A model generated the notes under the pieces. It saw only the letters and a program-made list of their open reading frames with translations. It had not been told where the DNA came from and ran no database searches. From positions 1 through 47,692 of IMG/VR virus record IMGVR_UViG_3300023294_001123: a DNA stretch of 47,692 nt; one strand, written 5' to 3'. Source of the DNA: a virus. Position 1 is the first letter of the stretch; the number at the start of each line of letters is the position of its first letter. The translations under genes and the position numbers were made by a program. Positions 1 to 47,692 of the stretch are shown piece after piece.

Positions 1-91
1 AAGAGCTGACAGCACCATGATCAATCGTCGACGCACACAGGGCCAGCATGGGTAACCAGTGATGAACAGTAGGGTCTGACTGAGTATGTGA

Positions 92-205
92 TCAAAGGGT
101 GGCATACAGCAGGCAGAGAATGCAGACCCCGATTAACGCACGGTTGAATCTGTCGGGGCGTGATCGATAGCGGCGCAGTAGGCGTTGGAGGGCTGTGGTG
201 TGCAT
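92..205 (-). CDS. Hypothetical 37-residue protein with C-terminal membrane segment
   Basis: This tiny open frame has a very basic front half (several Arg residues in the first 24) and a hydrophobic end (about residues 25-37), as in small tail-anchored peptides. The ATG was chosen because the upstream context (ATACTCACA before the ATG) resembles that of the gene starting at 744. The frame is open further upstream to 334, so a longer form is possible. I do not recognise a family. The reality of this gene is uncertain. Confidence 0.25.
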   Translation of the reverse strand: MHTTALQRLLRRYRSRPDRFNRALIGVCILCLLYATL

Positions 206-537
206 TGTGAGTATGTAGCTGGGATCTGATCGTATGGTGTGTAGAAGCGGTTGCCGTATTTTAGTATAGTGGCTCATCCTCTGGATCTTACCAAATGAAA
301 CGGCACCTTTGATCCTGCAAACCGTACCGGTCACGTCTAACGACGTCTTTGTGGGTCATGCATGAGGCTCTATGCCACTGTGTCTACCGTGTGTGACCCA
401 TCCGTACGGTGTCCAACAGTTCATCAGCTCTGTGTGTGCTTGTGTGAGTGTGTGCTCTCGACAAGTGTGTGATCTGTGTGTGAGTATCGGCCGTATAAAA
501 AGCCGCTTTTCCTGAGATCAACTCCGAGTGTTATGTG

Positions 538-744
538 TTATGCCGAAGGTGGTGCTGGCCAGCATTGTACGTCTGAGTGCCCGGGGGTGTAGCCCTGGTC
601 AGCGATTGCCCGCATCAGCTGATCCCGTCGGAGTGTGGCCGCTTGCACACAGGCGGAGTAGGTGGGGTAGCGTGTGCCCTCTCGGTCCGTGAGTGTGACA
701 CAGGGGTTGCCCAGGGTGCAGAGCAGGATGATGAAGGTGTACAT
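538..744 (-). CDS. Small exported-type protein with Cys residues
   Basis: A 68-residue protein starting MYTFIILLCTLG, with a short hydrophobic N-terminus and four Cys in the whole protein. This pattern is common for small phage proteins of unknown function. The frame is open to 996, but the internal ATG at 744 was chosen because a TTAAATAC late-promoter-like element lies 5 nt upstream, as for many genes in this window. No family or function is recognised. Confidence 0.5.
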   Translation of the reverse strand: MYTFIILLCTLGNPCVTLTDREGTRYPTYSACVQAATLRRDQLMRAIADQGYTPGHSDVQCWPAPPSA

Positions 745-749
745 GTGAG

Positions 750-757
750 TATTTAAT
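750..757 (-). promoter_or_regulatory. Late-type promoter core ATTAAATA
   Basis: ATTAAATA on the minus strand, followed by CTCAC and then the ATG at 744 (5 nt gap). Confidence 0.5.
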
Positions 758-765
758 CCGGGGCC

Positions 766-784
766 TTTACCACTGGATGTAGTC
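766..784. repeat. 19-bp direct repeat, copy 1
   Basis: TTTACCACTGGATGTAGTC. An identical copy lies at 812-830 and a diverged copy at 847-865. All three lie in the gap between the minus-strand gene starting at 744 and the plus-strand gene starting at 898. Confidence 0.6.
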
Positions 785-811
785 CAGGATCCGCGGATCG
801 TTCCCGGGCGG

Positions 812-830
812 TTTACCACTGGATGTAGTC
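812..830. repeat. 19-bp direct repeat, copy 2
   Basis: Identical to the copy at 766-784; the start-to-start distance is 46 bp. Confidence 0.6.
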
Positions 831-846
831 TGGGCACCGATCGGTG

Positions 847-865
847 TCTACCACAGCATGTAGTT
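847..865. repeat. 19-bp direct repeat, diverged copy 3
   Basis: TCTACCACAGCATGTAGTT, which differs from the other two copies at four positions; it starts 35 bp after copy 2. Confidence 0.4.
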
Positions 866-897
866 CCGCACCACCTGGCCGGATAAGTACACACACA

Positions 898-1044
898 ATG
901 GCACCACGCACACTGACCTTTATACTCTGCCTCACAGTGGTTGTACTGGGCACCTCCACTGTCCTGCTGTGGTTGGAGACACATGCCCTGTGGCATCAGC
1001 TACTCATCCACATCGACCTAGGCACAACCACCACCCGTCCCTGA
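898..1044 (+). CDS. Small membrane protein, first of a coupled chain
   Basis: A 48-residue frame with one clear hydrophobic span (about residues 5-25) and a His/Leu-rich tail. It stops one base before the ATG of the next small frame at 1046, so translation could be coupled. The frame is open back to 844, but the ATG at 898 puts the hydrophobic span near the N-terminus. No family is recognised. Size and topology would fit a holin-like or superinfection-type peptide, but nothing in the sequence proves that. Confidence 0.4.
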   Translation: MAPRTLTFILCLTVVVLGTSTVLLWLETHALWHQLLIHIDLGTTTTRP

Positions 1045-1045
1045 C

Positions 1046-1207
1046 ATGCGGAGACCCACTCCCCACACACTGCGTTGGATCTCAATCACTGCCACTGCCT
1101 TCGCATGGGCTTGGGCATGGGCCTGGAGCATAGACATCGTGTTGCACTCCATAGGTCTAGCCCTCGCACTACAGTTGACCGCACAGATATGGGACTCCCG
1201 ACGATGA
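1046..1207 (+). CDS. Small membrane protein with W-A repeat
   Basis: A 53-residue frame beginning MRRPTPHTLRW. It has a basic N-terminus followed by two hydrophobic stretches. The first contains an alternating Trp-Ala run (four Trp in seven residues, about residues 21-27). It starts 1 nt after the stop of the upstream small gene, and its TGA overlaps the ATG of the next frame at 1204 (ATGA). That arrangement is the main reason to believe it. Function is unknown. Confidence 0.4.
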   Translation: MRRPTPHTLRWISITATAFAWAWAWAWSIDIVLHSIGLALALQLTAQIWDSRR

Positions 1208-1269
1208 TGATGATGGACCTGATCGCTGTTGTGATGCTCGGGTCCATCGTCGGGGTGACCTGGCTGTGA
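1204..1269 (+). CDS. 21-residue membrane microprotein
   Basis: This begins with four consecutive Met codons, then a single hydrophobic helix ending in TWL. The start overlaps the upstream TGA (ATGA), and the stop overlaps the GTG start of the next gene (GTGA). Alone it would be ignored; its place in a chain of overlapping frames makes it worth recording. It may be only a translational bridge between its neighbours. Confidence 0.3.
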   Translation: MMMMDLIAVVMLGSIVGVTWL

Positions 1270-1490
1270 GCCGGCTGTGGACGGATCTATTCCGAGTGGC
1301 GTTCGGTGTGCTGTTGGTGATCCGGGCCTACCACCGACACAGGTCGCACAGTCCAGAGCTGACTGTGCTGTTGACAGGGTGGTCGCATGTGCAGATCTGG
1401 GTCAAACGGGCACTGCTTCGGTGTAACACGGGTATTTTTTTGTCGGTGGTAACGGTTTTGATATTCAGGATTTCGGAAGGGGGGAGGTGA
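1266..1490 (+). CDS. Small basic protein with hydrophobic C-terminus
   Basis: A 74-residue frame with a GTG start overlapping the preceding stop codon (GTGA). There is a hydrophobic stretch near residues 10-18, an Arg/His-rich centre and a second hydrophobic stretch near residues 56-67. It is the last member of the four-frame chain. No family is recognised, and the C-terminal part contains the left arm of an inverted repeat (1428-1438). Confidence 0.35.
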   Translation: MSRLWTDLFRVAFGVLLVIRAYHRHRSHSPELTVLLTGWSHVQIWVKRALLRCNTGIFLSVVTVLIFRISEGGR

Positions 1491-1522
1491 GCAAATCGCC
1501 ACCCGGGTAATAAAATACCCGT
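1428..1522. repeat. Inverted repeat plus hairpin between convergent genes
   Basis: ACGGGTATTTT at 1428-1438 is repeated in inverted orientation as AAAATACCCGT at 1512-1522. The right arm also forms a local hairpin, CGGGTA-ATAAAA-TACCCG (1504-1521). It lies between the plus-strand chain ending at 1490 and the minus-strand methyltransferase ending at 1623. This could be a terminator or RNA-processing element, but no strong U-run follows the hairpin. Confidence 0.4.
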
Positions 1523-1588
1523 ACTGTAACTGGCCGTTTTTGCACATACCTGTTTCTGCACTGCTGTACACACTGACCACCCCACCCA

Positions 1589-1626
1589 GTACCTCAGATC
1601 AAGAAAATTTGCACAGCAGATTTTAC
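1589..1626. repeat. Direct repeat, left copy, flanking the methyltransferase gene
   Basis: About 38 bp, beginning GTACCTCAGAT and containing TTTGCACAGCAG. It recurs with a few changes at 2252-2290, beyond the other end of the methyltransferase gene. Confidence 0.6.
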
Positions 1627-2222
1627 ACGAGCTGTGTGCCCGTTTCGCGGTATTGTATCTCACACAGCCAACTCTTACGATAGCGTTTGATCACTCGTTG
1701 TATCAGCACACTCGGGTGCATGTCCTGTATCTGTGCCTCAGTGGTGCCTCTCAGTTCCAACAGTATGCGGGTGTCCTGGTGTGAGTGTCTCTGCACGAAC
1801 AATCGGTGGGTGTCAGCCGGATAGTGCAGACCCATGCTCTTGCTGGAATACACCAGATCGTACACACGGCCCGTGTTGTCTGGCAGGTCATCGGCATCGT
1901 ACAGTCTGTGATCAAAATTCTGGTATTGATCCAATTGGGCCTGCAACTCGGCCAGTGAGTGATAGCCCTGCATGTCCCCCACCTTGCCGTAGCTGTTGTG
2001 ACGTGTGCGACCCTGTGGGTGGTTGTGTTCGGCCTCTCTGTCCATGAGATCGCACTGTGTGCCTTGTGTGCTGTGCAGGTGTCGAGCCTCATAGGCCAAT
2101 CCACAACCGATGTCCAGCATGGTGCGTATGGGCGAGCCCAGGAAGCACTGCTCTATTCGTTGCACGTTGTCCTGCTTGTCCCGGAGGTAGTCGTCTTCCT
2201 GCCATGTGTTGAACCAGACCAT
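1623..2222 (-). CDS. Class I SAM-dependent methyltransferase-like protein
   Basis: A 199-residue protein. Residues about 35-45 read MLDIGCGLAYEA, the glycine-rich motif I of Rossmann-type methyltransferases, with an acidic residue after the next strand. The remainder is divergent and rich in His, Gln and Asp, so the substrate cannot be named. The ATG at 2222 lies 6 nt after a TTTAAATA late-type promoter; a GTG one codon upstream is also possible. The gene is bracketed by direct repeats and stands alone among tiny ORFs, suggesting a mobile cassette (inference). Confidence 0.65.
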   Translation of the reverse strand: MVWFNTWQEDDYLRDKQDNVQRIEQCFLGSPIRTMLDIGCGLAYEARHLHSTQGTQCDLMDREAEHNHPQGRTRHNSYGKVGDMQGYHSLAELQAQLDQYQNFDHRLYDADDLPDNTGRVYDLVYSSKSMGLHYPADTHRLFVQRHSHQDTRILLELRGTTEAQIQDMHPSVLIQRVIKRYRKSWLCEIQYRETGTQLV

Positions 2223-2228
2223 CACTGC

Positions 2229-2236
2229 TATTTAAA
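2229..2236 (-). promoter_or_regulatory. Late-type promoter core TTTAAATA
   Basis: Followed by GCAGTG and the ATG at 2222 (6 nt gap). Confidence 0.5.
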
Positions 2237-2251
2237 CAGACCAGCCACTGT

Positions 2252-2290
2252 GTACCTCAGATTCAAAAATTTTGCACAGCAGTTTTTTAC
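2252..2290. repeat. Direct repeat, right copy, flanking the methyltransferase gene
   Basis: Begins GTACCTCAGAT and contains TTTTGCACAGCAG; a close match to 1589-1626, in the same orientation, about 660 bp away. Confidence 0.6.
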
Positions 2291-2321
2291 GGCACACACG
2301 ACCCTTTCCATACATACGAGC

Positions 2322-2537
2322 ATGATGATTCGTTGCGTTCAACTGACTGTGGCTGTGCTGGCCTGTGTGCTGTGTGTGTTCATAATAGGACCCATTGCCT
2401 GTGTGATACAGTGTTCACGCTGGGTCAGATCACGCTGTGACGGCACACCCATGTCGGAGCTGGATGCACACTCCATCAAACCCCTGTGCATAACTGCTGT
2501 GATCACACTGGCTGTGGCTGTGCTGTTCACGCTGTGA
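2322..2537 (+). CDS. Small two-helix membrane protein, Cys-rich
   Basis: A 71-residue frame starting MMIRCVQLTV. Hydrophobic helices span about residues 7-29 and 54-70, separated by a polar loop containing RSRCDG. The frame is open upstream to 1959, but that part runs antisense through the methyltransferase gene, so the tandem ATG at 2322/2325 is the sensible start. It is similar in style to the small membrane frames at 898-1490. Function is unknown. Confidence 0.4.
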   Translation: MMIRCVQLTVAVLACVLCVFIIGPIACVIQCSRWVRSRCDGTPMSELDAHSIKPLCITAVITLAVAVLFTL

Positions 2538-2555
2538 TCAGCGAACAGACTCTGG

Positions 2556-2583
2556 TTGCATTATAGCTGTGATGTGTTATACT
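2556..2583 (+). promoter_or_regulatory. Sigma70-type promoter for the cold-shock gene
   Basis: TTGCAT, 16 bp spacer, TATACT, with an upstream TG giving an extended -10. Transcription would start near 2590, leaving a leader of about 100 nt before the csp start. Confidence 0.6.
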
Positions 2584-2692
2584 AAGTACAGTTGAGTAAG
2601 AGTACACTATCGAGTACGAGAACTAACAAGCCTCCCACCCTTTAATATACCCCCTCACAAAAACAAACAACAGAAGAAAGAGTACACACACT

Positions 2693-2893
2693 ATGAGTAA
2701 ATCAGGAACAGTAAAATGGTTCAATGGACAAAAAGGTTTTGGATTCATTGCCACAGAAGACAAGGATGTGTTCGTACACATCACAGCAGTAAACGCCGCA
2801 GGCATGGACACACTGACAGAAGGTGCGACCATAGCATTCGACATGGAAGATGGTCCTAAAGGTCCTTCAGCCGTGAACCTATCACAGGCATAG
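2693..2893 (+). CDS. csp: CspA-family cold-shock protein
   Basis: A 66-residue single cold-shock domain that fills the whole protein, the normal length for the family. RNP1 is seen as KGFGFI (residues about 14-19) and RNP2 as VFVHI (about 26-30); the N-terminus SGTVKWFN is typical. Such proteins bind single-stranded RNA and DNA as chaperones. In a phage it could relieve structure in phage or host mRNA (inference). Its own promoter at 2556-2583 and a long A-rich leader suggest independent, possibly post-transcriptional, control. Confidence 0.93.
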   Translation: MSKSGTVKWFNGQKGFGFIATEDKDVFVHITAVNAAGMDTLTEGATIAFDMEDGPKGPSAVNLSQA

Positions 2894-2967
2894 GTCTGCA
2901 ACACGTGCATGACAGCAGTGACCACACAGCAGGCCCGTCGGGGTCAGTCACAGCGGTAACTACTGTC

Positions 2968-3063
2968 ATGGCACGTTTGATTCATTTCACCCACACCCAC
3001 CGAAACATCACGGCTCCGCTTGCGGTCATTGCAGTGTTGTTCATCACGTTGATCTCACTGTAA
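2968..3063 (+). CDS. Possible 31-residue membrane peptide
   Basis: A His-rich N-terminal third (THTHRN) is followed by a hydrophobic helix covering residues about 15-31. It lies in the gap between csp and clpP and ends 4 bp before the clpP -35 box. Only size, hydrophobicity and position support it. Confidence 0.3.
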   Translation: MARLIHFTHTHRNITAPLAVIAVLFITLISL

Positions 3064-3066
3064 CGG

Positions 3067-3094
3067 TTGACACTGTGAGCACATGTGCTATAAT
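3067..3094 (+). promoter_or_regulatory. Consensus sigma70 promoter of clpP
   Basis: TTGACA, 16 bp, TATAAT: both hexamers are perfect. Only 8 nt separate the -10 box from the clpP ATG, so the transcript should be leaderless or nearly so. Confidence 0.75.
3078..3089. promoter_or_regulatory. Perfect 12-bp palindrome in the clpP promoter
   Basis: AGCACATGTGCT fills the 3' part of the spacer and touches the first base of the -10 box, a position where a bound protein would block RNA polymerase. Operator function is inference. Confidence 0.4.
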
Positions 3095-3102
3095 ATGAGC
3101 AT

Positions 3103-3705
3103 ATGCCAAGTGTACCCATAGTGATAGAACAGACGAGCAAGGGAGAACGTTCCTACGATATATTTTCACGACTGCTGAAAGATCGCATCATCATGTTGGA
3201 TGGTGCCATTGAAGAGCACACAGCCGCCGTCATCACATCACAACTGTTGCACTGCGAGTCACAGGCACCCAACCGAGACATCACCATATACGTGAACTCA
3301 CCCGGGGGTCTGGTCACGGCCGGCATGGCCATCTACGACACCATGCAGTACATCTCCTGTGACATCAAGACTGTGGTCATGGGGCAGGCCTGTTCGATGG
3401 GATCACTGCTGGCACAGGCGGGCACCGCGGGCAAGCGATTCATGTTGCCACATGCTCGACACATGATACACCAACCATCAGGGGGTGCTCGAGGACAGGC
3501 CACTGACATGCAGATACAGGTGGAGGAGATTCTCAAGATGAAGCGAGAGCTGACCCGGATATACGAGGCACACAACACCCAGGGCAAGACGTTCGACCAG
3601 TTGTCCGCTGACATGGAGCGAGACAAGTTCATGTCTGCACAGGAAGCACTGGACTATGGTCTGATCGATCACGTGGTGACCAAAAGAAAAACTGACAGCC
3701 AATAA
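3103..3705 (+). CDS. clpP: ClpP-family serine protease
   Basis: A 200-residue protein, full family length. The catalytic triad is visible: Ser98 in GQACSMGS, His123 in MIHQPSGG and Asp174 in MERDKF. The oligomerisation and oxyanion region NSPGG is at residues 65-69. Bacterial ClpP forms a tetradecameric barrel fed by ClpA/ClpX ATPases. A phage copy could redirect host proteolysis or act in capsid processing; the window holds no Clp ATPase, so a host unfoldase would be needed (inference). It has its own perfect promoter and seems to be a monocistronic unit. Confidence 0.95.
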   Translation: MPSVPIVIEQTSKGERSYDIFSRLLKDRIIMLDGAIEEHTAAVITSQLLHCESQAPNRDITIYVNSPGGLVTAGMAIYDTMQYISCDIKTVVMGQACSMGSLLAQAGTAGKRFMLPHARHMIHQPSGGARGQATDMQIQVEEILKMKRELTRIYEAHNTQGKTFDQLSADMERDKFMSAQEALDYGLIDHVVTKRKTDSQ

Positions 3706-3990
3706 TTACTGAGCGTCCGGATTGTGATACAGTAGATCCAATTCCAGGATCTGCACGATGAGTGACTGTATTCTCTGTTGCATCTCTGCTATCTCTGCAT
3801 ACACTCGCAGTCTCTGATTGCCCTGTGTGTATTCCAGTTGATGGATCAATTCCCACATGTTGATCTGGCTCTGCATCAGTTCTTCTCGGGCCACGAACTC
3901 GTCGAACTCCAGTTGAGTCACGGACTCTCCAGCCGGCACAGACACACCCAGCATAAGTAATACTAGCATAGAATAAATCAACCAACGCAT
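3706..3990 (-). CDS. Small exported or membrane-anchored coiled-coil protein
   Basis: A 94-residue protein. Residues 1-22 (MRWLIYSMLVLLMLGVSVPA) look like a signal peptide or N-terminal anchor. The rest is a long, charged, heptad-like helix rich in Glu, Gln and Leu. The frame is open further upstream, but this ATG sits 4 nt after a TTTAAATA promoter core. It is divergent from the lipoprotein gene at 4002, with only 11 bp between the start codons. Anchor plus periplasmic coiled coil next to a lipoprotein recalls Rz/Rz1 spanins, though spanin pairs normally lie on one strand. Confidence 0.6.
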   Translation of the reverse strand: MRWLIYSMLVLLMLGVSVPAGESVTQLEFDEFVAREELMQSQINMWELIHQLEYTQGNQRLRVYAEIAEMQQRIQSLIVQILELDLLYHNPDAQ

Positions 3991-3994
3991 GGAG

Positions 3995-4002
3995 TATTTA
4001 AA
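3995..4002 (-). promoter_or_regulatory. Late-type promoter core TTTAAATA
   Basis: A 4 nt gap to the ATG at 3990; its upstream edge overlaps the start codon of the divergent gene at 4002. Confidence 0.5.
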
Positions 4003-4196
4003 TGAAACAACTGATAATAATCTCAGGCCTACTGACACTGATGGCCTGCACAGCAGTACCAGAACCACGAGTTGCACTCGGAAAAAAATGCATAGCAAAA
4101 GGTGAACAGGTCACATATTCTTATGTGTGGGTCTATGACCGAAAAACAGGTCTACCAGCCAACACAGTGGACTGCGATTTAATAGACAAGCGGTAA
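4002..4196 (+). CDS. Small lipoprotein
   Basis: A 64-residue protein. Residues 1-16 form a lipoprotein signal (MKQLIIISGLLTLMAC) with a lipobox-type LMAC, predicting cleavage before Cys16 and an outer-membrane or periplasmic location. The mature part of about 49 residues holds two further Cys (in KKC and VDC), which may form a disulphide. It starts only 11 bp from the divergent coiled-coil gene. Function is unknown; an outer-membrane spanin partner is one possibility. Confidence 0.7.
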   Translation: MKQLIIISGLLTLMACTAVPEPRVALGKKCIAKGEQVTYSYVWVYDRKTGLPANTVDCDLIDKR

Positions 4197-4199
4197 CCG

Positions 4200-4432
4200 T
4201 TATTTAGAAGATTTTTTATTTCGATCGATCTTCTCGAAGTCTTTTTGGAACTCACGGTCTTGGGAGGCAGGATCACAGCCACCGAACATACAGCCCAACG
4301 CTCGACCAATGTTCTTGGCATTGGCGATGGGATTGGTGGTCACGATGGGTTTCTTCTCCACAGGCACACACGAAGTCAGGCACACCAAGAACAGCAGTGC
4401 TGTCAGGTCTGTAGGTGTTTGTTATAATTCAT
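4200..4432 (-). pseudogene. Lipoprotein gene interrupted by an apparent one-base frameshift
   Basis: From the ATG at 4432, behind a GTTAAATA promoter core, the frame reads MNYNKHLQT and then hits TGA. The next frame continues without a break as TALLFLVCLTSC followed by about 55 residues to the stop at 4200. Together the two parts give a textbook lipoprotein: basic start, hydrophobic core, LTSC lipobox. One extra C in the ACCTGAC context would restore a single frame. It may be a sequencing error, a true mutation or a +1 programmed shift at ACC-TGA-C. No ATG exists in the second frame, only TTG/CTG near 4388. The mature part has two Cys and a charged C-terminus. Confidence 0.55.
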
Positions 4433-4438
4433 TCAACG

Positions 4439-4446
4439 TATTTAAC
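4439..4446 (-). promoter_or_regulatory. Late-type promoter core GTTAAATA
   Basis: 6 nt upstream of the ATG at 4432. This supports that ATG as the true start of the frameshifted lipoprotein gene. Confidence 0.5.
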
Positions 4447-4500
4447 ACCGGAGTCAGTGGTCAACATGCACACACTGCCCCCGTGTTTGATCGATATGGA

Positions 4501-4695
4501 TTAGATGTTCTTTGGTTCCACTTTGATGTGTTTCAACACCAGGCCTTTTTGCGGACCTTCCTTGATGACATATCCTGTGGTGCCGTTGCCGTTGATTTCG
4601 ACTTCACGTCTGGCCCTGAACATGGTCTTCTCTGCCTGTTCCTTGAGTTTTGCCGTGCTGTATCGTACCACGTTGTCTTTCATGCGTTCTCTCAT
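4501..4695 (-). CDS. Hypothetical 64-residue basic protein
   Basis: This starts MRERMKDNVVRY, with a strong Shine-Dalgarno AAGGAGG a few bases upstream, the best ribosome site in this part of the window. The first half is a charged helix and the second half looks like a small beta unit (GNGTTGYVIKEGP). No family is recognised. It is served by an early-type promoter at 4811-4838 and possibly by an exact TATAAATA late element at 4776-4783, so it may be expressed throughout infection. Confidence 0.65.
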   Translation of the reverse strand: MRERMKDNVVRYSTAKLKEQAEKTMFRARREVEINGNGTTGYVIKEGPQKGLVLKHIKVEPKNI

Positions 4696-4775
4696 AAGTC
4701 GCCTCCTTTTTGCTCTAAGTTAGCCACTTTTAACTGATGTGGATCAGCCACTTGTAAACCATATGGATGGTACAG

Positions 4776-4783
4776 TATTTATA
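4776..4783 (-). promoter_or_regulatory. Exact T4-type late promoter TATAAATA
   Basis: TATAAATACTG on the minus strand, identical to the T4 late consensus core, about 80 nt upstream of the gene starting at 4695. The adjoining 7-bp hairpin TATGCAG-TGC-CTGCATA (4782-4798) overlaps its upstream edge. Confidence 0.55.
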
Positions 4784-4810
4784 TGCAGTGCCTGCATACC
4801 TGATATGTGT

Positions 4811-4838
4811 ATATTACAACATGCTGTAAAAAAGTCAA
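4811..4838 (-). promoter_or_regulatory. Sigma70-type promoter toward the gene at 4695
   Basis: TTGACT, 16 bp, TAATAT on the minus strand. It is divergent from the iron permease promoter 25 bp away. Confidence 0.65.
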
Positions 4839-4863
4839 CCAGAATAATATGCACACAACCACA

Positions 4864-4892
4864 TTGACATTGATCACCGAATATTGTACAAT
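4864..4892 (+). promoter_or_regulatory. Sigma70-type promoter of the iron permease gene
   Basis: TTGACA, 17 bp, TACAAT, with TG just before the -10 box. The predicted transcript starts near 4899, about 40 nt before the TTG start codon. Confidence 0.7.
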
Positions 4893-4902
4893 AACTAACA
4901 GT

Positions 4903-4917
4903 TGCGAACTATTCGCA
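4903..4917. promoter_or_regulatory. 6-3-6 inverted repeat at the iron permease transcription start
   Basis: TGCGAA-CTA-TTCGCA, a perfect inverted repeat a few bases after the predicted +1. It could be a repressor site on DNA or a hairpin in the mRNA leader. Short repeats of this shape are bound by Fur/Mur-type metalloregulators in some Alphaproteobacteria, but the match here is only in architecture. Confidence 0.4.
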
Positions 4918-4937
4918 TCTAGCAACAGGAGAAGAAA

Positions 4938-5540
4938 TTGAGCACACTACTAGCAAGCACATTCGTTATTGCAAGGGAAGGATTAGAAACCTATCTGATT
5001 GCGATATTGGCACTGGCATCCACCGGTGGCAACCTAAAACAGCAAAAAGTGATATGGAGTGCTATTATAGCGTCTCTGATAGCCACTCTGGCTCTAGCGA
5101 GTATAACTGCTCAGGTTCTAGGCAGTCACGCAAACATAGAGCGATTTGAAGGTGTTATAGGTGTGTTTACAGGACTTATACTCGCATGGGTAGCATGGTT
5201 CTGTCATGGTGCCGCACAGCACGTGAAACATCTGCCACTGCACAATGCATGGCTGTTGGGACTCGCTGTGTTTGGTATAATGTTCAGAGAAGGAGTTGAA
5301 GTGGTGGTGTTCATGACCGGCATAATCATCGATGCCTCGGACATGTATTCGGCAGGTTTGGGCATTTTGGTAGGTTTGGTAATTTTGGGCATGGTCATGC
5401 TGTTTTCAAATCACCAGATCAAAAAACTACCAGTTCGAACTGTATTCCGAATTAGTCGTTGGATTTTCAGCATTCTTGCTGTATACTTCTTGTACAACGG
5501 TGTTCATGAAATTATTGAACACGGTCTATTGCCCCTTTAG
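4938..5540 (+). CDS. FTR1-family (EfeU-like) iron permease
   Basis: A 200-residue, very hydrophobic protein with about seven membrane segments. The two hallmark REXXE iron-binding motifs are present: REGLE at residues 13-17 and REGVE at 117-121, each inside a helix, giving the expected internal two-fold layout. Cellular FTR1/EfeU proteins are usually about 270-280 residues, so this is a compact version. They move iron across the cytoplasmic membrane, often with an oxidase or EfeO/EfeB, none of which is visible here. The start is TTG with a good AGGAG site 8 nt upstream. The stop codon TAG lies inside the following tRNA gene. It would be an auxiliary iron-uptake gene active early in infection (inference). 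Confidence 0.9.
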   Translation: MSTLLASTFVIAREGLETYLIAILALASTGGNLKQQKVIWSAIIASLIATLALASITAQVLGSHANIERFEGVIGVFTGLILAWVAWFCHGAAQHVKHLPLHNAWLLGLAVFGIMFREGVEVVVFMTGIIIDASDMYSAGLGILVGLVILGMVMLFSNHQIKKLPVRTVFRISRWIFSILAVYFLYNGVHEIIEHGLLPL

Positions 5541-5606
5541 CTCATTTGGTAGAGCAACTGATTTGTAATCAGTAGGTGGCCTGTTCGAATCGGGCAAGGG
5601 GCACCA
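5531..5606 (+). tRNA. tRNA-Thr (anticodon TGT)
   Basis: A 76-nt cloverleaf. The acceptor stem GCCCCTT pairs with AAGGGGC. The anticodon loop TTTGTAA is closed by ACTGA/TCAGT, and the T-loop TTCGAAT by GCCTG/CGGGC. The discriminator is A and the CCA end is encoded. Its first ten bases overlap the end of the iron permease frame; U8-A9-G10 supply that gene's stop codon. Confidence 0.96.
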
Positions 5607-5612
5607 CAACGT

Positions 5613-5688
5613 GGGGGATTAGCTCAGCTGGGAGAGCGCCTGATTTGCATTCAGGAGGTCAGCGGTTCGATCCCGCTATCCTCCACCA
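5613..5688 (+). tRNA. tRNA-Ala (anticodon TGC)
   Basis: A 76-nt cloverleaf. GGGGGAT pairs with ATCCTCC (one G-U). The anticodon loop TTTGCAT is closed by CCTGA/TCAGG. The T-arm is AGCGG-TTCGATC-CCGCT, and CCA is encoded. It lies 6 nt after tRNA-Thr, so the two are probably co-transcribed with the iron permease gene. Confidence 0.96.
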
Positions 5689-5696
5689 CTCCTACC

Positions 5697-5704
5697 ATTA
5701 AATA
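5697..5704 (+). promoter_or_regulatory. Late-type promoter core ATTAAATA
   Basis: 5 nt upstream of the ATG at 5710 and directly behind tRNA-Ala. Confidence 0.5.
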
Positions 5705-5709
5705 TCGTT

Positions 5710-6438
5710 ATGAAACACGGACATTACTCGGACAATGAAATACCCAAAAGTGTTGCTGTGGATCGCAAAACGATTATGGATTACACTGTGAACTCATCAG
5801 GCTATCGCTGTCCAGAATGGCGACCCTTGCCCAATGGCAAGAAGAATGTGGTGATACTGGGTTGCTCACACACATTTGGGGAAGGTCTAGACGACGGCGA
5901 TGTCTGGGTGGATCAGTTGCACGGTCGGGTGGACCAAAACAGACTACGTTTCTGGAATCTCGGACAGCCCGGGGCATCCGCGGACAAGATTGTGAGAATA
6001 CTGTATGCCACGGAGACAGTCCTGTTTCCAAAAATCGTCATCATATGTTGGCCGCTGTGGAGTCGCCGAGAACGGTTAGACAGCTATGCCCAAAGCCTCA
6101 TGAGTTACGATCTCCTGTTAAAAACAGAAACAGATCTAACAGATCAGAATAATTTTTTAAAAAATGTTTTCTTTGCTGAGAAGTTTGCAGAGCGACAGGG
6201 AGCTAGATTGTTTCACTGCTTCGCACAGGATGTGTATGACATACCCAATGCATTGGTCTACGATGACACCAGTCTCGAACTGTGCTGGCCCGAATGGGAT
6301 AGACATCATCTACCGGGTGCAAAACGAGAACACACGACCTCTCCAAGCCTGGCCAAGGACGGTGTCCACTACGGAGTAGAACATCATAGAGTGTTTGCTG
6401 AAAAGTTCTACAATAGATTCAAATCAAAATTAAAGTAA
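5710..6438 (+). CDS. SGNH/GDSL hydrolase-like protein
   Basis: A 242-residue protein. Residues about 47-60 (VVILGCSHTFGEGL) match block I of SGNH hydrolases, with Ser53 as candidate nucleophile. Near the C-terminus Asp217 and His220 (DGVHYG) form the block V D-x-x-H. A GQPGAS segment follows a beta strand as block II often does. A clear block III GxND is not seen. Family members de-esterify lipids or remove acyl groups from glycans. With a neighbourhood full of glycan genes, O-acetyl or ester chemistry on a surface polymer is the likely role (inference). Its 3' end overlaps the convergent radical SAM gene by 9 nt. Confidence 0.65.
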   Translation: MKHGHYSDNEIPKSVAVDRKTIMDYTVNSSGYRCPEWRPLPNGKKNVVILGCSHTFGEGLDDGDVWVDQLHGRVDQNRLRFWNLGQPGASADKIVRILYATETVLFPKIVIICWPLWSRRERLDSYAQSLMSYDLLLKTETDLTDQNNFLKNVFFAEKFAERQGARLFHCFAQDVYDIPNALVYDDTSLELCWPEWDRHHLPGAKREHTTSPSLAKDGVHYGVEHHRVFAEKFYNRFKSKLK

Positions 6439-7476
6439 TGTCCATGTTCTAGCTATGGGATCTCCCTGGACTCGCTCCAACAGTTCAATAAATTTTTCAT
6501 CTTTGTAAAAATCCTGCTCTGCAAAATCAATCCCCGTGTTCCAATTTTGTATTTTGTTAAAAAACATTCTGTCGGCATCATACCGGTGTGCCAGTTCCAG
6601 CATCAACGGAATCTCTCGCCAGTTGTCTTGTTGCACAACAAAATGCAAATTAAATTTAAAACCGTGTTGTTGTTTTAATGTTTTTGCACTTTCTAAATTT
6701 TCTATAATTTTGTCAAAAGATCCGCCTCGTCTTAATTTTTCGTAGGTTGTCTTGGTAGCACCGTCGATGCTGATGTTCAACACATCTAATTTTTTAAACA
6801 TCGTCTGAAGTCGCAGATGCATCTTTTTAACCAGCAATCCGTTGGTCTGTATGGTGAATCTAACGTTAGGGAGATCTTTGATGGCTTTAACAAAATATCT
6901 GTAAATCAAACTGGCAAACGGATCCCCGTCACTGCCCACATGTAAATTAATTGTGTGTGATTGTGATCTCACATATTCAATAATTTTATCCGCCAGGGCA
7001 TATTTTTTCCTCAATTGGAATTTGTCTCGTTCAAATATCTGGTGTGTGCGACAGCTGGGGCAACTGAGATTGCAACTGTCGTCGATGGCGAGTCTTATGT
7101 TTTTTATCTGTTTATCAGGTACACCAACAGGCCACCCGCGGGTGGCGCCGCGGCGTTTGCCACTGGGTGTGATCTCACTATTATCACCACTTAGCAAATA
7201 AGAACACTGTCGATTGTTACAGTATCGATAAGATCCATCAGCGATGGAATTCTGTAATTTTTTAGCCATGGCTGAATTTACGATATCTCCCAGTGACTGT
7301 GTGTGTAGATTGCCCGCACTCTGTGGCAACCAAGCGGTACACTCGCACAGGTAGCAACTGCCCGCCTTGTCTATCAGCACAGTGTCGTATGGTCGGGGAC
7401 AGCGGTTAGAAATGCCTAGATTTTTAGCAGTGTCTATGCCGTACCAGTCAAACAGTCTTTTATTGATTTTGATCAT
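6430..7476 (-). CDS. Radical SAM protein with extra N-terminal cysteines
   Basis: A 348-residue protein. The cluster motif CNLSCPSC (C-x3-C-x2-C) lies near residues 135-142. A TNG stretch and an ISIDGA stretch follow at the places usual for SPASM-type radical SAM enzymes. Further cysteines lie N-terminal to the motif (CYLCEC near 42-47, then C..C near 86-91), an inverted arrangement compared with the C-terminal SPASM domains of peptide-maturing enzymes. It probably makes an SAM-derived radical to modify a peptide, sugar or nucleotide; the substrate is unknown. A late-type promoter core lies 11 nt upstream. Confidence 0.85.
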   Translation of the reverse strand: MIKINKRLFDWYGIDTAKNLGISNRCPRPYDTVLIDKAGSCYLCECTAWLPQSAGNLHTQSLGDIVNSAMAKKLQNSIADGSYRYCNNRQCSYLLSGDNSEITPSGKRRGATRGWPVGVPDKQIKNIRLAIDDSCNLSCPSCRTHQIFERDKFQLRKKYALADKIIEYVRSQSHTINLHVGSDGDPFASLIYRYFVKAIKDLPNVRFTIQTNGLLVKKMHLRLQTMFKKLDVLNISIDGATKTTYEKLRRGGSFDKIIENLESAKTLKQQHGFKFNLHFVVQQDNWREIPLMLELAHRYDADRMFFNKIQNWNTGIDFAEQDFYKDEKFIELLERVQGDPIARTWTLL

Positions 7477-7487
7477 GTGTTAACGCA

Positions 7488-7495
7488 TATTTAAT
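7488..7495 (-). promoter_or_regulatory. Late-type promoter core ATTAAATA
   Basis: Upstream of the radical SAM gene at 7476, with an 11 nt gap, longer than for most genes here. Confidence 0.4.
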
Positions 7496-7528
7496 TCCAC
7501 TAGCAGTTATACCAAAATAATTAATAGT

Positions 7529-8605
7529 ATGGAACTAACTCTTTGTGATAATCAACAGTTACAAAAAATAACTCGTTACGCAGGACAGCACAGACACTAC
7601 GATATTGAGATAACCAACAAAAACGTATTCTCTCACACATTCGATTATCAAGAAAGTAATGTGGACGAGTATGTGATTAACAATGCTGTTGGGATCAGTG
7701 GCAGTCGCTCGCATCATTATTTTGGTATTATAAAAAATCAAAACTATTATTTTACAGGATGGTGCAAAGGAAACAAAGCGTCCAGGTCAGCCAGCGACTT
7801 CTGGAAAATACTTCCTGCAAACAATATAGGAGCAACAATATCAGTTGATATTAACAACAAGAACACAGTTGAATTTAACGAACCGGTGAATTTATTATTC
7901 AGTATAAATGCTTATTGGCACTGGTTCTGTGAAGACTTACCATTGTTTAAATTTTTAAGAACCAACTCTTATAAAATTGTAACCAACAAACTGTCAGCCT
8001 GGCAACGCGAGTCTATAAGTTTTTTCCCAGACATAGCAGAACGTGTTGTGGAGGTTGAAACACCTGCAGTGATCAAATCCCCAGAGCTCCATCTATTTTC
8101 TAAACCCGACAGCGGAGCAGGAAGAAATGCCAGCTGGGTTACACATTTTTTAAAAGAAAATTTTAATCCGTCCACCAATTATACACCTAATAAAAAAATA
8201 TACATCAGTCGTAACGACGCACAAGCTCGTGCAGTAGACAACGAAGATGAAGTGAAAAGTTTTTTATCTGCAAAAGGATTTGACTTGTACGATAACTTCG
8301 CACAGTATTCTCTGCAACAAAAAATAGATATGTTTAATCAAGCTCAATTGGTAGTAAGTCCTACAGGAGCAAATCTTTGCCACTGTTATGCCATGCAACC
8401 AAACACCACGGTGATAGATTTCAATCACGAGTTTCTGCTAACTGACGAGCACTGGTACAATAACATTGGTAGTGCGTCGTCTTTAACATGGAAGACGTTT
8501 GCGGCCGGCACCGGTAAGAGGAATCTGAGACCTAGAGAAAGAAACAGGAACCTTGTGGTTGACTTAAATACCTTAAACAACACAATCAAAAATGCCGGAT
8601 TTTAG
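7529..8605 (+). CDS. GT61-like (DUF563) glycosyltransferase
   Basis: A 358-residue protein. The middle part has the HWFCEDLP segment and the C-terminal part has YISRNDA, then LVVSPTGANLCH and NTTVIDFNHE. These correspond to the conserved order of glycosyltransferase family 61 (IGPHGAGL-like loop, PGT..IE strand). It would transfer a sugar from a nucleotide donor to a glycan; acceptor and donor are unknown. It overlaps the downstream FkbM gene by 14 nt, so the two are likely translated together. Confidence 0.75.
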   Translation: MELTLCDNQQLQKITRYAGQHRHYDIEITNKNVFSHTFDYQESNVDEYVINNAVGISGSRSHHYFGIIKNQNYYFTGWCKGNKASRSASDFWKILPANNIGATISVDINNKNTVEFNEPVNLLFSINAYWHWFCEDLPLFKFLRTNSYKIVTNKLSAWQRESISFFPDIAERVVEVETPAVIKSPELHLFSKPDSGAGRNASWVTHFLKENFNPSTNYTPNKKIYISRNDAQARAVDNEDEVKSFLSAKGFDLYDNFAQYSLQQKIDMFNQAQLVVSPTGANLCHCYAMQPNTTVIDFNHEFLLTDEHWYNNIGSASSLTWKTFAAGTGKRNLRPRERNRNLVVDLNTLNNTIKNAGF

Positions 8606-9155
8606 ACAGCAAGAAACTGACAACACATACGAGCTTTGCAAAAATCATATTAAAAAATTTAAGCATGCTATAGACATTGGTTGCGACGTGTTTCAATTTG
8701 CTGGAAAACTAGAAAAAGACTTTGAGCACATTCATTGTTTTGATTTTAGAAATAAAGAAAAACAAATAAATTCATTTGTTTCTAATCCAGACAAAATAAC
8801 ATTTTATCACACAGGACTGGGAGAAATCAAAGATACGAGATATACTAAACCCGGTGTAGGAAGAATAAAAAGTGATGTGCCGCACGGAAACTCTACAATG
8901 AAAGTTCCAATTAATACACTAGACTCTTTTGGTCTCTTTGAAGGCATTGACTTTATTAAGATGGATGTGGAAGGATACGAGCCCAAGGTTATACTAGGCG
9001 GCATGCAAACTATAGAAAAAAATAATCCAGTTATATTATGTGAAATAAACCGTGGAGATTTTACGGCCAAAGACTTATTAGAAAACATTGGTTATAAATG
9101 TGTTGACGTCTATTACAAATTAGGACAGCCACACGATTATCTATTTGTTAGATAG
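8592..9155 (+). CDS. FkbM-family methyltransferase
   Basis: A 187-residue protein with the FkbM signature: an AIDIGCD motif I, a HCFDF strand, an NTLDSF segment and the strongly conserved IDFIKMDVEGYE (about residues 117-128) followed by LCEIN. FkbM-type enzymes O-methylate sugars and other hydroxyls. Coupled to the preceding GT61-like gene, it probably methylates the glycan that enzyme builds (inference). Its 3' end overlaps the convergent gene by 15 nt. Confidence 0.85.
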   Translation: MPDFRQQETDNTYELCKNHIKKFKHAIDIGCDVFQFAGKLEKDFEHIHCFDFRNKEKQINSFVSNPDKITFYHTGLGEIKDTRYTKPGVGRIKSDVPHGNSTMKVPINTLDSFGLFEGIDFIKMDVEGYEPKVILGGMQTIEKNNPVILCEINRGDFTAKDLLENIGYKCVDVYYKLGQPHDYLFVR

Positions 9156-9872
9156 CTCGATACCGTTGCGTTTAAGGAAACTTAATATTCGTTGTTTTGT
9201 ATGATCCACAGTTTTTTTTCTGCCCGCGGCATGAAAAAAATATATTTTTGGTGCGTCGCTAAAGTAAGCTCTTTTATAATTAAACTTCCAGCTCAGTCGT
9301 TCAATCCCCACAGCACTGTTACACACTGCCCACAACAATATATCTCCGTCGTGTGTGTCAAACGTTTGATATTGTTCAATCCACTTTTTAGTTTTCTCAA
9401 CCACGTGCTTGTTTAGTATAAACACTCCAGGCTGGAATCCTCGTTGCTTAATAATTTCAATGTCGGTGTTGGTAACCAATCCTTGCTGTAGTTGGTCGTA
9501 GTGTTCTTGGCAAGAAGCATTTTGGAATTTATTTGATTCGCACACTTTAAGAGTTTCTATATTATTATACTGTGCAAACACATCCGGTGCACCGGGCATG
9601 GCAAAAACATCTGAGTCTACATACAGTATCTGATCATAACGTTCCCACCACGTGGCATCCAGCCACAGATCAAATCTTTCAAATGTTGGATGTCTATATT
9701 TTAATTTTGGTTGGGTTATTAATTGGTAGTCACAATTGTACCTTTCAGCATATGCTCTAAAACTCTGCTCGCTGAGTTTGGCAAAATTATCCTGCTCGTT
9801 GCTGAGATTGTTGTACTCGGGATCTGAATATAATCTCGGATCTATAAAATATTGAACGATGCAATTTCTCAT
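9141..9872 (-). CDS. GT-A-type glycosyltransferase with DxD motif
   Basis: A 243-residue protein. The donor-binding LYVDSDVF, with a DxD motif, is near residues 84-91. An N-terminal IVQYF strand starts the fold, and the segment FQPGVFILNK resembles the acceptor-side loop of GT8-like enzymes. It is the last gene of the six-gene operon with the RuBisCO-like protein; its ATG follows the upstream TAA directly. Donor and acceptor are unknown. Confidence 0.75.
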   Translation of the reverse strand: MRNCIVQYFIDPRLYSDPEYNNLSNEQDNFAKLSEQSFRAYAERYNCDYQLITQPKLKYRHPTFERFDLWLDATWWERYDQILYVDSDVFAMPGAPDVFAQYNNIETLKVCESNKFQNASCQEHYDQLQQGLVTNTDIEIIKQRGFQPGVFILNKHVVEKTKKWIEQYQTFDTHDGDILLWAVCNSAVGIERLSWKFNYKRAYFSDAPKIYFFHAAGRKKTVDHTKQRILSFLKRNGIELSNK

Positions 9873-10514
9873 TTAGTCTGCCGGAACGTATAGTCTGTCA
9901 TTTTTAGTTGTGTTACAAATATATTTGTATCCTAGTTTTTTTAAGTATTTGTCTGTTTTTTTACTTTCGTAATTAAAAAATTTTTCTGTCAACTCTCGCT
10001 TATGGAACTCGACAATCATCACAGGCATGTGTTTTTTTATAGTATGTTCTCCCCCTGATAACACAAAGTATTCATATCCTTCAGTATCAATAATTATCAT
10101 ATCAACCTTTTCAACATTCAAATCGTCGAGTCTTTTGATTTGATATTTTTTATCATTTCCTAATAGGTCAATATGTGTTGCTACAGAGTTCTCGTTTTTA
10201 GAAATAGCCACTAGTTGTTCAGTATTTCCTAATCCGTAAAGATGTTGTACAATATTTTCAATATTGTGTTTTTTTATATTTGCTGTGAAACAGGTAGATA
10301 CATCATTATCAAAATCAAAAGTATGTACTGTGTTGAATTTTTCTGCGAGAAATTTAGTCTCAAATCCATAATTAGCGCCAACTTGTAAAACACAGTCTTT
10401 TTGTTTGACATGTGTTTCTATTATTTCACCTAGTTTACTGTACTCATTAAAATTATTATAGAAGTTTTTTTCAGTTTCTAATATGTTCCATCCTTGATAA
10501 TCTTTTGTTTTCAT
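9873..10514 (-). CDS. FkbM-family methyltransferase (second copy)
   Basis: A 213-residue protein with motif I VLQVGANYGFET (about residues 42-53), HTFDFD and the FkbM hallmark MIIIDTEGYEYFVLSGG with IVEFHKRE after it. It is quite different in sequence from the copy at 8592, so this is not a recent duplication. Its ATG overlaps the stop of the upstream gene. As part of the operon it is a good candidate for O-methylation of the sugar product. Confidence 0.85.
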   Translation of the reverse strand: MKTKDYQGWNILETEKNFYNNFNEYSKLGEIIETHVKQKDCVLQVGANYGFETKFLAEKFNTVHTFDFDNDVSTCFTANIKKHNIENIVQHLYGLGNTEQLVAISKNENSVATHIDLLGNDKKYQIKRLDDLNVEKVDMIIIDTEGYEYFVLSGGEHTIKKHMPVMIVEFHKRELTEKFFNYESKKTDKYLKKLGYKYICNTTKNDRLYVPAD

Positions 10515-11224
10515 GTTTGATGTCCGATTAGAAGATTACCGCCTGTGACATTTAAATAATTGTTATCTGCCCATTGGTGGTGTAATATTTGATACCACCC
10601 CCATTCTGCTCCTACTAAATTTTTTTCCTTAAACAGTTTTTCAACATTTTTTAATTTGTATCTAGGATGAATTATAATATGATCCCACAGGTACGGCCCT
10701 GTGCATTTTTCACAATCTTTGTAAGTGTGCGTGTGTAACGGAGAATCAACATCTTTGCCCGGCGCACTTCCGGCTATACCGATCACTGTTCCCGTAACTG
10801 CTTTCTCTATTAATGGAGTGAAATCAATTTTGGTCGATAATAAACTATCGTATCTCAACTTTATTATGGTTTTGTATTTTTTAGGCAGTGCATTTGTTAA
10901 CCAATAATGAGCTAAAATTTGTTTTGAATTATTTTTAGTTTTTTCTAGTAATCCGGGTTTTCGAAATATTTTTCCATCTGCGGTTTTTGTGTATCTTCTC
11001 CATATCTTACAATCTGGTTTGTATTCTGTATCTAGTAGATTGTGATAGTCATACTGTGGTTCATTAAAAAAATAACAGTCAGTCACATCAAGCGGCGGAT
11101 ACCCTGTCCACTGCATATAAAAAAAATCGTATGGAAAAACTTTTTTGGCTCTTTCTATTGCTTCTTTGTAGCCTTCTCTGGCTAAACCAGATACGCAGAC
11201 AGCAACTTCGTCTGCACGAATCAT
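10511..11224 (-). CDS. Putative glycosyltransferase
   Basis: A 237-residue protein beginning MIRADEVAVCVSGLAREG. The frame is open a little further, but this ATG overlaps the stop of the RuBisCO-like gene (ATGA), so it is the preferred start. The segment IIKLRYDSLL resembles the strand with R-x-D found in some bacterial capsule and LPS glycosyltransferases. HIIIHPRYK and a Trp-rich C-terminal part follow. No family can be assigned with certainty; position and the R-x-D strand are the grounds for the call. Confidence 0.55.
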   Translation of the reverse strand: MIRADEVAVCVSGLAREGYKEAIERAKKVFPYDFFYMQWTGYPPLDVTDCYFFNEPQYDYHNLLDTEYKPDCKIWRRYTKTADGKIFRKPGLLEKTKNNSKQILAHYWLTNALPKKYKTIIKLRYDSLLSTKIDFTPLIEKAVTGTVIGIAGSAPGKDVDSPLHTHTYKDCEKCTGPYLWDHIIIHPRYKLKNVEKLFKEKNLVGAEWGWYQILHHQWADNNYLNVTGGNLLIGHQT

Positions 11225-12408
11225 TTTGTGAAACCCCATTTGGCAATAGCCTGCTCGTATTCAATGCCGTGATTCTTGTCCACTGCTTGTCGCATTGCTC
11301 GAGCACCTGCAACTGTGCCTCCTGGGTGTCCGTGTATGGCTCCGCCAGCGTTCGCTAGATAATCTACGCCTGCTATACTATTAACCTTCTGTACTAGCCC
11401 TGGATTAAATCCGCAACTCAGTGCTGGTGCAGTATTTCCGGCTCTCAGTATTTCTAAACACTTTAGTATCTCTTCAGGATTGTCGTTGCTGTAGCCGCCT
11501 ACCATTCCGGTTTGAATGGTGTCCACACCCATCAGTGTGGCTAGCTGACACATCACTGGCCAACTGATACTGAACCGGTGATTCACATCTGTTGTAACTT
11601 TTGCACCACTGCTCTGGTAATGCAGGAACAATGGTAGATCTAATTTCCTGATACTGTTGTAAGCGCCATATCCACTGAACACGTTGATGTGTACTCCGTT
11701 GCCGCCCAGCTCGTGAACACGCTTCACACGATCGGTCAGCACGTGTGGGTCACAGTTGATAGTGTGACAGAACACGATTTTACGACTCTGTTTGGCCAGA
11801 TAATTTGCGATCAGTTCCACACGTTGGTCTAATGGACAGATCACAGGGTTGACCATTATCTCGTCTTCTTTGATAAAGTCCACTCCTCCGTCCACCATCT
11901 GTTTGACCATCTCCAATAAAATAGTTGGAGTTATCCCTATCTTGGGTTTGACTATACCGCCGAGCAAAGGCTTGCCGTGCTGTCCTGTAAATTCTCTTAT
12001 TCCAGATAGACCAAACTTGGGTCCAAGGAAATGTTTGGTCACTGTTCTAGGTAGGTCCAATCCTACCAATCTGCATTTTGTGATAATATCAATATCTATG
12101 TGTCCTCCCATCAGCTGGCACAGCATGTGAGCCATTCCGTCTGTTGCCCAATCTGTGTTGACCACAGGAAATGCAATCTTTACAAGTCCTTGTGTTTGTT
12201 TTTCCAGTTTTGTTTTCTCTCCAACTATCACACAACTGTGGTTTTCAAACAGCTCGTCTGTCTCCCATCTATTACGCACACTCGGATTGCCCACGCTCTG
12301 ACCGATCGCAAGTGCCCACGCGGCCTCCTTGAGATTGGCACTGCTGGCCATGTCATAGGTGGCTATGAAATATTTTTCACGATCTATATCTGTGTTGTAG
12401 AATAACAT
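11221..12408 (-). CDS. RuBisCO-like protein (form IV type), large-subunit homologue
   Basis: A 395-residue protein, near normal length for the family. The metal and carbamate site is intact: Lys180, Asp182 and Glu183 in DFIKEDE match K201, D203 and E204 of plant RuBisCO. Lys154 and Lys156 in GGIVKPKIG match K175 and K177; His263 matches H294; Ser331 matches S379; GHPGG matches the phosphate-binding GHPWG. Residues needed for carboxylation are changed: loop-6 K334 is Tyr306, H327 is Gln299, R295 is Tyr264, N123 is Gly102, and E60/T65/W66 are replaced by Gly/Asn/Pro. It should therefore act as an enolase, isomerase or decarboxylase on a ketose-like phosphate rather than fix CO2 (inference). The ATG at 12408 overlaps the TAA of the nucleotidyltransferase gene (TAATG), and its TGA overlaps the next ATG. 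Confidence 0.92.
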   Translation of the reverse strand: MLFYNTDIDREKYFIATYDMASSANLKEAAWALAIGQSVGNPSVRNRWETDELFENHSCVIVGEKTKLEKQTQGLVKIAFPVVNTDWATDGMAHMLCQLMGGHIDIDIITKCRLVGLDLPRTVTKHFLGPKFGLSGIREFTGQHGKPLLGGIVKPKIGITPTILLEMVKQMVDGGVDFIKEDEIMVNPVICPLDQRVELIANYLAKQSRKIVFCHTINCDPHVLTDRVKRVHELGGNGVHINVFSGYGAYNSIRKLDLPLFLHYQSSGAKVTTDVNHRFSISWPVMCQLATLMGVDTIQTGMVGGYSNDNPEEILKCLEILRAGNTAPALSCGFNPGLVQKVNSIAGVDYLANAGGAIHGHPGGTVAGARAMRQAVDKNHGIEYEQAIAKWGFTK

Positions 12409-13127
12409 TATTTGTCTTGCCGGTGGTTGGCCAAGAAGTTGTTGAGTTCCTCCGGTGTGCCCATACCCCACATTGCATCCACCTGACTGACTTTTATTTT
12501 TTTACCATCCTGCACAGCTTCATTGTACACAGGACACACATAAAATTCATTGTTGGTTCTGATGTCCTTTGCAATCATTTGATCAGCGTATTTCACAAAG
12601 TCTGATCCTCGTTTCCAATGATAGATGCCCACTGTGGCATTGTTTGATATGGGATTCTTCTCAGCAACCTCTGTGACATATCCATGCTCGTCTATCTTTG
12701 CAAAACTGTGTTTTGGATGCACACTGTTGAAAGTCAATATGCCTCCATCTGAGTCTTCGTGATTGAATGAACCAATTGTTTCAGTGCTGTTCCATTCTAT
12801 CCATTGATCTGAATTTGAGATTATCAAAGGTTCGTTGTTGTCGATCAATTCCCGAGCCTGTAATATAGTGCAGGCCGCTCCCTCGGTTAAGCCGTCTATT
12901 TGCACAATAGCACAGCCAGGTGCAATCAACGTCAACAGTCGTTGTAGATCGTATTTCTCGTAGTGTGACTTCTGTACCAGGAAGATGTACTGTCCTTGTA
13001 GGTTTAAATTCTCCACCACTTTAGCAATCATGGGTTGTCCTTTGACTTCTATCAAAGGTTTGGGAAATGTGTAGCCGGCCTTTTCAAATCTAGATCCAGC
13101 TCCTGCCATTGGTACTATTATTTTCAT
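12408..13127 (-). CDS. Sugar- or polyol-phosphate nucleotidyltransferase
   Basis: A 239-residue protein. The N-terminus MKIIVPMAGAGSRF...KPLIEV (residues 1-28) is the signature G-x-G-x-R...K-P of nucleotidyltransferases. IISNSDQW (near 98-105) holds the metal-binding Asp, and EKNPISN is typical of this family. It would activate a phosphorylated sugar, polyol or related compound as an NDP derivative. Similar stand-alone enzymes occur in bacterial capsule loci. Its start overlaps the GDPD-like gene and its stop overlaps the RuBisCO-like gene, which implies one pathway. Confidence 0.85.
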   Translation of the reverse strand: MKIIVPMAGAGSRFEKAGYTFPKPLIEVKGQPMIAKVVENLNLQGQYIFLVQKSHYEKYDLQRLLTLIAPGCAIVQIDGLTEGAACTILQARELIDNNEPLIISNSDQWIEWNSTETIGSFNHEDSDGGILTFNSVHPKHSFAKIDEHGYVTEVAEKNPISNNATVGIYHWKRGSDFVKYADQMIAKDIRTNNEFYVCPVYNEAVQDGKKIKVSQVDAMWGMGTPEELNNFLANHRQDK

Positions 13128-13561
13128 TGTGGTTGCTCCTTGTATTGTTTGACATTATCTCCGCAGATGCCTGCAAACTGTTTCCAGTCATCTCTCTGTT
13201 CCGGATGCACACATATGCATCGTTCGCCACCCGGTTCTCCCGGATATGCCCAGATGTACCCACGACTTGTGATGGTGTACCTGTCTTTGTCATGCCAAAA
13301 ACAGTGTATGTTCTTTTTAATGAGTTCATGTAGTGCTGTGTGGTCCTTTGCGTGTACCCACAAGGGATTAGACTGTAACCACCCGGGTGTTACTGCTTCT
13401 CCTGGCACATCGTGTCCTAGATAGAAATATTCTCCGTCCCATTTGCAAATATCAATTTCCACATCAAATCCGTCTGCAATTGCTTGAGTAATGTATGAAA
13501 CTGTGTTTTCCTGTGCAGTGTCTATACCGCTGGTGTTCCCTCGGTGAGCAATGTATATCAT
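13124..13561 (-). CDS. Glycerophosphodiester phosphodiesterase-like protein
   Basis: A 145-residue protein, shorter than typical GDPDs (about 240). It keeps the family pattern: YIAHRGN (His6, Arg7), AQENT (Glu-Asn-Thr), DGFDVEIDI with acidic metal ligands, and YLGHD. The end of the TIM barrel is missing or very divergent. Proteins of this type also occur in capsule gene clusters. It may release or transfer a phosphoglycerol-like group. It is the first gene of the operon, behind a late-type promoter core. Confidence 0.7.
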   Translation of the reverse strand: MIYIAHRGNTSGIDTAQENTVSYITQAIADGFDVEIDICKWDGEYFYLGHDVPGEAVTPGWLQSNPLWVHAKDHTALHELIKKNIHCFWHDKDRYTITSRGYIWAYPGEPGGERCICVHPEQRDDWKQFAGICGDNVKQYKEQPQ

Positions 13562-13673
13562 TATATGTGTATTTAACTTTAACCAGTGAGAGTCAAAAAT
13601 CTTACGCTGTGTACGCTATCGCTGTTTAGAAAATTTACGCTGACGCTTTCTAAAAAATATTGGCGCTCCGCTG
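13562..13673. other. Intergenic region with repeated ACGCT words and inverted repeat
   Basis: On the plus strand ACGCT occurs four times (two pairs). The second pair lies in the loop of TTAGAAA...TTTCTAA, a 7-bp inverted repeat with a 14-nt loop. The late-type core GTTAAATA at 13570-13577 is also here. It separates the ferredoxin gene from the RuBisCO-like operon and may hold a terminator or protein-binding sites. Confidence 0.4.
13570..13577 (-). promoter_or_regulatory. Late-type promoter core of the RuBisCO-like operon
   Basis: GTTAAATA, 8 nt upstream of the ATG at 13561. No sigma70-type promoter was seen for this operon. Confidence 0.5.
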
Positions 13674-13988
13674 TTAACGACCTTTGAAGTACTTCTCTAT
13701 CTTGTCTGCTTCGTCTGTGTGCTGTTCATGGTCAGGCAACGGATCTTTTTTCTTTGTGATCACAGGCCATTGTTCAGCATATTTCTTGTTGAAGTCCACC
13801 CAATCACCTGCGTCCATAGGTTCTATAGCATCAACAGGACACTCGGGTTCACACACGCCACAGTCGATGCACTCGTCAGGATTGATAACCAGCATGTTCT
13901 CACCTTCATAGAAACAGTCAACAGGACACACCTCAACACACGATGTGTGTTTGCACATCACGCACTTGTCGTTAACTATGTAGGCCAT
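13674..13988 (-). CDS. Seven-iron-type ferredoxin (FdxA-like)
   Basis: A 104-residue protein starting [17 protein letters not shown]. Two cluster motifs are present: C-x2-C-x4-C-x3-CP (residues about 9-21) and C-x2-C-x2-C-x3-CP (about 40-51). The wider first motif and the C-terminal extension of about 45 residues match bacterial [3Fe-4S][4Fe-4S] ferredoxins rather than plant-type [2Fe-2S] ferredoxins. The start inside the 3' end of thyX (17-nt overlap) suggests co-translation. It is a small cytoplasmic electron carrier; plausible partners are ThyX, the radical SAM enzymes in this window, or a host reductase. Confidence 0.9.
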
Positions 13989-14610
13989 GCAGGTATTTCC
14001 AACTGATGGGAAACTGTTCAGCACACAAGTCTCTGATCTGATCAGCTACCTGTTGAGTTTCTTGTTGTGTGTCTTTGGCACATCTTAGATTGCACACTCG
14101 AGCAAATGCGTATAGTGTTCCAGACCATATCCATTCAGTCATCATGCTTTGTGGCAACACACTCCTTGCTTGTTCCGGTGCAATGCCTTTTGAAATCATT
14201 GTGTTGTAGATAATCAAGCACTGTTGCGTTACTGTGTCCAACATGTGTTGATCTGTGAGATCCAACTCCACAATGCCTGCGGATCCTTGTTTGGAATCTT
14301 CTGGTCGACCTCTCCATTCTTTTGTCTCGTACAGTTCTGGATCATTGGAAACATATCTTCTAGAAACTTCATTCCACACAAGACCCACTTGATGTTTGAC
14401 CAGCTGTCGAGCAACGAACACAGGTGCTTTGATTCGAAACTGTAGACTTGCATGAGCAAATGGTGACCAATGATTGTGTTCTGCTAGAAACTTAATAAGT
14501 TTTTCATCTCGTGGTTCAAACTCGTCTTTGAATTTTGCATAAGAAACCCTAGCCGCATTTACTACAGAAAGGTCTGACCCCATTTTATCTACCAGTTCAA
14601 CCTGCATCAT
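13972..14610 (-). CDS. thyX: Flavin-dependent thymidylate synthase ThyX
   Basis: A 212-residue protein. The ThyX signature region is present as [15 protein letters not shown] (about residues 73-87), a variant of RHRx7S seen in marine relatives. [12 protein letters not shown] and the C-terminal region are also family-typical. The enzyme makes dTMP from dUMP using methylene-tetrahydrofolate and reduced FAD. Its ATG overlaps the gp41 stop (ATGA), so it belongs to the replication operon, where it supplies thymidine for phage DNA. Confidence 0.95.
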
Positions 14611-16046
14611 TGTTCTTCGTCTGAGTGTAATTCGTTCAACAACTGTCGTAGTTTGCCGCCTTCAACTGTGGCTTTTACTTTGCCAAAGTCGTCACCTTTA
14701 CGAGGATCAATTTCTTCTTTGCGAGCATCCTTGGGTGTGTCTGTGGAAACCTTACTCTTTGTTTTTAAGGAATCATACATGGCTGTAGCAGTTTTTTTAT
14801 AGTGCTGTCCAGAATCTGCTTCTTCGTCTAAATTCCTAATTCTTAAAGTGTCTAAATCAAATTCCAAATCCACCTTTTGTCCAACACCAGAACTGCTTCT
14901 AGTCTTCATGAACTGTATTTGATATCTGCCTCGTTCTTTCATTGCTCGACTTGTAAAGATACCAATCACGTTGTCTGCTGTTTGTACTTTGGACAATCCT
15001 CCTGATATATGCGAGTGATCGAACTCAATCTCTTCCACAGATGCTCTGTTCAACTGTGATGCTGTGACCATTAACATCTTGGATTCTGCTCCGTAGTTTC
15101 TCAACTCTTCAGACACATACTTGTCTTTGATGAACAGATCTGCCGGTGAAATCTTTTTAGACTTGGGCATCATAAGATCCAAATAATCTATTAGAATACA
15201 ATCAATTTTCTTTTTGTTCTTGAGCTCCAACTCTTTAATATATGCTTTAATGTCATTAACATTGCTACCACTGGGTAGATATTTTATCTGTAGATTACCT
15301 GATTTTTTATGAAGCATTTTAATTTTCATTTCTACATTGTCAATTTCTGGAAATATTTTTCTTGTGGGCACGCCGGACATCATTGCGTCTAATCTCATCG
15401 CTACCAGTGCTTCACTTAATTCAAAAGATACGTAACACACATTTAGTCCTGCCAACGACCAGTTTACTGCAAGGTTCTGTAAGAACAACGATTTACCTGC
15501 TCCTGATCCTCCTGCAAAAATATTAAGTTCGCCTCGGTTGAATCCGCCAAACAGTTTCTTGTCCACAGATGCCCAGCCTGTGCTGATTTGACCATTGGAG
15601 TTTTTAAGATGTTCCAGTCTGCCTTTAGGATCTTCAAAATAATCTGTGCCTAGATCTCGTGTGAGACTTATGCCCACAGCTTCTTTGATCTTGTCTTCCA
15701 CAGGCGCATAGTCACCACGCTCTAGTAGGTCAGCTGATTCTAATATTGCTCGCTCCATGGCTTTGTGCCGAGAAAACATTTCAAATTCGTCCAACAACCA
15801 GTTAAAGTGTGCAGGGTCAATCTCTCGAGCAGTTTTTAATTTAATATCATGAGGGGCATTAACCTGATCTACTTCAGGCATTACTTTGTACTCTTCTACA
15901 TAGTCCTTGATAAATTTTGCAATAGGCTGTAATTTCCTGTCAAAACTAGCAGGATCAAATATATTCTGAGCTCGAGCAAATGATTCAGCATCTGCCATCA
16001 TCATTTCTAAATATAGTTTCTGTACGTCAAATGTATAATCAGTCAT
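14607..16046 (-). CDS. 41: Replicative DNA helicase, T4 gp41 / DnaB type
   Basis: A 479-residue protein with a RecA-type helicase core. Walker A is GGSGAGKS (residues about 179-186), an SFELSEA segment follows, the Walker-B-like strand is IDCILIDYLDLM, and SQLNRAS comes next. The N-terminal domain is helical as in DnaB. The hexameric helicase unwinds the fork and works with primase gp61. Its ATG overlaps the radical SAM gene by 8 nt. Confidence 0.93.
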   Translation of the reverse strand: MTDYTFDVQKLYLEMMMADAESFARAQNIFDPASFDRKLQPIAKFIKDYVEEYKVMPEVDQVNAPHDIKLKTAREIDPAHFNWLLDEFEMFSRHKAMERAILESADLLERGDYAPVEDKIKEAVGISLTRDLGTDYFEDPKGRLEHLKNSNGQISTGWASVDKKLFGGFNRGELNIFAGGSGAGKSLFLQNLAVNWSLAGLNVCYVSFELSEALVAMRLDAMMSGVPTRKIFPEIDNVEMKIKMLHKKSGNLQIKYLPSGSNVNDIKAYIKELELKNKKKIDCILIDYLDLMMPKSKKISPADLFIKDKYVSEELRNYGAESKMLMVTASQLNRASVEEIEFDHSHISGGLSKVQTADNVIGIFTSRAMKERGRYQIQFMKTRSSSGVGQKVDLEFDLDTLRIRNLDEEADSGQHYKKTATAMYDSLKTKSKVSTDTPKDARKEEIDPRKGDDFGKVKATVEGGKLRQLLNELHSDEEQ

Positions 16047-16947
16047 TTCTTATTCCACATTGTATTTTACAACATTCATGAGCAGAAGTAAATTGTTTTG
16101 TTGAGGCAAAAAACTCTTTTATGCTGTTGTTTTCAAGTATTTGAGTTAATGTGTTGTCTCTTATGTTAAATGATTTTTGTTTTGGTGAGAATACCGATTT
16201 GTATCTATATCGATATGTACCCATCCAACAACACGGATAAAAGTCTCCTTCGGCATCAATGTATAAGCTAGATGCTGGTATACCTTTTTTTAGACAAGAC
16301 GGAGACATATTCGATTTATATGTTGCATCTACCAATACTTTTTTTTGATGCTCGTAGTAATGGTCAATATATTGTTTATCCGGCATTAATTCTTTATTGC
16401 CTAACCATCTATCACTTCTCGTTAATTTAAATTCGTCAAACGATAATTTTTTACTCATTTTTATAGCTTCTGCTATCTGATGTTGGTTGTGTTTGAAAGG
16501 AATAAATTGCCATACCATTTTAAAATTTCTAGTTTTTAATACTGTTACAGCAGTCATAATTGAATTCCACTTAGCATTCTTTCTGTATAAATGATTGGTG
16601 TCTGCTAATCCATCTATTGCAAATACTATGGAATCATCATTTGTTAACATGTTATTGAGCTTCTCCCACCATGCTTTTGTTTTTGCCGACCCGTTTGTGT
16701 GTATGTGCAGGCTACAATTGTTAGCTTTAAATTTTTTACAAAGCTCTAAGAATTTAGAATGATATATTGGATCACCGTTGTTGCCGCATAAATTTATATC
16801 TGCGTTGACTCCTATAAACTTTACAATGTTATCCACATTGATTTCGTGTAAGTTTCTTTTTTTAAATGTTTCGTAAAACCAAGTTCGGTCACACAACGTA
16901 CATTCTAAAGCACATTTACTAGTTGGTTCTATGTGAAAACTAACCAT
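16039..16947 (-). CDS. Radical SAM protein with C-terminal cysteines, inside the primosome operon
   Basis: A 302-residue protein. CALECTLC (C-x3-C-x2-C) lies at about residues 12-19, followed by NLCGNNGDP, HTNGS and AIDGL, as in SPASM/Twitch radical SAM enzymes. C-terminal Cys occur in YPCCWMG and ECCKIQC, likely binding auxiliary clusters. It overlaps both gp41 and gp61 by a few bases, so it is made together with helicase and primase. The substrate is unknown; position suggests a DNA, nucleotide or replication-protein target, but genome packing alone could explain it. Confidence 0.85.
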   Translation of the reverse strand: MVSFHIEPTSKCALECTLCDRTWFYETFKKRNLHEINVDNIVKFIGVNADINLCGNNGDPIYHSKFLELCKKFKANNCSLHIHTNGSAKTKAWWEKLNNMLTNDDSIVFAIDGLADTNHLYRKNAKWNSIMTAVTVLKTRNFKMVWQFIPFKHNQHQIAEAIKMSKKLSFDEFKLTRSDRWLGNKELMPDKQYIDHYYEHQKKVLVDATYKSNMSPSCLKKGIPASSLYIDAEGDFYPCCWMGTYRYRYKSVFSPKQKSFNIRDNTLTQILENNSIKEFFASTKQFTSAHECCKIQCGIRND

Positions 16948-17956
16948 GTATTTTCCTTGTCAATCCTATCTTCAATTTACTAGTCTCTGTTGTTTTCAGT
17001 ATTGATTGTATAGTAAACAGTCTTCCGTATTTTAGTACTGCCTCGGCCACATCAGTTACCCCAACACCCCATTCTGGAAATGCCACACTCCAACCAAATT
17101 CCATGGCTTGATCTATTAATTTCCGTCCGGCTTCGTCTTGATCCGGCACAACAATCACTTGTCTGTTCAATCCGTTTATCAGCTCTCGCTGTGTATCATT
17201 TATCTCTGATCCCAGTATACTCACCCCAGATATGGTAATTGCATCAAATGGTCCTTCTGTTACTATCACGAACTTCCTTGACCAATCCTGAGCATCCATG
17301 TTGAACACATAGCCAGGCTGTGTCTCTGTCCAATATTTCATTTCTTTATTGCGAGTATCAAACAGTCTTCCTGTGTACCCCACTGTTTCTCCTCGCCAGT
17401 AAAATGGTATTAATAATCGTCTATTGAAATTTCCTTCTTGCACAGGCGAGTAGTAAAAATCATACCATTCTGCTCCAATGCCTCTTTTTTTGAGATAGTT
17501 CAATAGTTGATCTATCTTTTCATATTGAGGCTGTGTGAGATCGTTGCCCACATATTTTTCCAGCCAATAAGACAGATGTTGTGAATTCTTTGGCAGTGTT
17601 TTTTTCTTGAAGTCTACAAATTTTTTCTTTTCAAATGCGGTCCCGGTCTCTTCATGGCGCATGGCTTCTAGAGCCAGTTTCTTTATCACATCATCTGCAA
17701 TACCCAACCATCCCATAAACTGTTTTAGTTTAAGAGATAATCTGCGTCCAACCATGTACGATGCTTTAAAACTACAGTTGAAACAGTGGAAACTCACAGT
17801 GCCATCTGCTGATGTCATTATACCACCACGTTTCCTTTTGTCGGCCGAGGTGCCATTGTGTATGCAACAGGGAGCATTAAAAGAAGTCCACCCAGAAGGG
17901 GTTTTCTTTCTACCTGCAGGCAAAGCAGTCAGAATAGTTGACTGGATTAAGTTCAT
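16940..17956 (-). CDS. 61: DNA primase, T4 gp61-like
   Basis: A 338-residue protein. The N-terminal zinc-binding part has CC-x-H (near residue 31) and CFNC (near 57-60), a DnaG-type pattern. The TOPRIM part shows VTEGPFDAI (near 230-238) and VVPDQDEAG (near 271-279) with the catalytic Glu and Asp-x-Asp. It makes RNA primers on the lagging strand with gp41. A sigma70-type promoter lies just upstream. Confidence 0.9.
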   Translation of the reverse strand: MNLIQSTILTALPAGRKKTPSGWTSFNAPCCIHNGTSADKRKRGGIMTSADGTVSFHCFNCSFKASYMVGRRLSLKLKQFMGWLGIADDVIKKLALEAMRHEETGTAFEKKKFVDFKKKTLPKNSQHLSYWLEKYVGNDLTQPQYEKIDQLLNYLKKRGIGAEWYDFYYSPVQEGNFNRRLLIPFYWRGETVGYTGRLFDTRNKEMKYWTETQPGYVFNMDAQDWSRKFVIVTEGPFDAITISGVSILGSEINDTQRELINGLNRQVIVVPDQDEAGRKLIDQAMEFGWSVAFPEWGVGVTDVAEAVLKYGRLFTIQSILKTTETSKLKIGLTRKIHG

Positions 17957-17962
17957 TGTACT

Positions 17963-17991
17963 AGTTTACTGTCTATATAGGATTTTGTCAA
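17963..17991 (-). promoter_or_regulatory. Sigma70-type promoter for the primase-helicase operon
   Basis: TTGACA, 17 bp, TAAACT on the minus strand. It overlaps the 3' end of the upstream structural gene, and the -10 box ends 6 nt before the primase ATG. Confidence 0.5.
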
Positions 17992-18745
17992 TCACACCGG
18001 TATTACCACTAGTGTTCGTCCATTTGAATCGAACATTTTGTAGCACACCTGTGAAGTTGTAGTATGTGATTGTGTCTGATGAGGTAATATTATTTGTACC
18101 AATTGTAAAATAATCTGAATCTCCGGGAGCAGTAGAAACCATTGTGCCTTCTATGACCAAAGTACCTGCAAAGTTTTTTGGATAAACTGCAACAGTGTGC
18201 AGTGCTGAATTGTTATTGATTCCGGGCTTTGCCTCCACAGCAGACGATGTACTAGTAGAACCAGATCTGGTAAAATTAGTAATGTTTTCGCTGTTGGTAA
18301 ACTGAGGATATCCTCCGGTTAATACTTCTGCTGTGCCTGCAGAGTTATAAGCAGTGTCGGTAAAAGTCACTGTGCGTGTGCCATCTGAGGACACTTCTCT
18401 GATACTATAATTGTAAAATTTGGCGTCTAGTTGCAACAAATCCCCCTCTGTAAGCGTCACACTTGCCTGTCCTTTGGTCGATGTACTCGAACCGTCGTCT
18501 AGAACAGTTAAACTGCGTGTTATTACAGATCTGTTTGTTTCTGTGTCTATTAGGTTGAATTCAAAAGTTTTAGAGTCTACAAATTGCGATTTTTGATCCT
18601 CATTTTTAAACGTAAATGTGATAGGATTAGACACTCCTTTGTATATTTTTAACTGTCGATCGTACACCTTAGAGTTCCTTCCGTGATAACCATTTATGTA
18701 GGCTATTACCATGTTGGAAAGTAAATACCTTGACACTGTTTGCAT
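17966..18745 (-). CDS. Putative virion structural protein (beta-rich)
   Basis: A 259-residue protein rich in Thr, Ser, Asn and Gly. Residues about 29-70 (RQLKIYKGVSNPITFTF and following) resemble the N-terminal part of phage baseplate upper or appendage proteins. The rest looks like repeated beta strands, as in tail accessory proteins. It carries a late-type promoter, unlike its replication neighbours, which fits a virion protein. The exact place in the particle is unknown. Confidence 0.55.
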   Translation of the reverse strand: MQTVSRYLLSNMVIAYINGYHGRNSKVYDRQLKIYKGVSNPITFTFKNEDQKSQFVDSKTFEFNLIDTETNRSVITRSLTVLDDGSSTSTKGQASVTLTEGDLLQLDAKFYNYSIREVSSDGTRTVTFTDTAYNSAGTAEVLTGGYPQFTNSENITNFTRSGSTSTSSAVEAKPGINNNSALHTVAVYPKNFAGTLVIEGTMVSTAPGDSDYFTIGTNNITSSDTITYYNFTGVLQNVRFKWTNTSGNTGVIDKILYRQ

Positions 18746-18751
18746 AGCACA

Positions 18752-18759
18752 TATTTAAC
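18752..18759 (-). promoter_or_regulatory. Late-type promoter core GTTAAATA
   Basis: 6 nt upstream of the ATG at 18745. A second core, AATAAATA, lies 10 bp further out (18762-18769). Confidence 0.5.
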
Positions 18760-18777
18760 AGTATTTATTGGAAACAT

Positions 18778-19155
18778 ATGAACGAAGTTTTTGAAACACT
18801 AGGTAAAAAATTCCCATTTCTGTCCCTAATACGTAAGGGTGATCTAGAATTTGTGGGTATAATACAAAACCAGGACAATCAAGTGACCAGTTTCTATGAT
18901 TATGGCAGATTGATGCTACCGCAAGACAAGGCTCAATTCCTCAAATTAGGAGAAACTTGGTGGTGGGAATCCAACAGAAAAATACCCATCAATATTTTCT
19001 TAAGGCAAGACTTCCGATATTTTAAGACTTCTCTGGTAACTCTTTCTACAAAAGATATTCAGATAGTGCATGGACCTATAGTAAGATTAGATGATATTGC
19101 CAAGAAACGTATTAAAAGAAGAACTATCCAATTGATGCGCCGGCCTATTGCATAG
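18778..19155 (+). CDS. Conserved-type phage protein of unknown function
   Basis: A 125-residue basic protein with a mixed alpha/beta pattern, a WWWE motif near residue 61 and an Arg/Lys-rich C-terminus. It stands alone on the plus strand inside a long minus-strand block and overlaps the convergent gene by 11 nt at its end. It has the look of a conserved T4-superfamily protein, but I cannot name a function. Confidence 0.6.
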   Translation: MNEVFETLGKKFPFLSLIRKGDLEFVGIIQNQDNQVTSFYDYGRLMLPQDKAQFLKLGETWWWESNRKIPINIFLRQDFRYFKTSLVTLSTKDIQIVHGPIVRLDDIAKKRIKRRTIQLMRRPIA

Positions 19156-19411
19156 GCACAACATACACACTGTTGCTTAATGTGTGATATGTTATACTCA
19201 CACCTTTTTCCTGTTCCCAATATTCCCTTCTCCGTTTGATCCAGTCTGTCCAATCTGTGTTGTCTAGCTGTATAAGATAAGGGTTATTTTCAGAAATACT
19301 TTGTTCAAATATTTTTATCATCTCAATATCCATCATGGTAGTAGGCGACGAAGATAGATTTACTGTGATGTGATGAGGAGTTTTAGCGTTGTTGTTTTTT
19401 GAGTTGTACAC
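19145..19411 (-). CDS. Hypothetical 88-residue protein, GTG start
   Basis: The GTG start lies 8 nt after a GATAAATA core, matching the pattern of the other late-type starts. The protein has an Asn/Ser-rich N-terminus, then a helix (MIKIFEQSI) and a Trp-rich DWTDWIKRRREYWEQ stretch near residues 53-67. No family is recognised. Confidence 0.5.
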   Translation of the reverse strand: MYNSKNNNAKTPHHITVNLSSSPTTMMDIEMIKIFEQSISENNPYLIQLDNTDWTDWIKRRREYWEQEKGVSITYHTLSNSVYVVPMQ

Positions 19412-19419
19412 TAAAAAAC

Positions 19420-19427
19420 TATTTATC
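19420..19427 (-). promoter_or_regulatory. Late-type promoter core GATAAATA
   Basis: 8 nt upstream of the GTG at 19411. It overlaps the stop codon of the preceding gene. Confidence 0.4.
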
Positions 19428-19992
19428 AGTTTTTCTGTTTTGCTATGAGATTCATTTGTACCACAATTGCTTGAGCATAAGCCACTGCGTGTGATTTTTT
19501 AAAAAAATAAGAGCCGTCTGTGGGACGTACCCATACGTCTTGTAATATTTCTGACCAATCTTTATACATCAGTCCTCGTTTGGCAGGTCGTATAATTGCC
19601 AGCACTGCCGCAAGTTGTTCTATAGTTCTAGGTTCTAGTTTTGAAACAATATCATAATGACCATTTATGTGGAAAAGTTGATCCACTGTGCTCTTGTCTT
19701 TCAGCGAATCCCAATTAGGTTCTGTCAGCATCAGCTCAACCAGCTCTTGTTCTGACGTTACATCTTTGTAGATGTTAACATTAAGGCAATCAATTTTAAA
19801 ATAGCCTCGCTCCTCTGCTTTCTTGTAATCCAAACTGCAATGTCCTGTGATTGGATCCTGCGGAGCAGAATGGAAGTACACACCAGTTTTGTGTTTTTCA
19901 GATTCGTCTTCCTTTATAATTGCCGCGGGAGTGTGCTTAAATAATTTTAATGCTTGTTCTCTGTTAAAAAAATCTATATCTACATCTGGCAT
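19426..19992 (-). CDS. Miniature DNA polymerase III alpha-like protein
   Basis: A 188-residue protein that lines up in order with the palm and fingers of bacterial DnaE (over 1,000 residues). MPDVDIDF (residues 1-8) matches MPDFDVDF with the first two catalytic Asp. FKIDCLNV (Asp68) matches KFDFLGL with the third. STVDQLFHING matches TAVFQLES. LAAVLAIIRPAKRG matches LVALFRPGP. FKKSHAVAYA (164-173) matches FNKSHSAAYA. The PHP, thumb and C-terminal domains are missing. It sits in the replication operon, with its start overlapping the stop of the 47-residue gene. It could be a tiny nucleotidyltransferase, a regulator that mimics the host polymerase, or a relic. Confidence 0.75.
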   Translation of the reverse strand: MPDVDIDFFNREQALKLFKHTPAAIIKEDESEKHKTGVYFHSAPQDPITGHCSLDYKKAEERGYFKIDCLNVNIYKDVTSEQELVELMLTEPNWDSLKDKSTVDQLFHINGHYDIVSKLEPRTIEQLAAVLAIIRPAKRGLMYKDWSEILQDVWVRPTDGSYFFKKSHAVAYAQAIVVQMNLIAKQKN

Positions 19993-20135
19993 TAGTTAAT
20001 TTTCTTCCACTGTTTGAATTTTATTTTACTGTTTCTTCCTTGGTATTTTTCTCCAGTTTCTGTATCGAGCAAAATCCATTTGTTGGGTTTCTTTGTATAA
20101 ATTTTAAGAGTAAGCGGGGTTTTCAACTTCAGCAT
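19992..20135 (-). CDS. 47-residue basic protein
   Basis: It starts MLKLKTPLTLKIYTKKP, has KWILLDTETGEKYQG in the middle and ends WKKIN; about one residue in four is Lys. Both ends overlap neighbours as TAATG (upstream gene at 20135, mini Pol III alpha at 19992), which strongly supports it. It is probably a small beta protein that binds nucleic acid or a replication partner; the function is not known. Confidence 0.65.
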   Translation of the reverse strand: MLKLKTPLTLKIYTKKPNKWILLDTETGEKYQGRNSKIKFKQWKKIN

Positions 20136-20353
20136 TAGTTTAATTTCTTTTTAGTTTTTTGTATCAGCTCAACAGAAGCATCAGGATTGAATAACTCTAA
20201 TACTTCAATTACCTTGTCATATCCTGGGGTCTTGTCTAATTCATTTTTAACTTCAGGCATAATCACTTTTCCTATAGTACCGTCTGCTCTTATAACAATC
20301 ACACTGTCGCCGGGTTGTATTTCTAAACTGTCGTCTATTTCTTTTTTATTCAA
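20135..20353 (-). CDS. Small hypothetical protein, TTG start
   Basis: A 72-residue protein. The TTG at 20353 was chosen because a strong AAGGAGG lies 7 nt upstream, inside the end of the preceding gene. An ATG much further upstream would run through that gene. The sequence has a beta-type IQPGDSVIVIRADGTIGKVIMP followed by helices. It is probably a conserved small phage protein without known role. Confidence 0.6.
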   Translation of the reverse strand: MNKKEIDDSLEIQPGDSVIVIRADGTIGKVIMPEVKNELDKTPGYDKVIEVLELFNPDASVELIQKTKKKLN

Positions 20354-21032
20354 TGTGTGCCTCCTTGGCTGTTTCTTGTACAAACAACACATCTGCAGGA
20401 TAGTTTCTAAACTTGTTGTTCCAGAACGTGGGATCAATAAATCTCTGTACCATTTGTAATTGTTCATCTGAAAAAGAGTTTAACATTTTTTTTCCTGCCG
20501 AACATCCTAATATTAACCATGGAGATATACTGCCTTGCTGTATGTGTGCCACTGCTCTTGTAGTATTAACCAATCGAAAATAATCTGACCATTGCACATT
20601 CTGCTCGTCTGCCCATTCCATCATGGTTTTAATAGATCGTTGCATGGCAGATTCTAACGGTTCTGATTTTAAGGTGTCAATAAGATAAGTCTCATATAAA
20701 TCATCTCTGGCCCAATGATCCAACTTGATTTGTGATCGTATCACATACTCTATGTATTTTTCTGGATACAGTGGGTGGATATGCATGATGAATCGACCAA
20801 ACTTAACAAATGCATTATAGTAAGACGAATCACAGAACTGATCGTATGTCTTTGGTTTGCTGTTATTTTGATGTACTTGATAAAATCGCTGGAATACCAT
20901 GAATCCATTTTGTACCCATTTCTCGTTCTTTTGTAGATGTCTTCTTTTAGGTTCGCACACATGGACTTGTAAGGTACGTTCTTTTTGAAAACTCTTGCCG
21001 CAGTACGTACAGGTCTTAAGACTGTTGTCCAT
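20346..21032 (-). CDS. Zinc-finger-containing conserved phage protein
   Basis: A 228-residue protein. The N-terminus has a C2H2/C2HC-like finger, CTYCGKSF...LQVHVC (residues about 8-26). The rest is helical, with RFIMHIHPLYPEKYIEYVI and SPWLILGCSAG. This architecture is familiar from T4-like marine phages, where it lies among replication genes. A DNA-binding role is likely from the finger; no catalytic motif is seen. It overlaps the probable gp62 gene by 17 nt. Confidence 0.7.
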   Translation of the reverse strand: MDNSLKTCTYCGKSFQKERTLQVHVCEPKRRHLQKNEKWVQNGFMVFQRFYQVHQNNSKPKTYDQFCDSSYYNAFVKFGRFIMHIHPLYPEKYIEYVIRSQIKLDHWARDDLYETYLIDTLKSEPLESAMQRSIKTMMEWADEQNVQWSDYFRLVNTTRAVAHIQQGSISPWLILGCSAGKKMLNSFSDEQLQMVQRFIDPTFWNNKFRNYPADVLFVQETAKEAHIE

Positions 21033-21471
21033 GTGCCTCTAACAGTTCTTCTAATTCTCCATCGGTGATTATTTTATCCAACGTTTCGACGTCGTCTTCT
21101 TTCATGTATGGAAAAATATCCAATAACTTTTGCATACTCTTGTTGGCTGTTTTTTTCATTGGTTTAACCCATGGATGAAATTGTTGTTGCAGTGATCCAC
21201 ACATAGCAGTTAACAACCAACAGAGTTTTTTATGTTTGCTGGACAGTGTGAATAGATGTTTGTTCACACATTCGTTGATCATCTCGACATAGTGTTCTTG
21301 ATAAAACTTGTCTCCAGACACAGAACTAGCATACCTCATAATCATGTATGGAGAATATAGACTTCGTTCTTTGTCGTCAATACGATCATAGTAATCCTTA
21401 TTACGAAAATCCACAGCCTTCATTCCGCTTCTTAATTCAAAGAATTTTCTGTTGTCTTTTTTAGTGGCCAT
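21016..21471 (-). CDS. 62: Probable clamp-loader small subunit, gp62-like
   Basis: A 151-residue all-helical protein. The pattern YSPYMIMRYASSV, then ECVNKH, QFHPWVKP and a C-terminal helical repeat (ITDGELEELLEAHG) follows the order seen in gp62 of T4-like phages. gp62 with gp44 loads the gp45 sliding clamp. gp44 and gp45 are not in this window. The assignment rests on pattern and on the position between UvsW and other replication genes. Confidence 0.55.
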   Translation of the reverse strand: MATKKDNRKFFELRSGMKAVDFRNKDYYDRIDDKERSLYSPYMIMRYASSVSGDKFYQEHYVEMINECVNKHLFTLSSKHKKLCWLLTAMCGSLQQQFHPWVKPMKKTANKSMQKLLDIFPYMKEDDVETLDKIITDGELEELLEAHGQQS

Positions 21472-21682
21472 ATTTTAAATTATACATTGTAACATGTTTT
21501 TGAGAATTAAACTCGAGTAAAACGTGTGTGTCATTGTTATGAATTTTTTTTATTTTAATGTGTTTGCTTACTTCTTCAATGTGTTCGTTTACTTCCTCGA
21601 GATAATTACGATCCATTATAACCATTACTCCGTCACAATCTAACACAGGTTTTTTGATTTTTACACAATTTTTTCTTACCAT
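21461..21682 (-). CDS. Hypothetical 73-residue protein
   Basis: It starts MVRKNCVKIKKP. The ATG overlaps the stop of the upstream gene (ATGGTAA). There is a VMVIMDRNYLEEV strand-helix, then a helix with alternating Glu and His and a final beta strand. It is charged and probably cytoplasmic. No family is recognised; it is tightly placed within the replication operon. Confidence 0.55.
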   Translation of the reverse strand: MVRKNCVKIKKPVLDCDGVMVIMDRNYLEEVNEHIEEVSKHIKIKKIHNNDTHVLLEFNSQKHVTMYNLKYGH

Positions 21683-22179
21683 ACAGAACTCCAATCTATG
21701 GTTTCTGATTGACGAGATATATCTTTAACAAAATAAGCACATTGCGGATTATCTCCATCCTCTAGTGGCACTGCCAGTATCTGTCCTGATTTGAGTTTAG
21801 GAAAATACCATTTTACTTCGTTGTAGATATCTACAATGTCTACTTCTTCAAACTCAGGTCTAGATCCTGTTAACGGATTAAAAATAAATGCTTCAAAGCC
21901 ACGATCGTTTAAACTGGTAATAGGTAACACGTACATCTCTCCCTGCTCGGCATCGCCGATGATCATTTTCCAATCCAGTGGCATTTTAATTTTACGATTG
22001 CCAATCTGTAACACTGCCGCCGGAGCATTGAAGCTCTCGAGGAATATTAACGGTATAAAGAAGTGGTCTGGATCAGTAGGATTAGAATTATCAAACACAG
22101 AAAATCTTAGACTGTCGTCGACATATTCAGGTATTGTTTCTAACTTGTATGTTTTATTTTCTATTGTAAGGATTTTCAT
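21676..22179 (-). CDS. Conserved-type phage protein next to UvsW
   Basis: A 167-residue protein, mostly beta: VFDNSNPTDPDHFFIPLIF, then MYVLPITSLNDRGFEAFIFNP and a C-terminal WSSVW. It overlaps the 3' end of uvsW by 26 nt. It is probably a partner or accessory protein of the replication/recombination group, but there is no motif to name a function. Confidence 0.55.
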   Translation of the reverse strand: MKILTIENKTYKLETIPEYVDDSLRFSVFDNSNPTDPDHFFIPLIFLESFNAPAAVLQIGNRKIKMPLDWKMIIGDAEQGEMYVLPITSLNDRGFEAFIFNPLTGSRPEFEEVDIVDIYNEVKWYFPKLKSGQILAVPLEDGDNPQCAYFVKDISRQSETIDWSSVW

Positions 22180-23623
22180 AATTTATCTTATCTATATTAT
22201 ACGGATAATTGGCCTCTTTGTAAAACTTTTTCCGCTCGGTAAGATGTCTTTTTGCAAATTTACACGAACTGGTTATATCCCATATTTGCACAGAATCTTT
22301 GTCTTCGGCTTTACGAATACCTCTTCCTATGCTCTGGATGACTCTTACAAAGCTCTTGCCGGGCTCTATTAGGACAAGATTAAAAATACGAGGAATATTA
22401 ATACCCACACTGGCAACTCCATATGTGGCAATAATAATTTTATTTGTTGCAGTAGACACTTCATCGTAGTGCTCCTTTCTATCTATGTTTTTGGTTGATC
22501 CTGAAATAAAAATTGAATCTTTTAATTTCTTTTCTAGCATTTCTCCAGCTGATATTCTGTCTACTAGAATTAACGTGTTACCAGACGTGGAAATATTTTC
22601 CGCAGTGCCGGCAATCCATTCTATTCTTGTTTCATCTGTGGTGAGCCATTTTAATTCTTCTTGATAATTTTTAAATGCAGGATGATCTTGAGTTTGTAGA
22701 ATATTAACTGTGCATTGTGCCAGTACTCCTTTGTCTTGTAATTCCTTAGCGGCAATACGATTGACCACTTCACCTATAGCACATTTTAACCCAAAGAATT
22801 CAAAATCTGCCTTGGGCACCGTACCGGTTAATCCCCAACGTATACCACAGTGAGCAAATGGTCCAGTCAACATTCTTTTCAAAACATCTGCCTTGGCCAT
22901 ATGCACTTCGTCTATTATAACTGTATTGATATCTTTAATTGCTTCTGCAAATGCTTCTGAATCTTCGTCCTTGCTTTTCTTCTCTAGCACATTCAATGAT
23001 TGCCAGGTTGCAATGGTGTTCTGTCTGCCTAGCTCTTTTCGATCACCATAGTAAACTCCCACATCGAGATTACAAGTAATAAAGTCTTCCTCTGTTTGTG
23101 TTACAAGACTTTTGTTTGGAACAATAGTTAATGTCCTTCCATAGTCCTCAACAAGTTTGCACAACGTGGCTGTGATAATAGTTTTACCTGCTCCTGTAGC
23201 AATCTCCTGTATGCATTGAGGATGTTCTAAAAATTTATTAATAGTTTCTACTTGATAGTCTCGCAATTCAATAGGTTGTCCTGCCATTGGATGAGACTCT
23301 GGCCAGTTAACATCTGACATATGATCTTTGTCTATCCGTTTGAATTCAAAGTTGTGTGGAGTGCGTTCGTCTACAAGTTCCACATATACTCCTGCATCTT
23401 CCAGTATGGGCAATACCTGAGACACTAGAGCAAGATACGTGGTTCCTCCCAGTCCAAAGAAACTGATCTTGCCGTCCCATCTACCCAACTTTACTGCAGG
23501 CAAATGACGAGCATAAGGTATTTCAAATTTAAATTTATTGTGTAATCGTTTACGATGATCCAACGACAAGTCTTCAAACTTGACATTTACCTCGTCTTTA
23601 ATTACCAGTCGACATGAGCTCAT
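22154..23623 (-). CDS. uvsW: UvsW helicase (superfamily 2)
   Basis: A 489-residue protein. Walker A is seen in IATGAGKTI (near residue 142), the DEVH box in VIIDEVHMAK (near 236), the SAT-like LTGTVPKA, and motif VI in QSIGRGIRK (near 443). The N-terminal WDGKISFF domain is typical. T4 UvsW unwinds branched DNA, anneals strands and switches off origin-dependent initiation by removing R-loops. It lies directly behind the HARP-like gene, whose stop it overlaps by 4 nt. Confidence 0.93.
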   Translation of the reverse strand: MSSCRLVIKDEVNVKFEDLSLDHRKRLHNKFKFEIPYARHLPAVKLGRWDGKISFFGLGGTTYLALVSQVLPILEDAGVYVELVDERTPHNFEFKRIDKDHMSDVNWPESHPMAGQPIELRDYQVETINKFLEHPQCIQEIATGAGKTIITATLCKLVEDYGRTLTIVPNKSLVTQTEEDFITCNLDVGVYYGDRKELGRQNTIATWQSLNVLEKKSKDEDSEAFAEAIKDINTVIIDEVHMAKADVLKRMLTGPFAHCGIRWGLTGTVPKADFEFFGLKCAIGEVVNRIAAKELQDKGVLAQCTVNILQTQDHPAFKNYQEELKWLTTDETRIEWIAGTAENISTSGNTLILVDRISAGEMLEKKLKDSIFISGSTKNIDRKEHYDEVSTATNKIIIATYGVASVGINIPRIFNLVLIEPGKSFVRVIQSIGRGIRKAEDKDSVQIWDITSSCKFAKRHLTERKKFYKEANYPYNIDKINYENPYNRK

Positions 23624-24972
23624 ATTTGTACAATGTTAGTTTCTAAGAAACCAGGTTTCTTACTAACATAATACAGTCTTTTTGGAAGACTATCAACCAC
23701 CCTGGCCAGTGAGTCTGTGTGCATAGGCCAATATTGCGTGTCTTGCAGAGCAAAACCACAACGCAGTTGTGTGTCTGACTGTAGTAGTCCTTTTGGTATT
23801 TTGTTTCTCATTATTACTAGTTTGGTATTTTTGTCTATGTGTTTGAATGATTTTGATTGTAAAACCAACCCCCGCCAACGTTCTTGCATTAGTTCTCTTT
23901 CCTCCATGGACGATTCCTTGCCGTATGTAAAATCGCCGTTCCCGGCATACCACATGTCTTCATGGGTTGTGTGACTGTTATTGATGCTTGGCGGGTCTTC
24001 GAGTGTTACTCCCCAAGCAATTTGTTCAGGAGAGTATCCCATTTCTTCAAATGCTTGATACCATCTTTCAAACTCTTCTATGTCTTCAAATTTTTCCAAC
24101 ATACCACTCATGGGTACCATAGCAGGAAATGCATCCAGCTCTTCCAGAGCTTGCAAGAATTCTACTCGAGAATGCTGTTGCCGATTAATCCACAAACTAG
24201 TGTGCATGGATGTGGCAATTCGTTCTGCTAACGTATTCTTTTCTGTTACTGTACGTGGTATTGAAGATGGTATAGATAAATTTTTTAGCACATCAAATTG
24301 ATGCAGTGTATTTTTATTTTTATAATTGGTGTTCCACCATTCTGTTAAACTCTCGTTGGCATTCTCCATAATGATGTTATTATTTTTTTGTGTGATTACT
24401 GGGGGGCGATATGCTAATTTTTCTTTTTTAATTTCTTCAAAGTCGTTGAGTATGTGAGGGGTCACAATTTTAAAATTATATCTTACAGCTATCAGTGTTG
24501 CATAGTAACAGGTCAGCTCGGTGTACTGCATGGTCCATTTTTTAGATTCGCCGTTGTATGTTGCTGGTACAAACTTGTCTGCTTTTTTATTTTTAAGAAT
24601 TCTCAACAACGATATTAGTTTTTCGTTGTACGGAAATTTAATGTCTATCAACTCTCTGCCGTCAGCATGCTGATATTGCTCTACTGTTTTAACATTCTCA
24701 ATCACTCGGAATGGCTGTTGATAAACAGGATTTTGTAGCAGGTCAGACAGATCAATATTAAACTGTTTATACAGTGTGTGATATCGCTTTAGCAGTGATA
24801 ATCCTAACCGACCCTGTTTTTCAGTCCAGGCATATGGAGCATCTGCTAGACTGTTCATGGTTTTATGATCTGCAGGCAATGCTTTAAAATCTTTCCAAAA
24901 GTGCTCGTTATACGCTAAAATCTGTATTGCTTGTTCTATTGTGGTGATTGATTTATGTGTAGTTTTAGACAT
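23620..24972 (-). CDS. Protein with HARP-like segment, upstream of uvsW
   Basis: A 450-residue protein starting MSKTTHKSITTIEQ. The ATG at 24972 lies just after a strong sigma70 promoter, although the frame is open to 25020. Residues about 107-165 (ELIDIKFPYNEKLISLL, then SKKWTMQYTEL) resemble the HARP domain that in SMARCAL1-type proteins precedes an annealing helicase. The C-terminal 200 residues are novel to me. Because the next gene is the annealing helicase UvsW, this may be its DNA-recognition partner encoded separately (inference). Confidence 0.6.
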   Translation of the reverse strand: MSKTTHKSITTIEQAIQILAYNEHFWKDFKALPADHKTMNSLADAPYAWTEKQGRLGLSLLKRYHTLYKQFNIDLSDLLQNPVYQQPFRVIENVKTVEQYQHADGRELIDIKFPYNEKLISLLRILKNKKADKFVPATYNGESKKWTMQYTELTCYYATLIAVRYNFKIVTPHILNDFEEIKKEKLAYRPPVITQKNNNIIMENANESLTEWWNTNYKNKNTLHQFDVLKNLSIPSSIPRTVTEKNTLAERIATSMHTSLWINRQQHSRVEFLQALEELDAFPAMVPMSGMLEKFEDIEEFERWYQAFEEMGYSPEQIAWGVTLEDPPSINNSHTTHEDMWYAGNGDFTYGKESSMEERELMQERWRGLVLQSKSFKHIDKNTKLVIMRNKIPKGLLQSDTQLRCGFALQDTQYWPMHTDSLARVVDSLPKRLYYVSKKPGFLETNIVQI

Positions 24973-24992
24973 AGGTGTTTCTTGATAATTAC

Positions 24993-25020
24993 AGTATAAC
25001 ATAGATGGTAATATTGTCAA
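24993..25020 (-). promoter_or_regulatory. Sigma70-type promoter of the UvsW operon
   Basis: TTGACA, 16 bp, TATACT on the minus strand, with about 14-15 nt from the expected transcription start to the ATG at 24972. It faces away from the SprT-like gene at 25042. Confidence 0.75.
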
Positions 25021-25041
25021 CCACCGTTATGTGCATACTTT

Positions 25042-25527
25042 ATGAAACTTAAGAAACGAAGAAAAATCTCAGTAAAAGCAGTGAAGAAAGTTCGCTATCA
25101 GGTCAAGCAGGCATTGGTAAAACGTGCTGGCATCAAGAACTACAGGCCCACACTAGCACAGGCACAGAGTTGGTTCCGCATATTAAACAAAGGATTGTTT
25201 GAAAATCGTTTGCACATGCCTCCCATGGAACTCCGTCAGTTAACAGATTGTTTGGGACAATGTTTTTGCATATGGGACGCAAGAAAAATTAAAGCTGTTA
25301 ACAAGCGAGCATTGCCAGTGGATCAACTGCCTCATAAAGGTATTGAATTTAAAATTGAATTAAGAAAACGCTTCGACACCTGGAAAGACTTTATCGAAAC
25401 TCTTGCACACGAAATGGTTCATCTGCATCAAATGACCATTGACCGGGACATCTATTCCAATCATAACGCAAACTTCTATCGCTGGCGAAATAAATTTAAC
25501 CGGCTTGGTTTAGGACTTTGTTATTAA
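25042..25527 (+). CDS. SprT-like zinc metalloprotease
   Basis: A 161-residue protein with the metalloprotease motif HEMVH (residues 123-127) and a third ligand likely in the following HNANFYRWRNKF. The N-terminal 40 residues are very basic. SprT/Spartan proteins cut proteins crosslinked to DNA, and the basic N-terminus would suit DNA contact. It is divergent from the UvsW operon; its 3' end overlaps the convergent gene by 32 nt. Confidence 0.8.
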   Translation: MKLKKRRKISVKAVKKVRYQVKQALVKRAGIKNYRPTLAQAQSWFRILNKGLFENRLHMPPMELRQLTDCLGQCFCIWDARKIKAVNKRALPVDQLPHKGIEFKIELRKRFDTWKDFIETLAHEMVHLHQMTIDRDIYSNHNANFYRWRNKFNRLGLGLCY

Positions 25528-26242
25528 ACTCCGCGTAGGTCATCTTAAAAGTATTCTTTAGGTCTGTTCCTGTCTGCATATGATTAAAATATTCAGGAGG
25601 ATTGTCATGCACGAGCGTAAAATTACAGTACGGTCTTTGTTTGATTATTCGTCTTAGGGTAGAATACCATGCTTCAAAAATATCACCGCCGTTTCTTTCT
25701 CCGTAATTTTCTGTGTCCTGGTACATGTTGTTCAGTTGCCCTGGACCATACTCTCGAAAATCATATCCTATCAGGTAGATGTTTTTATGGCCATGCACAG
25801 TGGCAGTCCATATCGCCTGATTACCGCTGGTGTAATGAGGATTACGAGGGATCAGTGTTAGTCCTTTGTTTCTGTTGACCTCCAACGTTGGAGCGTAACA
25901 AACACATTTTTCGTACACTTTATCCTCGCTGAGTTTTTTGCTCATTGGTGCGTCCACACTGAACAGATAGTCAGGAACAAAGTCTCTGTACAGAGCATTA
26001 CATCCATAGGTTTGTCCAGACTCTGTCAATGATGTAAGATCGAATCCTTTTCTGGATGGGCCATTACCTATGCAGTATGCATTGCCCCTGGGCACTGCTT
26101 TAACCGTGTCCTCAAAATATTTTGTTTCTTGTATTTTCTTACCTCCACGTATGATAGTTTTTACTATCACAGTTTCGCCTGTGTACGGTGTCCACTCTAT
26201 GGGTTCAACGACATTTGTATTTGATAAATTTACAGTCTTCAT
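25496..26242 (-). CDS. DUF115 / GT42-like putative glycan enzyme
   Basis: A 248-residue protein whose ATG overlaps the upstream stop (ATGA). The middle part has YCIGNGPSRKGFDL (near residue 57), then YGCNALYRDFVPDYLFSVD and later HYTSGNQAIW and IYLIGYDFRE. This order occurs in DUF115/MptE-like proteins and sialyltransferase-like (GT42) enzymes. It closes a run of glycan genes and probably transfers or modifies a sugar. The exact reaction is unknown. Confidence 0.6.
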   Translation of the reverse strand: MKTVNLSNTNVVEPIEWTPYTGETVIVKTIIRGGKKIQETKYFEDTVKAVPRGNAYCIGNGPSRKGFDLTSLTESGQTYGCNALYRDFVPDYLFSVDAPMSKKLSEDKVYEKCVCYAPTLEVNRNKGLTLIPRNPHYTSGNQAIWTATVHGHKNIYLIGYDFREYGPGQLNNMYQDTENYGERNGGDIFEAWYSTLRRIIKQRPYCNFTLVHDNPPEYFNHMQTGTDLKNTFKMTYAEFNNKVLNQAG

Positions 26243-27114
26243 TTGATATATTTCTCCAACAGTCTTTCTCTGAGTCTCTTCCATGGTAACCCCAAACCAA
26301 TCTCTTCTGTGGTCCACTCTGTGTAGGCTAATTGGTGTGCCCAATTTACTCTGTTTGGCTGAGCTGGTTGTGCAATGTCTGCCAGTGTGTGATTGCCCAC
26401 ATCATAGCACAGACTAGATTCTGATACAAACACAGGTATACCGTTTAATATTGATTCTATAGCCGGGTTGCTGGAATGATTCACCACTGCCCACGTGGAA
26501 CGTAGCACTTTTTTAAAATCAGTATCGTCGTATGTGCTGTAGTCTTTCTTGGGAAGGTTAACTCTCACGTGAGGGTATTTTGTTTCGTCAAAATCAAATA
26601 CATTTCTAGGATGAGGACGTATCACTATGGGTTTGTCGCAGTACTTCCTTATTTCTTTAATCCTTTGTTCGCACCAGTTTTTAGGTTGGGGCAATCCTTT
26701 CCACTGTTCGCTGGTATGGTGCTGTCCACATATCACAATGACATTTCCGGTCTTCTGCCACGGCTTCAACTCTAATTTAAACAACGGCCATCTTTTATCA
26801 TCATAGGATTGATTGGCAAAGTCGGCGTCTCGGTTAATGCCATTGATGCCCATCTTCCACGTGGTGTTTCTCAGCAGTCCTCCCACTTCTAACACTACCA
26901 CAGGTTTGCCCTGGGAACGAAAGTCATCCCAAACTTTTTTATTGCCAGCCATTCTGCCTTGCCATAGCACAGACCATATCACAGCTACATCACAGGTATT
27001 GTCATACTTGTTAAGAACTATTTTTTCACCTTTGGATTGTAGATGTTTTATCAAGGCCGCAAACACCGGCTGTGAGTTAAGACTGCCAAGCTCTGGAAAC
27101 AGTGCTATCTTCAT
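26239..27114 (-). CDS. Capsule-type putative glycosyltransferase, paralogue A
   Basis: A 291-residue protein. The ATG at 27114 overlaps the upstream TGA. VIVICGQHH, PIVIRPHPRN and AVVNHSSNPAIESILNGIPVFVSESSL are typical of the C-terminal half of capsule (KpsC/KpsS-like) and related GT-B transferases. The end (WAHQLAYTEWTTEEIGLG) matches the ends of the three paralogues at 28365, 29338 and 30219. It probably adds a sugar or polyol-phosphate to a surface polymer. Confidence 0.6.
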   Translation of the reverse strand: MKIALFPELGSLNSQPVFAALIKHLQSKGEKIVLNKYDNTCDVAVIWSVLWQGRMAGNKKVWDDFRSQGKPVVVLEVGGLLRNTTWKMGINGINRDADFANQSYDDKRWPLFKLELKPWQKTGNVIVICGQHHTSEQWKGLPQPKNWCEQRIKEIRKYCDKPIVIRPHPRNVFDFDETKYPHVRVNLPKKDYSTYDDTDFKKVLRSTWAVVNHSSNPAIESILNGIPVFVSESSLCYDVGNHTLADIAQPAQPNRVNWAHQLAYTEWTTEEIGLGLPWKRLRERLLEKYIK

Positions 27115-28019
27115 CTCCAGGTACTCGGGGCTTTCTTCCAATAGTCTACATCCAGTACATTTGCGGGTGCATCATCTCTAGGAGGTCTCAGATCGTTTCT
27201 TGCTGACGATCCCATGGTTTTTCTTTTGCCTTTGAAGTGATCCATGTACAGTCCAAGTTCACTGTTAATAAAAACGTGATGACCTTTCACACCTTTCCGG
27301 TAACCAATATCATTTACTTTTATATTGTGTTGTTGTTTGTATATTTTTGATAGATGCCAGAACACGTAAGAGTCGTGCCATTCTAACAATTTAAATAAAC
27401 CGTTGGTTGTGTATAAATTTTCCCAGTCATTGATAAAATTCTGTATCTGTGGATGACGTAGATTATAGCCAACAAATCCACATTCGGGGTATTTGCCACC
27501 ATCATTTTTTGTAGGATTCTCTCTGCCCAAATAGGTCAACATGGAATCTGTGGGTAACAAGGATTCTAAAAAGTTTCGAGGCATTGGACGAAAAGAGTAG
27601 GTATCAGCATCTAACCAAATCACATAATCATACTCTTTTTCTACGGATGTTCTCACAGCATGAACGACACAGAACACTTTGTTTGCAAATCTCACAGCAT
27701 CAAACAGATAGGTTCCTTTGTTTTTATCATTGCCATTAAACTCAGGAAGTCTTCGTACCCCACCTGCTATCTCCTCTAACTCACCATTAGCAACAGGATC
27801 GTTCTTGTGCTTGTCTTTAAAGTCTATTAGAGCAGGTTGTACCTGATGTAGATCTATCCATTTTAATCTCGGATGAAACTTGTTAGTTTCTTCACACGGA
27901 CCTTCGTGATATACATTAACAGCAATTTCTGGCCAATGGTCTAATACGCTTTGTACACATCGTTGTGCGTACTTGCTCCAAGTTCCAGGCTTATATGATG
28001 TTATGACTTTGATTTTCAT
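27111..28019 (-). CDS. GT-A glycosyltransferase-like protein
   Basis: A 302-residue protein with the DxD motif in VIWLDADTYSF (near residues 133-143), an N-terminal VITSYKPGTWSKYA strand and GFVGYNLRHP after the catalytic region. It is larger than the GT-A proteins at 9141, 32093 and 36297 and not closely similar to them. A late-type promoter core lies 10 nt before the ATG. It leads a three-gene overlapping unit ending at 25496. Confidence 0.7.
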   Translation of the reverse strand: MKIKVITSYKPGTWSKYAQRCVQSVLDHWPEIAVNVYHEGPCEETNKFHPRLKWIDLHQVQPALIDFKDKHKNDPVANGELEEIAGGVRRLPEFNGNDKNKGTYLFDAVRFANKVFCVVHAVRTSVEKEYDYVIWLDADTYSFRPMPRNFLESLLPTDSMLTYLGRENPTKNDGGKYPECGFVGYNLRHPQIQNFINDWENLYTTNGLFKLLEWHDSYVFWHLSKIYKQQHNIKVNDIGYRKGVKGHHVFINSELGLYMDHFKGKRKTMGSSARNDLRPPRDDAPANVLDVDYWKKAPSTWR

Positions 28020-28029
28020 TTATTGTCTA

Positions 28030-28037
28030 TATTTAAT
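28030..28037 (-). promoter_or_regulatory. Late-type promoter core ATTAAATA
   Basis: 10 nt upstream of the ATG at 28019. Confidence 0.4.
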
Positions 28038-28059
28038 CTAAAAATACATCTTATACTTT

Positions 28060-28365
28060 TTAATCCAGTCCCCACGCCAGTATCTCTGTGTCACAGGTTG
28101 TGCGAGGACAGAAGTCTGTATACTTCTTTACAAGCTCTGGGTAATTAAATATCTCTCCGTTATAAATTAATATATTACCACGAGGAGTTATCCACGGTTG
28201 TTTTGAATTCTCTGGATGATCTGTGATAGAAAGTAAATTATGTCCTAGCGTGATTTTATCATTTGACCATATACCTTGACCGTCTGGGCCTCTGTGAGAA
28301 CATGCATTGATATACGACTGAATAAACTTTTCGTTGTTTTGTGTTATTCCGTATATGCCGCACAT
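28060..28365 (-). CDS. Truncated class II glutamine amidotransferase domain (AsnB N-terminus)
   Basis: A 101-residue protein starting MCGIYGITQ, with Cys2 as catalytic nucleophile. SHRGPDGQG, GHNLLSI, QPW and ILIYNGEIFNYPEL follow, as in the glutaminase domain of asparagine synthetase B and related sugar-amidating enzymes. The domain normally has about 190 residues and is followed by a synthetase. Here it stops at CDTEILAWGLD, and no remainder is found in the 40 bp to the next gene. It may be a degenerate remnant or a minimal ammonia-releasing module. Its ATG overlaps the upstream stop. Confidence 0.75.
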   Translation of the reverse strand: MCGIYGITQNNEKFIQSYINACSHRGPDGQGIWSNDKITLGHNLLSITDHPENSKQPWITPRGNILIYNGEIFNYPELVKKYTDFCPRTTCDTEILAWGLD

Positions 28366-29348
28366 TAAAGACCTAGCTTTGATTTAAATCTTTTGTAAAC
28401 AGTGCCGTCTTCAATTTCCCGAATACTCCACATTTTATATCCTAGGTCATGTAACCATTGAGTCCTGTCTGGATACTCTGGAGATTCAATCTTTGTTAAA
28501 TCTTTATTTGCCACAGGCCAACACAGTGCAAGATCTGATGTACAAAATGTAGGTATGCCTCTTACGCAACTGTCTGTAGTGGCTGTGGAATTATGACTGA
28601 CCACTGCGTGGCAGTTTGCAATCGCTTCTTGGAAATGAAACCTATAGTATTTCTTATCATCGCCTACAAAATGTTTCTTTCCTATAGCCACTTCCACATC
28701 TGCAGGGAATTCTTGCAACCTCTGCGATATATTATCTACATTGTTAGGATGTGGCCGCACAATAAATTTTCTTTTAGTTAACGGTCTCAGTACTTTATAC
28801 ACATTATTAAACCATTCAATGGGATCAAGCTCGTTCATGGACCAGTTGTCTTTAGGTTGTAAAACAAACAGTATAGGATCTTCAGGATTGGATACTCTCC
28901 ATTCTTCATTTCTAACTTTAAAAAGTTTTCTCATCATTTCCCATCTATCCGAAGGCGAATTATCAGATAAAAAATCTCCATTGTTCATAGGAGTATTCAA
29001 TGCAACTCTAAAATGGTGATCGGGTGATGTGGACACATTGCCAAAACTAGACAATAATCCTCCGTCGAATGTTATAACATGTGTGCCCTTGGCTTTGGCT
29101 CTCTCAACTAACTCCAATCTTCTACCTTTGGTATGATGTCGTTGATTGGTTCCTCCGTAGCCAAACATCACTGCTATAGGTGCTGTTGGCTCCATTTCTC
29201 CCTCAACTGTGGGGCCGGTTCTATTCTCATTAACTATAACCGGTTCGTCTCCTGCCGCCTTGATTCCTTTAGCCATTTGATATAATAAATCATAACTGTT
29301 GCCTCTCTTACGATCTTTAACTGTTCTTCTAAATATTTCAACTTTCAT
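28365..29348 (-). CDS. Capsule-type putative glycosyltransferase, paralogue B
   Basis: A 327-residue protein with FIVRPHPNN, then AVVSHNSTATTDSCVRGIPTFCTSDLA and the paralogue ending PDRTQWLHDLGYKMWSIREI. The N-terminal half (FGYGGTNQRHHTKGRRLELV) includes a Rossmann-like opening. It overlaps the neighbour upstream by 11 nt and the glutaminase-domain gene by one base (TAATG). Confidence 0.6.
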   Translation of the reverse strand: MKVEIFRRTVKDRKRGNSYDLLYQMAKGIKAAGDEPVIVNENRTGPTVEGEMEPTAPIAVMFGYGGTNQRHHTKGRRLELVERAKAKGTHVITFDGGLLSSFGNVSTSPDHHFRVALNTPMNNGDFLSDNSPSDRWEMMRKLFKVRNEEWRVSNPEDPILFVLQPKDNWSMNELDPIEWFNNVYKVLRPLTKRKFIVRPHPNNVDNISQRLQEFPADVEVAIGKKHFVGDDKKYYRFHFQEAIANCHAVVSHNSTATTDSCVRGIPTFCTSDLALCWPVANKDLTKIESPEYPDRTQWLHDLGYKMWSIREIEDGTVYKRFKSKLGL

Positions 29349-30156
29349 TTAACGCTTTCCATGCTGTACCGTTGGCCATTTCTGCCATGGTAAAATTACT
29401 GTATGCTAGACTTGAAAACAGTGCCATCCTGTCTCCGTATTTAGGCGTTTCTATTTTTGTAAAATCAGTTTCTGAAATTGGGAGGGCCGCACTGGCCTGG
29501 GTGCCACAGAACACAGGCACACCGTTGTGCAGGGCTTCTATCATGGTATTACTGTTAAAGGTGACCACAGCATGATATCTAGACCAATCGATCGGACCTT
29601 TCTGCTCTGTGGGTCTGTCCACTTTCACTGTTGCACCATATTGGTCTGTGGAGATATTGGGATTGTACGGCTTTTCTCTGATGTCCACAAATCTATCCGT
29701 GACTGCTGACAATGTTCGTAGAGTCTCTGCAATCCAGTCTGTGGCATTAAAAAAATTACTGATAGCAATGGTGGGAGGAAGAAACAATATGTCCTTTCCT
29801 GTTTTGTTCCAGGGTTTAAGTTCTCTTTTAAAATGTTTTTCATATCTGTCTGTGGGAACATTCTTTAACGTGGTCTGTGTGTGCCCGTTCTTTGTGACCC
29901 TTAACCAGTGCGGAGCATCGTGAGCATTGCCAAAATATCCATGATCCATAAAATAAAAATCTTTACCTTCTTTCTCACACCATTTGTATACCTCTCCAGA
30001 TCCTGCAAGTATGCCATAGAATGCAAGAGTCTCTTCTGGTAAAGACTGCATCGTTTTAAAATCATAAATTTTATAAGGACCAGGAGTGCCTCTGACAAAT
30101 GCATCCACATATCTCTGTGTTCGTGGTTTAGTGGTGTGTATGCCTGCTATGTTCAT
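29338..30156 (-). CDS. Capsule-type putative glycosyltransferase, paralogue C
   Basis: A 272-residue protein. DILFLPPTIAIS begins the second half; AVVTFNSNTMIEALHNGVPVFCG and the shared ending GDRMALFSSLAYSNFT mark it as related to the genes at 26239, 28365 and 30219. DFYFMDHGYFGNAHD in the first half is close to DYYFTDTPYFGRFNNAD in paralogue D, so C and D are the closest pair. It is driven by the early-type promoter at 30185-30213. Confidence 0.6.
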   Translation of the reverse strand: MNIAGIHTTKPRTQRYVDAFVRGTPGPYKIYDFKTMQSLPEETLAFYGILAGSGEVYKWCEKEGKDFYFMDHGYFGNAHDAPHWLRVTKNGHTQTTLKNVPTDRYEKHFKRELKPWNKTGKDILFLPPTIAISNFFNATDWIAETLRTLSAVTDRFVDIREKPYNPNISTDQYGATVKVDRPTEQKGPIDWSRYHAVVTFNSNTMIEALHNGVPVFCGTQASAALPISETDFTKIETPKYGDRMALFSSLAYSNFTMAEMANGTAWKALNES

Positions 30157-30184
30157 TTTCTATTTTGTTATTGTATTTCTTATA

Positions 30185-30213
30185 ATTATACTATAAAATA
30201 ACAGTATATTCAA
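30185..30213 (-). promoter_or_regulatory. Sigma70-type promoter toward the glycan genes at 30156
   Basis: TTGAAT, 17 bp, TATAAT on the minus strand, in the 62-bp divergent gap between paralogues C and D. Confidence 0.6.
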
Positions 30214-30218
30214 ACTTT

Positions 30219-31031
30219 ATGTTAACCATATACGCACCCACAGATAAACCACAGAGCAAGTGCTGGAGAGTGTTTGATGGTATTAAACAGTCGTGGCCAG
30301 AAGCAGTAACAGTTGCAGACAACAGTGCGTCTGAAGCAACCACCCCTGCAATGTTTTGGGGATTTGTCAACAACAACACTCGACTGATACACCAGTTGGA
30401 ACTAGCACAGCAGGATTATTATTTTACAGACACTCCATATTTTGGAAGATTTAACAATGCAGACCTCACAGACACCAATCATTTTTGGCGTATTTGTAAG
30501 AACAGGATACACGCACAGTTCATAAAAGATTGCCCCGAAGATAGATTTAAACGATTTAATATTGATATCAAACAGCGTCCTAATTACAAAGGAGAGTATA
30601 TTTTAATCTGTCCTAGTTCGGCAGGGGTGGACAATTATCTACATGAGACTAATTGGTTGGTAAACACCATAACAGATATTGAAAGACACACAGACAGGCC
30701 AATACGAATAAGGAAAAAACCCAGAGGCAATGGCACATCTGGCCCGTCCGTAGCAAATATATCCATAGAAGAGGATTTGGAAAATGCCTGGGCATGTGTT
30801 ACCAGTTGCTCCATCAGTGCCGTGGAAGCCGCAGTGAACGGAGTGCCTGTTTTCTGTCATTACAAAAGTTTTGCTAAGGTTATGGGATCAACGGATCTGT
30901 CAGAGATTGAAAATCCTTTTTATACCGATCCTTCACGTTGGTTGAACAGTCTGGCCTATCAACAGTTTACACCACAAGAATTTGCCAACGGTACTGCTGT
31001 GGGTATAATGAAAGATATAGGCATAATATGA
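30219..31031 (+). CDS. Capsule-type putative glycosyltransferase, paralogue D
   Basis: A 270-residue protein with EYILICPSSAGVDNYLHETNW, CVTSCSISAVEAAVNGVPVFCHYKS and the shared ending SRWLNSLAYQQFTPQEFANGTA. It is the only copy on the plus strand and lies head to head with copy C. It is followed 19 nt later by the epimerase gene, so the two may form one unit. Confidence 0.6.
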   Translation: MLTIYAPTDKPQSKCWRVFDGIKQSWPEAVTVADNSASEATTPAMFWGFVNNNTRLIHQLELAQQDYYFTDTPYFGRFNNADLTDTNHFWRICKNRIHAQFIKDCPEDRFKRFNIDIKQRPNYKGEYILICPSSAGVDNYLHETNWLVNTITDIERHTDRPIRIRKKPRGNGTSGPSVANISIEEDLENAWACVTSCSISAVEAAVNGVPVFCHYKSFAKVMGSTDLSEIENPFYTDPSRWLNSLAYQQFTPQEFANGTAVGIMKDIGII

Positions 31032-31035
31032 ACAT

Positions 31036-31043
31036 AGTAAATA
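31036..31043 (+). promoter_or_regulatory. Late-type promoter core AGTAAATA
   Basis: 7 nt upstream of the epimerase ATG at 31051. Confidence 0.4.
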
Positions 31044-31050
31044 CTCGTAT

Positions 31051-32055
31051 ATGAAAATTTTTATAACAGGAGTGGCCGGATTTTTAGGCTCACATCTTGC
31101 TGATTTAATGTTGGCTGGTGGACACACAGTTGCGGGTAATGACAATATGATCGGTGGCTACACAGATAATATACCACAGGATGTAGAGTTTCATCAAGTA
31201 GACTGCTGTGATCTAGAAAATTTAACCAAAGCAATGGAAGGCTGTGACATTGTGTATCATTGTGCGGCCACTGCATACGAAGGACTATCTGTTTTTTCAC
31301 CAGTGCTAGTCACAAGAAATATTTTTGAAGCATCTGTTACAACCATTACAGCGGCCATACGAAACAAAGTTAAACGTATTGTGTACTGCTCGTCAATGGC
31401 AAGATACGGACATCATGAAGAAATGCCGTACCAAGAAACCTACGAATGTCGTCCGCAAGATCCTTACGGTATTGCAAAGAAAGCTGGGGAGGATGTTCTA
31501 AGAAATTTGTGTGAGACACATGGAGTAGAATATGTTATTGCTGTGCCACACAATATTGTTGGGCCAAGACAGAAATACGACGATCCATTTAGGAACGTGA
31601 TGTCTATCATGTTGAATAGAATGCTACAAGGCAAACAGCCTATCATCTACGGAGATGGCAAGCAAAAAAGATGTTTCAGTTATATTGACGATTGTCTGTA
31701 TTGTTTGAATGCTCTGGCTTTCCAAGACAATGTAATAGGCGAAACAGTTAACATTGGTCCAGACGAAGAACCTGTTACCATAAACGAACTAGCAGAAGCC
31801 TGTGCTAACGAAACAGGAATTAATCTAGATCCAATACATCATAAAGACAGACCCAAAGAAGTTAAACTAGCAACCTGTTCGTCAGACAAAGCTAGACAGT
31901 TGTTGGGTTACAAGACCACGACTAATATGCGACAAGCAGTGAAAAAAACTGCTGAATACATTAGAACCAGAGGCACAAAAAAGTTTCAATATCATTTACC
32001 TCTAGAAATTATCAATGAGCATACTCCAAAAACGTGGAAAGATAAGTTAATATAA
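31051..32055 (+). CDS. NAD-dependent sugar epimerase/dehydratase (extended SDR)
   Basis: A 334-residue protein. The nucleotide-binding motif GVAGFLGSH (residues about 7-15), YHCAATA (near 69), and the catalytic SSM...Y-x3-K (YGIAKK near 144-149) are all present. The C-terminal part has the substrate-side IYGDGKQKRCFSYIDD. It probably acts on an NDP-sugar, as UDP-glucose 4-epimerases do, and so supplies donors for the surrounding transferases. Confidence 0.88.
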   Translation: MKIFITGVAGFLGSHLADLMLAGGHTVAGNDNMIGGYTDNIPQDVEFHQVDCCDLENLTKAMEGCDIVYHCAATAYEGLSVFSPVLVTRNIFEASVTTITAAIRNKVKRIVYCSSMARYGHHEEMPYQETYECRPQDPYGIAKKAGEDVLRNLCETHGVEYVIAVPHNIVGPRQKYDDPFRNVMSIMLNRMLQGKQPIIYGDGKQKRCFSYIDDCLYCLNALAFQDNVIGETVNIGPDEEPVTINELAEACANETGINLDPIHHKDRPKEVKLATCSSDKARQLLGYKTTTNMRQAVKKTAEYIRTRGTKKFQYHLPLEIINEHTPKTWKDKLI

Positions 32056-32087
32056 TATCTTAAATTAAATTAGTAAAAAATTATTAA

Positions 32088-32100
32088 CGAGTTTAACTCG
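32088..32100 (-). terminator. Weak hairpin between convergent genes
   Basis: CGAGT-TAA-ACTCG on the minus strand includes the stop codon of the gene ending at 32093 and is followed by TTAATAATTTTTT. The stem has only five pairs, so termination is uncertain. Confidence 0.35.
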
Positions 32101-32776
32101 AAAAAAGATTAATAACTTCTTTTTTCCACACATCAGCATACTCACAATCTCTATACCCATCAAACCATGGACCGCCTTCTGTGTAGTGTAGAATTTTAGG
32201 TGCCCCATCTTTGGGCTCTTTGTACCAGCCTACCAACCAGTTGTATTCATGTGGCAGGGAACCAATGTCCTCGTCCTCCAACCAACTAAATCTGTGTAGG
32301 AATTGCGGAGTTTCTTTGTTTAACAATTCTGGTGTGAGTATTTTATTTTTAGGATGAGCACAATTCCACAGTACCATTGATGACCAGTTCTTTCTTGGAT
32401 ACACAGTCTGCACCTGTCCGTCCATTTTAATATCGCCTTCTTTGGGAGTGTAGTCGTGTTGCACACATACCACTGCTTTAGAATCATCGCAGTATTGTTC
32501 TAGTTCTGTGGTGGGAACTTTCCAAACAAAGTCGCAGTCACAGAACACTGCCCATCCTTTATAATCATTTAGATAGGGTACAAAAAAACGAGTAAATGTA
32601 AATTCTGTTGTGGCTTGTTTATCAATGTCTCTGCGATACATACCATCGGCTCGCATATCTTTTTGTTTAAGTGGAACTACTTCTGAATTAGGATCTCTGC
32701 GTTTAATAGAATGTTCACATACCTGATATGATATGTCTTCTCTTGGATCCCATCCTACATATACTTTTAAGCTCAT
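32093..32776 (-). CDS. Glycosyltransferase-like protein (GT8-like, DxD)
   Basis: A 227-residue protein beginning VYVGWDPREDISYQVCEHSI. The DxD-type AVFCDCDFVW is near residues 76-85, and KILHYTEGGPWF near the C-terminus is typical of GT8-like donors-binding ends. This kind of gene is common in T4-like marine phages. It follows the HAD-like gene in the UvsX operon (1-bp gap after the stop). Confidence 0.75.
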   Translation of the reverse strand: MSLKVYVGWDPREDISYQVCEHSIKRRDPNSEVVPLKQKDMRADGMYRRDIDKQATTEFTFTRFFVPYLNDYKGWAVFCDCDFVWKVPTTELEQYCDDSKAVVCVQHDYTPKEGDIKMDGQVQTVYPRKNWSSMVLWNCAHPKNKILTPELLNKETPQFLHRFSWLEDEDIGSLPHEYNWLVGWYKEPKDGAPKILHYTEGGPWFDGYRDCEYADVWKKEVINLFSS

Positions 32777-32777
32777 G

Positions 32778-33374
32778 TTATACTCTTCCGTTGATTACTT
32801 TGTATATATGTTTCCAGTTCTTTACTCTTGTAATTTCTCTGTGTTTAAATCTACGATTGTAACTGTGATCCACCAGTAATGGCCGTAATCCATAGTCCAA
32901 TCCCAGCAGTGCATTCTCTGGTTTGTCTTCCACCCACCATAAATTCGTGCCATGGAACTCTGCTAGAGCAGAATCTTTGTCAGCACCGGTTTCTAGAATA
33001 ATAAAGTTTTCAAACACAGTACCTCCAAACAGTTCTCGCAACCTTGTTTTCCTTAACTCCTGTGCGGGTCTGTCTGTGGTCTGTGATGTGATAGGGATAA
33101 AAGTCCATCCTTCTGCGTGTAACAGTTTGACCCAGGTCTGAGATTCCGTCATGGGATCTTGGTTGCTCATCCATGCTGAGTTGTTAAATTCTTTTATAAG
33201 TGATTCTTTAACATTTTTGTGTAACCCGTATCTTTTTTCCATGGAGTAAAGATTTTGTTTGCCAGGTTTTTGTTTATAGCCTTTGCCAGCCATCCACTTG
33301 GCAAAATGTTCTTCCCATTCCAGGAGTACACCGTCTACGTCTGTGAGTATGATTCTTCTATCTAATGGACGCAT
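32778..33374 (-). CDS. HAD-superfamily hydrolase-like protein
   Basis: A 198-residue protein. Motif I is DVDGVLLEWE (residues about 12-21, two catalytic Asp). Motif II is in PITSQT (near 95), and motif IV in WWVEDKPENA (near 147). It probably removes phosphate from a nucleotide or sugar phosphate. Its place between UvsX partners and a glycosyltransferase leaves both DNA and glycan roles open. It overlaps the upstream gene by 17 nt. Confidence 0.75.
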   Translation of the reverse strand: MRPLDRRIILTDVDGVLLEWEEHFAKWMAGKGYKQKPGKQNLYSMEKRYGLHKNVKESLIKEFNNSAWMSNQDPMTESQTWVKLLHAEGWTFIPITSQTTDRPAQELRKTRLRELFGGTVFENFIILETGADKDSALAEFHGTNLWWVEDKPENALLGLDYGLRPLLVDHSYNRRFKHREITRVKNWKHIYKVINGRV

Positions 33375-33816
33375 CTTCCATCCCCGCCACTCTCAATTTA
33401 ACGATGTTGGTAAGTTGCCATTGCTTTTGATCTAATCCTTTTAGAATACCTAGCCATTTATTTCGTAGTAGAGCAAATTCATTTACAATTTTTTCCATGT
33501 CAACAACATCTGCTTCGCCGTCCACATATTTCTCTACATCTCTAGATGATAATGCTCTTTGGTAGTTCTCTAAAAATTTTTTAAATACTTGAGACCGTAA
33601 TCGTCTCTTTTCTATGTGGAGATATTCTAATATAGCTTCTATTTCTTGTAATTGATTGAAACGGTGTTCCACTTGTCCTGGCATTGCGGCACTGTTCTTT
33701 TCGAGATTGCCCCATATACCAATTTCTTTTTTAGCTTGATCTAACTCAACAGTATAGTGTTGTATACACTCTGGTATTTTAGCGATGCTTAAACTTACTG
33801 TGGAGTACCAACTCAT
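33358..33816 (-). CDS. Conserved-type protein in the UvsX operon
   Basis: A 152-residue helical protein starting MSWYSTVSLSIAKIPECIQHY, with long helices (VEHRFNQLQEIEAILEYLHIEKRRLR) and YQRALSSRDVEKYVDGE. This type of gene regularly neighbours uvsX in marine T4-like phages. It does not look like UvsY. It could be a recombination or replication accessory protein. The start overlaps the upstream stop. Confidence 0.55.
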   Translation of the reverse strand: MSWYSTVSLSIAKIPECIQHYTVELDQAKKEIGIWGNLEKNSAAMPGQVEHRFNQLQEIEAILEYLHIEKRRLRSQVFKKFLENYQRALSSRDVEKYVDGEADVVDMEKIVNEFALLRNKWLGILKGLDQKQWQLTNIVKLRVAGMEDASIR

Positions 33817-34046
33817 TCTTCCTCGTAGTATTTGTTAGCTGTTTCTTCGTCTTCATCTTCGGCTAGAACTGCTTCTATGGCCTGTTGTAATTTTTCATCA
33901 AATTCACCTGACGATTTAATTACCTCTGGATCAACGTCCATGTCAACCAGTGTTTTAACATAGTCCACAGCACAATCCACTTTCATTCTCTCTGGCAGAT
34001 AGTTTGAAACTGTAATCCAAATTTCTTCTATTTGCTCTTTATTCAT
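33813..34046 (-). CDS. Small acidic protein downstream of uvsX
   Basis: A 77-residue protein starting MNKEQIEEIW. The ATG overlaps the end of uvsX (ATGAATAA). It has helices with LPERMKVDCAVDYVKTLVDMD and a strongly acidic tail (more than half Asp/Glu in the last 20). It may bind DNA-binding partners as an acidic mimic or cofactor; function unknown. Confidence 0.6.
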   Translation of the reverse strand: MNKEQIEEIWITVSNYLPERMKVDCAVDYVKTLVDMDVDPEVIKSSGEFDEKLQQAIEAVLAEDEDEETANKYYEEE

Positions 34047-35112
34047 CGACTCCATCTTTCTCAATTTCCTTTTCGTCTACTGGTTTTTTGTTAGCAACGT
34101 CATGGAATTCTGCCATAACTATGTCTAATTTATCTCCAGTCCAATTTTTTCGGAACTCTACGATTTCTTTGCCTTTAGAGTCTACATATTTTAATCTATT
34201 ACCTGTTTGTTTCAACAGACCTTTTTTCTCAAACAGTTCTACAAGTCCGCTATATGGATTCATTCCAGTCTCGTACGGAATCTTAACCTGTACTGATTCA
34301 AAAGGTTTGGCATAACGAGTTTTCATAACTTTACAAGCGGCTCTAATACCTCTCACGTCAGTTACTTTGTTGCCATCTTCGTCCTCTTTTAATTTCAATT
34401 TCTTCATTGCAATCACAATAGAACTTGCATAGATGAAGCCTTGTCCGCCTGATATCTTGTCATCCGGATCAAACATATCTTGAGATGCGTATGTGTGATT
34501 GGTTGCTATCAACCCTACATTATATGATCCAAACATGTTCACAGTGTTACGGACCAATGAAGTTAGTGCTTTAGGTTTTCTACCCATGTCACCTTTCATG
34601 TCTCCTGCTTCAAATTGATTTACATCTGTAGGTGTAAGCATCATGCCCAATGAATCAATTACAAATAATACTTTTGGAGCATTTTCTTTGTCGTCTGCGT
34701 GTGCTTCCTTGTAACCTTTCATAAACTCTGACATAGTCTTTGCTACATCATCGATCATAGACATGTTAAGTTTTAACAACTTATCTTCTGATGTATCTAC
34801 TTTTAATGCCTGCAACCATTTTTCGTCCAGTGCATTCTCTGTGTCAATCAGTATCACATAGATACCTTGTTCTTGAGCATTCTTAATAATATTACCTGAT
34901 GCAATATAAGATTTACCTGCTCCAGATTCACCTGCTAGGACTGATACTTTGCCTAGTGGAATACCCTTGTTGAAGTCTCCTGAAATAAGATAGTTCAGTG
35001 CAAAGTTGCCTGTACTGATCCAATCTGTGGGATCGTTGAATCCTAAACCTAAGCCTTGGATTGATTTTGTAATACTTTTTCTAAATTTTGATATATCAAA
35101 TGGTTTTGTCAT
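34039..35112 (-). CDS. uvsX: UvsX recombinase (RecA-like)
   Basis: A 357-residue protein. Walker A is GESGAGKS (residues 61-68). VILIDTENAL, the Walker B strand VLFVIDSLGMM and the L2-region SGGQGF are in RecA order. The N-terminal KSITKSIQGLGLGFNDPTDWISTG is typical of T4-like UvsX. It catalyses strand exchange in recombination-dependent replication. Its promoter lies within an inverted repeat shared with the end of gp32. Confidence 0.95.
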   Translation of the reverse strand: MTKPFDISKFRKSITKSIQGLGLGFNDPTDWISTGNFALNYLISGDFNKGIPLGKVSVLAGESGAGKSYIASGNIIKNAQEQGIYVILIDTENALDEKWLQALKVDTSEDKLLKLNMSMIDDVAKTMSEFMKGYKEAHADDKENAPKVLFVIDSLGMMLTPTDVNQFEAGDMKGDMGRKPKALTSLVRNTVNMFGSYNVGLIATNHTYASQDMFDPDDKISGGQGFIYASSIVIAMKKLKLKEDEDGNKVTDVRGIRAACKVMKTRYAKPFESVQVKIPYETGMNPYSGLVELFEKKGLLKQTGNRLKYVDSKGKEIVEFRKNWTGDKLDIVMAEFHDVANKKPVDEKEIEKDGVDE

Positions 35113-35121
35113 AATGTGTAT

Positions 35122-35150
35122 ATATTAGCACCAAGTAGTCACCCTGTCAA
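35122..35150 (-). promoter_or_regulatory. Sigma70-type promoter of uvsX
   Basis: TTGACA, 17 bp, TAATAT on the minus strand. The -35 box lies in the loop and part of the spacer in one arm of the inverted repeat at 35130-35167. Confidence 0.75.
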
Positions 35151-35167
35151 TAGAATGACTACTTGGT
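35130..35167. repeat. Perfect 12-bp inverted repeat around the uvsX -35 box
   Basis: ACCAAGTAGTCA (35130-35141) and TGACTACTTGGT (35156-35167), separated by 14 bp. As RNA it would form a stable hairpin just after gp32; as DNA it could be an operator for uvsX. No U-run follows on the minus strand. Confidence 0.6.
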
Positions 35168-35176
35168 AAAGGGTTT

Positions 35177-36184
35177 TTATTTGCTTTGTCTTGATCTAAT
35201 GAGTTTCAGAATATCTTCAGCTCTTTTAGCACTGTCACCTGCTGGTGCAGTAGTTGCCTCTGCTGGCGCTGGTGCTGGTGTTGCTGTAGTTTCTGTGTTC
35301 ACTGCTGGTGCTACAGTAGCCGCGGTAGCTGGTGCTACAGGAGCCGCTGTTGTATTAGATGCACTTGCGGGTGAACTGTTAGTAGATGCTGATGGTTGAT
35401 AAAACATACCTGCTGGTTTGTAATACTGTCCGTATTTTTCCAAATCATATGCTTCACCTTCAACAGATTTTTCAAATAATTCTTTGATTATTTTTACTTC
35501 TGCATCTGTTGGTTCTTTAGGTCTAAAGTCGTTAAGATTATGCAAACTGTGTTTATCAATTGCCGCTCTTTCCGCTTCGTCTAAAGCTCTTTCTCTTCTT
35601 GACCATTTGGAAGTTGAATAGTCAGCATAACCACCTTTTGAGGTTTTAGTTATTCTGAAATCCACACCTCTCACCGAATCAGTTGGTAATTCTTCCATTT
35701 CTGGATCCATTAATGCTGATCTAATGATGTTGAAGATTTGAGGTCCAATAATAAATCTTCTAATTGGATTCTCTGGTGATTCTTCAGCCAGTGGATTGTT
35801 TAGAACAAAACCTTGAAAGATGTATGATTTCTTTTTCCAATATTTTCTGCCCATGTCTTCCATCGACTTGTCTTTGAACCACGGTCTTACTTCAGTCAGT
35901 ACTGGACAAGTTTTTCCGTACATTTCCATACACGGTACTTGTACCTGCACTGGTCTTGAATCTGCCTGTCCTTTAATTCCAGCGAAAGGCAATTTGATCA
36001 TTGCTCTCTCTGTCCAGAAAAAAGTGTTGTTTGGATCTTTGTCAGGTAAGAAACGTACTACTGCTTCCTGTCCTTCTTGTATGTTCCAATGTGGGTAGAT
36101 GGCGTTGTCTCCGCCTGTGTTAGAAGTGGAGCGATTCACCTCTGTAGATTTTAACTTCGCTCTTATCTCTGCTAGTGTTGCCAT
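35177..36184 (-). CDS. 32: Single-stranded DNA-binding protein gp32
   Basis: A 335-residue protein. The N-terminal MATLAEIRAKLKSTE and the core with FFWTERAMIKLPF, Cys residues (VPCMEMYGKTCPV), KKSYIFQGFVLNNP and RRFIIGPQIFNII follow T4-type gp32. Residues about 265-318 are an Ala/Pro/Thr-rich linker. The last residues (AKRAEDILKLIRSRQSK) are basic, whereas T4 gp32 ends in an acidic tail. It coats ssDNA and recruits replication and recombination proteins. A strong SD AAGGAGG and a sigma70-type promoter precede it. Confidence 0.92.
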   Translation of the reverse strand: MATLAEIRAKLKSTEVNRSTSNTGGDNAIYPHWNIQEGQEAVVRFLPDKDPNNTFFWTERAMIKLPFAGIKGQADSRPVQVQVPCMEMYGKTCPVLTEVRPWFKDKSMEDMGRKYWKKKSYIFQGFVLNNPLAEESPENPIRRFIIGPQIFNIIRSALMDPEMEELPTDSVRGVDFRITKTSKGGYADYSTSKWSRRERALDEAERAAIDKHSLHNLNDFRPKEPTDAEVKIIKELFEKSVEGEAYDLEKYGQYYKPAGMFYQPSASTNSSPASASNTTAAPVAPATAATVAPAVNTETTATPAPAPAEATTAPAGDSAKRAEDILKLIRSRQSK

Positions 36185-36259
36185 AATGTAAGCCTCCTTG
36201 TTTGCCTATGTTTAGTTGTTTGTTTGTCTGCCTAAATGTATATTAGACATATAGTACAT
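36185..36259 (-). promoter_or_regulatory. Purine-rich leader of gp32
   Basis: The leader is nearly free of structure, A-rich, and contains GGCAGACAAACAA and GGCAAACAAGG as an imperfect repeat just before the start codon. T4 gp32 represses its own mRNA by binding an unstructured leader, so a similar operator is plausible here. Confidence 0.4.
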
Positions 36260-36288
36260 AATATACACACTTATTTATCTTATGTCAA
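36260..36288 (-). promoter_or_regulatory. Sigma70-type promoter of gp32
   Basis: TTGACA, 17 bp, TATATT on the minus strand, about 70 nt before the gp32 ATG at 36184. Confidence 0.75.
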
Positions 36289-36296
36289 ATGAAATA

Positions 36297-36938
36297 TTAA
36301 AATTTATCAAACCACCAATGTTTGGTTTTTTCTTTACGGTTGATGTTCTTAACGTGCCACCACACAGCATTTGGATCAAAATTAGGTTTGTGCTGTGCAT
36401 TATCGCCATGGTCCATCCAGGTGTTTGGAAAATTATCACCAGATTTACCAAATTTACGATACAGTATCAGTTGATCCCATCCATTCTCATATCCTCCTGC
36501 TCGTTGTAGATCAGCAATCTCTTTTAGAGTATTAACAGTGTCAGGGTTATTATTAAACAGCACAGAAGCGGCCAACATTTTGAACTTCTCTTTTTTATGT
36601 GTGTGTCTCCAGATACCCAACACAGAATTTTTAGATGACAAATTAAAAGGTTGATTCTGGCGAGTGTCAGCGTCCTGTAACAGCACACTGTCGTGGCCTT
36701 TTATTAATGTGTGTATGTGTCTTAGTCTGATAGTCTGACAAAATGTTGTGTAATCAAGGGTGTCTTCTATAGGTTGTGGTATGATCTGTATGTCTTGTCC
36801 TTTAAAGAATTCTTCCCATGCACCTGGTCCTATGGCTATAACACTCTTGCAATCAAAATTATTTTTTAAGGATTGTAACAGGGCGGTCACGTAGTGTCTG
36901 TAATTCCAATCTGCGGAAGTTACAAGATGTATGGACAT
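36297..36938 (-). CDS. Glycosyltransferase-like protein with DxD motif
   Basis: A 213-residue protein beginning MSIHLVTSADWNYRHYVTALLQSL. The metal-binding DSVLLQDADTRQ (near residues 83-94) is GT-A-like, and ENGWDQLILYRKF near residue 150 would place the second conserved Asp. The gene is in the minus-strand run just upstream of gp32. It probably glycosylates a virion or host surface component; donor unknown. Confidence 0.65.
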   Translation of the reverse strand: MSIHLVTSADWNYRHYVTALLQSLKNNFDCKSVIAIGPGAWEEFFKGQDIQIIPQPIEDTLDYTTFCQTIRLRHIHTLIKGHDSVLLQDADTRQNQPFNLSSKNSVLGIWRHTHKKEKFKMLAASVLFNNNPDTVNTLKEIADLQRAGGYENGWDQLILYRKFGKSGDNFPNTWMDHGDNAQHKPNFDPNAVWWHVKNINRKEKTKHWWFDKF

Positions 36939-36953
36939 TAATGTGGAGTTTTA

Positions 36954-39719
36954 TTACTGGATGTTAGCTAGGTGTTTGATTCTATCTAAATCTGTGTTGA
37001 TCTTCTCTGCTTCTGCTTGGTCTTTCGCTATTTCCTGATCTTTGTCATCTGCTTCATCATCTGGATCTCTGATCACCATGTCTGGAGCATGGTCTTCGTT
37101 TCCAATGTTAGACAGTTCTTTGATTCTGTCCAGTTCATTGTTGTCTTCTGACTCGGGCTGTTCGAATTTTGACTGCATCTTCATTGCAATTGCATCGTAC
37201 TCTTCCTGTGCGGCCAGCAATGCTTCATCGTGCTCCGCACCTCCTGGTTGTATCACGTAAGTTGCATACTCGTCATCCACTTTGGCATTGCCTTCGTATT
37301 CTGATTCACCCTGCAGTGAGTTTGGATCTACTTGACCATTTACCGCTTTGTAATGTATCTTACCATAGGCTGTCTCGCCGTCATCGCCTGTGAATTCGTA
37401 TTCAAAAGAGCCTTGATAATCATCAGAGTCTTCGTTAAAGAAAGTTTCTAATTGCATTCCTGCTCGTTCGATAGCATCTTTAAGAGTGTATTCTGTATCA
37501 CCTACAGTGAACTTATCACCTGGTCGCATTCCAGCCGCTTTGGCCTTGTTGACTGCTTGAGCAAAATCATTGCCTTCTGTTGCTGTTTCTTCTTCCGGAT
37601 TGGTGATTGCTTTTGAACCTTTCACTAGGTATGCAAGGGCGCCTTTCATTTTAGCGGATACTCCGTGTTTTTTCAACAACATCATCATGTCGTCATCCAT
37701 GTCTCCTGACCCATCCTGATCGAAAGGATTGGATGAAAATTCAAATCTTGATGTGTTTATGTCATTCATGCCTGCCTGTAGGCCATCAGTCTTGAATGAA
37801 TCCGCTATGGAAGTCATTTCTTCGTGTTCCTGATCACCGTGCTGGTCTTTAGGATAGCCATCCGCAATACCTTGGAAATATTTTGCTAATTCCTGTGCCA
37901 ATGCGTCGTCGCCTGCGTCTTCTTCCACAGGTTGTTCTGCGGATTCTACTCGACTATTATTATAATCTATCATCACCCAATCTGCGTACCAAGTAGAATT
38001 TTCTAATTCTTCCTGCTGTTCTGATGTTAGGTCTGTGCCATCGATAAATTTAGCGTCAGAGATGGGAGCAATAAGATCTCCGTAATCCTGCATGTCGTAT
38101 TCGATGGTGGATTCGTCCACTTCCTTGCCGTCAATGATCATTGGTTGATCTGTGTTTTCTTCAACCGGTTGTTCTGATGAATCTACAATATTGTCGGCCC
38201 ATGATTCAAATTGTGCTTCAACATCTTCTTTGGCTTTGCCCTGTCTGTCTTTTTTAGGGTTGCCAAATTCTGCTGGATCCTGTCTCACTTGACCTGCATA
38301 CTCTGGATCTTGTTGAATTTTTTTATAGTCGTCCACATATCGTTTGGCCAATTGAAATGCAATTTTTTTATTTGCGATGTAATCTTTTGTAACGTCAAAG
38401 AACGGTGTGCCTTCTCTGCCAATGTCGTTGGCTATTTGAGAAGCAAAGTTTGCTACTCTGTCTTGGTCGGGAGTTTTAGTTAACATTCTTGAAGCAATGT
38501 CGCTTAAGATAGAACTTAACATTCCGTTTTTTGTTGTGAATTTTGTACGTTTCAACATGGCATCTGCTGAATCATCTTTTCTAAGTACCAATTTGTTTTC
38601 TGGATCAGACAGATATTGCTGTACCAAAGGTGCCGCATTTACCGGAGCAGGAATCTCTGCATCCTTGGCTGAAATAGGTGCATCCATTTCTGGATCTGGT
38701 ATCTCATCTTCTGGTTTGTCAAATTCTTGCATGATAGAGTGTAGTAATGGTAGAGCAGATTCAACTCTGTCATCCATGTGTTTTAATGTGAATTTTTCTC
38801 TCAAAGAATCTTTAGTAGCATCATCCAGTTCTGCTATTGCGGAAGGTTGGAAAGTTTCTTTGATTGCTTCGTAATTTTTTTGTTTGGAAAGTCCTTTAAC
38901 ATACTTTCTCATGGTTTCTAATTTCATTTTTGCTTTTTCAATGATATCACCAGCTGAATCATTCAACTGATCCTTGTTGGCTGTGTATCTAGAAAATGAA
39001 TTTAGTTGTGCAATTTGTTCGCTCACTCCCACAATGTGCTTACCAAAATCGTCATGTGGTACGCCACCGTTTGCAACGTGTCGAGCCATGGCCCTTGCAC
39101 CTGCTAGGTGTACTAGTGGATACTTGAATCTCTCACCATCGGAATTTTCAACGTATAGAGAATTAATATTTCTTGTTCTGTCTCCAGGTATGTTCTCGTC
39201 CACTGCTTTGGAGTGACGGATAATCAATCGAGTTTTATCTAAATTCTCAAATGAACTTTTAGAAGTGCCTGTTAGCCCTTCTGCTAGACCTGATAATTTA
39301 ACTATTCTATTAAGTTCTTCTGACATATCTGCTGTATTTACCGTTTGATTCGTGTCTGCAATATTCTTAAAATCCTGTTTTGTTAGGCTAGATTTAGTAA
39401 TATCTCGCACATCGAAGCCCAATTGATGTGTTACAGCAAAGTCTTTTAATTCTTTAAGGAAAGCATACCATTCTGTTTTATCGTCTTCTTCTAATTTTTC
39501 TATCAATCCTTGGTTGTAGAATACTTTGACACTCTCACCGTCTGCTAAACTGATAGAAACTCTTCCAAATGAATCACCTTCTTCCTGAAAATCAAAGTCA
39601 AAAAACACAGCATCGCCAGGATCAGCTGACGCTTCTCCCATAGCATCACCTATCTGTATGTTGCTGAATTTGCTTCTTATTTTGTTAAACAAGTCATTGG
39701 ATGTTTTTGATGAAATCAT
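36954..39719 (-). CDS. Large acidic putative virion protein
   Basis: A 921-residue protein with many Asp and Glu and few Cys. The first 130 residues look folded (VFFDFDFQEEGDSFGRVSI). The rest is helical with low-complexity acidic linkers (PDPEMDAPISAKDAEIP, QPEEEN-like repeats such as SAEQPVEED). It ends IKELSNIG...IKHLANIQ, two copies of a similar motif. Such a gene lies next to terminase in many marine T4-like phages. It probably belongs to the capsid core or to an injected protein set; no enzyme motif was found. Confidence 0.6.
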   Translation of the reverse strand: MISSKTSNDLFNKIRSKFSNIQIGDAMGEASADPGDAVFFDFDFQEEGDSFGRVSISLADGESVKVFYNQGLIEKLEEDDKTEWYAFLKELKDFAVTHQLGFDVRDITKSSLTKQDFKNIADTNQTVNTADMSEELNRIVKLSGLAEGLTGTSKSSFENLDKTRLIIRHSKAVDENIPGDRTRNINSLYVENSDGERFKYPLVHLAGARAMARHVANGGVPHDDFGKHIVGVSEQIAQLNSFSRYTANKDQLNDSAGDIIEKAKMKLETMRKYVKGLSKQKNYEAIKETFQPSAIAELDDATKDSLREKFTLKHMDDRVESALPLLHSIMQEFDKPEDEIPDPEMDAPISAKDAEIPAPVNAAPLVQQYLSDPENKLVLRKDDSADAMLKRTKFTTKNGMLSSILSDIASRMLTKTPDQDRVANFASQIANDIGREGTPFFDVTKDYIANKKIAFQLAKRYVDDYKKIQQDPEYAGQVRQDPAEFGNPKKDRQGKAKEDVEAQFESWADNIVDSSEQPVEENTDQPMIIDGKEVDESTIEYDMQDYGDLIAPISDAKFIDGTDLTSEQQEELENSTWYADWVMIDYNNSRVESAEQPVEEDAGDDALAQELAKYFQGIADGYPKDQHGDQEHEEMTSIADSFKTDGLQAGMNDINTSRFEFSSNPFDQDGSGDMDDDMMMLLKKHGVSAKMKGALAYLVKGSKAITNPEEETATEGNDFAQAVNKAKAAGMRPGDKFTVGDTEYTLKDAIERAGMQLETFFNEDSDDYQGSFEYEFTGDDGETAYGKIHYKAVNGQVDPNSLQGESEYEGNAKVDDEYATYVIQPGGAEHDEALLAAQEEYDAIAMKMQSKFEQPESEDNNELDRIKELSNIGNEDHAPDMVIRDPDDEADDKDQEIAKDQAEAEKINTDLDRIKHLANIQ

Positions 39720-39723
39720 ACAG

Positions 39724-39731
39724 TATTTATT
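39724..39731 (-). promoter_or_regulatory. Late-type promoter core AATAAATA
   Basis: 4 nt upstream of the ATG at 39719. It overlaps the stop of gp17. Confidence 0.5.
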
Positions 39732-41326
39732 TAAACGCCTAGATTAGCAAAAATTGGCATGGGTGCTGTCCATTCAGAACTTCTGTTGGTCCATTGCTCA
39801 AATATCTTAGGATCAAAGTCTGCTAACACTTTCATCATACGAGTCATTAACAGTGCCGACGACACAAGGTCATCGTGTTCACCGGGTTTACCCTTAAATG
39901 ATACCCCCGAAGCAACAAAACTCTTTAACTCTGATATTAGAGCTTTAGAGTTAATTTCCATTTTATTGTTTTCAACCAGCTCTTTAAACTTGGCACAAGC
40001 ATCAATTTTGTGCTTGGCAGTGGTGTTAAATCCTCTTCTAAATTTTCTACGATGACCTTTCCTAATAGGTTCTGACAGGAACGAGCCCATTATGTTTTCC
40101 TCACCTATGTCCATGACCCTGTTTAGAGCCGCTTCTCCCAGTGTGTTGTTTTCCATAGAATAGAATATGCTGGGTTGTGCTTGGGAATCTTGTTCCATTA
40201 TTGTGTCATGGATATACTTGGTTATGGATTGTAGAATTCTTATCTGTTGATTGGCAGGCGTGGTGTTATGATGCCATTCCCCCACCTGTTTAAATGTGGG
40301 TAATTCAAATATCTGTATAGCTGAGTAATCGCCTCCAGAGCCCAGCGAAGGATCCAGCGCCACCATGTAGGTGTGTTTGGGTTTGGGTTTTGCATACCAA
40401 CGCACTTGACCTTGATTCCAAATAGGATCTTTGCCTTCCATTTCAATAAGCCTCATACTGGATATTAGAGTTTCGTCGTAGATTAAAAATTCACATTCGT
40501 GCTCTCGTCTAAATCGTTCTGTGCCAATTCTAGATTTCTCAGCCGCGGCCCACACTTCGTCTCGATCAGGATGTTCCGACCAGTGTGCTTTCATGGCATA
40601 GAAACCATTAGTACCTGTTACTGTGTCATTGCCAAACTCGTCAATTCTTTTTAGTGCTTCTTTCCAAATAAGAGCGAACTGATCTTCATCCGAATTGGGT
40701 GTAGAAGTAATCAAACATTTTCCTCCTGTGGAAAGGGTAGGAGACAACGAAGTCCAGAATTCTTTTGCTTTCTCCGGTGGTTGCACAAATGCAAACTCAT
40801 CACAATAAACCAGTGTTAAGGACATACCCCGTCCTGTATTTTCAGTTGTGGTGGTTGCTGAAATCTTTGAACCGTTGTCAAATTCTATAGAGTTTCTGTT
40901 GTACTGTGTGACACCTGCTTTGATCCACGAAGGCAACATCTCATATCCATAACGTACTCGTGACATAATGTCTGATGCTCCTGCATACTTGTGTGCCGCG
41001 ATCAGTATTTGAGAATCTGGTCTGAACATTGCATACCATATAAGGTAGCCAGCCGCACAGGTGGTCTTGCCTGTTTGTCGAGGTAGCATAGCAATGGAAA
41101 AACGATGACTGTTGTAACTTTCAATCAATCTCTCTTGGTATGGAAACGGAATAAAAGCCATTGATCCTTTGGTAGGATGCTGAATCTTTATAAATTCTTT
41201 CATGAAGTACAGAGGACCTGTTTTAGGATCCATACACTTTTCTAGTTTTATTACTTGTTCGTGAGTGTATTTGTGCTTCTTATTTGCTTTTTTAATCTGG
41301 TCAGAATCCAGTGATACGTATGCCAT
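39731..41326 (-). CDS. 17: Terminase large subunit gp17
   Basis: A 531-residue protein. The ATPase shows Walker A LPRQTGKT (residues 81-88), Walker B LVYCDEFAF and the coupling motif ITSTPNS. The nuclease domain has the metal-binding MVALDPSLGSGGDYSA and a late Asp in GEHDDLVSS. It cuts concatemeric DNA and pumps it into the prohead. The late-type promoter lies 5 nt before the ATG. Confidence 0.95.
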   Translation of the reverse strand: MAYVSLDSDQIKKANKKHKYTHEQVIKLEKCMDPKTGPLYFMKEFIKIQHPTKGSMAFIPFPYQERLIESYNSHRFSIAMLPRQTGKTTCAAGYLIWYAMFRPDSQILIAAHKYAGASDIMSRVRYGYEMLPSWIKAGVTQYNRNSIEFDNGSKISATTTTENTGRGMSLTLVYCDEFAFVQPPEKAKEFWTSLSPTLSTGGKCLITSTPNSDEDQFALIWKEALKRIDEFGNDTVTGTNGFYAMKAHWSEHPDRDEVWAAAEKSRIGTERFRREHECEFLIYDETLISSMRLIEMEGKDPIWNQGQVRWYAKPKPKHTYMVALDPSLGSGGDYSAIQIFELPTFKQVGEWHHNTTPANQQIRILQSITKYIHDTIMEQDSQAQPSIFYSMENNTLGEAALNRVMDIGEENIMGSFLSEPIRKGHRRKFRRGFNTTAKHKIDACAKFKELVENNKMEINSKALISELKSFVASGVSFKGKPGEHDDLVSSALLMTRMMKVLADFDPKIFEQWTNRSSEWTAPMPIFANLGV

Positions 41327-41331
41327 AACAG

Positions 41332-41339
41332 TATTTAAG
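41332..41339 (-). promoter_or_regulatory. Late-type promoter core CTTAAATA of gp17
   Basis: 5 nt upstream of the ATG at 41326. The small palindrome TAAGTT-AAA-AACTTA overlaps its upstream edge. Confidence 0.55.
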
Positions 41340-41376
41340 TTAAAAACTTAACCAATTATAAAATAATATATGTTGA

Positions 41377-41766
41377 TTATGCAGTTATTGCTATTGAACT
41401 AGCCGCAACAACTAGTGAACCACTAACATCAATATTGTTAGCACCCACTGTAGATCCGTCGTCGTTTGATTCAGAAATGCCTCTTAATCGAAGTTGTAAG
41501 TCTGCAACGTTGTTTTGATTTTTATCGAGTATTATGTGCATTGTACCCGATGCATCATTTTTAATAAAGTAAAGAAGAGGATTAAATTCTTTTAAAATTA
41601 TTTCTACTGTTTCGTTAATAGCATCATCTTCTGCTCGTAAATCAACCACAGCAGAAGCTGAAGGGCCATTTTTGATTGTGAAAAGATACGCATTACAGTT
41701 GGGAGAATACATCGTTCCCACTGTTGTTTGTACTTGTCCTGCAAATTGTCTTGTAAGTGTTGCCAT
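41377..41766 (-). CDS. Small virion-type protein, tandem paralogue 2
   Basis: A 129-residue protein that shares its layout with the gene at 41776: GTMYSPNCNAYLFTIKN, DLRAEDDAINETVEIIL, FNPLLYFI and SGTMHIILDKNQNNVADLQLRLR. It is beta-rich, with an Ala/Ser/Val C-terminus. The pair most likely encodes capsid decoration or tail-associated proteins. A late-type core lies 6 nt before the ATG. Confidence 0.6.
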   Translation of the reverse strand: MATLTRQFAGQVQTTVGTMYSPNCNAYLFTIKNGPSASAVVDLRAEDDAINETVEIILKEFNPLLYFIKNDASGTMHIILDKNQNNVADLQLRLRGISESNDDGSTVGANNIDVSGSLVVAASSIAITA

Positions 41767-41772
41767 CGCTAT

Positions 41773-41780
41773 TATTTATG
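41773..41780 (-). promoter_or_regulatory. Late-type promoter core CATAAATA
   Basis: 6 nt upstream of the ATG at 41766. It overlaps the stop of the first paralogue. Confidence 0.5.
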
Positions 41781-42159
41781 CTACCAAAAATGTAGCCGCA
41801 ATCGCTACTGTTGATCCGCTAATATCAATATCATTAGGACCAACCGATGTTACAGTAGCCGTTCCTGCATCTTTGCCAATTCTTCTTAATTGAACCTGTA
41901 AATCAGCGGCGGTGCTTTGACCTTTATCTAGAATCATGTGCATTGTGCCTGCGGTTGAGTTGGTAATAAAATACGCTAGAGGATTAAATTCTCTTACTAT
42001 TTGTTCTACTGTTTCATCTACAGCATCATCTTCTGCTCGTAAGTCAATTGCAGAAGCACTTTCATTTTTAATTGTAAACAGCCAAGCTGTTGCATTAGGA
42101 GAATACACAGTACCTACTGTAGCTTGTCGACCGTTTCCTGTTAGAGTAACTGTTGCCAT
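41776..42159 (-). CDS. Small virion-type protein, tandem paralogue 1
   Basis: A 127-residue protein similar along its whole length to the next gene (GTVYSPNATAWLFTIKN, DLRAEDDAVDETVEQIV, FNPLAYFI, GTMHMILDKGQ). A recent enough tandem duplication is clear by eye. No Cys is seen, whereas the second copy has one. The order and late-type signals suggest a structural role. Confidence 0.6.
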   Translation of the reverse strand: MATVTLTGNGRQATVGTVYSPNATAWLFTIKNESASAIDLRAEDDAVDETVEQIVREFNPLAYFITNSTAGTMHMILDKGQSTAADLQVQLRRIGKDAGTATVTSVGPNDIDISGSTVAIAATFLVA

Positions 42160-42164
42160 ACTAA

Positions 42165-43043
42165 TTATCTATCCTTCTTTTGCTCGTTAACTGCATTCAA
42201 ATAATTTGCTTTAAATTCAGCATATTGTTTTCTTAAAGAATCAGTCATATTTTCTGTTGCTTTTTGCATTGGATTATCTCCGCCTGCGACTTTTGGATGT
42301 GTGCCTTTTTGTCTGTTCAGTCCGCCTGAATGGAAATTAACAAGTGTGTCTGTGTCTTGTGTTTTTTCATCTGGTTCGTTGGCATAATTTTCTTCATGTT
42401 GGTTAATTGTTTGATCATCAACCGGTTGTGGGTCAATGCCTGCTAGTTTTAATATCTGCATCATCATTGATGCTTCTTGTGGGGTGTCTGCTGATATTTG
42501 AACTGCTTCTTTGTAAACTTTTTTCCCTTGTTTATGAAGTTGTAGAGCTGTCTCAGCGTCTGGCGCATGTACGTGATCTTTTTTATCAGCTGTATTAGAA
42601 TTATCTACTGTCGCTTTACCATTTTTGATAATAAATCTATCGTTGTCGTAGGCGTCTTCTTCTTTTACGACTTCTTTATCCTTGATGGCTTTTTTCATGG
42701 GCTCTTTCTTGTCGCCGTCTTTGTCCATGTCCAAGAAGTCTGGTTTTGCCTCTTCGATTGGTTTTTTGTTTTCTTCTAAATTACGTTTTTTCATTTCGTC
42801 TTCGATAGCACCTGCATCACCTGCATAAGCATTTGCCATGACAGCGTTGTACGTGTCTGTTAATTCTTTGTCTGTCATTTTACTGTAATCTTGCGAGTCT
42901 TCTGAAACTATCGCTTCAGCTGAAACTATCGCTTCAGTTTGTTTTGGATTTGTTCTTGTAACATTATCAATAGCATCGTCCACCAATCCTGGAGTTGATT
43001 CATTAATTTCTTTTAGTCTGTTTAGTACGTCTAGCATTTCCAT
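42165..43043 (-). CDS. Acidic helical putative structural protein with EF-hand-like loop
   Basis: A 292-residue protein. Residues about 102-111 (FLDMDKDGDK) look like a calcium-binding D-x-D-x-DG loop, followed by KEPMKKAIKDK, a combination common in T4-like marine phage virion genes. A duplicated 18-nt unit (42904-42939) gives a doubled EAIVSA/EAIVSE segment near residues 38-48. It is probably a head-core or virion accessory protein; no catalytic motif. Confidence 0.55.
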   Translation of the reverse strand: MEMLDVLNRLKEINESTPGLVDDAIDNVTRTNPKQTEAIVSAEAIVSEDSQDYSKMTDKELTDTYNAVMANAYAGDAGAIEDEMKKRNLEENKKPIEEAKPDFLDMDKDGDKKEPMKKAIKDKEVVKEEDAYDNDRFIIKNGKATVDNSNTADKKDHVHAPDAETALQLHKQGKKVYKEAVQISADTPQEASMMMQILKLAGIDPQPVDDQTINQHEENYANEPDEKTQDTDTLVNFHSGGLNRQKGTHPKVAGGDNPMQKATENMTDSLRKQYAEFKANYLNAVNEQKKDR

Positions 43044-43044
43044 A

Positions 43045-43638
43045 TTATTTTTTCCTTTTTGGATCAGGGTGTGGGTTGTTTACTTTTGTAAATGGAGCAG
43101 GATTATTTTCTGATTCCTTGCTCTGTGTGTCTTGAGTTTTTTCTGTTTTAGCAAACTCTTGTTTTTTCTTGTCTTTTAATAATTCTTTCAACAGAGAAGC
43201 ATTCGCTTTATCACCATAAATTTTATCTGCTTCCACTTTGGGAGCATCACCATATTCGATGTCTTGTAATTTTGATTTGTATTCTGACTGTGCCGGTTTT
43301 TCTTGATACTCTTCTGTGGGTTCTCCTGGTTTACGAACCACAAGTTGATTCTTTGGAAGGTTCAAGTAGTATGCTAGATATTCTTTTAATTCATGTGATG
43401 AAACCGGATAAGCTGTTTTTAATTCGTATATTGTGACTTCCATGTTTTTCAACATTGGGAAATCCAACGGCATCTCCTGGATGGGAGTTTTTTTACCTGC
43501 TGAAAGTTTTTTAACCTCAAACTTTTGGCAGGCAGTTTCTAACCTGTTAGCAAAATCGTCACTTATTTGACCTGCGACTTTAATTTTATAGTCGTATTCT
43601 TTGATAGATTCTGTTAGATACCGTGCAAATTCGCTCAT
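43045..43638 (-). CDS. Putative virion-associated protein
   Basis: A 197-residue protein starting MSEFARYLTESIKEYDYKIKV. The first 105 residues resemble a folded domain (VTIYELKTAYPVSSHELKEYLAYYLNLP). The C-terminal half is charged and low in complexity, ending in PHPDPKRKK. It is seen in other marine T4-like phages beside gp16. The role is unknown. Confidence 0.55.
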   Translation of the reverse strand: MSEFARYLTESIKEYDYKIKVAGQISDDFANRLETACQKFEVKKLSAGKKTPIQEMPLDFPMLKNMEVTIYELKTAYPVSSHELKEYLAYYLNLPKNQLVVRKPGEPTEEYQEKPAQSEYKSKLQDIEYGDAPKVEADKIYGDKANASLLKELLKDKKKQEFAKTEKTQDTQSKESENNPAPFTKVNNPHPDPKRKK

Positions 43639-43645
43639 AGTGTGT

Positions 43646-43653
43646 TATTTAGT
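43646..43653 (-). promoter_or_regulatory. Late-type promoter core ACTAAATA
   Basis: 7 nt upstream of the ATG at 43638; it overlaps the end of gp16. Confidence 0.5.
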
Positions 43654-44173
43654 CTTTTTTCATTAACTTCTTCATTAATTCGTTACGGTCAGATATGATG
43701 TGTCCTTCTGATTCTACTGCCGCTGTGCCTTCTCCGGAGGTATCGCTGTCTAATTTCATCTTCTTAAGTTGCAGTTCCACCATCCTTAATTTATTCGCAA
43801 TCTTGTTGTTCTTAGCGTCTATGGCATTACGCAACATGCCTGATGCAACCTCAAATATACGTCCTGAATAGCGTGAGTCCACATTCATACCTAGATCCAT
43901 TAGGTTCTTGTAGCTCTCTTCTGCTTCCACAGCCAGCTTGTCCATTTCTAAATCTGACAGTTCGCCCAGTCCTTTTACCTGAGGCAGTGCTCTTTCGATT
44001 TTATCAAATTCTGCATAGGTAGCCTTCAGTGCCGCGGCCGTCTTGGCATCCACATTCTTGGGGATTTCTCTGCCTGCTTCTCTGTTTGTTTTTTCTTTTT
44101 CTTTGCTGTCTACTTTTTTAAATGCTTCTTTGACGTTGGGTAGATTGAGGATGTCTTCTAATTTCTTTGTCAT
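43649..44173 (-). CDS. 16: Terminase small subunit gp16
   Basis: A 174-residue protein with a long central helical pair, ESYKNLMDLGMNVDSRYSGR and FEVASGMLRNAIDAKNNKIANKLRMVELQLKKMKLD, that matches the coiled-coil core of T4-type gp16. It recognises DNA for packaging and stimulates gp17. In this window it is separated from gp17 by four small virion genes, unlike the adjacent order in T4. Confidence 0.75.
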   Translation of the reverse strand: MTKKLEDILNLPNVKEAFKKVDSKEKEKTNREAGREIPKNVDAKTAAALKATYAEFDKIERALPQVKGLGELSDLEMDKLAVEAEESYKNLMDLGMNVDSRYSGRIFEVASGMLRNAIDAKNNKIANKLRMVELQLKKMKLDSDTSGEGTAAVESEGHIISDRNELMKKLMKKD

Positions 44174-44180
44174 TGTGTTT

Positions 44181-44188
44181 TATTTACT
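44181..44188 (-). promoter_or_regulatory. Late-type promoter core AGTAAATA
   Basis: 7 nt upstream of the gp16 ATG at 44173. Confidence 0.5.
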
Positions 44189-44618
44189 TACGTTTGCCTT
44201 GATGGAATAGTTGTTCTTCTGACACAACACGGAATGTTATACGTCTCTGTCGAGCATAGGCATTTGCGGCTTCCCATTTGGCATGGTTAATTACCACTTG
44301 AGTTTTTCTTCCCATGCTTTTACCAGCTCTTTCCATGGTGGTCTGGTTCATAGGCTTAACTTCGATCATCTCGGCGTGTTTACGCCCCTCTTTGTCCATG
44401 TAAACTATGAAAAAATCAGGTACATAGATTGTGTGCTTGCCTGTGATAGGATGACGATAGGGAATACGTATGGCTTCTGATGCCCACTGATACACATTAG
44501 GATGTTCATCACACAATCGCATAAAAGAGTGCTCCCAACTGCTTCTATAGGTGGGTGTTTTTGTGCCCACATACTTTCCTGGGTTCTTGAGTGTGTATTT
44601 CCCTCGAGCAAAATGCAT
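44184..44618 (-). CDS. 4: Head completion protein gp4
   Basis: A 144-residue protein matching T4 gp4 along its length: KNPGKYVG, YRSSWEHSF, CDEHPNVYQWASE, IPYRHPITGK, YVPDFFIVY, AEMIEVKP and a C-terminal WEAANAYARQRRITFRVV. The Asp in PDF and Glu-x-Lys in IEVKP form a PD-(D/E)xK-like nuclease core. It closes the filled head before tail joining. Confidence 0.9.
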   Translation of the reverse strand: MHFARGKYTLKNPGKYVGTKTPTYRSSWEHSFMRLCDEHPNVYQWASEAIRIPYRHPITGKHTIYVPDFFIVYMDKEGRKHAEMIEVKPMNQTTMERAGKSMGRKTQVVINHAKWEAANAYARQRRITFRVVSEEQLFHQGKRK

Positions 44619-44995
44619 TATGAAACGATATTTCTTGATACAAAGTCTTTGGCAGTGCGAGTGGATCGCACACCTACCCTGCTGGATTTATATCTGTTGG
44701 CGTTCAGCACCACTGTGATTAGTTCTGAAAGTTGTGTGGGAGTTGCTTTTGTTAAGCTGTCGATGATTTGCTGTGACGGTACGGAATCAATTTTAGCCTG
44801 TTGTAAAATTACATAAGCCGTTTCTTCAGCAGGTTGTCTGTCAAACCCACTCTTTACAAAAAAACTAATTGCGGCATCTAGATCATTCTGATTGAATTCA
44901 AATTTTTCTGTGTATTGAGTGTTGGTCAATGCATCTATCGTTTTATCTAGATTGTCTTTGTTTTTTTGTGGAAGATTAGTATAAAATTCAGCCAT
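44618..44995 (-). CDS. Conserved-type structural or accessory protein
   Basis: A 125-residue helical protein beginning MAEFYTNLPQKNKDNLDKTIDAL, with FFVKSGFDRQPAEETAYVIL in the middle. It lies exactly between gp4 and the tail-tube-like gene, with one-base overlaps at both ends. The position suggests a baseplate or head-tail role as in T4-like late clusters, but I cannot match it to a numbered T4 protein. Confidence 0.55.
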   Translation of the reverse strand: MAEFYTNLPQKNKDNLDKTIDALTNTQYTEKFEFNQNDLDAAISFFVKSGFDRQPAEETAYVILQQAKIDSVPSQQIIDSLTKATPTQLSELITVVLNANRYKSSRVGVRSTRTAKDFVSRNIVS

Positions 44996-46401
44996 TATAG
45001 ATTTGCCCTTTCTACATTAATAGTAACATCTTTAGAGTTTCTGTTAATTTTTATATAGCCCTCAGTGACCAATTTTGCAATATCTGTGAGTGCTCTAGAT
45101 TGGTATACAAATTTTTGATTGGTGGTTAGTGCGGCATAGTTAATATCACTCTCTGCAATAGTATTGCCCTGTCGTGAACCTATTATTTTATAATAAATGC
45201 TCGAGGCTACTTGATCTTTTAAAGTGGCATTAGAATTAATTAAATTGTATGCTTCTGTGGGTGATAGATAGTTAGCGGTGTCTATCACATAGCTCTGTAC
45301 AGTTGTGTTCCTGTTTTTATTATCTGCATTGTCTGTTAGTCCTCGAGCAACAGCAACTCCAGCACCAGTAAGTACTGCGGCTGTGGCAACATTTCCTATA
45401 GAAAATTCTCCAACAGGATTTGTATTTGTGCCTGCTTGTTTGCCAATATCTAACACACCCTCTTTGACTATGCCTTTTAATTCTTCTTTGACTGCATCTT
45501 TGGCTTTGATTTTTTTAGCATTGTTGTAGGTGTTGATACCTTTTAGAATCGTACCCACTCCAAAGTTACCATTTTGAATGTCACCCAACACAGATCCTAT
45601 ACCATCCACAATACCACCTGCTCCAAATATAGATTGAGTTCCGCCGCCCAGCACACTCAATGGTGATGGTGACAGATCATAATGTATGGTAGCAAATCCT
45701 GCAGGTGTTCCATTTCTTACAATTTTGCCAGCACCGTAAAGCACTGTTTGATAAACAATCTGCATGGTGTTGGCCATAAGTCCTGTTCCGTCTGTTTGAT
45801 CCAAATCGTCATGAGCAAATGTTGTAATAACAGGATTAACTAATGTGAAACTTGTAAATTGTTGTTTGTGTAGAGCAAATATCTGTATGCTTTTTATAAG
45901 AGGTTCTCCACTTTTTTGTGCACCATCAAGACCATATTGTGATTTTGTTCTAGTAGCATTATAATAATCATCTTTTTCTTCCATACCCGGCGTGGATAAC
46001 GCCATACCGAATGAATCTTGTATGTTGTACTCGTAGTAGGCTTTCCAGAATGCATTCACAGTGTCTGCGTGATCGTCATGGAACGTGATGTTAACAGGTT
46101 CGTATGTGAGCCTGGATGGAATGTACACTTTCTTGTTGTACTGATTTTTCTCTTCCACATTGAAATTATATTTGGGTAATGTACAAGAACGAACCAGCAT
46201 ATTGAGTTCGTATTTTTCACTGGATGTTAATGCTCTTGTAAATTTTGAGTCGTCCACATTGATGACCACGTGGAACATGAACTTCTGCTTGGGCATCAAT
46301 TTGAAATTATCGTCTACGTACAATCTCGATGCATGAGCATAGTCTTTCATGCCTGGAAGACCGTCTGAGAACCCTGATAAAAAATTATTAATACTTGGCA
46401 T
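44995..46401 (-). CDS. Baseplate-tail tube junction protein (gp48/gp54-like)
   Basis: A 468-residue protein. The N-terminal 240 residues have the tail-tube fold pattern also seen in gp19: KFMFHVVINVDD, LVRSCTLPKYNF, KKVYIPSRLTYEPVNITFHDD, then IQIFALHKQQFTSFTLVNPVIT. A Gly-rich hinge (near 250-285) and a C-terminal domain follow. A longer tube-like protein next to gp19 fits gp54 or gp48, which start or cap the tube on the baseplate; which of the two cannot be decided. Confidence 0.7.
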   Translation of the reverse strand: MPSINNFLSGFSDGLPGMKDYAHASRLYVDDNFKLMPKQKFMFHVVINVDDSKFTRALTSSEKYELNMLVRSCTLPKYNFNVEEKNQYNKKVYIPSRLTYEPVNITFHDDHADTVNAFWKAYYEYNIQDSFGMALSTPGMEEKDDYYNATRTKSQYGLDGAQKSGEPLIKSIQIFALHKQQFTSFTLVNPVITTFAHDDLDQTDGTGLMANTMQIVYQTVLYGAGKIVRNGTPAGFATIHYDLSPSPLSVLGGGTQSIFGAGGIVDGIGSVLGDIQNGNFGVGTILKGINTYNNAKKIKAKDAVKEELKGIVKEGVLDIGKQAGTNTNPVGEFSIGNVATAAVLTGAGVAVARGLTDNADNKNRNTTVQSYVIDTANYLSPTEAYNLINSNATLKDQVASSIYYKIIGSRQGNTIAESDINYAALTTNQKFVYQSRALTDIAKLVTEGYIKINRNSKDVTINVERANL

Positions 46402-46407
46402 ACATCA

Positions 46408-46415
46408 TATTTATG
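46408..46415 (-). promoter_or_regulatory. Late-type promoter core CATAAATA
   Basis: 6 nt upstream of the ATG at 46401 and directly behind the gp19 terminator. Confidence 0.55.
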
Positions 46416-46420
46416 GCCAT

Positions 46421-46445
46421 AAAAAAAGCGCCGTTAAAGGCGCTT
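46421..46445 (-). terminator. Rho-independent terminator after gp19
   Basis: On the minus strand AAGCGCC-TTTAAC-GGCGCTT is followed by a run of T. This is the clearest terminator in the window and separates the gp18-gp19 unit from the next late promoter. Confidence 0.9.
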
Positions 46446-46470
46446 CTTTTACTTTTAAATGTTATCGAAA

Positions 46471-47097
46471 TTAGATACCACCGCCTGTGGATAGTGTACC
46501 TATTGTTCTTGTAACAGCACTTCCAATACCTGTACCTTGTGGTGTTTGGATAGCATTGTCGTATTTGATAGACAGAGTGATGGTTGCTACCTCTGAAGTT
46601 GCATATGCCAGTGAGTTGTAGTTCACAGATTGTACGTAAGAACCGTACAATTCCCAAGTTTCTAATATACCTGGTGCTGTGGCTCCATTACCACCGTCCA
46701 ACATCTCAATACGTGTTGTAAATTTGTAATCAATGCCTGATGCGGCACTGGCTTGTTCAAAGAAATCAAATTGTTTTTGAACCTGTTCGCCCACCAGTTT
46801 AGAAACTGAGTTGTTAACATCATCTCTAAGGTTAATAGTGATGGCTTCCCAGGTGTGTTTGCCTGGTAGATATACTTTTGAGTTGTACACATCTAGTGTG
46901 ATATCATCAAAAGTTAAGTTTGGTCGAGTCACATCCATTACCTGTTTAGTAAGTTCTGATCGAGGTGTGGATACACCAAAGTTCTCCAGTACAACTCTAA
47001 ATCTATACTGAAGTTTTGGCATCAATAAACCTTGTGATGCTGAACTTTGATCGTTTGCTAATGGTACTGTAAATTTTGAAAGTGTTGAAATTGCCAT
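46471..47097 (-). CDS. 19: Tail tube protein gp19
   Basis: A 208-residue protein. LQYRFRVVLENFGV, VTRPNLTFDDITLDVYNSKVYLPG, WEAITINLRDD and the C-terminal VQSVNYNSLAYATSEVATITLSIKYDNA match gp19 of marine T4-like phages. It stacks as hexamer rings to form the inner tube. An AAAGGAGC ribosome site precedes the ATG, unlike most late genes here. Confidence 0.9.
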   Translation of the reverse strand: MAISTLSKFTVPLANDQSSASQGLLMPKLQYRFRVVLENFGVSTPRSELTKQVMDVTRPNLTFDDITLDVYNSKVYLPGKHTWEAITINLRDDVNNSVSKLVGEQVQKQFDFFEQASAASGIDYKFTTRIEMLDGGNGATAPGILETWELYGSYVQSVNYNSLAYATSEVATITLSIKYDNAIQTPQGTGIGSAVTRTIGTLSTGGGI

Positions 47098-47120
47098 ATT
47101 GCTCCTTTACTTACCGAGGA

Positions 47121-47692
47121 TTAGTTGCCTAGGTTCGCTATCTCCCCTGTGTTTTTGATTCTTAAAGGTATGTAAATGAATTCAACCGATTTAACTGGTT
47201 CAATTGCAATATCCACATACAGTTCATTTCTATCAATTCTAGTTGCTGTGTTGTTCGTCTCATCACACACTACTAAGAAGTCATATAATGCTCTTTGTCC
47301 TACTAGTCCTAATAAGAAAGATTCAATTGCTCCTCGGATCTCATTTCTAGTCAAAGTATCATTTGGTTCAAAAATAAACGGTTTAGCAATAGCATCTAAT
47401 TGTGATCTTAGAAACACTGTTAATCTTGATACGTTGATTCTATCTAGTGCTGATGATGTGTTAGTTTTGGTTAAGTTACCAAAGTTCACAATACCTGCTC
47501 CTGAGAAGAAAGTGATTGGGTTAATTTTTGCTGTGTGCATTGCATCTCTTGTGCCTTCTGTTAACGAGATAGTCTGGAATTCACCTGTTGATGCTTGTAC
47601 ATATCCTACTGCTGTTGCATTATCAACAATACCTCTTCTTGTACCAGCCGGTGCAAACCAAGGGTAACCAATGTTGTCGTTGTTAGCCAGTG
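47121..47692 (-). CDS. 18: Tail sheath protein gp18, C-terminal part (cut by window edge)
   Basis: About 190 residues are visible and the frame runs off the right edge. IGYPWFAPAG, the GAGIVNFGNLTK segment, DRINVSRLTVFLRSQLDAIAKPFIFEPND and FLLGLVGQRALYDFLVVCDETNN are the classic C-terminal region of gp18, which contracts around the tube. It lies 23 nt upstream of gp19 on the same strand, the standard T4 order. Confidence 0.93.
   Translation of the reverse strand, partial: LANNDNIGYPWFAPAGTRRGIVDNATAVGYVQASTGEFQTISLTEGTRDAMHTAKINPITFFSGAGIVNFGNLTKTNTSSALDRINVSRLTVFLRSQLDAIAKPFIFEPNDTLTRNEIRGAIESFLLGLVGQRALYDFLVVCDETNNTATRIDRNELYVDIAIEPVKSVEFIYIPLRIKNTGEIANLGN

Follow-up and report, generated by a model that had tools for sequence, protein, structure and literature searches.

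What a RuBisCO-like protein (RLP) contributes to the surface-glycan genes of a virus is the question raised by the DNA analysed here. The whole stretch, hereafter the window, is the IMG/VR virus record IMGVR_UViG_3300023294_001123 of 47,692 nucleotides, and it carries a myovirus-like set of genes for a terminase, tail tube, UvsX-like recombinase, single-strand binding protein and DnaB-like helicase. A sequence-only reading had described six coupled minus-strand genes at 9141-13561, and all six open reading frames were found there with overlapping or abutting ends. The operon is flanked by ThyX/ferredoxin genes on one side and a convergent glycan block on the other. Its members, followed by two genes of the glycan cluster, are:

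13124..13561, minus strand: mini-GDPD, a shortened protein of 145 aa resembling glycerophosphodiester phosphodiesterases (GDPDs); AlphaFold model matches GDPDs, no Pfam match
12408..13127, minus strand: sugar-phosphate nucleotidyltransferase (NT), 239 aa; PF00483, E 3.8e-11
11221..12408, minus strand: RLP, 395 aa; PF00016, E 1.6e-35
10511..11239, minus strand: GTx, an SG(L/Q)xR-family protein and putative glycosyltransferase; no Pfam match; start perhaps at 11224
9873..10514, minus strand: FkbM methyltransferase; PF05050, E 7.6e-14, and TIGR01444 over cut-off
9141..9872, minus strand: putative GT-A glycosyltransferase, tentatively assigned; no Pfam match
8592..9155, plus strand: second FkbM methyltransferase, convergent neighbour in the same glycan cluster; PF05050, E 1.2e-11
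7529..8605, plus strand: glycosyltransferase family 61, glycan cluster; PF04577, E 8.5e-21

The GDPD and NT genes overlap by 4 bp, as do the GTx and FkbM genes, while the NT stop and the RLP start have one base in common (TAATG) and the FkbM and GT-A genes abut. An ATGA overlap connects the RLP with GTx, provided that GTx begins at the internal ATG at 11224. The ATG at 12408 yields an RLP of 395 aa, with the frame open as far as a GTG at 12471. No cupin gene is present in the window.

Profile searches bear out the NT (43.5 bits against a Pfam cut-off of 21.2) and the FkbM methyltransferase that had been read from the sequence. The solved structure closest to the NT is 4evw (E 3.8e-35, profile search), annotated as a nucleoside-diphosphate-sugar pyrophosphorylase; a literature search found no paper on its function. 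The GDPD-like assignment held for fold and catalytic residues and failed for length. The AlphaFold model of this protein (pLDDT 97.4) matches GDPDs over 136-141 residues, with Z 10.1 to 1o1z and 10.0 to 1v8e (VIA-align). Among 43 homologous sequences, H6, R7, E18, E35, D37 and H50 are invariant, and the motifs HRG, E18-N19, ExD and GHD are invariant or nearly so. Its 145 aa nevertheless fall short of the ~220-250 aa of a full GDPD domain, and it aligns across whole GDPDs with large gaps that reveal the loss of parts of the barrel. As for the two putative glycosyltransferases, the open reading frames exist and their family placement found little support. GTx matches a profile of SG(L/Q)xR proteins, which are common in these glycan clusters, with E 3e-19, E-values from in-house profiles being biased towards their seeds by iterative building; the GT-A-like gene matches phrog_28746, of unknown function (E 7e-15).

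Fold, active site and phylogeny of the RLP

The window RLP is a genuine member of the RuBisCO superfamily, as the sequence-only reading had stated. It scores 123 bits with PF00016 (cut-off 30.1), and its AlphaFold model has a TM of 0.87 to the form III RuBisCO 2d69 and of 0.84 to MtnW structures. The clade to which it belongs keeps K175, K177, K201, D203, E204, S379, G381 and G403 of the active site, with K175 and the K201-D203-E204 metal/carbamate centre invariant throughout. In all members tested, E60 is replaced by G, T65 by N, N123 by G, H294 by Q, K334 by Y and G380 by C; R295 has become K or S (R in one member), and H327 is H or Q. Because K334 and H294 are lost, fixation of CO2 by this protein is very unlikely. 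Metal-bound enolisation is plausible from the residues present, and since H294 and R295, which other RLPs and RuBisCOs use, are changed, the enolisation chemistry itself may differ.

In the main tree (IQ-TREE, 51 rows), the window clade has 100/100 support and is separate from MtnW (100/99), from OiaX-type proteins (100/100) and from forms I-III. It comprises viral, SAR11, Bacteroidota, Patescibacteria, DPANN, Verrucomicrobia, Elusimicrobia, Legionella and Azospirillum proteins. The reference labels were taken from NCBIfam scores and three PDB sequences, and include no DeepYkr or Photo RLPs. An unlabelled group sister to MtnW lies apart from the window clade in this tree, which has no labelled DeepYkr member, and the IV-Photo RLPs 1tel and 2qyg, of a type with no sequence in the tree, have sequence scores below MtnW. 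Membership was rejected for MtnW, OiaX and the carboxylating forms. For MtnW, a placement that the sequence-only reading had itself named as counter-evidence, TIGR03332 gives 129.6 bits against a cut-off of 513.6, and the RLP falls outside the MtnW clade both in the main tree and in a quick tree of 81 rows. For OiaX, NF042437 gives 142.6 bits against a cut-off of 700. Carboxylating forms I-III are likewise rejected, with N123, H294, R295 and K334 replaced and the RLP outside their clade.

Gene neighbours and distribution of the RLP clade

Viral relatives of the RLP were found on 55 contigs in a first scan and on 297 in a second, from which the best 80 contigs were kept; a collection of isolate phages gave no match. 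Cellular species genomes added 22 contigs with members of this clade, some of them large contigs of cultured Legionella. Contigs from MAGs are possibly misbinned viruses, and the firm cellular carriers are limited to isolates of Legionella and to SAR11 contigs on which housekeeping genes lie nearby. The RLP is rare in the sampled genomes of the SAR11 order (2/297, both among the carriers already found) and occurs in 4 of 22 Legionella genomes, where it adjoins LicD, a neighbour seen in no other RLP locus. Plasmids gave RLP matches at only 28-30% identity, mostly of the OiaX type. The system is not confined to phages: chromosomes or contigs of SAR11, Bacteroidota, Patescibacteria and Legionella also carry it.

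Among 115 inspected viral and cellular loci, the NT lies within six genes of the RLP in 103, the mini-GDPD in 81, a cupin in 67 and a class-I methyltransferase in 43; genes in these related loci were called with a simple ORF script, and some adjacency counts take in closely related contigs. The recurrence extends to a non-redundant set of 49 loci below 80% RLP identity. There, where the partner is present, it stands within three genes of the RLP in 43 of 45 loci for the NT, 30 of 32 for the cupin and 31 of 36 for the GDPD, where placing the RLP at random within these loci would be expected to give 14.9, 9.3 and 11.1. Starts and stops that overlap adjoin the RLP to its neighbours in many of these loci, and the median gap is -1 for the NT and -14 for the cupin. 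The deepest cellular members (Legionella, Verrucomicrobia and Elusimicrobia) have the RLP and NT alone, and the cupin is absent from the Legionella and most SAR11 loci. Glycosyltransferases, methyltransferases and NDP-sugar epimerases also occur nearby, and some loci, such as L044 and L065, have an RLP with no NT, cupin or GDPD nearby. Neither mtnP nor mtnA was recognised among the scanned neighbours.

Since many unrelated loci, viral as well as cellular, carry these same genes, the gene set of the window is more than chance. The search for the NT and GDPD genes beside the RLP, which the sequence-only reading had proposed, finds them in many other genomes. Its picture of an RLP-centred phage glycan operon stands in so far as the RLP is coupled to the NT and GDPD within a surface-glycan cluster, and needs correction as to the rest: compared across genomes, the core of the operon reads NT-(cupin)-RLP-GDPD, with the FkbM and glycosyltransferase genes as variable cargo. 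In the literature library that was searched, we found no paper on RLPs in glycan clusters and none on a similar gene context.

Sister cassettes in cyanophages and plasmids

Cultured cyanophages carry relatives of the NT and GDPD without an RLP. In the phages Bellamy and SynMITS9220M01, the NT forms one fusion protein with RpiB (PF02502, E 4e-33; TIGR00689 over cut-off), which physically ties a sugar-phosphate isomerase to this NT family. The fusion has a cupin and a GDPD beside it, together with a KdsC-type HAD and a PfkB-like kinase. This cassette is like that of the RLP loci in its NT, cupin and mini-GDPD families and in the order NT-cupin-GDPD, but has RpiB, PfkB and the HAD where the window's cassette type has the RLP. 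In 107 viral sister loci, which were fetched with the cyanophage genes and some of which share a contig, RpiB is present in 96, PfkB in 105, the HAD in 98, the GDPD in 95 and the RLP in none; conversely, no RLP locus contains RpiB, the PfkB kinase or the KdsC-type HAD. The cupin is also found in nucleotide-sugar cassettes without an RLP. In the sister cassette, the logic of isomerase, kinase, phosphatase and nucleotidyltransferase resembles that of the ADP/GDP-heptose pathway (GmhA, HldE or HddA, GmhB and HddC), which differs in its isomerase family and probably in its sugar; the RLP cassette has neither kinase nor phosphatase.

A third arrangement has a HAD_2 phosphatase, on bacterial plasmids or fused to the NT in S-CAM9-type cyanophages. 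The plasmid clusters, with the order GDPD/HAD_2/NT/cupin/NT/WavE in Pseudomonas aeruginosa PA83, Ruegeria and Roseinatronobacter and a different order in Scandinavium, share the NT, cupin and GDPD families with the RLP cassette but have the phosphatase rather than an RLP. Their GDPD is diverged and longer, and was not matched by a SAR11 GDPD query. Some RLP loci (such as L045 and L164) contain a HAD fused to an NT, so the RLP is no simple replacement for all front-end steps.

The labels RLP and RpiB change once on the cupin tree, five times on the NT tree and eight times on the GDPD tree (four labels). The cupin tree places the RpiB type on a single branch inside the RLP types, and the exchange is therefore one or a few events; many independent swaps are not supported by the trees. 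With so few changes, and with the RpiB loci found via cyanophage genes, the mutual exclusion of RLP and RpiB is weak evidence that the two are equivalent in function. Overall, what the cassettes seem to have in common is a core of NT, cupin and mini-GDPD that serves an activated sugar, and the front ends alternate between an RLP and a set of isomerase, kinase and phosphatase.

Proposed function of the RLP

We propose, at about even odds, that the RLP enolises its substrate with Mg and without carboxylation, most likely as an isomerase or epimerase of a sugar phosphate, and so feeds the NT of a surface-glycan pathway in which the cupin and mini-GDPD are auxiliary. The phosphorylated sugar formed in this way would be coupled to a nucleotide by the neighbouring NT. 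Auxiliary steps of the same pathway would fall to the mini-GDPD and, in the loci that have one, to the small cupin. The activated sugar would then be placed on a surface glycan, of the host envelope or the virion, where FkbM enzymes would methylate it. It is gene context and active-site residues that suggest this type of reaction, the sequence of steps and the glycan as end use. The probable product of the cassette is an unusual sugar in activated form, meant for surface coatings, and one pathway may make, activate, transfer and methylate a single such sugar.

This reading is favoured by the position of the RLP beside the NT, in viruses as in cellular lineages far from one another, by its glycosyltransferase, methyltransferase and NDP-sugar epimerase neighbours, and by an active site that keeps eight residues and has lost H294, K334, N123 and E60. 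The sister cassette, which keeps the NT, cupin and GDPD but has RpiB, PfkB and the HAD for the RLP, also counts in its favour; that three enzymes stand there against one RLP weighs in the other direction. The RuBisCO fold is capable of isomerisation, since in the MTA-isoprenoid shunt of Rhodospirillum rubrum and Rhodopseudomonas palustris a different RLP is the 1,3-isomerase of 5-methylthioribulose-1-phosphate, a pentulose phosphate, and works with a cupin methylsulfurylase (PMC5893883).

RLPs are the standard example of an enzyme family about whose roles other than carbon fixation little is known. New RuBisCO and RLP groups without known relatives were described from ocean GOS data in 2007 (PMC1821046), and an IV-GOS lineage is named in a review (PMC10173188); the IV-GOS passages of these two sources give neither gene context nor function. 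Likened by description, IV-GOS RLPs and the window clade are both marine, uncharacterised and cluster with no known RuBisCO, and the window clade may be a good candidate for this orphan lineage. We suggest, with somewhat less than even confidence, that phages, SAR11 and other microbes share a nucleotide-sugar pathway, so far undescribed, whose committed step is performed by a RuBisCO-fold enzyme, and that an RLP lineage orphan since the first ocean metagenomics has this role. If true, nucleotide-sugar synthesis would be added to RuBisCO-fold chemistry. The conserved partner set makes the proposal testable: the NT substrate should be the RLP product or a close derivative.

It is unlikely, but worth weighing, that the RLP is instead an OiaX-like decarboxylase or carbon-carbon lyase of an oxo-sugar-acid phosphate, with the branched or shortened sugar then activated by the NT, or that it acts after the NT on the nucleotide-linked sugar. 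OiaX, whose gene context was seen in Rhizobium, shows that the fold can decarboxylate; the metal and lysine centre of the RLP is compatible with this, and the cupin could handle an enol product. However, OiaX and its relatives form their own clade, the NF042437 score is far below its cut-off, and H294, R295 and K334 are kept in OiaX and replaced here. Less probable again is that the RLP is cargo of glycan islands, biochemically unlinked to the NT and serving another host pathway. Unrelated genes do gather in phage and SAR11 islands, and the loci without nearby partners would fit, yet the negative median gaps to NT and cupin and the retention of RLP with NT in distant cellular lineages speak against it.

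Methionine salvage of the shunt type, with the RLP and cupin as its isomerase and methylsulfurylase, is improbable. The pairing is the same as that of the DeepYkr RLP (PMC5893883), set beside ours by description, and a cupin adjoins the RLP in many loci; but the DeepYkr enzyme serves methionine salvage, whereas the window RLP has NT, GDPD and glycan genes around it and no recognised mtnP or mtnA among those scanned. The cupin, moreover, is missing from the window and from the Legionella and most SAR11 loci and occurs elsewhere without an RLP, and the window clade lies apart from MtnW and its sister group (in a tree with no labelled DeepYkr). MtnW itself (IV-YkrW; 2oej, 2zvi), the 2,3-diketo-5-methylthiopentyl-1-phosphate enolase, shares the RuBisCO fold at ~26% identity, and both keep K175 and K201-D203-E204 and have lost carboxylation residues, but MtnW keeps H294 and loses K177, the reverse of the window clade, and has a separate clade and other gene neighbours. 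Finally, a CO2-fixing RuBisCO acting as an auxiliary metabolic gene is hardly credible despite the fold and the highest whole-protein similarity being to form III models (TIGR03326), given the separate clade and the replacements at K334, H294, N123, E60 and R295, and RuBisCO matches in viral metagenomes should not be taken as carbon fixation.

Other genes of the window

Outside the six-gene operon, four further genes of the window deserve mention:

6430-7476, radical SAM/SPASM protein, within the glycan block
13972-14610, ThyX, just upstream of GDPD-NT-RLP
16039-16947, second radical SAM/SPASM protein, adjoining replication genes
31051-32055, NAD-dependent sugar epimerase/dehydratase, separate and distant from the operon

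The epimerase/dehydratase perhaps belongs to the operon's glycan pathway. ThyX is found just upstream of GDPD-NT-RLP in the SAR11 contigs L064, L066, L067 and L068 as well, and this position, common to the phage and several SAR11 contigs, is possibly a coincidence.

Bacterial RLP loci

Two different NTs are encoded at each of the SAR11 loci L064 and L066-L070, and in most of these the RLP is flanked by one on each side, suggesting two activation steps or substrates. On Legionella chromosomes (L076, L077 and L079, ~6600-9930), a divergent LicD gene (PF04991) adjoins RLP and NT, which may hint at phospho-sugar transfer.

Related viral and plasmid clusters

Widespread among viruses is a cassette of KdsC-type HAD, PfkB kinase, NT (frequently fused to RpiB), cupin and mini-GDPD (loci L275-L381 and cyanophage loci L271 and L274), of which we know of no earlier description. 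Glycan clusters with GDPD, HAD_2, cupin, WavE and one or two NTs, the latter annotated as glycosyltransferases, lie on plasmids:

L386:4462-13616, Pseudomonas aeruginosa
L387:8001-15137, Scandinavium
L388:6004-10146, Ruegeria
L390:5001-9179, Roseinatronobacter
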